Below are positions 1 through 38,484 of a DNA stretch of 38,484 nt, one piece after another. The notes beneath the pieces are model-generated. The model saw only the letters and a program-made list of their open reading frames with translations, searched no databases and was not told the DNA's origin. Made by a program: the position numbers and the translations under genes. Positions within the stretch are counted from its first letter, which is position 1. Every line of letters starts with the position of its first letter. Source of the DNA: Aromatoleum evansii (GTDB lineage: Bacteria > Pseudomonadota > Gammaproteobacteria > Burkholderiales > Rhodocyclaceae); assembly GCF_012910805.1 (NCBI RefSeq), contig NZ_WTVK01000052.1:1-38484 (forward strand), written 5' to 3'.

Positions 1-1040
1 ACGCCGCCCCGCGCAAGCTGGTCTTCATCCTCGTCGACGGCATGGGCGATATGTTTCTGCAGCGTACCGGCGCCGGCGGGAGTCTCCTGACGCACCGGAC
101 GGATCGCCTCACCTCGGTGTTCCCCAGCACGACTGCGAGTGCCGTCACCTGCACGATGACGGGCCTCGCACCCGCACGCCACGGCCTGACGGGCTGGTTC
201 ATCCGCGACCGGCGCTTCGGCGGCGTCATTGCGCCGCTGCCCGCCATCCAGCGCGGCGGCGCCCCGCTGCGGGGTCCGCTGGCAGTCCCCCGGCTATTCG
301 CCTATCGCACGCTTTTCCAGCGCCGCAAACGTCCTGCAATCTTCGTCTCGCCCCAGGATCTGGCATTTTCGCCCTACTCGCGGCGCCATAGCCGCGGAGC
401 AAGCACGCTGGGCTACAAGGGCCTGCAGGGGATGATAGACACGATCGTGGGGGCGATCCGGGGGAACGCGAACCACCCCGTTCTCGTCCATGCCTACTAC
501 CCGACCTTCGACGGACTCAGCCACGCCTACGGCTGCAACTCGGCGGAGGTCGTCACGCACTTCGGGCGCATCGACGCGGCCTTCGGGCAACTTCTTGAAC
601 GGCTGCAGGGGAGCGGTACCGACGTCGTCCTCACGGCCGATCACGGCTTCATCGACTCGCCACCGGAACGCGTGATCGAACTGACGACCCTGCCCGAACT
701 GCAGACCATGCTGAGCACACCCCTGTTCGGCGAACGGCGTACCGCCTTTTGCGCCGTGCGCCATGGAGCGGAGCGCGATTTCGAGCTCCTGGCACGCGAA
801 TGCCTGACGGGCAAGGCGACCGTCGCGCGCTCGGACGACCTGATCGGCCTCGGCCTCTTCGGTCCGGGCAAGCCGCATCGGCGATTGCGGGAGCGGATCG
901 GGACGCATGCACTGCTGATGGAGTCGGGCTGGACGATTCGCGACCACGTTCCGGGCGAGCAGGAACACGCGATGATAGGCGTGCACGGCGGGCTCTCGCC
1001 CGACGAGATGTGGATCCCGCTGATCCAGGCGCACTGCTGA
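1..1040 (+). CDS. Alkaline-phosphatase-superfamily phosphodiesterase/pyrophosphatase, 5' truncated by window edge
   Basis: The reading frame is already open at base 3 and reads KLVFILVDGMGD before the first internal ATG at 42, so the gene starts upstream of the window. The VDGMGD metal-binding Asp, a Thr-rich stretch (FPSTTASAVTCTMTG) holding the presumed nucleophile, the LTADHGFID Asp-His pair and a late VHGG histidine follow the order of metal ligands in nucleotide pyrophosphatase/phosphodiesterase type enzymes. These hydrolyse phosphate mono- or diesters with two divalent metals. The substrate cannot be told from the sequence. It ends 24 bases from the convergent DUF1178 gene. I am confident of the superfamily and not of the exact activity. 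Confidence 0.8.
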   Translation, partial: AAPRKLVFILVDGMGDMFLQRTGAGGSLLTHRTDRLTSVFPSTTASAVTCTMTGLAPARHGLTGWFIRDRRFGGVIAPLPAIQRGGAPLRGPLAVPRLFAYRTLFQRRKRPAIFVSPQDLAFSPYSRRHSRGASTLGYKGLQGMIDTIVGAIRGNANHPVLVHAYYPTFDGLSHAYGCNSAEVVTHFGRIDAAFGQLLERLQGSGTDVVLTADHGFIDSPPERVIELTTLPELQTMLSTPLFGERRTAFCAVRHGAERDFELLARECLTGKATVARSDDLIGLGLFGPGKPHRRLRERIGTHALLMESGWTIRDHVPGEQEHAMIGVHGGLSPDEMWIPLIQAHC

Positions 1041-1064
1041 CGACCATCCGGCGCGCGCGCCCTC

Positions 1065-1520
1065 TCAGTGCAGATCCTCGTCCGCCGGCAGCGGCAGCAC
1101 GGCGATGCCCTCGTCGATCAGCTCGCTAACGTCGTCGCGCGTGGCGCGGCCGCGAATGTTGCGCGCCTCGCTCTCGCCATGATGGATGCGACGCGCTTCG
1201 TCGGCAAAGCGCTCTCCCACATCCTCCGACTCGCGCCCGAGACGACGCAGCATCGCCACCGCCGCCGCAACCGCATCGGGGGCTGCCGGGGCCGCTCGCG
1301 CCGTTCCCGCACCGACATGAGAGCCGGATCTTGTCACCGGCACCGGGGCCGACGCCCCTGTATTCACGTACGGCGCGCTGGGACGCCGCGAAATCGTGGT
1401 CGATCCGCACACCGGACAGGACACCAGTCCGCGCTTGCGCTGCTCGTCGTAAGCGGCCGACGAGGCAAACCAGCCCTCGAACAGGTGCTCTTGGTCGCAG
1501 CTGAGGTTGAGAACGATCAC
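1065..1520 (-). CDS. DUF1178 family protein
   Basis: A 151-residue protein of unknown function. It begins IVLNLSC and continues HLFEGWFAS, the conserved opening of DUF1178 proteins, with a CPVCGS motif (C35, C38) that together with C8 could bind zinc. A low-complexity Ala/Pro/Val linker covers roughly residues 60-85 and is followed by a charged helical end with GESEARNIRG. I chose the GTG at 1520 because family members start directly before the IVFxL strand. An ATG at 1550 would add ten residues of non-conserved sequence. A GGAA lies a few bases upstream of the GTG. It is the last gene of the minus-strand block, after tRNA-Leu. Family assignment is firm; function is unknown. Confidence 0.85.
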   Translation of the reverse strand: MIVLNLSCDQEHLFEGWFASSAAYDEQRKRGLVSCPVCGSTTISRRPSAPYVNTGASAPVPVTRSGSHVGAGTARAAPAAPDAVAAAVAMLRRLGRESEDVGERFADEARRIHHGESEARNIRGRATRDDVSELIDEGIAVLPLPADEDLH

Positions 1521-1563
1521 GTGGAATTCCGGACTGGGGCAAGAACGCATGCCCGTTGTCGCG

Positions 1564-1648
1564 TGGTGCCGGGAACGGGGGTCGAACCCGTACGCCCAAG
1601 GGCTGCAGATTTTAAGTCTGCTGTGTCTACCGATTTCACCATCCCGGC
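1564..1648 (-). tRNA. tRNA-Leu (anticodon UAA)
   Basis: On the minus strand an 85-base class-II tRNA folds. The acceptor stem GCCGGGA (5' end at 1648) pairs with TCCCGGC, and an encoded CCA ends at 1564. The anticodon stem GCAGA/TCTGC encloses loop CTTAAAA, giving anticodon TAA (complement at 1612-1614). The T arm carries GGTTCGAACCC, and a long variable arm lies between the anticodon and T arms, as expected for tRNA-Leu. It sits between pgsA (upstream, 47 bases) and the DUF1178 gene and may be processed from their shared transcript; no separate promoter is obvious. Confidence 0.97.
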
Positions 1649-1695
1649 CCGCGAGGGCTGGGCATTCTACCGCGCGACGATGCCCCTGCCCAGCA

Positions 1696-2286
1696 TCAGC
1701 CGGTACGCCGCGCCTTGCTTCCGTCGTTCGCCAGATGGGGCATCGCGCGATGCAGGTAATAGCCCATGGACCACAGCGTCAGCGCCGCCGCGATGTAGAT
1801 GAGGATCTCGCCGAACAGCCGGACGTTCAGGTTGAAGAGCGGTGCGTCATACAGCAGGAGGGGAATCGCGGTCATCTGCGCCGCGGTCTTGAGCTTGCCG
1901 ACGAACGCCACCGCCACGCCCGCCGACTCCCCGATGCGCGCCATCCATTCGCGCAACGCGGAAATCGTGATCTCGCGCCCGATGATCACCACCGCGATGA
2001 TCGAATCGACCCGCGCGAGCTGAACGAGCAGGATCAGCGCCGCCGCAACCATCAGCTTGTCGGCGACGGGGTCGAGAAAGGCGCCGAAGGCCGAAGTCTG
2101 GTTCAGCGCGCGCGCCAGATAACCGTCGAACCAGTCCGTCACCGCCGCAACGATAAAGATCAGGGTCGCGGCAAGATTCTTTTCCTGCGCATCGAGCCAT
2201 TGTTCCGGAAGGTAAAAAACGCCGACAAAGAGCGGTATCAGGGCGATGCGCGCCCAGGTCAGCGAGTTCGGAATGTTGATCTGCAT
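1696..2286 (-). CDS. pgsA: CDP-diacylglycerol--glycerol-3-phosphate 3-phosphatidyltransferase
   Basis: An integral membrane enzyme of 196 residues that transfers phosphatidyl from CDP-diacylglycerol to glycerol-3-phosphate, the committed step to phosphatidylglycerol. The CDP-alcohol phosphotransferase signature DG-x2-AR-x8-G-x3-D-x3-D is complete (D54, G55, A58, R59, G68, D72, D76). Several hydrophobic segments surround it (about 7-26, 38-50, 77-90, 95-103, 157-175). The N-terminus NIPNSLTWARI is characteristic of PgsA rather than of phosphatidylserine synthase. It follows uvrC by 33 bases in the same direction, the uvrC-pgsA arrangement known from many proteobacteria, and precedes tRNA-Leu. 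Confidence 0.95.
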   Translation of the reverse strand: MQINIPNSLTWARIALIPLFVGVFYLPEQWLDAQEKNLAATLIFIVAAVTDWFDGYLARALNQTSAFGAFLDPVADKLMVAAALILLVQLARVDSIIAVVIIGREITISALREWMARIGESAGVAVAFVGKLKTAAQMTAIPLLLYDAPLFNLNVRLFGEILIYIAAALTLWSMGYYLHRAMPHLANDGSKARRTG

Positions 2287-2319
2287 TGAAAAGATGACGG
2301 AATTGCGACAATTGCATGG

Positions 2320-4131
2320 CTAGTGCAACGCATTGTATATCGCTTCGGCGAGCTTTCGGCTCACGCCATCGACGCGGCATAGGTCTTCGACCGTCGCCGC
2401 ACGCACGCCGTCGAGCCCACCGAAGGTCGCGAGCAGGTTGCGCCGCCGGGTCGCGCCGACGCCGGGGATGTCCTCGAGGCGCGAACCGATGCGCGCCTTG
2501 GCCCGGCGCGCGCGGTGACCCGTGATCGCAAAACGGTGCGCCTCGTCGCGGATTTCCTGGATCAGGTGCAGCGCCGGGTGATCCGAAGCGAGGTTCAGCG
2601 GCGCACGCCCGTCCGGGAAGATCAGCGTTTCGAGACCCGGCTTGCGCTCCTCGCCCTTGGCGACGCCGACCATCGCAATCGACTCGAGCCCGACCTCGGT
2701 GAGCACCTCGAGCGCGGAACTCACCTGCCCCTTGCCACCGTCGATCAGGATCAGGTCGGGGCACAATCCCTCGCCCGCGGCGACCTTGCCGTAGCGGCGC
2801 TCGAGCACCTGCCGCATCGCCGCGAAATCGTCGCCGCCGGTGATCCCGGCGATGTTGTAGCGACGATATTCGGAGTTCTTCATCGCGCCATCGACACACA
2901 CGACGCAGGACGCGACCGTCGCCTCGCCCATCGTGTGGCTGATGTCGAAGCACTCGACCCGGCGCGGCGGCTCCGGGAGGTCGAGCACCTCGCGCAGCGC
3001 CTCGAGTCGTGCCTCGCTGCGCCCGGTGTCGCGCGCGCGAGCGACGATCGCGAGCCGGGCATTGTTCTCCGCCATCTCCATCCATGCCTTCTCGGCAGCG
3101 CTGCGCGGGGTCACCGCTGCACCGGGCTTGTCGCTGATCTCCGCCATCAGCGCCTTGACCGGCTCCAGCGCGACGTTGAGCAGCAGGCGCGCCGGCATGC
3201 CGTGGTCGCGGTAGTGCTGCTCGACGAAGGCCAGCGCGCCGTCGAGCGCGCCGCAGCCCGCCGCGGCGCTCGGGAACTGGGGACGATCGCCGAGGTGGCG
3301 GCCGCCGCGCACCATCGCGATATTCACGCAGGTCAGTCCGCCCTCCTCGACCGCGGCGATGATGTCGACGTCCTCGTCCCTGCGGCTGTCGACATACTGC
3401 CGCTGCAGCACCGCCTGCAGCACGCGCACCTGGTCGCGGACTGCCGCCGCCTCCTCGAAGGCGAGGCGCTCGGCGGCGGCGTGCATGCGCGCCGTCAGGT
3501 CGTCGATGACCTCGGAGGCCCGTCCGTCGAGAAAACGCGCCGCGAGCTTCACGTCGGCGGCGTAATTTTCGCTGTCGATCAGGCCGACGCACGGCGCGGT
3601 GCAACGCTTGATCTGGTGCAGCAGGCACGGGCGAGAACGGTTCTGGAACACCGAGTTCTCGCAGGTGCGCAGCTGGAAGGTCTTCTGCAGCAGATGGATG
3701 CTCTCGCGCACGGCGTAAGCGTTCGGAAACGGCCCGAAGTAGCGGGCGCCCTTCGCGAAGGCGCCCCGGTGGTAGGCCAGGCGCGGAAACCCGTCTCCGG
3801 AGAGTTCGATGTACGGATACGATTTGTCGTCGCGAAACAGGATGTTGTAGCGCGGCGCCAGACTCTTGATGAGGTTGTTTTCGAGGATCAGCGCCTCGGC
3901 CTCGGAACGCGTCGCCGTCACGTCGACGCGCCGGATCTGCGCGACCATCATGGCGATGCGCGGACTGGGCTGGGTGCGCTGGAAGTAGCTCGACACCCGC
4001 CGCTTGAGGTTCTTGGCCTTGCCGACGTACAGCACGCGCTCTTCGGCGCCTATCATGCGATAGACGCCGGGCTCCTCGGGTACCGTCTTCAGGAAGGTCT
4101 TGGCATCGAAAGGCGCGGCGGGCTCGCTCAT
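2320..4131 (-). CDS. uvrC: Excinuclease ABC subunit C
   Basis: Nucleotide-excision-repair endonuclease making the 3' and 5' incisions after UvrA/UvrB damage recognition; 603 residues, normal for the family. Domains in order: N-terminal GIY-YIG nuclease (PGVYR at 21-25, [12 protein letters not shown] at 34-45), a UvrB-binding UVR motif ([17 protein letters not shown], near residue 210), the RNase-H-like 5' nuclease with FDISHTMGE and [10 protein letters not shown], and a C-terminal helix-hairpin-helix pair ([26 protein letters not shown]). I placed the start at the ATG at 4131 (MSEPAAPF). The frame stays open upstream into nagZ, but that sequence is not UvrC-like. The partner uvrB is at 31322-33379 in this window. 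Confidence 0.97.
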
Positions 4132-4160
4132 TGCCGGCAGGCTCGGAAGCGGACGAAGGC

Positions 4161-5228
4161 TCAGGCGAGCTCTTCGGGAATCTCGACGATCGCCCCGCGC
4201 GCCTGCTGGTAGGCCGGGCTCAGTTCGAGCGCGAATGCATCGCCGAACTGCGGACGCGCACGCAAGGCCGCGATCCGCACCCGGCTCTCCGGCAGCACCT
4301 CGGGAACCCAGCGGTCGAGCAGATCCGCGGCCAGATCCGGGCGATTGCACACCAGCACCATGTCGCAGCCGGCCGCATAGGCCGCCTTCGCACGAGCGAG
4401 GATATCGCCGGCCACGGCAGCCCCCTCCATCGTCAGGTCGTCGCTGAACACGACCCCCTTGAAGCCAACGCGCCCGCGCAGGACGTCCTGTAGCCAGAAA
4501 GGCGAAAAGCCGGCGGGATTCGGATCGACCTTCGGATAGATGACGTGCGCAGGCATGACGCCGGAAAGCAGGCGGCCGATGCGATGGCGATAAGGCGCGA
4601 TGTCCTCGTTCCAGATCGCGTCGAAGACGCGCTCATCGACCGGAATCTCGAGGTGCGAATCCGCCTCGACGAAACCATGTCCCGGGAAATGCTTGCCCAC
4701 GCAGCCCATCCCCGCCTCAGCCATGCCCGCGGCAAGGGCCTGGGCGAGCGATGCGGCGACCTGCGGATCGCGATGGAAGGAGCGGTCCCCGATCACGCGG
4801 CTGCAGCCGTAATCGAGGTCGAGCACCGGCGCGAAGCTGAGATCGACACCGTGCGCGAGCAGTTCGGACGCGAGCACGAAGCCGACGGCGCGCGCCGCAT
4901 CCAGGGCGGCCACGTGGTCGCGCGCCCACATCTGCCCGAGCCGGCGCATCGAAGGCAGGCGCGTGAAACCGTCGCTGCGGAAACGCTGCACGCGCCCGCC
5001 TTCGTGGTCGACCGCGATCACCAGCGCCGGTTCGCGCAAGGCGTGGATCTCGGCGGTCAGCGCGGAAAGCTGTTCCGATCCGGTGAAGTTGCGCGCGAAC
5101 AGGATCACCCCGCCGACCAGCGGGTCGCAAAGTCGCTCCCGCTCCTCGTCCGTGAGCGCGGTGCCCGCAACATCCAGCATCACCGGCCCGAGCGGCAGGC
5201 GCAACTTGTCTTGAGTCGTCGAATTCAT
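4161..5228 (-). CDS. nagZ: Beta-N-acetylhexosaminidase (cytosolic, GH3)
   Basis: Removes N-acetylglucosamine from anhydromuropeptides during peptidoglycan recycling in the cytoplasm. The 355-residue protein is a single GH3 TIM barrel without signal peptide, as for NagZ. Visible signatures are [14 protein letters not shown] (71-84), the KHFPGHG loop (179-185) with DSHLEIP, and [10 protein letters not shown] (261-270), which contains the catalytic Asp region. The ATG overlaps the acpS stop by four bases (ATGA at 5225-5228), so the two genes are probably translationally coupled. The last ~25 residues are variable and not informative. Confidence 0.95.
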
Positions 5229-5605
5229 GTCTTCTCGATCAGCGCAAACGCAACCACGTATTCGTTTTCATCACTCAGCGTGAGGTGCGCACTGAGGCCG
5301 CGCTCCTGCATGTAGGCGGCGAGCCCCTCGTCGAACATATAGACCGGCTTGCCAAGGCCATCGTGCCCGATCCGCACCGCATGCAGCGTCGCCGGAACGG
5401 CAACCCCCGTCCCCAGGGCCTTGCCGAAGGCTTCCTTGGCGGCGAAACGCTTCGCGAGGAAGCGGGCCGGATCGCGGCTCGCCCTGAAGCCGTCGCGCTC
5501 CTCGCCGATCGCGAGGATGCGCGTGGCGAAGCGCTCGCCGTTGCGCTCCAGCGCGGCACCCAGGCGGGCGATCTGGACGATGTCGGTACCGATGCCGTGA
5601 ATCAT
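5225..5605 (-). CDS. acpS: Holo-[acyl-carrier-protein] synthase
   Basis: Transfers 4'-phosphopantetheine from CoA to the serine of acyl carrier protein; its substrate AcpP is encoded at 19693-19932 in this window. The 126-residue length fits the homotrimeric AcpS group. The N-terminal GIGTDIVQIARL supplies the metal-binding Asp and FAAKEAFGKALGTG supplies the conserved Glu-Ala-Lys helix. The C-terminal strand HLTLSDENEYVVAFAL is also typical. It starts with ATG at 5605, ten bases after pdxJ, and overlaps nagZ by four bases. The pdxJ-acpS pair is a common proteobacterial arrangement. Confidence 0.96.
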   Translation of the reverse strand: MIHGIGTDIVQIARLGAALERNGERFATRILAIGEERDGFRASRDPARFLAKRFAAKEAFGKALGTGVAVPATLHAVRIGHDGLGKPVYMFDEGLAAYMQERGLSAHLTLSDENEYVVAFALIEKT

Positions 5606-5615
5606 CCGCGGACGC

Positions 5616-6371
5616 TCAGCAGCCCTGTCCCGCAGCCTCGCGCATCAGGCGCTTCATCTCGCGCACCGCCTCGCGCATGCCCGAGAAGACCGCCCGGCTG
5701 ACGATCGCGTGGCCGATGTGCAGCTCGCGCACGCCCGCGAGCCGTGCGATCGGCTGCACGTTGTAGTAGTTGAGCGCATGGCCCGCATTGAAGCGCATGC
5801 CCAAGCCCCGGATCGCCTCGCCCGCATCGCGTATCTTCGCGATTTCGGCCAGCACCGACGCGCTTTCGCCGTCCCGTCCCGCATTATGGAAGGCATGTGC
5901 GTAAGGCCCGGTGTGGATCTCGCACACGCGCGCGCCAATGCGCGCGGCCGCCTCGACCTGCGCAATCTCCGCGTCGATGAATACGCTGGTGACGATACCG
6001 GCATCGGCCAGGCGTCCGACCACGCCCTTCAACCGCTCCTCCTGCGCGACGACGTCGAGCCCGCCTTCGGTCGTCACCTCGTGCCGCCCCTCGGGCACCA
6101 GCATCGCCATCTCGGGCTTGAGCCGGCACGCGATCCCGACCATCTCGTCGGTCGCCGCCATCTCGAGGTTGAGCTTGACCTGCGTCAGCTCGCGCAGGCG
6201 GCGCACGTCCTCGTCCTGGATATGGCGTCGGTCCTCGCGCAGATGCACGGTGATGCCGTCAGCGCCGCCCAGATGTGCCTCCACGGCCGCCCACACGGGG
6301 TCCGGTTCCCAGGTGCGACGCGCCTGGCGCAGCGTCGCCACATGGTCGATATTCACGCCGAGTTCGATCAC
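5616..6371 (-). CDS. pdxJ: Pyridoxine 5'-phosphate synthase
   Basis: Condenses 1-deoxyxylulose-5-phosphate with 3-amino-2-oxopropyl phosphate in the DXP-dependent pathway of vitamin B6 synthesis. At 251 residues it has the expected length. Conserved stretches are LGVNIDHVATLRQAR at the N-terminus, ADGITVHLREDRRHI, LNLEMAAT, and the C-terminal GHAIVSRAVFSG helix. The start codon is GTG at 6371, which overlaps the recO stop (GTGA, 6368-6371), so initiation probably depends on recO translation. Together with acpS and nagZ it forms a tight cluster of housekeeping genes. Confidence 0.97.
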   Translation of the reverse strand: MIELGVNIDHVATLRQARRTWEPDPVWAAVEAHLGGADGITVHLREDRRHIQDEDVRRLRELTQVKLNLEMAATDEMVGIACRLKPEMAMLVPEGRHEVTTEGGLDVVAQEERLKGVVGRLADAGIVTSVFIDAEIAQVEAAARIGARVCEIHTGPYAHAFHNAGRDGESASVLAEIAKIRDAGEAIRGLGMRFNAGHALNYYNVQPIARLAGVRELHIGHAIVSRAVFSGMREAVREMKRLMREAAGQGC

Positions 6372-7090
6372 AGCTCCAGCAACTCCTTTAAGACCCGGCG
6401 CGACTGCAGCGTCTGACCGCCGAGATAATGATTGATCAGCATGCGCAGCAAGGCCTTGCTCTGCGCCAGCGTTTCGGGGCGAGAGAAATCGTCGTGCTCC
6501 ATGTCGAGCAAGGTCTGGCCGCTCGTTGCCGCTGCATCGCCCGCCCCTTCCGGAACCGGCACCGGGCCGCGCTCGATTATATAGACGTAGTCCGTGCGAG
6601 GATCGAGCGGCTCACCCGAGTCGCCTTCCGCAGCGAGACCGATGCCGTAGCCCAACTCACGCAACAGTGCGAGCTCGAAGCGACGCAGGATCGGCTCCTG
6701 CGGCTCGCCGCGACCGAGGCAGGCAATCGCGCGGGCGTAGGCGTCGAACAGCACGGGATGCGGATCCTCGCGGGCCGTGAGCCGCACCAACAGCTCGTTC
6801 AGGTAGTAGCCGCACATCAGCCCACGACCGACCAGCAGGGGCTGGCCGCCGCAGCGCTCGGCGCGCACGAGCGTCTTCACCTCGCCGCCGCCCGACCAAT
6901 CCAGCAGCAGCGGCTGGAATGCCATGATGACGCCGCGCAGCGCCGACATCGGGCGCCTTGCGCCCTTTGCCACAAGCGCAACGCGGCCGTAGTCGCGCGA
7001 GAAGACTTCGACGATGAGGCTGGTCTCGCGCCAGGGATGGGTATGCAGAACGAAGCCCGGCTGTCCGTCGACGCGCTGCTTCTGGCTCAC
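6368..7090 (-). CDS. recO: DNA repair protein RecO
   Basis: Recombination mediator that helps load RecA on SSB-coated single strands in the RecFOR pathway. The 240-residue protein has an N-terminal OB fold (GFVLHTHPWRETSLIVEVFS, then GRVALVAKGARRP) and an all-helical remainder containing RCGGQPLLVGRGLMCGYYLN and a C-terminal LINHYLGGQTLQSRRVL segment, all typical of proteobacterial RecO. The start is GTG at 7090, 21 bases after era. The four-base overlap with pdxJ indicates coupling. The era-recO-pdxJ order is conserved across beta- and gammaproteobacteria. Confidence 0.95.
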   Translation of the reverse strand: MSQKQRVDGQPGFVLHTHPWRETSLIVEVFSRDYGRVALVAKGARRPMSALRGVIMAFQPLLLDWSGGGEVKTLVRAERCGGQPLLVGRGLMCGYYLNELLVRLTAREDPHPVLFDAYARAIACLGRGEPQEPILRRFELALLRELGYGIGLAAEGDSGEPLDPRTDYVYIIERGPVPVPEGAGDAAATSGQTLLDMEHDDFSRPETLAQSKALLRMLINHYLGGQTLQSRRVLKELLEL

Positions 7091-7111
7091 GACGGCACGC
7101 GTCCGCAGGTC

Positions 7112-8038
7112 TTATTCGTAGCCCAGGCTCTTGAGGGCGCGCTCGTCATCCGCCCAGCCGCTCTTGACCTTGACCCACACCTCGAGAAACACCTTGCCGT
7201 CGAAGAGCTGCTCGAGTTCGACACGCGCCTCCGAGGCGATGCGCTTGAGCTGCTCGCCCCCCTTGCCGATGACGATCGCCTTGTGACTGGCACGGTCGAC
7301 GACCACCGCGGCATGAATGCGGCGCAGATTGCCTTCCGTCTCGAAATTCTCGATCTCCACGGCAATGCCGTAGGGCAGCTCATCCCCCAGCAGGCGGAAA
7401 AGCTTCTCGCGCAGGAACTCGGCAGCGAGGAACCGCTCGCTGCGGTCGGTGACCTCGTCCTCGCCGTACATCGGCGCCCCCTCAGGCAACAGCGGCGTCA
7501 CCGCCCGCAGCAACTGCTCGACGTTGGTCCCACGCTCGGCACTGAGCGGGACGATCTCGGTGAACGGATAAGCGTCCTTCACGCGCGCGATGAAAGGCAG
7601 CAGCTGGGTCTTGTCGGCAAGCCGGTCGACCTTGTTGATGACCAGCACCACATTCCCTTCCTTCGGCAGCACCTCGACGACCTTGCGGTCATCTTCGCCG
7701 AAGCGGCCGGCCTCGATCACGAAGAGCACCAGATCCACGTCCGCGAGCACCTGCGACACCGTCCGGTTCATCGAACGGTTGAGCGCATTGCGATGCTTGG
7801 TCTGGAAGCCTGGCGTATCCACGAAGACGAACTGCGCCTCATCGTTCGTCAGGATTCCGGTGACGCGATGGCGCGTCGTCTGCGCCTTGCGCGAAACGAT
7901 GCTGATCTTCTGCCCGATCAGACGGTTCAACAGCGTCGACTTGCCGACGTTGGGCCGCCCGACGATGGCAACGAATCCCGTGCGGAACCCTTCGGGCGCG
8001 GCGGTGGGCCCGCTTTCCGGGCCAATATTCTCGTTCAT
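7112..8038 (-). CDS. era: GTPase Era
   Basis: Ras-like GTPase that binds the 3' end of 16S rRNA and assists 30S assembly. With the start at 8038 it has 308 residues. The G domain shows G1 GRPNVGKS (27-34), G3 DTPGF and G4 NKVD. The C-terminal KH domain contains [17 protein letters not shown], which would hold the RNA. The ATG at 8038 overlaps the rnc stop (ATGA, 8035-8038). The frame is open upstream through rnc, but those residues are not Era-like. The first ~20 residues are a slightly long hydrophilic extension compared with E. coli Era. Confidence 0.97.
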
Positions 8039-8712
8039 GACTTCCTCAACTGCGCCAGCGCGTTCTCGGCCGACTGCTGTTCGGCGGCGCGACGACTCGC
8101 GCCGCGCCCGGTGGTACGGATCTTCAGCGCGTTGACCTCGCAGGTGACCTCGAATTCCTGCGCGTGCGCCTCGCCGTGCACCTTCACCGTCGTGTAGGTC
8201 GGGAGCGCCAGTCGGCGACCCTGCAGGTACTCCTGCAGCGCCGTCTTCGGGTCCTTGGCGGCCACGCGGGGATCGATCTCTGCGATCAGCGGTGCATACA
8301 GGCGATCGATCACGGCCTTGGCCGCGTCGAAGCCCTGATCGAGGAACACCGCCGCGAAAGTGGCCTCCATTGCGTCGGCGAGGATGGAGGGCCGGCGGAA
8401 CCCGCCGCTCTTCATTTCGCCCTCGCCCAGGCGCAGGTACTCGCCGAGTTCCAGCTCGCGGGCGATGCGGTGCAAGCCGTCCTGGCAAACCAGCGAAGCC
8501 CGCAGGCGGGACATCTCCCCCTCGCGCAACTCACCGAATCGCTCGAAAAGCGCGATCGCGACGACGCAATTGAGGATGCTGTCGCCGAGAAACTCGAGCC
8601 GCTCGTTATTGGGCTGGCCGAAGCTGCGGTGCGTGAGCGCCTGCTCCAGCAGCGCGCGCTTCCCGAACTGATACCCAAGGCCCCGCTGGAGGCGGTCGAG
8701 ATTGACTGCCAC
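8035..8712 (-). CDS. rnc: Ribonuclease III
   Basis: Double-strand-specific endoribonuclease that processes rRNA precursors and structured mRNAs. The 225-residue protein carries the RNase III signature [12 protein letters not shown] (metal-binding E40 and D44), a second acidic pair in [15 protein letters not shown], and a C-terminal double-stranded-RNA-binding domain ending in [21 protein letters not shown]. The start is GTG at 8712, sharing its first base with the DUF4845 stop codon, and the end overlaps era by four bases, so DUF4845-rnc-era should be co-translated. It is complete and of standard length. Confidence 0.97.
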
Positions 8713-9077
8713 TATCGTCCGGTCGTTGTCGCTTTGAAGTCGATCAGCAGGCTAACGTTGGCCACCACCGGCACCTGGCGCGAATACTCGACGTCGATCA
8801 CGACCTTGCCGCCATCCTTGCGAATGTCGAGATCGGCCCCGGTGACCGTGACCACATCGTCGATCTGCCCTCGGCGCTCGAAACTCCGGCGCATGTCGGC
8901 GATCGACGCGCCGCCGTCGCCCTCATCAGCCACGAGTTTGATGATGCGCTGAATCGCGAAGTACTCGTTCACCGCCGGAACTGCACGAAAGCCGATCAGC
9001 AGCACGAAACCCAGAAGGCCGCCGACAACCAGTACGCTGATGGGGCTCACGCCCCGCTGCCATTTCATCATCCGCAT
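8712..9077 (-). CDS. DUF4845 domain protein, single-pass membrane
   Basis: A 121-residue protein with one N-terminal membrane segment (about residues 11-28, [19 protein letters not shown]) after a short basic leader, then a soluble domain of alternating strands and helices ([20 protein letters not shown] at the end). It sits between lepB and rnc, the position where DUF4845 proteins are found in beta- and gammaproteobacteria. No catalytic motif is visible. GGAG lies five bases before the ATG at 9077, favouring that start over the ATG codons at 9071 and 9068. The lepB neighbour suggests an envelope role, but this is only inference. Confidence 0.85.
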
Positions 9078-9089
9078 GCCGTCTCCGTA

Positions 9090-9878
9090 TCAGTGGAACC
9101 CGCCAATCCGTTTCATGTCGTTGAAGTTGAACCAGATGAAGAACGCCCGGCCGACGATGTTCTCATCCGGTACGAACCCCCAGACGCGGCTGTCGCTGCT
9201 CGCATCGCGATTGTCACCCATCACGAAGTAATGCCCTTCGGGTACGGTGCAACGCACGCCGGACGTAGTATAGGTGCAGTTCTCCCGATGCGGATAATCG
9301 AGCACCTGCGGCACCAAGGGCGGCACGTCGCGTTCGATCAGCACCGAATGCTCCACCGCGCCGAGTTTTTCCTGGAAACGCGGCGAGTAGTACAGACGAT
9401 CAGGGTGAAGATAATCGTCCTGCCCGGTGATCGGCACGGCTTCGCCGTTTATGCGCAGGCGCTTGTCCACGTACTCGATCCTGTCACCCGGCAGGCCCAC
9501 GACGCGCTTGATGTAATCCATCGACGGATCGGCCGGGTAGCGGAATACCATCACGTCGCCGCGTTTGGGCGAATTGACGTCGATGATCTTCTTGTTGATC
9601 ACCGGCAGCCTGATGCCATAGGTCCACTTGTTCACGAGGATGAAATCGCCGACAAGCAGCGTCGGGATCATCGATCCGGACGGGATCTTGAATGGCTCGA
9701 CGATGAACGAACGCAGGCCGAACACGATCAGGATGACCGGAAAGAAACTCGCGCCATACTCGACCCACCAAGGCGAGGGGGTGCCGGGAGCGCGACGCTT
9801 CTTGGCGTAGAAACGATCGATGACCCACAGGATCGCTGTCGCCACCAGCAGCAGGAACAACACCAGCGCAAAGTTCAC
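9090..9878 (-). CDS. lepB: Signal peptidase I
   Basis: Inner-membrane serine protease that removes signal peptides from Sec- and Tat-exported proteins. In this 262-residue protein two N-terminal membrane segments (about 3-20 and 45-60) precede the catalytic serine in PSGSMIPTLL (S69) and the catalytic lysine in DYIKRVVGLPGD (K124). The late box GDNRDASSDSRVWGFV completes the family signature. The start codon is GTG at 9878 with GGAG five bases upstream. It follows lepA by 52 bases; the lepA-lepB pair is conserved. It has the cytoplasmic basic loop (YAKKRRAPG) expected between the two membrane segments. Confidence 0.97.
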   Translation of the reverse strand: MNFALVLFLLLVATAILWVIDRFYAKKRRAPGTPSPWWVEYGASFFPVILIVFGLRSFIVEPFKIPSGSMIPTLLVGDFILVNKWTYGIRLPVINKKIIDVNSPKRGDVMVFRYPADPSMDYIKRVVGLPGDRIEYVDKRLRINGEAVPITGQDDYLHPDRLYYSPRFQEKLGAVEHSVLIERDVPPLVPQVLDYPHRENCTYTTSGVRCTVPEGHYFVMGDNRDASSDSRVWGFVPDENIVGRAFFIWFNFNDMKRIGGFH

Positions 9879-9930
9879 ACAGACTCCGTTTCGTCGCGAT
9901 TCAACGCGGCGCCCAACAGGGCGCCACCGC

Positions 9931-11727
9931 CTACTTGCCTTCGTCCACCCGCAACACGGAGAGGAAGGCCTCCTGCGGAATTTCGACGTTACCGACCTGC
10001 TTCATGCGCTTTTTGCCTTCCTTCTGCTTCTCGAGCAGCTTCTTCTTCCGCGAGATGTCACCGCCGTAACACTTCGCGAGCACGTTCTTGCGCAGCGCCT
10101 TGATGGTCTCCCGTGCGATGATGTGCGAGCCGATCGCCGCCTGAACGGCGACGTCGAACATCTGGCGCGGGATCAGAGAACGCAGCTTCGCTGCGACTTC
10201 GCGGCCACGGTACTGCGCCGAGGCGCGGTGCACGATCACCGACAGCGCATCGACCTTCTCGCCACCGACCATCATGTCGAGCTTCACGAGATCGGCCGCG
10301 CGGTACTCCTTGAACTCGTAGTCGAGCGACGCGTAGCCGCGCGACACCGACTTCAGCTTGTCGAAGAAGTCCATCACCACTTCGTTCATCGGCAGGTCGT
10401 AGATCAGCTGCACCTGGCGGCCGTGGTAGCGCATGTCAACCTGCACGCCGCGCTTCAGGTTGCACAGCGTAATCACCGGACCGACATACTCCTGCGGCAT
10501 GAAGATCGTCGCCGTGATGATGGGCTCACGAATCTCCGCGACCTTCGACAGGTCGGGCAGCTTGGACGGATTCTCGACATGAATCACTTCGCCGCTGTTC
10601 ATCACCACCTCATACACGACGGTAGGTGCCGTGGTGATGAGGTTCATGTCGAATTCACGTTCGAGGCGCTCCTGCACGATGTCCATGTGCAGCAGCCCGA
10701 GGAAGCCGCAGCGGAAGCCGAACCCCAAGGCCTGCGAGACTTCCGGTTCGAACTGCAGCGACGCGTCGTTGAGGCGCAGCTTCTCCAGCGAATCGCGCAA
10801 CTGGTCGTATTCGCTCGACTCGACCGGATAAAGGCCCGCGAACACCTGCGGTTTGATCTCCTTGAAGCCGGGCAGCGGCTCAGCCGCCGGCCGGCTCGCG
10901 AGCGTCACGGTGTCGCCGACCTTCGCCGCCTGCAGTTCCTTGATGCCGGCAATGATGAACCCCACCTCGCCGGCGGACAACTCGGTACGCGCAACCGAGC
11001 GCGGCGTGAACACGCCGACCTGGTCGCACGGATACTGCGCGCCAGTGGCCATCAACAGGATCCGGTCCTTCGGCCGCAGCACGCCGTCCACGACGCGCAC
11101 CAGCATCACCACACCGACGTAGTTGTCGAACCACGAATCGATGATCAGTGCCTTCAGCGGCGCGGCGGGATCGCCTTTGGGCGGCGGAACGCGGCGCACC
11201 ACGGTCTCGAGCACATCCTCGATGCCCAGTCCGGTTTTCGCCGAACACAGCACCGCCTCGGACGCATCGACGCCAATGACGTCCTCGATCTCCTGGCGCG
11301 CGTTGTCCGGATCCGCGGCGGGCAGGTCGATCTTATTCAGGACCGGCACGACCTCGACGTTGTGCTCGATCGCGGTGTAGCAGTTCGCAACCGTCTGCGC
11401 CTCCACGCCTTGCGACGCATCGACCACGAGGAGTGCGCCTTCGCACGCCGACAGCGAACGGCTCACCTCGTAGGAGAAGTCGACGTGTCCCGGAGTATCG
11501 ATCAGGTTGAGGTTATAGACCTGGCCATCCTTCGCCTTGTACTGCAGGGCGGCGGTCTGCGCCTTGATCGTAATCCCGCGCTCGCGCTCGAGGTCCATCG
11601 AATCGAGAACCTGCTCCTCCATCTCGCGGTCGGAGAGTCCGCCGCAATAGTGGATGAGGCGATCGGCCAGCGTAGACTTGCCGTGATCGATGTGGGCGAT
11701 GATGGAGAAGTTTCGGATGTGTTGCAT
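9931..11727 (-). CDS. lepA: Elongation factor 4 (LepA GTPase)
   Basis: Ribosome-binding translational GTPase (EF4), thought to act on stalled or assembling ribosomes. The 598-residue protein begins [19 protein letters not shown] with the P-loop at 13-19, followed by RGITIK (switch I), DTPGHVDF (switch II) and NKIDLP (base recognition). The C-terminal domain unique to LepA is present ([20 protein letters not shown], with a Lys/Arg-rich end). It starts at ATG 11727, just eight bases past a hairpin with a T-rich tail (11735-11760), and has no clear ribosome-binding site. Confidence 0.98.
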
Positions 11728-11734
11728 GCGCCAA

Positions 11735-11760
11735 CAAAAGAAAGGTGCCTCGCGGCACCT
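11735..11760 (-). terminator. Hairpin terminator/attenuator between glutaredoxin-like gene and lepA
   Basis: On the minus strand AGGTGCC (11760-11754), loop GCGA, and GGCACCT (11749-11743) form a perfect 7-bp stem closed by a GNRA-type tetraloop, followed by TTCTTTTGTT. This is a compact intrinsic-terminator shape. It lies after the glutaredoxin-like gene and only eight bases before the lepA start codon, so it could end the rpoE-mucD transcript, attenuate entry into lepA, or act on lepA translation initiation. Confidence 0.65.
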
Positions 11761-11781
11761 AATAAGTTTCGGTTGAATCGG

Positions 11782-12048
11782 CTAAGCGGCGGATTCTAGC
11801 GGAAAACGCCCGCAATAGGCACGGATCGCTCCCTCGTCCAGATGGTAATGGCACAGCTCGGTATCACCGGCGAGGACGACGGGAACCAGTTCATCCCATT
11901 TGGCTTCAAGCGCCGGATCCGCGTCTACGTCCACGACGCGCACGTCCCATCCGAGTTCGGCGGCGAGCGGCAACAGCCGATCGACGAGGTCATGGCACAA
12001 GTGGCACCACTCGCGGCTCATGACGGTCAATTCGCGCTCCACGCTCAA
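11782..12048 (-). CDS. Glutaredoxin-like (DUF836) thioredoxin-fold protein
   Basis: A small cytoplasmic protein of 88 residues with a C-H-L-C redox motif (C15, C18 in SREWCHLCHDL) after the first beta strand, then DVRVVDVDADPAL and a VPVVLAGDTELC strand with the cis-proline position expected of the thioredoxin fold. It belongs to the glutaredoxin-like DUF836 group. Its partner is unknown. The ATG overlaps the mucD stop by four bases (12045-12048), so it is translated with the envelope-stress genes; a link to RseC, which carries a cysteine cluster, is conceivable but unproven. Confidence 0.88.
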   Translation of the reverse strand: MSVERELTVMSREWCHLCHDLVDRLLPLAAELGWDVRVVDVDADPALEAKWDELVPVVLAGDTELCHYHLDEGAIRAYCGRFPLESAA

Positions 12049-13469
12049 TCTCCCGCCCTCAGCGTCACGTAGCTCGTCCCCGAACCGCGGTGCACCAGCA
12101 GCGTGACCAACTGGCCATCCTTGATATCCGCCGCCAGGCGCGTAAAACCGTCGACCGTCTTCAGCGCGACCTGACGCCCACCGGACACCATTGCGAGCAC
12201 GATATCCCCGACCTGCAGGTCGGCGCGCGCTGCGGCACCCTGCGCCCGCTCGATAACCAGCCCGTGCTCCACGTTGCGCTCGCGCTTCTGCGCCGGGGTC
12301 GGCAATCCGAGCACCAGGCCGAGCTTGTTGGGGGCTGGCTTGGCGCGGTCGCTACGGCGCGAGCGCGGATTGCCTTCGTCAGCCCATTCGCCGACCACGA
12401 TGCCGACCTCGCGAAGCACACCCGCCCGGTACAGCGACAGGCTTACCTGGGCTCCGGGGCGGCTCGACGACACGATCCGCGGCAGGTCGCTGGACTGCTC
12501 GACTGGCTTCCCGGCGAATCGCACGATCACGTCGCCTTGTTCGATACCTGCTTTCGCAGCGGGACCGTCGGGTTCGACCGCGCTCACGAGCGCTCCTTCC
12601 GCACGCGGCAGCGCGAAAGTCTCGGCCAGCGAGCGCGTCACTTCCTGGATTGCAACACCGATACGGCCGCGCTGGACCCGCCCGCTGGCCTTGAGCTGCG
12701 CCTGGATCTCCATCGCAAGGTTGATCGGGATCGCGAATGACAGCCCCATGAAACCACCGGTCTGGCTGTATATCTGCGAGTTGATGCCGACCACCTCGCC
12801 CTTCAGGTTGAACAGCGGCCCCCCAGAGTTGCCGGGATTGATCGCGACGTCCGTCTGGATGAAGGGCACGAAGTTCTCATCCGGAAGGCTGCGCCCCTTG
12901 GCGCTGACGATACCGGCCGTCACCGAATGATCGAAGCCGAAGGGCGATCCGATCGCAACCACCCATTCGCCCACCTGCAGCTTGTCCGGGTCGCCGATCG
13001 CCAGGCGCGGCAAATCCGTCGCATCGATCTTGATCAGCGCGACGTCGGAGCGCGCGTCCGCCCCCACCACACGCGCCCGGAACTCGCGCTTGTCGTTGAG
13101 GCGGACAATGATCTCCTCCGCCTCCTCGACGACATGCGCATTGGTGAGAATATAACCGTCGGCGCTCACGATGAAGCCGGAGCCGAGCGACTTGTTGTCG
13201 GGGTCGATGCGTGGATGCTCGGGCTTGCGCGGAATGAAGCGCCGAAAGAAATCGAACATCGGATCGTCCGGCGCCAACTGGGGAAAGCCCGGCCCCGCGC
13301 CCTTGCCTGCCTGGGCGGCGCTGATGTTCACCACGGCCGCCCCATGCCGCTGCACGATCTGCGTGAAATCGGGCAAGGCGATCACGCCGCCGGCGGCATA
13401 TGCGGACGAGGCCGCAAAAGCGCACGACAGCGCAAAGACAAGCGCACGCAACAGACGCCCGAGGCTCAT
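12045..13469 (-). CDS. mucD: DegP/MucD-type periplasmic serine endoprotease
   Basis: HtrA-family protease/chaperone for misfolded envelope proteins. The 474-residue protein has a Sec signal peptide (hydrophobic core about 8-20, cleavage after AYA near residue 25), a trypsin-like domain with H112 (TNAHVV), D142 (SDVALI) and S215 (GNSGGPLF), and two PDZ domains (about 260-350 and 385-470). I chose the ATG at 13469, which forms an ATGA overlap with rseC; an ATG nine codons upstream would spoil the signal peptide. AGGAGG lies almost against the start. In Pseudomonas MucD is the last member of the algU operon and dampens the sigma-E response; the same order here suggests the same role. Confidence 0.95.
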   Translation of the reverse strand: MSLGRLLRALVFALSCAFAASSAYAAGGVIALPDFTQIVQRHGAAVVNISAAQAGKGAGPGFPQLAPDDPMFDFFRRFIPRKPEHPRIDPDNKSLGSGFIVSADGYILTNAHVVEEAEEIIVRLNDKREFRARVVGADARSDVALIKIDATDLPRLAIGDPDKLQVGEWVVAIGSPFGFDHSVTAGIVSAKGRSLPDENFVPFIQTDVAINPGNSGGPLFNLKGEVVGINSQIYSQTGGFMGLSFAIPINLAMEIQAQLKASGRVQRGRIGVAIQEVTRSLAETFALPRAEGALVSAVEPDGPAAKAGIEQGDVIVRFAGKPVEQSSDLPRIVSSSRPGAQVSLSLYRAGVLREVGIVVGEWADEGNPRSRRSDRAKPAPNKLGLVLGLPTPAQKRERNVEHGLVIERAQGAAARADLQVGDIVLAMVSGGRQVALKTVDGFTRLAADIKDGQLVTLLVHRGSGTSYVTLRAGD

Positions 13470-13939
13470 CCCTCCTGCGCCCCCGTCACACCACATCCCG
13501 CGCTCCCGCGCACCATCTCGATTTCGAAGCCGTGACGCGCGGTCCGGCTGCGGAACACCGCACGATTAACCCCGAGCGCTATAGCAAGACCCGCAAGCCC
13601 GCCCGCCGCCGTGCCCAGATCCTGCGCCCCGACATCGGCCAATGCGCTACCCAGCGCAGCTCCAATCAGCAGCAGAGTGACGGACAGGCCGTAGCCCAGC
13701 AGCGCACCCCGCAAGGGCGCACCGTCGCGCATCCGCAGGCGCACCTGCTCGCCCGGACGGACATCGATCGAATTCGGCACCGCGAACACTTCGTCCGGCG
13801 CCTTCAGCGCATACGCGATGCCGGTCGAGCGGCAGCCGCCCGGTTCATCGCAGCGTCCGCAGCCGCCCGCCCGCTCGGTGAGACGAACCCAGGCGCGCCC
13901 GCCTTCGACGCGATCGACGATGCCCCGCGCCTCATTCAT
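13466..13939 (-). CDS. rseC: RseC/MucC-family sigma-E regulator
   Basis: Inner-membrane protein of 157 residues. The N-terminal part has a cysteine cluster (C27, C30, C36 in GGCGRCDEPGGC) followed by a small beta domain, then two membrane segments (about 80-98 and 105-122) and a short tail. This is the RseC/MucC layout; related proteins also act in the Rsx redox system. It overlaps both neighbours by four bases (rseB at 13936-13939, mucD at 13466-13469). Its role in sigma-E signalling is inferred from family and position and is the least defined of the Rse proteins. Confidence 0.9.
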   Translation of the reverse strand: MNEARGIVDRVEGGRAWVRLTERAGGCGRCDEPGGCRSTGIAYALKAPDEVFAVPNSIDVRPGEQVRLRMRDGAPLRGALLGYGLSVTLLLIGAALGSALADVGAQDLGTAAGGLAGLAIALGVNRAVFRSRTARHGFEIEMVRGSAGCGVTGAQEG

Positions 13940-14901
13940 CGCATCACCGGCTCGATCGCGTCGCCCAGCCGCTGCACCGAACGCAATGGCACTTCGCCCA
14001 GAGCCGTCACCAGATGCGGACCGACGACGCGTTTGTATATGTTGATCGCACCACTCGCAAACGGCCCGGGCTCGACACGCGCCCCGTCATTCGGCTCGAT
14101 GAACACCGAGATCGACGCGAGTCCGTCGCTGTAGACCATGTGCAGAGCCTCGCCCCGGTCGCGGCCGAGAGGTCGGCGCATTACCGAAACGAGCGAGAAC
14201 CCGGCAAGCGGCGCGTTGAGCGCCCAGCCGCTGTCCTCCTTGCGCACCTCTACGCCGTTGGCGTGGACGACCCGCCAGTCGCTGCTCTTGGTGATGCGCG
14301 GGCGGAAGGCGTCGCTGCCGATCTCGCCGCCGATCTTGACGTCGCTGAAGGTGAATTGCTCGACGATCTCGCCGCGCTCGTCGACCGTACGGGCCTTGAG
14401 CAGCAGGCCCGACTGCACCTCCGCCCACAGTTGGTAGCCGAAGCGTAGGTCGTCCTTCGGCTCCAGGATGATCTGCTGGGCGTCCAGCCCGGCAACGCGC
14501 CCCACGCTGCCCTTGCGGATACGATAATTCTCGGCGAGGCCGCCGAACGCCACGGGCAGTCGCGAAGGAAAGGCGCGCCGCGTACCGGGACGATCGACGA
14601 TGACGGTCTTCTGGTCCGGCAGCACGCAACGCACTTCGCTGTTGCTGCGGATCACCTCGCGCGGGCTGCCGTCGAGCACCTCCAGGCGTTCATGCTCGCC
14701 GTTCGCGTCGCTCATGTGCGCGATGCGCGAGGTCTCGAAATTCTTCCCCGACTGATAGATGAAGGTACCGTAATAATTGAGGCGCTGGCCCGCGGTGGCC
14801 ATGCGCCCGAGCCACGAGAGGGGGTCACCCGGCGACTCGGCAATGGCCGGCGCCTGCGACAATGCCACACAGACCGCCAATACAGCAGACACCCACCTCA
14901 T
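13936..14901 (-). CDS. rseB: RseB/MucB periplasmic regulator of anti-sigma-E
   Basis: Periplasmic lipid-sensing protein that binds RseA and shields it from proteolysis until stress displaces it. With the start at 14901 it has 321 residues: a signal peptide ending near PAIAES (about residue 21), the large MucB/RseB N-terminal domain (NYYGTFIYQSGKNFETSRI, LEVLDGSPREVIR) and the smaller C-terminal domain (SVFIEPNDG, VTALGEVP). The ATG overlaps the rseA stop (ATGA, 14898-14901). The frame is open upstream over rseA, but that stretch lacks family features and would bury the signal peptide. Confidence 0.95.
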   Translation of the reverse strand: MRWVSAVLAVCVALSQAPAIAESPGDPLSWLGRMATAGQRLNYYGTFIYQSGKNFETSRIAHMSDANGEHERLEVLDGSPREVIRSNSEVRCVLPDQKTVIVDRPGTRRAFPSRLPVAFGGLAENYRIRKGSVGRVAGLDAQQIILEPKDDLRFGYQLWAEVQSGLLLKARTVDERGEIVEQFTFSDVKIGGEIGSDAFRPRITKSSDWRVVHANGVEVRKEDSGWALNAPLAGFSLVSVMRRPLGRDRGEALHMVYSDGLASISVFIEPNDGARVEPGPFASGAINIYKRVVGPHLVTALGEVPLRSVQRLGDAIEPVMR

Positions 14902-15452
14902 CGGCCACTGCCCTGCCCGACGTCGGAAACGGTGCGCACGTGCTGGATCACACCCGAGATGGGCCCGCCGCCCGACATCGCCTGATGCACGAAGACATAT
15001 TCGCGAGTCGGATCGACCGCGACCTGACTCGGCGAAACCGCAACCGGACGCACCGCCGCGTGCGCGGCGACGGCAGTCGACGATCGCGCGACGGCGACCT
15101 GCCCAGCCGTCGGCTGCCCCTGATCGCTGTACAGCGTATGGGCCACCCAGCCCACGGCAGCCACGCCCATCACCGAGGGGGCCAGCGGCATCAGCGACCG
15201 CCACAGTCGCCCGCCTTCCGCGGCGGGGCGTGAGGAAGGCGCCAGCAGGGTCGGCTCCTCGTCGATATTCGCCATGACCCGCCCGACGAATCCGGCGTTG
15301 CCGTCACGATCTCCGCGTAGCACGTCACCGATCAGGCAGTAAGCCTCCCAGTCGGTGCGCAACGAACGGTCCCGCCGCATCGACTCGAAAACCGGATGCG
15401 CCGACTGCTCGTCGAGATCACCATCCAGAAGTGCCGACAATCTGTCCTTCAT
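14898..15452 (-). CDS. rseA: RseA/MucA anti-sigma-E factor
   Basis: Single-pass inner-membrane protein that holds sigma-E inactive and is cut stepwise under envelope stress. At 184 residues its cytoplasmic N-terminal domain reads LSALLDGDLDE, then DWEAYCLIGDVLRGD, the typical RseA N-domain pattern. A membrane segment lies near residues 90-108 (PLAPSVMGVAAVGWVAH), with an Ala/Val-rich periplasmic part behind it. I prefer the ATG at 15452 because AGGTGG sits five bases upstream; a GTG at 15461 would add only three residues. It follows rpoE by nine bases and overlaps rseB, its periplasmic partner. Confidence 0.93.
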   Translation of the reverse strand: MKDRLSALLDGDLDEQSAHPVFESMRRDRSLRTDWEAYCLIGDVLRGDRDGNAGFVGRVMANIDEEPTLLAPSSRPAAEGGRLWRSLMPLAPSVMGVAAVGWVAHTLYSDQGQPTAGQVAVARSSTAVAAHAAVRPVAVSPSQVAVDPTREYVFVHQAMSGGGPISGVIQHVRTVSDVGQGSGR

Positions 15453-15461
15453 GAGTACCAC

Positions 15462-16061
15462 CTACCAACGTTTATCAGGCGCCGTGTCCAGCAGCGGCCG
15501 CAGTCTTTCAGCAATCGCCTCGCGTGCGCGGAAGATTCGCGAACGCACGGTTCCGATCGGACAATCCATGATGCTGGCAATTTCCTCGTAGCTCAGTCCT
15601 TCGAGTTCACGCAGCATGATCGCGGTACGCAACTCCTCCGGCAGCGCTTCCATCGCGTGATCGACCGTCTCACCGATCTGCCGCGTCATCATCAGACGCT
15701 CCGGCGTATTGATGTCACGCAACTGCTCGCCTTCCTCGAAGGTTTCCGCCTCTTCGGAATCGAATCCGGTCGAGGTGGGCGCCCGTCGGCCTTGCGAAAC
15801 CAGGTAGTTCTTGGCGGTATTGATCCCGATACGGTAAAGCCACGTGTAAAAAGCGCTATCACCACGAAACGATCCCAAGGCGCGATACGCCTTGATGAAG
15901 GTTTCCTGGGCCACATCCTCGACCTCTGCCGAATCGCGGATCAAGCGGGACAGCAGCCTGTGCAGCTTGCGTTGGTACTTTGCTACCAGCAAGCCGAAAG
16001 CCTGCTTGTCACCGCGCTGCACGCGCTCGACAAGCTGCTGATCTATCTCGCGATCGCTCAT
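15462..16061 (-). CDS. rpoE: RNA polymerase sigma-E (AlgU/RpoE) factor
   Basis: Extracytoplasmic-function sigma factor of 199 residues. Region 2 contains VEDVAQETFIKAYRAL and FYTWLYRIGINTAKN; region 4 has LPEELRTAIMLRELEGLSYE followed by the recognition helix MDCPIGTVRSRIFRAREAI. This is close to the RpoE/AlgU subgroup, and the genes behind it (rseA, rseB, rseC, mucD) confirm it. It is divergent from nadB with 209 bases between, as in Pseudomonas and many betaproteobacteria. The upstream region holds a sigma-70-like promoter and a weaker sigma-E-like one, which would permit autoregulation. Confidence 0.97.
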   Translation of the reverse strand: MSDREIDQQLVERVQRGDKQAFGLLVAKYQRKLHRLLSRLIRDSAEVEDVAQETFIKAYRALGSFRGDSAFYTWLYRIGINTAKNYLVSQGRRAPTSTGFDSEEAETFEEGEQLRDINTPERLMMTRQIGETVDHAMEALPEELRTAIMLRELEGLSYEEIASIMDCPIGTVRSRIFRAREAIAERLRPLLDTAPDKRW

Positions 16062-16099
16062 GGGCGGGTCGTTACTCTATGTTGTGCAAAATCCGCGCC

Positions 16100-16129
16100 A
16101 GTATAGCGACCCAGCCCCGTCTCCGGCAA
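16100..16129 (-). promoter_or_regulatory. Sigma-70-like promoter for rpoE operon
   Basis: Minus strand: TTGCCG (16129-16124) as -35, an 18-base spacer, and TATACT (16105-16100) as -10, differing from consensus at two and one positions. Transcription would start about 30 bases before the rpoE ATG. No other -10 as good lies between rpoE and nadB on this strand. Confidence 0.5.
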
Positions 16130-16144
16130 AGTCGAAGCTAACAA

Positions 16145-16171
16145 GAAGACCGACACGCTTTGAAATAGTTC
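16145..16171 (-). promoter_or_regulatory. Possible sigma-E autoregulatory promoter of rpoE
   Basis: Minus strand: GAACTA (16171-16166), 16 bases, then TCTTC (16149-16145). The -35 matches the sigma-E GAACTT consensus at five of six positions and the spacing is right, but the -10 matches TCTGA only at the first three bases. Autoregulation is usual for rpoE operons, which is why I list it, at low confidence. Confidence 0.35.
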
Positions 16172-16270
16172 AGACCCCGACATGGTTTTCAGTCGCAGCA
16201 AACGGCCTGCTACGGCCCAGGCCCCGGAGCGCCACATCGAACGTGATATAGTTCATGTACCTGTCGATCC

Positions 16271-17869
16271 TTGGCACATACGATCTTGTCAAAACAATAC
16301 GACGTACTCATCCTCGGCAGCGGCGCGGCGGGACAGTCGATCGCGCTGCGTCTGGCAGACAAACTCCGAGTCGCCCTGGTTACCAAACGCGCGATCTCCG
16401 ACAGTGCCAGCGCCTGGGCTCAAGGCGGCATCGCCGCGGTCCTCGACACCTCCGACAGCATCGAGGCGCACATCCAGGACACTTATATCGCGGGCGGTGG
16501 CCTGTGCGACCCGAATGCCACACGCTTTGTTGTCGAACATGGCAAAGCGGCCATCGAATGGCTGATCGGACGTGGCGTCCCCTTCACCCGCGAGGATCAG
16601 TCCAGCCTCGGATACCACCTCACGCGCGAAGGCGGCCACTCGCATCGGCGCATCATCCACGCTGCCGACGCCACCGGCGCCGCGGTGCAGGCCACGCTGA
16701 CCGAACAAGTCAGCAAGCACCCCAACATCGACATCCTCGAGAATCACATCGCGGTCGATCTGATCCGCGGCGACAAGCTGGGCCTACCCGAGCAAGGCTG
16801 TCTCGGCGCCTATGTGCTCGACATCACCAACGATCGCGTGGAGACGATCGGTGCGCGCAACACCGTGATTGCCACCGGCGGAGCCGGCAAGGTCTATCTA
16901 TATACGACCAACCCCAGCGTCGCAACCGGCGACGGCATTGCCATGGCATGGCGGGCGGGTTGCCGCGTGGCGAACATGGAATTCATCCAGTTCCACCCCA
17001 CCTGCCTGTACCACCCGCAGGCGAAGTCATTCCTGATATCGGAAGCCGTGCGCGGCGAAGGCGGTCTGCTGAAGCTGCCTGACGGCACCCGCTTCATGCC
17101 GGCCCACGACGCACGCGCCGAGCTGGCTCCGCGCGACATCGTCGCCCGTGCCATCGACTTCGAGATGAAGAAACACGGTCTCGACTGCGTCTATCTCGAT
17201 ATCAGTCACAAGCCGGCCGAGTGGTTGCGCGAACATTTTCCCAATATTCACGCACGCTGCCTGGAATTGGGAATCGACATTACGCGCGAGGGGATTCCCG
17301 TCGTACCTGCGGCGCACTACACCTGCGGCGGCATCGTCACCGACCTTGCCGCACGGACCGACGTTCCCAACCTCTATTCCGTTGGCGAATCGGCGTACAC
17401 AGGCCTCCACGGCGCCAACCGCCTCGCCAGCAACTCGCTCCTGGAGTGTCTCGTCTTCGGCGAAGCAGCAGCGAATGACATCCTTTCGCAGGCGAAGCGG
17501 CCCCTGCCGAGGCTCCCCGACTGGGACGAGAGCCGCGTGACCGACGCCGACGAAGAGGTCGTGATCTCGCACAACTGGGCGGAGTTGCGCCGTTTCATGT
17601 GGGACTATGTCGGCATCGTGCGCACGACCAAGCGCCTGCAGCGTGCCCAGCACCGCATCCGCCTGCTGGCGCGCGAAATCAACGAGTTCTACTCGCACTT
17701 CCGCGTCAGCAACGACCTGATCGAATTGCGCAACCTCGTCGTCACCGCCGACCTGATCGTACGCTGCGCCTTGCGCCGCAAGGAAAGCCGCGGACTGCAC
17801 AGCTCGCGCGATTACCCGGATACGCTGCCGGTCGCACGCCCCACCATCCTGCGACCACACCGGCGCTGA
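16271..17869 (+). CDS. nadB: L-aspartate oxidase
   Basis: FAD enzyme oxidising L-aspartate to iminoaspartate, the first step of NAD synthesis. The 532-residue protein starts with the dinucleotide fold [17 protein letters not shown], followed by [12 protein letters not shown], the FHPTCLY motif, AAHYTCGGI, and the capping [10 protein letters not shown] segment of the succinate dehydrogenase/aspartate oxidase flavoprotein family. The helical C-terminal domain is complete. There is no in-frame ATG near the N-terminus: candidate starts are TTG at 16271 and TTG at 16286 (MSKQYDVL), and neither has a strong ribosome-binding site. It is divergent from rpoE. The last residues (TILRPHRR) are not conserved. 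Confidence 0.95.
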
Positions 17870-17910
17870 ACGACCGCAACAACCCGTTCCACCGTCGCGG
17901 AACCCTCGGC

Positions 17911-18414
17911 TCAACGCAGCGGGGGCGCTCCGTGCTCGGTCGCGTTGTTTTCGACGACACCTTCGATTGGGGCCGCACTGACCTTGTGTCGGAGCCAGAT
18001 CTTGAGCTCCCGCCACTCATCCCCACGGACGTTTCCGCGCACTAGCATCAGCGCCCCTCGAATCGACCTGCGCGGCGAGCGCCGCACCCGCGTTCCGCGC
18101 CAGTGAATCCACACCGCCCAACCGAAATCCACGCAGCCCGGCTCGGCCAACGCATACACGGTTCTCCGGCCGCGGCCATCAGGGTCCACTGAGAGCTCCG
18201 CATTGTCCTGGAGGACCAGACGGACCCCCGCCTTTTCCTTTTCCGCGCGGTTGGCCAAGTGCAGCGAGAATCCCAAACCCGCGATCACGACAATCACCAG
18301 CGGCAGAGCAAAGGACGAACGCAGAAATGCAAACGCCGCGATCGCATGGATCGCGGCGTTCAACAGCAACATCTGCTTCGCCGGACGAAGCCCTATTTCA
18401 AGCGGGTAGCGCAC
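17911..18414 (-). CDS. Small membrane protein, YgfX/CptA-like
   Basis: A 167-residue protein with two adjacent hydrophobic helices (about 16-31 and 35-53, separated by a short RSSFALP turn) followed by a soluble region with many Arg and Trp residues. This layout, with the opening LRPAKQMLLLNAAIHAIA and the paired helices, resembles the YgfX family (named toxin CptA in E. coli, reported to affect FtsZ/MreB and linked to flavinator SdhE). Start is GTG at 18414, 18 bases after fabF, so it should be read from the fatty-acid cluster; it converges on nadB. No sdhE-like gene lies beside it. Family assignment is moderate because this group diverges quickly. Confidence 0.65.
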   Translation of the reverse strand: MRYPLEIGLRPAKQMLLLNAAIHAIAAFAFLRSSFALPLVIVVIAGLGFSLHLANRAEKEKAGVRLVLQDNAELSVDPDGRGRRTVYALAEPGCVDFGWAVWIHWRGTRVRRSPRRSIRGALMLVRGNVRGDEWRELKIWLRHKVSAAPIEGVVENNATEHGAPPLR

Positions 18415-18432
18415 CGGCCACCCCGCACCGAC

Positions 18433-19671
18433 TCAGACGCGACGGAACGCGATGGTTCCGTTGGTCCCGCCAAAGCCGAACGAATTCGACAGCGCGGCGC
18501 GGATCTCCATCGGGCGGGCCTTGTTCGCGACGTAGTCGAGATCGCAACCTTCGTCCTGCTCGAAGATATTGATCGTCGGCGGAGCGATCTGGTTATGGAT
18601 CGCCAGCGTCGTGAACACCGCCTCGACACCTCCCGCTGCGCCCAGCAGGTGCCCCGTCATCGATTTGGTCGAATTCACCGCAATCGACTTGGCGCGGTCG
18701 CCGAAGCAACGCTTGACCGCCGTCGTCTCGGCCAGGTCGCCGAGCGGGGTCGACGTGCCGTGCGCGTTGATGTAATCGACCTCTTCGAGCGACATGCCGG
18801 CATCACGCATCGCATTGGTCATGCAGCGCGCGGCACCGTTGCCGTCCTCGCATGGGGCGGTCATGTGGTAGGCGTCCGCACTCATGCCGTAACCGACGAC
18901 TTCAGCGTAGATCTTTGCCCCACGCGCCTTCGCGTGCTCGTATTCCTCGAGCACGAGAACGCCCGCACCCTCGCCCAGGACGAAGCCGTCGCGCCCCTTG
19001 TCCCACGGACGGCTCGCCGTCTGCGGGTCGTCGTTGCGCGTGGACAGCGCGCGGGCCGAGGCAAACCCGCCAACGGCCAGAGGCGTGACGGTCGACTCCG
19101 CGCCCCCCGCGATCATCACGTCGGCGTCGCCGTACTGGATGAGGCGTGCCGCCTCGCCGATGCAGTGTGTGGCGGTCGTGCATGCGGTCACCATCGCCAG
19201 GCACGGCCCCTTGAGGCCGAACATGATCGACAGGTTGCCCGCGATCATGTTGATGATCGTGCCGGGGATGAAGAACGGGGAAATCTTGCGCGGCCCCGCC
19301 TTCAGGTAATCGTCGTGGGTCGCTTCGATCATCGGCAGACCGCCGATGCCCGACCCAAGATTGACGCCGATGCGCTCGGCGTTCTCTGCAGTCACCTGCA
19401 GCCCGGCATCCTTGAAGGCCTGGATGCCGGCGGCCATGCCGTAATGGATGAAGACATCCATGCGGCGCGCCTCTTTCGGCGAGAGATACGCGCCGATGTC
19501 GAACCCCTTCACCTCACCGGCGATCTTCACCGGAAAGTTCGTGGTATCGAAGCGCGTAATCTCGCCGATACCGGAGCGGCCGTTGAGGATATTGTCCCAG
19601 GCCTCCGGAACGGTATTGCCGACCGGGGAGATGATGCCCAGACCGGTAATGACGACTCTGCGACGGGTCAA
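18433..19671 (-). CDS. fabF: 3-oxoacyl-[acyl-carrier-protein] synthase II
   Basis: Beta-ketoacyl-ACP synthase II, elongating acyl-ACP with malonyl-ACP and important for long unsaturated chains. The 412-residue thiolase-fold protein has the nucleophile C164 in [10 protein letters not shown], then [11 protein letters not shown] and [13 protein letters not shown] with the two active-site histidines, and a [11 protein letters not shown]-terminal loop. It lies 21 bases after acpP, the same acpP-fabF order as in E. coli. Start ATG at 19671. It is the last Fab gene of the cluster, followed by the YgfX-like gene. Confidence 0.98.
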
Positions 19672-19692
19672 TGTTCGCTCCGGTAATCAGTC

Positions 19693-19932
19693 TTACTTCT
19701 TCAGGTGGGCGTTGACGTAGTCAATCGCCTGCTGAACCGTGGTGATCTTCTCAGCTTCCTCGTCCGGGATTTCGCACTCGAACTCTTCCTCGAGGGCCAT
19801 GACCAGTTCCACGGTATCCAGCGAATCCGCGCCCAGATCGTCGACGAACGAGGACTCGATCTTGATTTCCGACTCGTTCACACCAAGTTGTTCGGCGACA
19901 ATTTTCTTGACGCGCTGCTCGATGTTCTCCAT
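19693..19932 (-). CDS. acpP: Acyl carrier protein
   Basis: Acidic four-helix carrier of 79 residues that holds growing acyl chains on a 4'-phosphopantetheine arm attached at S37 in [15 protein letters not shown]. Helix III/IV sequence [17 protein letters not shown] is classical. The N-terminus [18 protein letters not shown] matches proteobacterial AcpP closely. AAGGAG lies upstream of the ATG with normal spacing. The 93 bases between fabG and acpP contain a possible -10 (TAGAAT, 19990-19985) and a GC-rich element with seven Ts, so acpP may have its own transcript in addition to the operon. Confidence 0.98.
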
Positions 19933-19969
19933 GAACTAACTCCTTCCCAGAATGATCCAGATATGTAAG

Positions 19970-20023
19970 AAAAAAAGCCGGCGTATTCTACCAAAAAGGA
20001 TGAGAACCGCTATCGCCGCCGGC
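19970..20023 (-). terminator. Possible weak terminator/attenuator between fabG and acpP
   Basis: Minus strand: GCCGGCG (20023-20017) can pair with CGCCGGC (19983-19977), which is directly followed by seven Ts. The 33-base loop makes the hairpin weak unless the loop is itself structured; it contains TAGAAT, a possible -10 for acpP. I see the T-run and the GC block clearly; termination itself is uncertain. Confidence 0.35.
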
Positions 20024-20025
20024 GA

Positions 20026-20775
20026 TTACGACATGTACATGCCGCCATTCACGTGCAGGGTCGTGCCCGTTACGTAGGCGGCAGCGGGCGAGGCCAGGAA
20101 GGCCACCGCTCCGGCGATTTCTTCGGGACGTCCGAGACGGCCGAGGGCGATGTTGCCCAGCAGCGCATCGCGGGCAGCTTCAGGCAGCGCACGGGTCATG
20201 TCGGTGTCGATAAAGCCCGGCGCCACGCAATTGACAGTGATGTTGCGGCTACCCAGCTCGCGAGCCAGCGCGCGGCTCATGCCGGCAACGCCGGCCTTCG
20301 CTGCTGCGTAATTCGCCTGCCCGGGGTTGCCGGCGCTGCCGACCACGGACGTGATGTTGATGATACGGCCGCCACGCGCCTTCATCATGCCGCGCATGAC
20401 CAGACGCGACATGCGGAACACGGACTTGAGGTTGGTATCGATGACCGCGTCCCACTCCTCGTCCTTCATGCGCATCGCGAGGTTGTCGCGCGTGATTCCG
20501 GCATTGTTCACGAGAATGCCGACGGCACCGAAACGCTTCTCGATATCGCCGATCGCGGCTTCGCACGCAGCGGCATCGGTGACATTCAGGGCCAACCCGC
20601 AGCCCTTGATGCCGGCTTCCTGCAGGCCATTATCGATATCCGCGGCACCGGCTTCCGACGTCGCGGTACCGACGACCGTCGCTCCCAGCCGCCCCAGTTC
20701 GAGCGCGACCGCGCGCCCGATTCCGCGGGACGCACCGGTCACGAGGGCCACCTGCCCTTCGAGCGAAAAACTCAT
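20026..20775 (-). CDS. fabG: 3-oxoacyl-[acyl-carrier-protein] reductase
   Basis: NADPH-dependent short-chain dehydrogenase reducing 3-oxoacyl-ACP. It has 249 residues from ATG 20775, which is preceded by GAGGTG at good spacing; a GTG at 20784 overlaps the fabD end and is less likely. Visible motifs: TGASRGIGRAV cofactor loop, NNAGITRDN, the catalytic Ser in ITSVVGSAGNPGQ and YAAAK with Tyr and Lys, and the C-terminal VTGTTLHVNGGMYMS, which is diagnostic for FabG within the SDR family. It follows fabD by five bases. Confidence 0.98.
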   Translation of the reverse strand: MSFSLEGQVALVTGASRGIGRAVALELGRLGATVVGTATSEAGAADIDNGLQEAGIKGCGLALNVTDAAACEAAIGDIEKRFGAVGILVNNAGITRDNLAMRMKDEEWDAVIDTNLKSVFRMSRLVMRGMMKARGGRIINITSVVGSAGNPGQANYAAAKAGVAGMSRALARELGSRNITVNCVAPGFIDTDMTRALPEAARDALLGNIALGRLGRPEEIAGAVAFLASPAAAYVTGTTLHVNGGMYMS

Positions 20776-20780
20776 TGATG

Positions 20781-21710
20781 TCACCTCACCGCGGCAATGG
20801 ATTGTTCGAGACTCGCGGCGTCGTGAATCGAGCCGCCCTGCACTTCACCCGCGATCCGCTTGGTCATGCCCGCGAGCACCTTGCCCGGACCGCATTCGAG
20901 GACATGCCCCATGCCACGGCGCGCCATGTCCTGCACGAGCTCGATCCAGCGCACCGGCGAAAAAGCCTGGCGCACGAGCGCGTCACGAATCCTGGCGGGG
21001 TCGTCATACACGGCGACATCCACATTGTTGATGACGTCGATCGCGGGCTTGCGGATGGTCACTGACGCGAGTCGCTCGGCAAGCCGCTCCGCGGCCGGCT
21101 TCATCAGCGCGCAATGGAACGGGGCGCTCACGGGAAGCAGCATCGCACGCTTCGCGCCGCGCGCCTTCGCGGCCTCGATCGCGCGCTCGACCGCGCCCTT
21201 CGCGCCGGCGATCACGATCTGACCGGGGGCGTTGAGATTGGCGGCCTCCACCACCTCGCCCTGCGCCGCTTCGGCGCAGGCTTCGCGGACGGCCTCGACC
21301 TCCAGCCCCAGCAGCGCGGCCATGCCGCCCTCGCCGGCGGGAACCGCCTCCTGCATCGCCTGCGCGCGGAAACGCACTAGCGGGACGGCGTCGGCAAAGG
21401 CCATCGCCCCGGCGGCGACCAGCGCCGAATACTCGCCGAGACTGTGGCCGGCGACCAACTGCGGCTTCGGACCACCGGCCGCAAGCCAGGCACGATACGC
21501 TGCCACACCGGCCGTGAGCATCAGGGGCTGGGTGTTGACGGTCAGCGCCAGCCGCTCGGCGGGGCCGTCATTGACCATCTGCCAGAGGTCCTCGCCGAGC
21601 GCATCCGACGCCTCGGCAAAGGTGTCACGGATTTCGGCACGGTCGCCGTAACCCGTCATCATTCCGACGGATTGGGAACCCTGTCCCGGAAAAACCAGAG
21701 CAAAAGCCAT
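20781..21710 (-). CDS. fabD: Malonyl CoA-acyl carrier protein transacylase
   Basis: Loads malonyl groups from CoA onto ACP. The 309-residue protein starts FALVFPGQGSQSVGMM, has the nucleophile S90 in AGHSLGEYSAL, the substrate-carboxylate arginine in VRFRAQAMQEAVP, and the catalytic His in VSAPFHCALM. It sits between fabH (15-base gap) and fabG, the standard fabHDG order. Start ATG at 21710. Nothing unusual is seen. Confidence 0.98.
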   Translation of the reverse strand: MAFALVFPGQGSQSVGMMTGYGDRAEIRDTFAEASDALGEDLWQMVNDGPAERLALTVNTQPLMLTAGVAAYRAWLAAGGPKPQLVAGHSLGEYSALVAAGAMAFADAVPLVRFRAQAMQEAVPAGEGGMAALLGLEVEAVREACAEAAQGEVVEAANLNAPGQIVIAGAKGAVERAIEAAKARGAKRAMLLPVSAPFHCALMKPAAERLAERLASVTIRKPAIDVINNVDVAVYDDPARIRDALVRQAFSPVRWIELVQDMARRGMGHVLECGPGKVLAGMTKRIAGEVQGGSIHDAASLEQSIAAVR

Positions 21711-21725
21711 TGTTCTTGTCCTGAC

Positions 21726-22691
21726 TCAGAATTGGAGCAGCGCCGCGCCCCACGTGAAACCACCGCCGACGCCTTCGACGATGATGCGCTGGCCTGCACG
21801 GATCCGTCCGTCGCGCACGGCGAGGTCGAGAGCGAGCGGGATCGATGCGGCCGACGTATTGCCGTGACGATCGACGGTGGCGATGACCTTCTCCATCGGC
21901 ACGCCGAGCCGCTTCGCCGTCGCCTGAATGATGCGGATGTTCGCCTGATGCGGGATCAGCCAATCGACGGCCCCGGCCTCCATGCCGGACTCTGCGAGAA
22001 CCTCGTTGGCGACCTCGCCGAGCACCTTGACCGCAAACTTGAATACCGCCTGCCCGTCCATGCGCAGGAACGGATCGCCGATCACCTGACCGGACGCGAC
22101 CGCCCCGGGGACGCACAGGATGGGATGGTGACTGCCGTCGGCATGCAGCGCGGTCGCGAGGATGCCAGGCTTGTCGGACGCCTCGAGCACGACGGCACCC
22201 GCGCCGTCACCGAACAGCACGCAGGTGCCGCGGTCGGACCAGTCGAGAATGCGCGAGAACACCTCGGCGCCCACCACCAGCGCGCGCTTGTGACTGCCGG
22301 AACGGATAAATTTTTCGGCGATCGTCAGCCCGTAGACGAAGCCCGTGCACACCGCCTGCACATCGAACGCGGCCGCGCCGTTGCGCATGCCGAGCTTGGA
22401 TTGCAGCAGGGTCGCCGTGCTGGGAAAGATGCAGTCGGGGGTCGAGGTCGCGACAATGACGAGATCGATGTCCTCAGGCTGCAGACCAGCGGCGGCGATG
22501 GCGCGGCGGCTCGCCTCGCAGGCGAGATCGCTCGAGGTGACGTCGCGTGCGGCGAGGTGACGGGTACGGATTCCGGTGCGCTCGACGATCCACTCGTCCG
22601 ACGTGTCGATGCCGCGCGCGACCAGATCGTCGTTACTGACCGGCTCGCCGGGCAGGAAACTTCCGGTACCGGCAATTCGTGCATAGATCAT
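21726..22691 (-). CDS. fabH: 3-oxoacyl-[acyl-carrier-protein] synthase III
   Basis: Initiates fatty-acid synthesis by condensing acetyl-CoA with malonyl-ACP. The 321-residue protein has the catalytic triad of the KAS III group: C115 in [13 protein letters not shown], His in [10 protein letters not shown], and Asn in RHGNTSAAS. The N-terminus [12 protein letters not shown] and [14 protein letters not shown] are family signatures. I set the start at ATG 22691, where ATGA overlaps the plsX stop; the frame is open much further upstream across plsX but is not FabH-like there. Confidence 0.98.
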
Positions 22692-23701
22692 GCTGCTCTC
22701 CCCATTGCCGCCATCCGCTCGCTGATGCGCTCGACGAGTCGGTTCGACGCGGCCTCGGCGGCACGGTGAATGGCCTGCTCGAATGCATACGCGTCGGCCG
22801 AACCGTGGCTCTTGACCACCACGCCGCGCAGCCCGACTAGGGCCGCGCCGTTGTAGCGACGATGATCGACACGTCGCTTGAAGCGCTTGAGCGCAGGCAT
22901 CGCGACGACCGCCATGGCCTTGGTCAATAGGCTGCGGCTGAATTCCTCCTTGAGGAATGCGGCAAGCATCTGAGCAAGCCCCTCGGACGTCTTCAACGCC
23001 ACGTTCCCGACGAAGCCGTCGCAGACGACCACGTCGGTCGTTCCCTTGTAGATGTCGTCGCCTTCGACGTTGCCGTAGAAGTTCAGGCCACTGCCGCGCA
23101 GCAGCTCGCCGGCGCGCTTGACCACATCGTTGCCCTTGATCGCTTCTTCGCCGATGTTGAGCAGCCCCACCGACGGGCGGTCGACGTGCTCGACCGCGGA
23201 GACGAGCATCGCCCCCATGATGCCGAACTGCAGCAGGTGCTCGGGCTCGCAATCGACGTTGGCACCGAGGTCGAGCACATACACCTGCCCCGTTCGCGTG
23301 GGCAGGATGGTCGCAATCGCAGGCCGGTCGATGCCGTCGAGCGTCTTGAGAACGAAGCGCGAGATCGCCATCAGCGCGCCCGTATTGCCGGCGGACACAG
23401 CGGCCTGGGCCGTACCGGCCTTCACCAGATCAACGGCAACGCGCATCGACGAATCCTTCTTCGTGCGCATTGCGATCGCCGGCGGGTCGTCCATCTCGAC
23501 GACCTCGGACGCCGCGCGGACCGAGAGACGATCCGCAAAGCCATTGCCAATCGCGGCCACGGCCTGATCGAGCGCACTCTGACGCCCGACCAGAATCACC
23601 TTGGCCTCGGGATGGTTGCGCAGGAAGGCCTGCGCGGCCGGCACCGTCACGGACGGGCCATGATCGCCGCCCATGCAGTCAATCGCAACGGTGACACCCA
23701 T
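22688..23701 (-). CDS. plsX: Phosphate acyltransferase PlsX
   Basis: Makes acyl-phosphate from acyl-ACP for the PlsY route to phosphatidic acid, connecting fatty-acid and phospholipid synthesis. The 337-residue protein opens [15 protein letters not shown], with [40 protein letters not shown] and [13 protein letters not shown], all PlsX landmarks. Start chosen at ATG 23701; a TTG five codons upstream is less likely. A hairpin with six Ts separates it from rpmF, and its end overlaps fabH by four bases. Confidence 0.97.
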
Positions 23702-23737
23702 GGTGCTTTCGCGCAACTCGAACAGGAATTCGGGATG

Positions 23738-23766
23738 AAAAAACGGCGCAGACGCCCTAAGCGCCG
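23738..23766 (-). terminator. Hairpin terminator/attenuator between rpmF and plsX
   Basis: Minus strand: CGGCGC (23766-23761), an 11-base loop, GCGCCG (23749-23744), then TTTTTT (23743-23738). The six GC pairs and uninterrupted T-run are a standard intrinsic terminator, placed 21 bases after the rpmF stop and 36 before the plsX start. It would let the ribosomal-protein part of the transcript exceed the lipid part. Confidence 0.65.
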
Positions 23767-23787
23767 CGCCGCCTTGGAAGACAGGAC

Positions 23788-23967
23788 TTATTCGCCCTTG
23801 GTCTTGACGACTTTCTTGCCGCGATACACACCGCTCGGGCTGATGTGGTGGCGCAGATGGACTTCGCCGGTGGTCGCTTCGACGGCGAGCGGGGGGTTGG
23901 TCAGGAAGTCGTGCGCACGATGCATGCCACGCTTGGAGGGGGATTTCTTGTTCTGCTGAACGGCCAT
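23788..23967 (-). CDS. rpmF: 50S ribosomal protein L32
   Basis: Basic 59-residue ribosomal protein of the large subunit. The translation begins [20 protein letters not shown] and ends KKVVKTKGE, the classical L32 pattern in proteobacteria; [14 protein letters not shown] is the conserved centre. No Cys pairs are present, so this is the zinc-free form. AGGAG lies seven bases before the ATG. It stands 27 bases after yceD, the near-universal yceD-rpmF pair, and a terminator-like hairpin follows it. It is short enough to be missed by a 60-residue cutoff. Confidence 0.97.
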
Positions 23968-23994
23968 GAAAAACTCCTAGTACAAATATCGCGC

Positions 23995-24498
23995 CTATTC
24001 CGCGCCGTCGTTCTTGCGCAACTTCTCAAGCGACGCGAAAGGCGATTCCTTTACGGCACCACCGTCAGGGCGGGGCGCCTCACACTTTTCATGCCGAGGC
24101 GCAATAGGCACCGCCAGCACGATCTCATCCTCGACCAACGCCGTCACATCCATGTCCGGCATTGCTTCAATTGCATCGAACGCATCTTCCTCCAGCTCGT
24201 CGTCCGCGATCGGCTGACCGGGCCTGACGAGCTCGAAGAGCACATCCACGCCCAAGGGCCAGATCATCGGACCGAGGCAGCGCTGGCAACGCACCTGCAA
24301 CTCGCCTGAAATGACGAGCCGCATGCGCGGCCTGCGATCCAGCCCCATCTCACCGACAAGGCTGAACTGCACGCTACCGGACGTGTCCAGCAGCACATCG
24401 CCGAGCCGCGGCAGGTCCGCCAGCGGGATGATCGCGCTCAGACTGCGACCTTCGGCAGCAAACTTGAACGGATCCGGAAGAATGCTTCGTTGCGGCAT
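23995..24498 (-). CDS. yceD: YceD/DUF177 family protein (23S rRNA accumulation)
   Basis: A 167-residue acidic protein with the family's C-x2-C motif (C71, C74 in RCQRCLGPM), LVISGELQV before it, and a C-terminal [14 protein letters not shown], which is highly typical of DUF177/YceD proteins. In E. coli and plants members are needed for normal 23S rRNA accumulation, consistent with co-transcription with rpmF. The ATG at 24498 is only nine bases downstream of a consensus -10 and has no ribosome-binding site, so the mRNA may be nearly leaderless. Confidence 0.93.
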
Positions 24499-24507
24499 AA
24501 GGGGCGC

Positions 24508-24536
24508 ATGATATTATTTTCGGCTTCCCCTGTCAA
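24508..24536 (-). promoter_or_regulatory. Sigma-70 promoter of yceD-rpmF-plsX-fab cluster
   Basis: Minus strand: TTGACA (24536-24531), 17-base spacer, TATCAT (24513-24508). The -35 is perfect and the -10 differs by one base. Transcription would begin near 24500-24502, directly at the yceD start codon (24498). Confidence 0.85.
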
Positions 24537-24624
24537 AACCCCGAAACGCCTATTTTCAAGGATTTGCGCTGCCGAGAAGGCAGCACGAGCCTCATAGCGT
24601 CGCTCGGCCCCAGCCACTTCGATC

Positions 24625-25200
24625 ATGAAACTGATACTCGCCTCGACCTCAGCCTATCGCCGCATGCTCCTGGAACGTTTCCAGACACCGTTCGAGACGG
24701 CCAGTCCAAAGGTTGATGAGACCCCCCTGCCCGGGGAAGCACCACCCGCCACCGCAAATCGCTTGGCGATCGAGAAAGCACGGGCAGTCGCACTCGACCA
24801 TACCGACGCCCTGGTGATCGGCAGCGATCAGGTCGCGCACATCGGCGACGAAGTATTCGGCAAGCCCGGCACCGTCGACAGAGCCATCGCGCAATTGCGC
24901 CGCATGAGCGGTCAGGCCGTCACTTTCCACACCGCGCTCGCGGTCGTCAATACGCGCACGGGCCACGTTCGCAGCGAGAGCGTGCCGACTTTCGTGCGCT
25001 TCCGCGAACTGGACGACGACGAAATCCGACGCTACGTGGACAAGGAGCGCCCGCTCGACTGCGCCGGCAGCGCCAAATCGGAGGGACTGGGGATCACGCT
25101 CCTCGAATCGCTCTCGGGCGACGACCCGACCGCCCTGATCGGCTTGCCGCTGATCGCGCTGTCACGCCTGCTGCGCGCGGAAGGCATGCAACTCCCATGA
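24625..25200 (+). CDS. Maf-like nucleotide pyrophosphatase (YceF group)
   Basis: House-cleaning pyrophosphatase of 191 residues; the YceF subgroup hydrolyses 7-methyl-GTP. Signatures are the N-terminal LILASTSAYRRMLLERF, KVDETPLPGE, VIGSDQVA with the catalytic Asp, FGKPGT, and the DCAGSAKSEGLG loop. The QVA (rather than T/E-rich) sequence after GSD fits YceF more than the dTTPase YhdE. It is divergent from yceD with 126 bases between, and its stop overlaps the next gene by four bases (ATGA, 25197-25200). No clear ribosome-binding site is seen. Confidence 0.93.
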   Translation: MKLILASTSAYRRMLLERFQTPFETASPKVDETPLPGEAPPATANRLAIEKARAVALDHTDALVIGSDQVAHIGDEVFGKPGTVDRAIAQLRRMSGQAVTFHTALAVVNTRTGHVRSESVPTFVRFRELDDDEIRRYVDKERPLDCAGSAKSEGLGITLLESLSGDDPTALIGLPLIALSRLLRAEGMQLP

Positions 25201-25916
25201 CCGCACGGCGCGGAGCATTGTTTCTGGTCCCGGTCAGCCTCGGCGACACGACATGCGCACACATCCTCCCGCACGAAGTACAGGCGATTGCGCGCCGGCT
25301 GCGCCACTTCGTCGTGGAAAACGCCAAGACCGCACGATCTGAACTGAAGCGCCTCGACCACCCGGGCCCAGTGCGGGATATCGACATCCAGGTCTTGCCG
25401 GAGAAGGACTCCAGCGCCGCACTCGATGCGCTGCTGGCACCGGCGCTGCAGGGGCAGGACATCGGCCTGATGTCGGAAGCCGGCTGCCCGGCGGTCGCGG
25501 ATCCCGGAGCACGCCTGGTGGCGCGCGCGCACGCCCTGGGCGTCGAGGTGCGACCGCTGGTCGGACCGTCGTCGATCCTGCTCGCCCTGATGGCCTCCGG
25601 CCTGAACGGTCAGAGCTTCGCCTTCAACGGTTACCTGCCCGTTGCCGACGCGGAGCGGGACGGCCGCATCCGGCAGATCGAGGATGAATCTCGCCGCCTG
25701 CAGCGGACGCAGATATTTATCGAGACCCCCTACCGCAACGAGCGACTGTTCGACGCACTGCTGGCGAACTGCCGCCCGACCACGCGCCTATGTGTCGCAC
25801 GCGAACTCACCACGGACAACGAGTGGGTGGCCAGCGCGAGCATTGCCGACTGGCGCAAGAGGCCCAGCCCGGAACTGGCGAAACGCCCCACCCTTTTTCT
25901 GATTCTGGCGAGCTGA
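25197..25916 (+). CDS. Tetrapyrrole-methylase-family SAM-dependent methyltransferase
   Basis: A 239-residue protein of the RsmI-like/tetrapyrrole (corrin/porphyrin) methylase fold. Visible elements are ALFLVPVSLGD at the N-terminus, LMSEAGCPAVADPGARLV (SAM-binding region), VRPLVGPSSILLALMASGL, and IFIETPYRNERLFDALL, as in RsmI. It lacks the TPIGNL start and the extra C-terminal domain of true RsmI, so the 16S rRNA target cannot be assumed. Coupled to the maf-like gene, a pairing common in betaproteobacteria. It converges on the HAD gene with just three bases between the stops. Confidence 0.88.
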   Translation: MTARRGALFLVPVSLGDTTCAHILPHEVQAIARRLRHFVVENAKTARSELKRLDHPGPVRDIDIQVLPEKDSSAALDALLAPALQGQDIGLMSEAGCPAVADPGARLVARAHALGVEVRPLVGPSSILLALMASGLNGQSFAFNGYLPVADAERDGRIRQIEDESRRLQRTQIFIETPYRNERLFDALLANCRPTTRLCVARELTTDNEWVASASIADWRKRPSPELAKRPTLFLILAS

Positions 25917-25919
25917 CGA

Positions 25920-26576
25920 TCAGGCGTTATCGCGCAGCCACAGGGCGAGCTCGGCTGGCGAATCGAGAAGCCCAACGACTTCCTCGGCCTCCAGCGCCTC
26001 CCTCGGGTGCGCGCCGAAGGCCACACCGAGCCCGGCCACCCCTGCGTTCCTCGCCATCTGCAGGTCGTGCGTGGTATCACCAACCATCAGCGTGCGATCC
26101 CGGGCGACGCCGAGTTCGTCCATGATCTCCTCCAGCATCGCCGGATGCGGCTTCGAGAAACATTCGTCCGCGCACCGCGTGCTGTGGAAAAACGGCGTCA
26201 GACCACTTTGTTCCAGTGCGCGATTGAGCCCGAGCCGACTCTTCCCGGTTGCGACCGCCAGCATCCGGCCGGCCGCGGAAAGCTCTTCTATCATCGCGTA
26301 GGTACCGGGGAACAGCGACAGCTCGTGATCCCCCGCGAGGTAATGGTAACGATAGCGCTCGACCATCCGCGGATAGTCGGACTCGGGCAGATCGGGCACC
26401 GCATGGCGCAGCGCATCGGAGAGCCCCAGCCCGATGACGTGGCGCGCGCGCGCCTCGGACGGCAGCGGCAGATCCAGATCGCGCGTCGCGGCCATGATCG
26501 CGTTCACGATCGCGGCCGCCGAATCCATGAGGGTCCCGTCCCAGTCGAAGACGATGAGGTCGAAGCGCTTAGCCAT
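25920..26576 (-). CDS. HAD-family hydrolase, phosphoglycolate-phosphatase-like
   Basis: A 218-residue subfamily IA HAD phosphatase. Motif I is FDWDGTLMDS (D11 and D13), followed by a helical cap (residues about 17-85), motif II VATGKS, motif III Lys in CFSKPHPAML, and motif IV VGDTTHDLQMARNAG. The substrate is not fixed by sequence; phosphoglycolate is the usual guess. I set the start at ATG 26576, where the first eight bases overlap the rluC end (ATGGCTAA). In betaproteobacteria this gene often follows rluC. Confidence 0.9.
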   Translation of the reverse strand: MAKRFDLIVFDWDGTLMDSAAAIVNAIMAATRDLDLPLPSEARARHVIGLGLSDALRHAVPDLPESDYPRMVERYRYHYLAGDHELSLFPGTYAMIEELSAAGRMLAVATGKSRLGLNRALEQSGLTPFFHSTRCADECFSKPHPAMLEEIMDELGVARDRTLMVGDTTHDLQMARNAGVAGLGVAFGAHPREALEAEEVVGLLDSPAELALWLRDNA

Positions 26577-27528
26577 GGTTGCGAGACTCTGTTGCATCCA
26601 GGTGATCGATAAAGCCCTGCAGCTCCTCCGGCAGCGGCGCATGCAGCACGATCGGCTCCCCGCTCAGCGGATGGGCAAACGCGAGATGGGCCGCATGGAG
26701 GAACATCCGCTTCAGCCCCTCATGCTCGAGCGCCTTGTTGAGCGGAAAATCGCCGTACTTGTCGTCGCCACACAGCGGGAAGCCGAGATGGGCAAGATGG
26801 ACGCGGATCTGATGGGTACGACCGGTCTTGAGTTCCACTTCGAGCAGGCTGAAACGCTGCCACCTCTTCACGAGCCGCACGATGCTGTGGGCCGGCTTGC
26901 CATCGCCACTGACCCGTACACGTCGCTCGCCTTCCGGCGTCAGGTATTTGAACAGTGGTTCCTTCACGTGCTGGAGCGCATTGCCCCACCGTCCCGGCAC
27001 CAGCGTGAGGTAGCGCTTCTCGACACGCCCCTCGCGCATCATGTCATGCAGGGCGGTGAGCGCGGAGCGCTTCTTCGCGATGATCAGCAGCCCCGACGTT
27101 TCGCGATCGATGCGGTGCGCGAGTTCGAGCATGCGCGCTTGCGGCCGCTGGCTGCGCAGCTGCTCGATGACGCCGAAGCTCACCCCGCTGCCCCCATGCA
27201 CGGCCTTGCCCGAAGGCTTGTCGATGACGATGATCGCGTCGTCCTCAAACACGACCGGCAGGGGCTTGCCCGCGGGGACCGCCGCAGGCGTACTCGACTC
27301 GGCGATGCGAACCGGGGGAATCCTCACCTCGTCGCCAAGCGCCAAGCGGTAGGTCGGACCGACCCGACCGCCATTCACGCGCACTTCGCCGCTGCGCAGG
27401 ATGCGATAGACGTGGCTTTTCGGCACCCCCTTGCACACCCGCATGAGGTAGTTGTCTATCCGCTGACCGGCCACAGAATCATCGACGCGCTCGCGCCTGA
27501 CTGTTGCCGCTTTGCCTTGTGCCATCAT
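26569..27528 (-). CDS. rluC: Ribosomal large-subunit pseudouridine synthase RluC
   Basis: Converts specific uridines of 23S rRNA (955, 2504, 2580 in E. coli) to pseudouridine. The 319-residue protein has an N-terminal S4 domain (QRIDNYLMRVCKGVPKSHVYR, then GEVRVNGGRV) and the RluA-type catalytic domain with D141 in AHRIDRETSGLLII and the RTHQIRVHLAHLG motif. Two adjacent ATGs (27528 and 27525) are possible starts; AGGA is immediately upstream. The frame is open to 27771, but those residues are not family-like. It is divergent from rne, the standard rluC-rne arrangement. Confidence 0.95.
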   Translation of the reverse strand: MMAQGKAATVRRERVDDSVAGQRIDNYLMRVCKGVPKSHVYRILRSGEVRVNGGRVGPTYRLALGDEVRIPPVRIAESSTPAAVPAGKPLPVVFEDDAIIVIDKPSGKAVHGGSGVSFGVIEQLRSQRPQARMLELAHRIDRETSGLLIIAKKRSALTALHDMMREGRVEKRYLTLVPGRWGNALQHVKEPLFKYLTPEGERRVRVSGDGKPAHSIVRLVKRWQRFSLLEVELKTGRTHQIRVHLAHLGFPLCGDDKYGDFPLNKALEHEGLKRMFLHAAHLAFAHPLSGEPIVLHAPLPEELQGFIDHLDATESRNHG

Positions 27529-27906
27529 CCTGAAATATACTTGCGGCCGGTTGGCCCCGGTCCGGTCGACGTCCCTCGCGCAAGGATGCGGAGGAAAGCG
27601 GTCGACAGCGAGCCCCAGAAGAGCTCCCGGGCAACCAGAACGTGCCGTCGTTGCCGAAAAGGACGACGATGGTAACGCAATCGACAATCTTCGATCCATT
27701 GGATTGAACAAAGACGCGTAACGCACCCGCAGGATCAAGCGTTCCGGCCCCAGGCGGGAATGCATGAACATCGACCAGCCGCCCCATCACAGCCCATTAC
27801 CGACCGGAAAAAAGTAGAACAACCTACCCGCTCCTGATCACGTAACAAGCGCGATGGTGCGCGCCGTTCGTCCTGCCCGTGGGTTTCGCGCGGGGGAACG
27901 AAATCA
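27529..27906. other. rluC-rne divergent intergenic region
   Basis: 378 bases hold the rluC promoter and the rne leader. No protein of convincing composition is present. On the minus strand TATATT (27539-27534) lies just before the rluC start and could be a -10 of a nearly leaderless transcript, without a good -35. In E. coli the long rne 5' leader folds and mediates autoregulation; a leader of similar length is available here, but I cannot identify the conserved hairpin by eye. I could not pick a convincing rne promoter. Confidence 0.4.
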
Positions 27907-30759
27907 ATGAAGCGCATGCTTTTCAATGCGACGCAGGCCGAGGAACTGCGCGTCGCAATCGTGGATGGTCAGAAACTGATCGACCTCGATATCGAATCGG
28001 CCGCCAAGGAACAGCGCAAGAGCAACATCTACAAGGCCGTCATCACCCGCATCGAGCCCAGCCTCGAAGCGGCGTTCGTTGATTACGGCTCGGAACGGCA
28101 TGGTTTTCTGCCGTTCAAGGAAATCTCACGCACCTACTTCGCGCCCGGCGTCGACGCCGGCAAGGCGCGCATCCAGGACGCACTCAAGGAAGGCCAGGAA
28201 CTCATCGTTCAGGTCGAGAAGGACGAGCGTGGCAACAAGGGCGCAGCCCTCACGACGTACATCTCGCTCGCGGGACGCTATCTCGTCCTGATGCCGAACA
28301 ACCCTCGTGGTGGTGGCGTGTCGCGGCGCGTCGAGGGTGACGAGCGCAGCGAACTGCGCGAAGTGATGGATCAGCTTGAGGTCCCCGCCGGCATGAGCCT
28401 GATCGCGCGTACCGCGGCGATCGGACGCAGCGCCGAGGAGCTGCAGTGGGACCTCAACTACCTGCTGCAACTGTGGCGTGCGATCGACGGCGCTGCTCAG
28501 TCGCAGTCGGGTGCTTTCCTGATCTACCAGGAAGGCAGCCTGGTGATTCGCGCGATCCGCGACTACTTCCAGCCCGACATCGGCGAGATCCTGATCGACA
28601 CGGACGACGTGTACGAGCAGGCCCGCCAGTTCATGGCCCATGTCATGCCGACCAACGTGAATCGCGTGAAGCGTTACAGCGACGACGTGCCGCTGTTCTC
28701 CCGCTTCCAGATCGAGCACCAGATCGAGTCCGCCTACTCGCGCCAGGTGAGCCTGCCCAGTGGCGGCGCGGTCGTGATCGACCATACCGAAGCCCTCGTC
28801 TCGATCGACGTGAACTCTGGCCGCTCGACCAAGGGCGCGGACATCGAGGAAACGGCCTTCCGCACCAACCTCGAAGCCGCCGAAGAGATCGCACGCCAGC
28901 TCCGTCTGCGCGACCTCGGCGGCCTGATCGTCATCGACTTCATCGACATGGAGTCGCAGAAGAACCAGCGCGAGGTGGAAAACCGGCTGCGTGATGCGCT
29001 GCGCCACGACCGCGCGCGAGTGCAGACCGGGAAGATCAGCCGCTTCGGCCTGCTCGAACTGTCGCGCCAGCGCCTGCGCCCCGCGCTCGCGGAGACGAGC
29101 TACATCCCGTGTCCGCGTTGCAACGGCACCGGCCATATCCGCAGCACCGAATCGTCCGCGCTGCACATCCTGCGCATCCTCGAAGAGGAAGCGATGAAGG
29201 AAAACACCGGCGCGGTGCATCTCCAGGTGCCCGTCGATGTCGCCACCTTCCTCCTCAACGAGAAGCGTTCGGATATCGCGCACATCGAGTACCGGCACAA
29301 GATCCAGCTGATCATCATCCCCAACCGCCATCTCGAGACGCCGCATCACGAGATCATCCGCCTGCGCCACGACCAGCTGAATCAGGAAGAGGGCAACCTC
29401 GCCAGCTACCAGATGGTCGGCAAGCCCGCCGAAGTCGATCTGCGCCTGCCGACGAAGGACGACAAGAAACCGGCTCGCGCCGAAGCCGTAGTGAAGGGCA
29501 TCGCTCCTGCGCAGCCCGCACCGATGGTCGAGCCGAAGCCCGAACCTGCGGCTGCTCCGACCGTGCAGCCTGGCCTGATCGGTCGCTTCCTTGCATGGCT
29601 GCGCGGCGAGAAGGCTGCGCCGGCACCGCAAGCGGCCGAAGAAGCTCAACCCAAGCGTGAAGCGCGTCCGCGTGGCGAGCGCGGAGAGAATCGCCGCGGC
29701 GGCAACAACCGCAACCGGCGTGAAGGCCAGCGCACCGAACGCGAGGAGCAGTCCCAGCCCGCGCGCAATGGCGGTCGGGGCGAACAACGGCAGGAACGCC
29801 AGGAGCGGGCCGAACGTCCGGACCGGGCGGAGCGGGCGGAACGCCAGGAGCGTGCCGAGCGCCCCGAAGCGACGGAACGCAGCGAAGGCCGTCGCCAGCG
29901 CGCGCCGCGCCAGCCGAAACCGGTCGAGGTGGTCGAAAGTGCGGCCGAGCAGCTGGCTGCGGAAGCAGTCGCAGCCGTCGGTGTGACCGAATCCGCCGCA
30001 CCGTCCGGTGAGGAGGGAGCCCCCGAGAAGCGCCGTCGCCGTAGCCGCGGCCGCCGCGACCGCCGCCCGGGTGAGGATCAGACGACGGCCGCCGCGACCG
30101 GAGCCGAGACGGCTGAAATCGTTCCCGCCGGCGAAATGCCCCAGACCGAACCGACACCGGAAACGGGCGCAAGCGCTGCAGTGGCAACGGCCGAACCCGT
30201 CCGCGAGCTGATTGCTGTCGAGGAAGCCGAGGCGCCGCTGCCGGTCGTCGCCAGTGCCGCCGAAGCGGTTCCGGCCGAAGTCGAAGAAGCCCCAATGCCC
30301 GTTCTGGCTGTAGCAGCAACTGTTCCCGCCGAGGCGGCAGTCGAGGCCGTGCCGACCACGGAGGAACCGACGATCGGCATCGAGCCCCTTCCGACGGCGG
30401 CAGCCGAGGCGGTGCCGACTGAAGTGGCCGTGGTAACCGCAATCGCAGCAGCGGACACTGCTAGCGAAGCAACACCGCCGGTCGCCGTGGAAGTCGAGCC
30501 CCTCGAGTCCGCACCCGAACAGGTTGCAGTTGCCGAGGCAACTGGAGCCGCGCGCGCACCGTCCGCCCCGATTGACCTTGGCAGCACACTGGCGGATAGC
30601 GGTCTTGTCATGATCGAAACGAGCCGTGAAAAGGTTCAGGCCCTCGCCCAGTCCCATGCGGAGGAAGCACGGACCCGTCCGCTCGGCCGGCGCCCACGGC
30701 CGTCGCTCGTGATCGCCGACGAGCCGCTGCAGCAGGTTGAAACCCACAAACCGAACTGA
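27907..30759 (+). CDS. rne: Ribonuclease E
   Basis: Essential endoribonuclease for mRNA decay and RNA processing, and degradosome scaffold; 950 residues. The catalytic half holds the S1 domain (about 37-120, NIYKAVITRIEPSLEAAFVDYG), the DNase-I-like subdomain with metal-binding D301 (SIDVNSG) and D344 (VIDFIDME), and the zinc-link CPRCNGTGH (402-410). From about residue 530 the protein is disordered: a short WLRGEK patch near 560, an Arg-rich block (about 580-680) with many RAER/RQER repeats that should bind RNA, then an Ala/Glu/Val/Pro-rich acidic tail to about 900 and a conserved-looking end. ATG 27907 is preceded by GGGGGAACG. A strong terminator follows. Confidence 0.97.
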   Translation: MKRMLFNATQAEELRVAIVDGQKLIDLDIESAAKEQRKSNIYKAVITRIEPSLEAAFVDYGSERHGFLPFKEISRTYFAPGVDAGKARIQDALKEGQELIVQVEKDERGNKGAALTTYISLAGRYLVLMPNNPRGGGVSRRVEGDERSELREVMDQLEVPAGMSLIARTAAIGRSAEELQWDLNYLLQLWRAIDGAAQSQSGAFLIYQEGSLVIRAIRDYFQPDIGEILIDTDDVYEQARQFMAHVMPTNVNRVKRYSDDVPLFSRFQIEHQIESAYSRQVSLPSGGAVVIDHTEALVSIDVNSGRSTKGADIEETAFRTNLEAAEEIARQLRLRDLGGLIVIDFIDMESQKNQREVENRLRDALRHDRARVQTGKISRFGLLELSRQRLRPALAETSYIPCPRCNGTGHIRSTESSALHILRILEEEAMKENTGAVHLQVPVDVATFLLNEKRSDIAHIEYRHKIQLIIIPNRHLETPHHEIIRLRHDQLNQEEGNLASYQMVGKPAEVDLRLPTKDDKKPARAEAVVKGIAPAQPAPMVEPKPEPAAAPTVQPGLIGRFLAWLRGEKAAPAPQAAEEAQPKREARPRGERGENRRGGNNRNRREGQRTEREEQSQPARNGGRGEQRQERQERAERPDRAERAERQERAERPEATERSEGRRQRAPRQPKPVEVVESAAEQLAAEAVAAVGVTESAAPSGEEGAPEKRRRRSRGRRDRRPGEDQTTAAATGAETAEIVPAGEMPQTEPTPETGASAAVATAEPVRELIAVEEAEAPLPVVASAAEAVPAEVEEAPMPVLAVAATVPAEAAVEAVPTTEEPTIGIEPLPTAAAEAVPTEVAVVTAIAAADTASEATPPVAVEVEPLESAPEQVAVAEATGAARAPSAPIDLGSTLADSGLVMIETSREKVQALAQSHAEEARTRPLGRRPRPSLVIADEPLQQVETHKPN

Positions 30760-30781
30760 TCGGCGACGGCAGAAGGAAGGA

Positions 30782-30817
30782 AAGGGGGGCGCCCACCGGG
30801 CGCCCCCCTTCTTGTTT
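30782..30817 (+). terminator. Intrinsic terminator of rne
   Basis: A perfect 13-bp stem, AAGGGGGGCGCCC (30782-30794), loop ACC, GGGCGCCCCCCTT (30798-30810), followed by CTTGTTT. It stands 22 bases after the rne stop and, being nearly symmetrical, could also serve the convergent gene on the other strand. Confidence 0.88.
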
Positions 30818-30839
30818 CAGGCCGTCACGCCATCGTCGA

Positions 30840-31310
30840 TCAACGCGTCGGCCGCAAGGCGTCCAGCAGCCCTCCGACAGCGTCTTCGCAGTAGTCGAGC
30901 ACCAGATCGAACCCCCGCTCGCCACCATAGTAGGGATCCGGCACTTCCTCAGCCTTGAAGCGGCGTGCATAGCTCATGAAGAGCCTGACCTTGTCGCGAT
31001 GCGCGTCGGGGCAACTGCGCTCCATGATCTCGAGATGCCCCGCATCCATGGCGAGCAACAGGTCGAAAGTCTCGAAATCCCCTGATTCCAGCTTGCGCGC
31101 CCGCAGCATCGACAGGTCATAGCCGCGCTTTTCGGCCGCCTTGCGCGTGCGCGGATCGGGCGCCTCACCGACATGATATCCGTGCGTCCCGGCCGACTCG
31201 ACCTCGATCACCCCATCCAGCCCCGCAGCACGGATCGCGTGGCGGGCCACCCCTTCCGCAGTGGGCGACCTGCAGATGTTGCCGGTGCAGACGAACAGGA
31301 TCCTGGTCAC
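30840..31310 (-). CDS. Low-molecular-weight protein-tyrosine phosphatase
   Basis: Cytosolic phosphatase of 156 residues. The phosphate loop C8-T-G-N-I-C-R14-S is at the N-terminus, followed by SAGTHGYHVGEAPDPR, and the general acid D125 lies in VPDPYYGG, completing the LMW-PTP signature. In bacteria such enzymes often counteract tyrosine kinases of exopolysaccharide systems, but no kinase is present here. I prefer the GTG at 31310, with AGGTGGA upstream; a GTG at 31325 overlaps the uvrB stop. It follows uvrB by 11 bases, a common pairing in betaproteobacteria. Confidence 0.94.
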   Translation of the reverse strand: MTRILFVCTGNICRSPTAEGVARHAIRAAGLDGVIEVESAGTHGYHVGEAPDPRTRKAAEKRGYDLSMLRARKLESGDFETFDLLLAMDAGHLEIMERSCPDAHRDKVRLFMSYARRFKAEEVPDPYYGGERGFDLVLDYCEDAVGGLLDALRPTR

Positions 31311-31321
31311 GAGTCCACCTC

Positions 31322-33379
31322 TCACGCCGCCCCGTGCTGATCCGCGCCAAACGCGCGCTGACGCAGCCGGAACAGCTCATCGCGGGCAGCTGCAGCCTTT
31401 TCGAATTCGAGGTTGCGCGCGTGCTCCTGCATCTCCTTCTCAAGCTTGCGGATCGCCTTCGCAACGGCCTTCTCGTCCATCGCAAAATATTCGGCCCGTG
31501 CCTCTTGCGCCACCATCGCATTGCGCTCGTCGCTGCTCGAATAGACGCCGTCGATGATGTCCTTGATGCGCTTGCTCACGGTCTTCGGGACGATACCGTG
31601 CTCGGTGTTGAACGCGAGCTGCTTCGCCCGACGCCGATCCGTCTCATCCATTGCCGCACGCATCGAGCGCGTCACCACGTCCGCATACAGGATGGCACTG
31701 CCGTGGATATGCCGCGCAGCCCGCCCGATGGTCTGGATCAGCGAGCGCTCGGAACGCAGAAAGCCTTCCTTGTCGGCATCCAGAATCGCCACGAGCGACA
31801 CCTCGGGAATATCCAGGCCTTCGCGCAGCAAGTTGATGCCCACCAGCACATCGAACTCCCCGAGACGCAAGTCGCGGATGATCTCGACACGCTCGACGGT
31901 ATCGATATCCGAATGCAGATAGCGCACGCGGATGCCGTTCTCGGCAAGGTAATCGGTAAGGTCTTCGGCCATCCGCTTCGTCAGCGTCGTAACCAGCACG
32001 CGTTCGCCCGCGGCGATGCGGCGCTTGGCCTCGGACAGCAGATCATCGACCTGCGTGCTCGCGGGCCGCACTTCGACGGCGGGGTCGATCAGCCCCGTCG
32101 GACGCACGACCTGCTCGACCACCTGCCCCTGATGCGTCGCCTCGTAGTCTGCCGGCGTGGCCGAAACAAAGATTGTCTGCGGCATCAGGCGCTCGAACTC
32201 CTCGAACTTCAGCGGCCGATTATCGAGTGCCGACGGCAGGCGGAAGCCGTATTCGACAAGGTTCTCCTTGCGCGAACGGTCGCCCTTGTACATGCCCCCC
32301 ACCTGCGGAATCGCCACGTGGGATTCGTCGACGAACAGCAAGGCATCCGGCGGCAGATAGTCAATCAGCGTCGGCGGCGGTTCGCCCGGCCCGCGCCCCG
32401 ACAAATGGCGCGAGTAGTTTTCGATGCCCTTGCAGAAACCCATCTCGTTGAGCATTTCCAGATCGAAACGCGTGCGCTGCTCGATACGTTGCGCCTCGAC
32501 CAGCTTGGCCGAGCGCTGAAAGTAGCTGACACGATCCCGCAGTTCCTCCTTGATGGCCTCGATCGCCTGCAGCACCGTAGCGCGCGGCGTGACGTAGTGG
32601 CTGGAGGGGTAAACGGTGAAGCGGACGAGCTTTTGCTTCATGTGCCCGGTAAGAGGATCGAACAGCGTGAGATGTTCGATCTCGTCGTCGAACATCTCGA
32701 TCCGCACCGCATACTCGGCATTCTCCGCCGGAAATACGTCGATGACGTCACCGCGGACGCGGAACGTTCCCCGTCGGAAGTCGATGTCGGAGCGCGTGTA
32801 CTGCATCGCCACGAGCCGCTGCACGAGGTCGCGATGCGCGATCCGCTCGCCTTCGCGCAGATGCAGGATCATCGCGTGGTAATCGACCGGATCGCCGATA
32901 CCGTAGATGCACGACACCGTCGCGACGATCACGACGTCTCGCCGCTCCATCAGGCTCTTCGTCGCCGACAGGCGCATCTGCTCGATGTGCTCGTTGATGC
33001 TCGAATCCTTCTCGATGAACAGATCGCGCGACGGCACATAGGCTTCCGGCTGATAGTAATCGTAGTAGGAGACGAAGTACTCGACCGCATTCTCGGGGAA
33101 AAACTCCCGGAATTCGGCGTACAGCTGCGCGGCGAGCGTCTTGTTCGGCGCCAGTACCAAGGCGGGCCTGCCACAGCGCGCGATCACGTTCGCCATCGTG
33201 TAGGTCTTGCCCGAGCCGGTCACGCCGAGCAGGGTCTGGAACATCAAGCCGTCCGACACGCCCTCGGTCAGCAGATCGATCGCGACCGGCTGATCGCCGG
33301 CGGGCGCGAAGGGCTGATGGAGCCTGAAAGGGCTCCCTTCGAAAGTGACCACCGGAACACTGTCCGTCGTACTCGTCAT
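31322..33379 (-). CDS. uvrB: Excinuclease ABC subunit B
   Basis: DNA-damage-verifying helicase-like subunit of nucleotide excision repair; 685 residues. Walker A GVTGSGKT (52-59), the [15 protein letters not shown] hairpin that clamps the damaged strand, Walker-B-type [11 protein letters not shown], motif VI region [12 protein letters not shown], and the C-terminal UVR motif [16 protein letters not shown] that binds UvrC are all present. Start set at ATG 33379 (MTSTTDS); the frame is open for 25 more codons upstream. The 171 bases shared with the divergent aminotransferase contain no recognisable LexA box (CTG-N10-CAG), so SOS control is not evident. Confidence 0.98.
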
Positions 33380-33550
33380 GCTAGAATTTCCGGCTTGTTT
33401 CAAGCGCTTGCCCGGCTGCCGCAACCGATCGGACAGGACTTGGCAAACGCGCATTATTTCGCAAAATGCGGCTCAAGGCACGGCTGATGGACCGGCACCC
33501 ACGCGACAGGTTCAGTCCACCGCGCCTCCCGCGCAACCTGGAGTTGTTTT

Positions 33551-34759
33551 ATGCCCGCTTCGATCTTCGCCGCCGTCGAGATGGCGCCCCGTGACCCGAT
33601 CCTCGGACTGAACGAGGCTTTCAACACCGATGCGCGCACCGACAAGGTGAACCTCGGTGTCGGCGTCTACTACGACGACAACGGCAAGATTCCGCTGCTC
33701 GCAGCCGTCAAGACGGCCGAAAAGGCGCGCCTCGAAGCCATGCCGCCGCGCGGCTACCAGCCGATCGAAGGCCCCGCCGCATACAACACCGCCGTGCAGA
33801 ACCTGCTCTTCGGCAAGGATTCGCACCTCATCGCCAATGGCCAGGTCGTCACCGTCCAGGCGCTGGGCGGCACCGGCGCCCTGAAGGTCGGCGCCGACTA
33901 CCTCAAGCGTCTGCTCCCCGGCGCGACCGTATACATCTCCGATCCCAGCTGGGAAAACCACCGCGCGCTGTTCGAGTCCGCCGGCTTCCCGGTCGAGAAC
34001 TACCCGTACTACGAACCGAGCACCCGCGGCGTGAATTTCGCCGGCATGAAGGCCAAGCTCGAGCAGCTTGCCCCAGGCTCCGTCGTCGTGCTCCACGCCT
34101 GCTGCCATAACCCGACCGGCGCCGACCTGACCGAAGCGCAGTGGAGCGAAGTCGTCGACGCCTGCCGCGAACGCGCCCTCGTACCCTTCCTCGACATGGC
34201 CTATCAGGGCTTCGCCGACGGCATCGAGCCGGACGCCGTTGCCGTGCGCCTGTTCTCGGCAAGTGGCCTGCAGTTTTTCGTTTCGAGTTCGTTCTCGAAA
34301 TCGTTCTCGCTCTACGGCGAGCGTGTTGGCGCTCTCTCCATCGTCACCGCAAGCAAGGACGAGTCGGCCCGCGTGCTGTCGCAGGTCAAGCGCGTGATTC
34401 GCACCAACTACTCCAACCCGCCGATCCACGGTGGTGCCGTCGTCGCCGCCGTGCTGAACTCGGCCGAACTGCGCCAGATGTGGGAAGACGAACTGGCCGG
34501 CATGCGCGACCGCATCCGCTCGATGCGTACCGGGCTGGTCGAGAACCTGAAGGCTGCCGGCGTCGCGCAGGACTTCTCGTTCGTAATCCAGCAGCGCGGC
34601 ATGTTCTCCTACACCGGCCTGTCGGCCGCTCAGGTCGAACAGCTGAAGAACGACTTCGGCATCTACGCCGTGTCGACCGGCCGCATCTGCCTCGCGGCCC
34701 TTAATTCGCGCAACATCGGCTACGTCGCCAAGGCGATCGCCGAAGTCGTGAAGGCCTGA
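33551..34759 (+). CDS. Class-I aspartate/aromatic aminotransferase
   Basis: PLP-dependent aminotransferase of 402 residues in the AspC/TyrB group. Landmarks: KVNLGVGVYYDDNGKIP, GGTGALKVGADYL, SDPSWENHRALFESAGF, HACCHNPTGADLT, D215 and Y218 in FLDMAYQGF, the Schiff-base lysine K250 in SSSFSKSFSLYGERVG, and the substrate-carboxylate Arg in STGRICLA. It probably makes aspartate, tyrosine or phenylalanine from the keto acids; the choice between aspC and tyrB is not secure. The ATG at 33551 is preceded by GGAG. Divergent from uvrB, as in many betaproteobacteria. Confidence 0.95.
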   Translation: MPASIFAAVEMAPRDPILGLNEAFNTDARTDKVNLGVGVYYDDNGKIPLLAAVKTAEKARLEAMPPRGYQPIEGPAAYNTAVQNLLFGKDSHLIANGQVVTVQALGGTGALKVGADYLKRLLPGATVYISDPSWENHRALFESAGFPVENYPYYEPSTRGVNFAGMKAKLEQLAPGSVVVLHACCHNPTGADLTEAQWSEVVDACRERALVPFLDMAYQGFADGIEPDAVAVRLFSASGLQFFVSSSFSKSFSLYGERVGALSIVTASKDESARVLSQVKRVIRTNYSNPPIHGGAVVAAVLNSAELRQMWEDELAGMRDRIRSMRTGLVENLKAAGVAQDFSFVIQQRGMFSYTGLSAAQVEQLKNDFGIYAVSTGRICLAALNSRNIGYVAKAIAEVVKA

Positions 34760-34778
34760 GAATTTCGCGCAAGCGATA

Positions 34779-34807
34779 TTGACGCATAGCCGCGCGCTAC
34801 CTATAAT
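34779..34807 (+). promoter_or_regulatory. Consensus promoter of tandem tRNA-Asn genes
   Basis: TTGACG (34779-34784), 17-base spacer, perfect TATAAT (34802-34807). The tRNA begins 12 bases further on. The following GCGCGGC is a GC-rich discriminator of the kind associated with stringent (ppGpp/DksA) control of stable RNA genes. Confidence 0.88.
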
Positions 34808-34819
34808 GCGCGGCTCCAT

Positions 34820-34895
34820 TCCCCGATAGCTCAGTCGGTAGAGCAACGGACTGTTAATCCGTGTGTCCCTGGTTCGAGCCCAGGTCGGGGAGCCA
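34820..34895 (+). tRNA. tRNA-Asn (anticodon GUU), copy 1
   Basis: 76 bases with encoded CCA. Acceptor TCCCCGA pairs with TCGGGGA, discriminator G; D arm AGCTCAGTCGGTAGAGC; anticodon stem CGGAC/GTGTG region with loop CTGTTAA, anticodon GTT at 34853-34855; T arm with GGTTCGAGCC. It is identical to copy 2, 119 bases downstream. Confidence 0.98.
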
Positions 34896-34938
34896 GAATT
34901 CGGCTCCTGCAGTATTTCAGCATGAGCACCAGTACCGA

Positions 34939-35014
34939 TCCCCGATAGCTCAGTCGGTAGAGCAACGGACTGTTAATCCGTGTGTCCCTGGTTCGAGCCC
35001 AGGTCGGGGAGCCA
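34939..35014 (+). tRNA. tRNA-Asn (anticodon GUU), copy 2
   Basis: A base-for-base duplicate of copy 1, anticodon GTT at 34972-34974, encoded CCA at 35012-35014. The 43-base spacer has no promoter, so both are probably cut from one precursor ending at the hairpin just downstream. Confidence 0.98.
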
Positions 35015-35022
35015 GTAAAGGT

Positions 35023-35065
35023 AAGCAGATGGGCCACCTCTCGGGGTGGCCCATCTGCTTTGTGA
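35023..35065 (+). terminator. Terminator of tRNA-Asn operon
   Basis: A 16-bp perfect stem, AAGCAGATGGGCCACC (35023-35038) with its complement at 35045-35060, six-base loop, followed by only a few Ts (TGTGATG). The stem is very stable although the T-run is poor. It marks the end of the conserved core before the accessory region. Confidence 0.75.
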
Positions 35066-35309
35066 TGCGCCGTCTGGTGCATCTCTGGTCCCGGTTTTGC
35101 GGCGGCAAGGGCTCATCACCATTCATCGCCCGCCGCACTCAGCCCATCACGGCGCTGCAGGGACCGCCCCGGCTCTCACCTTCATCGCGGCAGCGCGGCC
35201 GCCTCACCGGCGCCACTGGCCCTACATCGAGACCCGAATCGAGGCGCCCTCACCTCCTCGCCACGTCAGGTCCATCGCCGGTTGGCGGCGGGGCATTGCG
35301 TTGCCCGGC

Positions 35310-35537
35310 CTACGTCAGGACGCTCAACACTTGCTCGGCGCGAAAGCCATCGCGAAGCATTCGCGTGGCGACAACACCCCGCTCGATCGCCGTGAGGCTG
35401 CGCGCTGCCACCTTGCCGGCTACAAGCCTACCTGCAAGCACCATCGCCTCGATGCGGTCGGTCGTCTGGACCAGGGTCTGGAAGTGGCTGCGAGGGCGAC
35501 GGCCGGCGCCATCTCCGTTCAATATTGCGTATCTCAT
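35310..35537 (-). CDS. Hypothetical 75-residue protein
   Basis: I do not recognise this protein. It starts at ATG 35537 with AGGAGG exactly five bases upstream, one of the clearest ribosome-binding sites in the window, which is the main reason to accept it. The 75 residues are basic (many Arg) with two probable helices: DRIEAMVLAGRLVAGKVA and a C-terminal RDGFRAEQVLSVLT; there is no signal peptide or membrane segment. An upstream extension of the frame to 35696 has a poor composition and was not used. It lies between the tRNA-Asn terminator and the nuclease gene, and nothing visible ties it to either. The 244 bases between it and the terminator show no further feature. Confidence 0.55.
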   Translation of the reverse strand: MRYAILNGDGAGRRPRSHFQTLVQTTDRIEAMVLAGRLVAGKVAARSLTAIERGVVATRMLRDGFRAEQVLSVLT

Positions 35538-35871
35538 GACAGCCTCCTGCGACCACTGCAGCGCATCTGTTGCCGCTTCAGTGTCTACACGAGTGAAATA
35601 TCGGCACCCACGCCCGCTTCTTGAGACCGCTCGACGACTGCTTTCGGGGGGCGGCCTGAACTTCCGCCGCCGGCCAGAAACGGTCAGTGAGCACATCTTA
35701 GTGACTGACTACTTCAGGCTGAACGGGGTCATTCGCCGCAAGCAGTCACTGCGAATGTCGAGTTCGTTAACCGACATTCAACCTCCCGCGGCATTTGGAC
35801 CCAGACCGCCTTGAACTGAAACGCATCCCGGTGGGCGGCCCGCTGATTCGCACGGCCTAGACTGCGAGAGC
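35538..35871. other. Intergenic stretch with alternative dyad symmetries
   Basis: 334 bases without a credible gene. The section near 35730-35779 contains two overlapping inverted repeats: CATTCGC (35730-35736) with GCGAATG (35751-35757), and GAATGTCG (35753-35760) with CGACATTC (35772-35779). They share GAATG, so only one can form at a time. The remaining sequence, read on the minus strand (for example CTGACCGTTTCTGGCCG), looks like degenerate intergenic repeat material to me, but I cannot confirm this. Confidence 0.5.
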
Positions 35872-37479
35872 TCAGAAGGCGCCCGTGTTGAAGCGATACT
35901 TGGCTTGGTCTTCCGTGATGCCTCGCGTTTCGGCGATATAGAGAATCGCCTGACGCTTCGACCGGAACTCACGGCCATCGACCATTACCGGGTGTTGGGA
36001 GTGCTTGTAAGAAGTGGCGGCCAGGGGCGCGGCTATGGCTTGCTCCACAGACATGCCCTGCTGGTTGATGCGGTTCTTCAGCGTGCTTACGCCGATGCCA
36101 TGTGCTCTGGCTACAGCAGTCAACGAGGGGTAGCTGACCCCGTTAACCGTGAGCTCCTTGCCATGCACCCTCTCGATCTTGGTTTGGGTGTTGACCCATT
36201 CGAAGTTGCCGGGACCCCAGGGCTCATTAGGTCGCTTCCGGACCAACTCCATGTCGGCCGGCACAGGTGATACATCGGCCTTGAAGCTGTCATAGTTGCC
36301 GACCCACTCGGCCACAACAGCGTCAGCGTGCCGTTTTTGCATCGATTTCCAGCGTCGGAATAGGTCAGAACCGGCTTCTGGATGCCAGCTACGTTGCCGT
36401 ACCTTATCTGCCTCCGGGAGGGGCAGGCCTTTCTGGAGCCGGGTGCGAATGACATGCTTCGCCATGCCGAGGCGCGGACTCAGCACATCGGCTGCTTCCT
36501 CGATGGACCGAAACTTCTCGTCTCCATACTGTACGATCTTGCCGCCCGGACTTCCTAGACCACCGGGCTTGGCTGTATTGAGACCCTGAGGCCCTAGCGC
36601 ACCCAGACGCTCAACCCAGACGGCTTCACGGGCTGGCAGCAAGAGGGGGTCCATGATGCCGGTTTCGAGGGCATCAATATCGAATCCCGCGGCTCCGTCC
36701 TCGCGGATCGCCATATGGAGCTTCGATGTCGACCCCTCAGTTGCTCTGCGCACATGAAAGGCCCAACGCTGTTCGACCGAAGTCACTGTAAGGCCGACAT
36801 ACACGGCGCCGGTTTTGCGGCGTATGACGCGATAGATCGAACCGGACCGGTGACTGGCGAAGGCCGTAGGAACTGAAAGCGCGTCGTCAAGGTTCCAGCC
36901 GGCCTTCAGTCGAGACCAAACCAGCGCGCGGTCTTCGTACCTGCTCAGCGTGTGCAGCAATGCCGCAACGCTGTGAAAGTGCTTACCTGACTGCTCGGGA
37001 TACTCGTCGCCGTCATAGACGAAGCCTTTGCGACGACCACCGCCGTAAAAGCTCCGCCAGGTTGCCGCCGGCAGGGTCAAAGCATGCGAGAGGGTGTCGC
37101 CAGAGAGTTCGTTGCCTTTCGCCAGTGCACGCACACGCTGCCAGAAGTTTCGATAGTCCACCACCGCTTCTGTAGAACGAGCCGAGTAGTAGGCCTGTAC
37201 GTCGGTCGACTGTCCATCAATTTCGACCATAGTGCGGCGTACTCCGTACTTACGCCTGAACTCATCCGCAGTGAGCCAAAGGGCTTCGTCGATGTTTTCC
37301 GAGGAAAGCGAGCCGGCCTTGACCAGGCGCAGAAATCGGGCGCTGAACGTGGCGAGTGACACTGAGGGCGCACGCTCTGTAGACCAATAGATGCTGGCCG
37401 GGCCCGCATGGTCCTTGCCCCCATACCTGACGACATCAGGTGCCTTCGAATTGCTAGGTCGCCGCCCAGAAACCATCAT
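35872..37479 (-). CDS. GIY-YIG nuclease with repeated HTH-like modules and HNH/AP2-like segment
   Basis: 535 residues. A GIY-YIG nuclease domain lies in the middle (about 213-302): SIYRVI with Y216, AVYVG with Y227 and G229, catalytic-type R238 in EQRWAFH, E290 in VWVERLGAL, and a GLN turn at N301. Around it are repeated modules of the pattern aromatic-x-S-x3-A, a turn, R-x2-x-G, and a closing A-x2-P: about 168-204, 323-356 and 450-485 are clear; 40-70, 108-137 and 505-531 are degenerate. Residues about 377-433 (W-x-S-F, D-x4-P, GPGNFEWVN) resemble the core of phage HNH/AP2 DNA-binding modules, without the usual Cys/His. A mobile or defensive endonuclease is plausible. Starts ATG 37479 or 37476. 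Codon use is visibly less GC-rich than the core genes. Confidence 0.85.
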   Translation of the reverse strand: MMVSGRRPSNSKAPDVVRYGGKDHAGPASIYWSTERAPSVSLATFSARFLRLVKAGSLSSENIDEALWLTADEFRRKYGVRRTMVEIDGQSTDVQAYYSARSTEAVVDYRNFWQRVRALAKGNELSGDTLSHALTLPAATWRSFYGGGRRKGFVYDGDEYPEQSGKHFHSVAALLHTLSRYEDRALVWSRLKAGWNLDDALSVPTAFASHRSGSIYRVIRRKTGAVYVGLTVTSVEQRWAFHVRRATEGSTSKLHMAIREDGAAGFDIDALETGIMDPLLLPAREAVWVERLGALGPQGLNTAKPGGLGSPGGKIVQYGDEKFRSIEEAADVLSPRLGMAKHVIRTRLQKGLPLPEADKVRQRSWHPEAGSDLFRRWKSMQKRHADAVVAEWVGNYDSFKADVSPVPADMELVRKRPNEPWGPGNFEWVNTQTKIERVHGKELTVNGVSYPSLTAVARAHGIGVSTLKNRINQQGMSVEQAIAAPLAATSYKHSQHPVMVDGREFRSKRQAILYIAETRGITEDQAKYRFNTGAF

Positions 37480-37510
37480 CCCCCCAAGGTTGCGTTCTAT
37501 AACGCTACGT

Positions 37511-37612
37511 CATGGTACAGAGAACGGGCTATGACTGCTTCCCGCCATGCAACGCGCTCTAGGGGTTCAATCGCGAATGGCCGCAACCGCTGCAAAGCAG
37601 TCATAGACCATG
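37511..37612. repeat. Interrupted inverted repeat upstream of the nuclease gene
   Basis: CTATGACTGCTT (37529-37540) and its perfect complement AAGCAGTCATAG (37595-37606) are separated by 54 bases. Outside them CATGG (37511-37515) and CCATG (37608-37612) are also inverted. The element lies 32-133 bases before the nuclease start codon, where an operator, a recombination site or a leader hairpin could sit. The surrounding 297 bases hold no convincing gene. Confidence 0.7.
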
Positions 37613-37718
37613 CTCAGTCCGATGTCCGTTCTGGGTCGTCAGTCCCCGTTCACCCTTTTGAGAAGCAGCCGCTCGACCGCCCGAGTGAGGATCTCCCGCG
37701 AACAACCGATTGACCCGC

Positions 37719-37741
37719 CCCGGGCTGACGCTCAGCCCGGG
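37719..37741. repeat. Short perfect hairpin (10-bp stem)
   Basis: CCCGGGCTGA (37719-37728), loop CGC, TCAGCCCGGG (37732-37741). It is a strong dyad without a T-run on either strand, 35 bases before the next gene's start. It may be a factor-independent pause, an operator or an mRNA leader structure. Confidence 0.65.
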
Positions 37742-37776
37742 TCGCCATCTCAATCCCCCGTCGCTGGAGCCTCCTC

Positions 37777-38202
37777 ATGTCCGCCCTCCTCCGCCCGTCC
37801 GATGCTGTCTCCGAAACCGCGCTGCAGAACTGCCTCGACAGCGTTCTGTGGTCGCTGCGCACGCAGACCAACGCGATGTCCGTCCTGCGCCTGTCGCAGG
37901 AGGAACTCAACACCAAGGTAAACGCCTCGTACAACGCGGCGCTTGAACTGGCCGAGTTGTGCAAGATGCTCGAACTCGATCACGCGACCCGCACGTTGCG
38001 CGAGTCCATTACCGATGGCGCCCTCGCTCGCGCCCGGATCGCGCTGGCTGCGCACCCGAGGATCGTATCCGAGCTCCTTTGGCTCGAAGAGATCGACTTC
38101 AGCCGCGTGGCGCCGATTTCGCCGATCGACGCTGACGAGATCAACCGCATGCGTCCCGACCATGCGGAGCAGATTCGTCGGTTTCGCTGGCTGCGGGCGT
38201 AA
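37777..38202 (+). CDS. Hypothetical 141-residue helical protein
   Basis: Unrecognised. Begins at ATG 37777 with GGAG ten bases upstream. The protein is soluble and almost entirely helical by composition: a Ser/Thr/Leu-rich N-terminal helix (LQNCLDSVLWSLRTQTNAM), NASYNAALELAELCKMLELD, and a C-terminal part with DADEINRMRPDHAEQIRRF. It has two cysteines and no known motif. Strong codon bias and a good terminator behind it (38257-38291) support a real gene. The setting among orphan genes suggests a mobile-element or phage-derived locus, without direct proof. Confidence 0.75.
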   Translation: MSALLRPSDAVSETALQNCLDSVLWSLRTQTNAMSVLRLSQEELNTKVNASYNAALELAELCKMLELDHATRTLRESITDGALARARIALAAHPRIVSELLWLEEIDFSRVAPISPIDADEINRMRPDHAEQIRRFRWLRA

Positions 38203-38231
38203 CAGCCCTCCCCCTCACCTCCATATTATTT

Positions 38232-38291
38232 CTGTGGTCCGTTTCGGCCACCACAGGGCCCCGTCAGGCATCGCGCCTGCCGGGGCCTTTT
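38232..38291 (+). terminator. Tandem hairpins ending the 141-residue gene
   Basis: The first hairpin is CTGTGGT (38232-38238) with ACCACAG (38250-38256). Immediately after it, GGCCCCGTCAGGC (38257-38269) pairs at 12 of 13 positions with GCCTGCCGGGGCC (38275-38287), five-base loop, then TTTT. The second hairpin is a good intrinsic terminator 55 bases after the stop codon. Confidence 0.8.
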
Positions 38292-38326
38292 CCGTTCACG
38301 CACTCATTGAGGGGAGCGATGTTTTC

Positions 38327-38470
38327 ATGTTGTCCAGCGTATTGTCCAAGGCGGCCCTGGCCGTTGTGCCTGCTGCGGGCGGGCCCGTGGCGGCTGTTCT
38401 CGTGCCCGCGCTCGCGGCCGTGATCTCGAGCCGCCAGTTCGAGATCGATCTTCGTATCGTGGTGCGTTAG
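38327..38470 (+). CDS. Possible small hydrophobic protein (47 residues)
   Basis: ATG 38327 opens a short frame ending TAG at 38470. The product has a hydrophobic Ala/Val/Pro-rich centre (about residues 9-32, ALAVVPAAGGPVAAVLVPAL inside it), preceded by a single Lys and followed by a charged RQFEIDLRIVVR tail, the outline of a single-pass membrane peptide. GGGGAG lies ten bases upstream, somewhat far. The amino-acid composition is partly what high GC content produces by chance, so I list it at low confidence. The frame lies beyond a terminator, so it would need its own promoter. Confidence 0.35.
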   Translation: MLSSVLSKAALAVVPAAGGPVAAVLVPALAAVISSRQFEIDLRIVVR

Positions 38471-38484
38471 CCGCACCCCACCCT

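Follow-up and report, generated by a model that had tools for sequence, protein, structure and literature searches.

The gene at positions 35872 to 37479 of the window, i.e., of the whole 38,484-nucleotide stretch of Aromatoleum evansii DNA that was analysed, seems rather likely to encode a free-standing GIY-YIG endonuclease of the homing type and to be cargo located at one end of an island integrated in a tRNA-Asn gene. In its product, P0001, a long DNA site would be held by the modules on either side of the nuclease and by a degenerate HNH-like block, the single GIY-YIG domain would nick or cut inside or beside this site, and repair from a gene-holding copy would spread the gene or its element. 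DNA binding, cutting, a target and homing are what we infer for P0001. Homing is the main function known for proteins that combine the GIY-YIG fold with HTH modules.

The open frame comprises 535 codons on the minus strand, and distant relatives over most of the length of the protein make it certain, on comparative grounds, that the gene is coding. The G+C contents of its three codon positions are 63, 49, and 67%, and the value at third positions is lower than in three core genes of the window (78-87%), which fits acquired DNA. The gene and the parts of its product are arranged as follows, from the N-terminus onward.

35872..37479, minus strand: gene of the 535-aa protein P0001 (open frame, relatives over most of its length)
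37234..37431, minus strand: possible first N-terminal hairpin-HTH module, residues 17-82 (low confidence; secondary structure, weak model, pLDDT mostly <62)
37030..37233, minus strand: possible second N-terminal module, residues 83-150 (low confidence; secondary structure, weak model, pLDDT <50)
36865..37029, minus strand: third module, residues 151-205 (module profile at residues 183-203)
36562..36849, minus strand: GIY-YIG domain, residues 211-306, with Y216, Y227, R238, E285, and N301 (model, Foldseek and VIA matches, conservation)
36424..36537, minus strand: fourth module, residues 315-352 (module profile at 317-351; hairpin and helices in the model)
36160..36372, minus strand: degenerate HNH-like block, residues 370-440 (PHROG 3377; strand-strand-helix; no His in 395-438)
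36022..36156, minus strand: fifth module, residues 442-486 (module profile at 443-482, E 6.5e-14)
35881..35991, minus strand: sixth module, residues 497-533 (hairpin and two helices, pLDDT 75-86 at 501-530; module profile 1.0)

A structural model of residues 150-362 supports the presence of the GIY-YIG fold in P0001. Some 210 residues of other material precede the domain, which begins near residue 211, where the initial annotation had placed it, and in the model the blocks of residues 210-299 have mean pLDDT values of 88-98. The modelled domain superposes on the catalytic domain of I-TevI, and Foldseek and VIA matches of the model are to 1mk0/1ln0; as the VIA matches cover model residues 62-157, the modules are barely tested in that list. 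The two tyrosines, the arginine, the glutamate, and the asparagine of the superfamily are all present. From the catalytic set initially claimed to be intact (both tyrosines, R238, E290, and N301), Y216, Y227, R238, and N301 are identical in 8/8 rows of alignment A3, whereas position 290 is variable in the alignments and position 285 is E in 5/5 rows of alignment A1, so that the conserved acidic residue is E285 and not E290. Of the 46 rows of the wider alignment A6, 24 carry E and 22 carry Q at position 285, i.e., E or Q in 46/46, and the R238 column of this alignment contains R in 16 rows, S in 1, and a gap in 29. The Q found in 22/46 rows, instead of the catalytic E expected at this position, might reflect a true phage variant of the GIY-YIG domain or an effect of the alignment. 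At the level of family profiles, Pfam GIY-YIG matches P0001 below its cut-off, the NCBIfam model for group I intron endonucleases reaches E 1.1e-6, under the model cut-off, and the PHROG homing endonuclease profiles 314, 19446, and 7168 are matched as well. A sequence search of the PDB with P0001 gave chance-level rows only.

Behind the nuclease, residues 388-503 match PHROG 3377 “HNH endonuclease” (E 6.7e-13), a profile that is also matched by the Cereibacter and G778 proteins described below, and the weak full-length model places a strand, a strand, and a helix at 411-439 (pLDDT 56-71). The HNH half of the HNH/AP2-like segment of the initial annotation is retained, but no histidine occurs in residues 395-438 that could be the catalytic first histidine of an HNH motif, and for this reason the block probably binds rather than cuts. 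The AP2 half finds no such counterpart, as AP2 is absent from the four Pfam matches to P0001 up to E = 1, a search that a diverged domain could escape.

Six hairpin-HTH modules are proposed, of which one is graded as certain, three as likely, and two as suggested, based on profile scores and a low-confidence model. The module profile was built from twelve repeat units of proteins from two other genomes (G214 and G137), P0001 not being part of it, and its noise level was set with 1000 shuffled sequences, of which the best reached 6.5. On P0001 it scores 40.7 bits at residues 443-482, 11.4 at 183-203, and 9.5 at 317-351, and only 1.0, under the best shuffle, at residues 498-511; the last unit of two Cereibacter proteins scores 7.8 and 5.4 bits. 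The boundary pattern initially noted as common to several modules thus belongs to a real repeat, and the modules flank the single GIY-YIG domain on both sides, as had been proposed, according to profile hits before and after it and to the model. A poor model of the full length (two sequences, mean pLDDT 50), used for its secondary structure alone, has one hairpin with two helices at 498-532; hairpin-plus-helix patterns are also seen at 17-78 and 85-145, there with pLDDT mostly <62. Repeat units of the G214 protein match Pfam NUMOD1 (2e-11) and I-TevI_DNA-bd (6e-11), and neither family matches P0001 itself in Pfam up to E = 1. In the PDB, a sequence search with one repeat unit had no match, and the repeat profile has designed repeat proteins at the top, which match the tail of the unit only, and I-TevI (1i3j) at E 0.18, a hint and not a proof. 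Very regular repeats are seen in the G214 protein (L014:4344-5915, minus strand), with six behind the nuclease, and in the G137 protein (L015:4350-5720, minus strand), with three before and three behind it.

The architecture of P0001 is, by these comparisons, an uncommon order of known parts. The expectation that it would represent an undescribed kind of system is not supported, since relatives are annotated as GIY-YIG nucleases, the nuclease comes to lie internally, near position 180, when aligned to the 574 positions of PHROG 314 “homing endonuclease,” and one protein of a Burkholderia phage has a similar layout. A search of mainly open-access papers, with figures covered by their legends, found no description of this architecture. 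Table 1 of PMC1564403 presents orthodox GIY-YIG homing endonucleases, including I-TevI, with modules fused C-terminally. P0001 has in common with I-TevI and these enzymes the GIY-YIG fold, the conserved residues, HTH-type modules of a DNA-binding kind, and the lack of housekeeping domains, and differs from them by about 210 module-bearing residues before the nuclease, the HNH-like block behind it, and the lack of an intron. With its internal nuclease it falls outside the I-TevI type as defined by an N-terminal nuclease and C-terminal NUMODs. Among 80 viral relatives of a cyanobacterial GIY-YIG domain, a set biased by its query, the match starts before residue 60 in all 80, and the module type follows the nuclease in 3 only; the nuclease (26-114) likewise comes first in a viral protein that contains several of these repeats.

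Internal nucleases recur in the G137 protein, in plasmid proteins of Tolypothrix and Calothrix, and in the Burkholderia phage BcepSaruman. The BcepSaruman GIY-YIG endonuclease (357 aa), whose gene adjoins thymidylate synthase, matches P0001 residues 183-421 in BLASTP (E 2e-10) and resembles it in that its nuclease (136-215) follows one module (81-121) and precedes two others (239-274 and 300-339), but is shorter, has fewer modules, and is without a PHROG 3377 match beyond its module part. The Tolypothrix and Calothrix proteins (522 and 897 aa) likewise contain an internal nuclease (302-389), preceded by two modules and followed by an HNH-like block, whereas N-terminal zinc-finger-like units (DUF4379 and DUF723 matches) replace the N-terminal modules of P0001. 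The Cereibacter plasmid proteins, annotated as “GIY-YIG nuclease family protein,” share 32-33% identity with residues 87-528 of P0001 (E 2e-52 to 8e-50) and hence resemble it along most of its length, and a 498-aa relative from genome G778, of the same class as the source, also covers most of the protein, at 30% identity (E 6.6e-62, profile positions 50-470). Both types have the HNH-like PHROG 3377 match, but their N-terminal part is shorter and diverged.

P0001-type genes are rare and show a patchy spread on plasmids and islands. Besides its own genome, none of 60 relatives, 16 of them congeners, was matched in a protein search with P0001. Among plasmids, 8 records matched, 3 of them over at least 80% of the protein, and one of the Cereibacter relatives recurs on a contig of Luteovulum azotoformans (99.9% to L002). 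In three overlapping samples, profile A2 matched 2/398 other genomes of the order, both in the nuclease part alone, 2/397 of the phylum, namely G778 along most of the protein and G651 within the nuclease part, and 1/368 of the class, namely G1180 from the nuclease onward. The G778 protein, in turn, had no match in 59 relatives of G778. Scans of viral contigs with P0001 and with profile A2 gave no confirmed relative. By tblastn in phages no record was listed at 1e-5; with an E limit of 1, one record appeared at 4e-6, and of 238 records in all, the 40 listed are similar mainly to the nuclease region. G1180 (L152) has a relative of the cyanobacterial type in two frames of 330 and 209 aa, which suggests a gene that has been disrupted. 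The two Cereibacter alleles, compared over 486 codons, give a dN/dS of 0.49, indicating weak constraint.

The genomic context on the Aromatoleum side is defined by the following features.

34939..35014, plus strand: second tRNA-Asn gene, attachment site of the island on this side (ARAGORN; its last 51 bases recur on contig C267)
35062..38484, no strand: DNA specific to this strain on the island side, truncated where the contig ends (congener alignments)
37529..37606, no strand: 12-base inverted repeat with 54 bases between its arms (repeat search)
37777..38202, plus strand: 141-aa island gene with no assigned function (its sole other genome match on C267)

Two tandem tRNA-Asn genes, identified by ARAGORN, mark the end of the DNA common to congeners, whose alignments stop between about 35014 and 35065, and positions 37480-38484 give one 52-base match in only 1 of 16 congeners. 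The last 51 bases of tRNA-Asn recur exactly on another contig of the genome, C267, at 31330-31280, and the DNA following this repeat is the normal downstream neighbour in congeners, 8/16 of which align over the full 4.1 kb (best 88%). The repeat and the neighbouring congener DNA point to integration in the tRNA-Asn gene, and an integrative element, as judged from these sequences, sits there with the nuclease gene at one end. We infer that C267 and the window contig (C278) hold the two ends of one element, the middle of which is unseen. The comparison with related strains, suggested initially as a check for presence or absence, has been run, and the congeners are without the whole island, not the gene alone.

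Beyond the repeat, C267 encodes a tyrosine integrase and a DUF2130 protein; two of its genes, L066:5328-7837 and 1013-2308 (both minus strand), match the PADLOC candidates PDC-M09B and PDC-M09A, respectively, and a TerB-like gene (L066:7840-8223) and the DUF2130 gene lie near the presumed far end of the island. A 1118-aa island protein from the same contig (L066:9259-12615, minus strand) has no match in Pfam, PHROGs, or PDB sequences; by its motifs we presume that it may resemble a family B DNA polymerase. The gene at 37777-38202 has a distant relative at 39808-40146 of C267 (E 4.6e-6), its only other match in the genome, and none of 60 other genomes was matched by either.

The arms of the inverted repeat, 37529-37540 and 37595-37606, are situated 50 bases upstream of the start codon of P0001, and the repeat, which folds better than 197/200 shuffles, could be an operator or an element end. 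Its pattern at this spacing occurs nowhere else in the own genome. The 8-base core is also found, inverted, at 35636 and 35740, past the other end of the gene, which gives 4 copies in 3.6 kb vs. 1 in the first 34.9 kb of the window.

On the Cereibacter side, a 2.9-kb block with sharp ends (L002:3424-6349 and L003:3429-6349) is common to two otherwise different plasmids at 90% identity and, unlike the P0001 locus, holds a serine recombinase gene divergently beside the nuclease gene, as if the pair had moved as a cassette. It ends near the 3′ ends of both genes in L002, and in L003 the nuclease frame continues for about 76 bases more. Of 181 plasmid records resembling the Cereibacter stretch, the 30 listed include no empty site with both flanks and no gene. 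In G778 a serine recombinase lies at a distance of 1.2 kb, and in Skermanella at 0.9 kb from a shorter relative; a constant link with the nuclease was dropped, as none is annotated around the cyanobacterial relatives.

Among the free-standing homing, anti-phage, and restriction readings offered initially, homing is the best supported, and defence and restriction are less so. The predicted I-TevI fold and residues, the PHROG homing profiles, and the flanking modules support it, as do, by analogy, the NUMOD1 and I-TevI_DNA-bd matches of the module type in a repeat-rich relative and the position of the similarly organized BcepSaruman gene beside thymidylate synthase. The patchy spread on plasmids and islands and the Cereibacter recombinase-nuclease block would also fit. 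No intron RNA family was matched in 33000-38484, in line with the initial remark that no intron surrounds the gene; as free-standing homing genes are known, this absence is compatible with a homing mechanism. Against homing count the lack of a gene-only empty site, congeners being without the whole island, the sub-threshold Pfam GIY-YIG match together with the missing NUMOD1 and I-TevI_DNA-bd matches, the N-terminal nuclease of the viral relatives with modules rarely behind it, and the weak constraint between the Cereibacter alleles. A homing-type nuclease might instead be employed in defence and protect the host or the island by cutting phages, plasmids, or rival islands on entry if these have its site or contain modified bases, which we regard as unlikely though deserving some weight. 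A PADLOC scan of P0001 matched, weakly, a homing endonuclease model only (E 0.0025). The 5hmC-dependent GIY-YIG defence enzymes PD-T4-3 and CMoRE, unlike P0001, have an N-terminal nuclease and a C-terminal modification-sensing domain (PMC12923530), their fold match to P0001 being much weaker than that of I-TevI.

It is rather improbable that P0001 is a DNA-binding regulator or degenerate nuclease whose modules bind an operator, e.g., the upstream inverted repeat, with cutting weak or lost. I-TevI represses its own gene, as stated in passages of PMC3943268, and the unique inverted repeat, the already degenerate HNH-like block, and the dN/dS value would agree with such a role, whereas the tyrosines, R238, and N301, kept in every row of A3, and E285, kept throughout the closer set, speak against it. 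A restriction-modification endonuclease with an unseen methylase is very improbable, given that no methylase family was found by Pfam in 7 proteins of the window, whose contig ends at 38484, and 10 of C267, that none is annotated around two Cereibacter relatives, and that the module array would suit a long site and not a short one. Distinctly doubtful is, finally, the idea that the unit of about 43 residues is a natural, rearrangeable DNA-reading module, in which a constant scaffold presents variable positions in and around the second HTH helix, runs of up to six units lie behind or flank one GIY-YIG cutter, and unit order sets the target, the gene serving as guard or mobiliser of the island. 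In 27 units from ten proteins, position 8 is F or Y in 27/27, R32 is found in 25/27, and A43 in 23/24, and positions 25-27, 30, 31, 34, and 36 carry 3.1-3.4 bits; but hairpin positions 4 and 7 and position 17 are as variable as the helix positions, so that variable helix positions are no proof of base reading. If each unit did read its own few bases, these proteins would be modular nucleases, and their long targets would follow from unit order.

For the preferred reading as a homing-type endonuclease, the bacterial members of the HEase cluster offer a parallel, as they lie mostly in or near mobile elements, and the authors, in parts of the same study, then found none in Alphaproteobacteria (PMC1564403); the Cereibacter proteins, if homing endonucleases, would close this gap. 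P0001 suggests that a homing-type protein can have its nuclease placed centrally among its binding modules. The P0001 gene, the Cereibacter plasmids, G778, the cyanobacterial plasmids, and one phage form a scattered small set in which number and order of modules can be compared, and target sites might be inferable from it if the units read DNA independently. If the gene guards its island, it would be a further case of a homing-type nuclease taking part in conflict between mobile elements.
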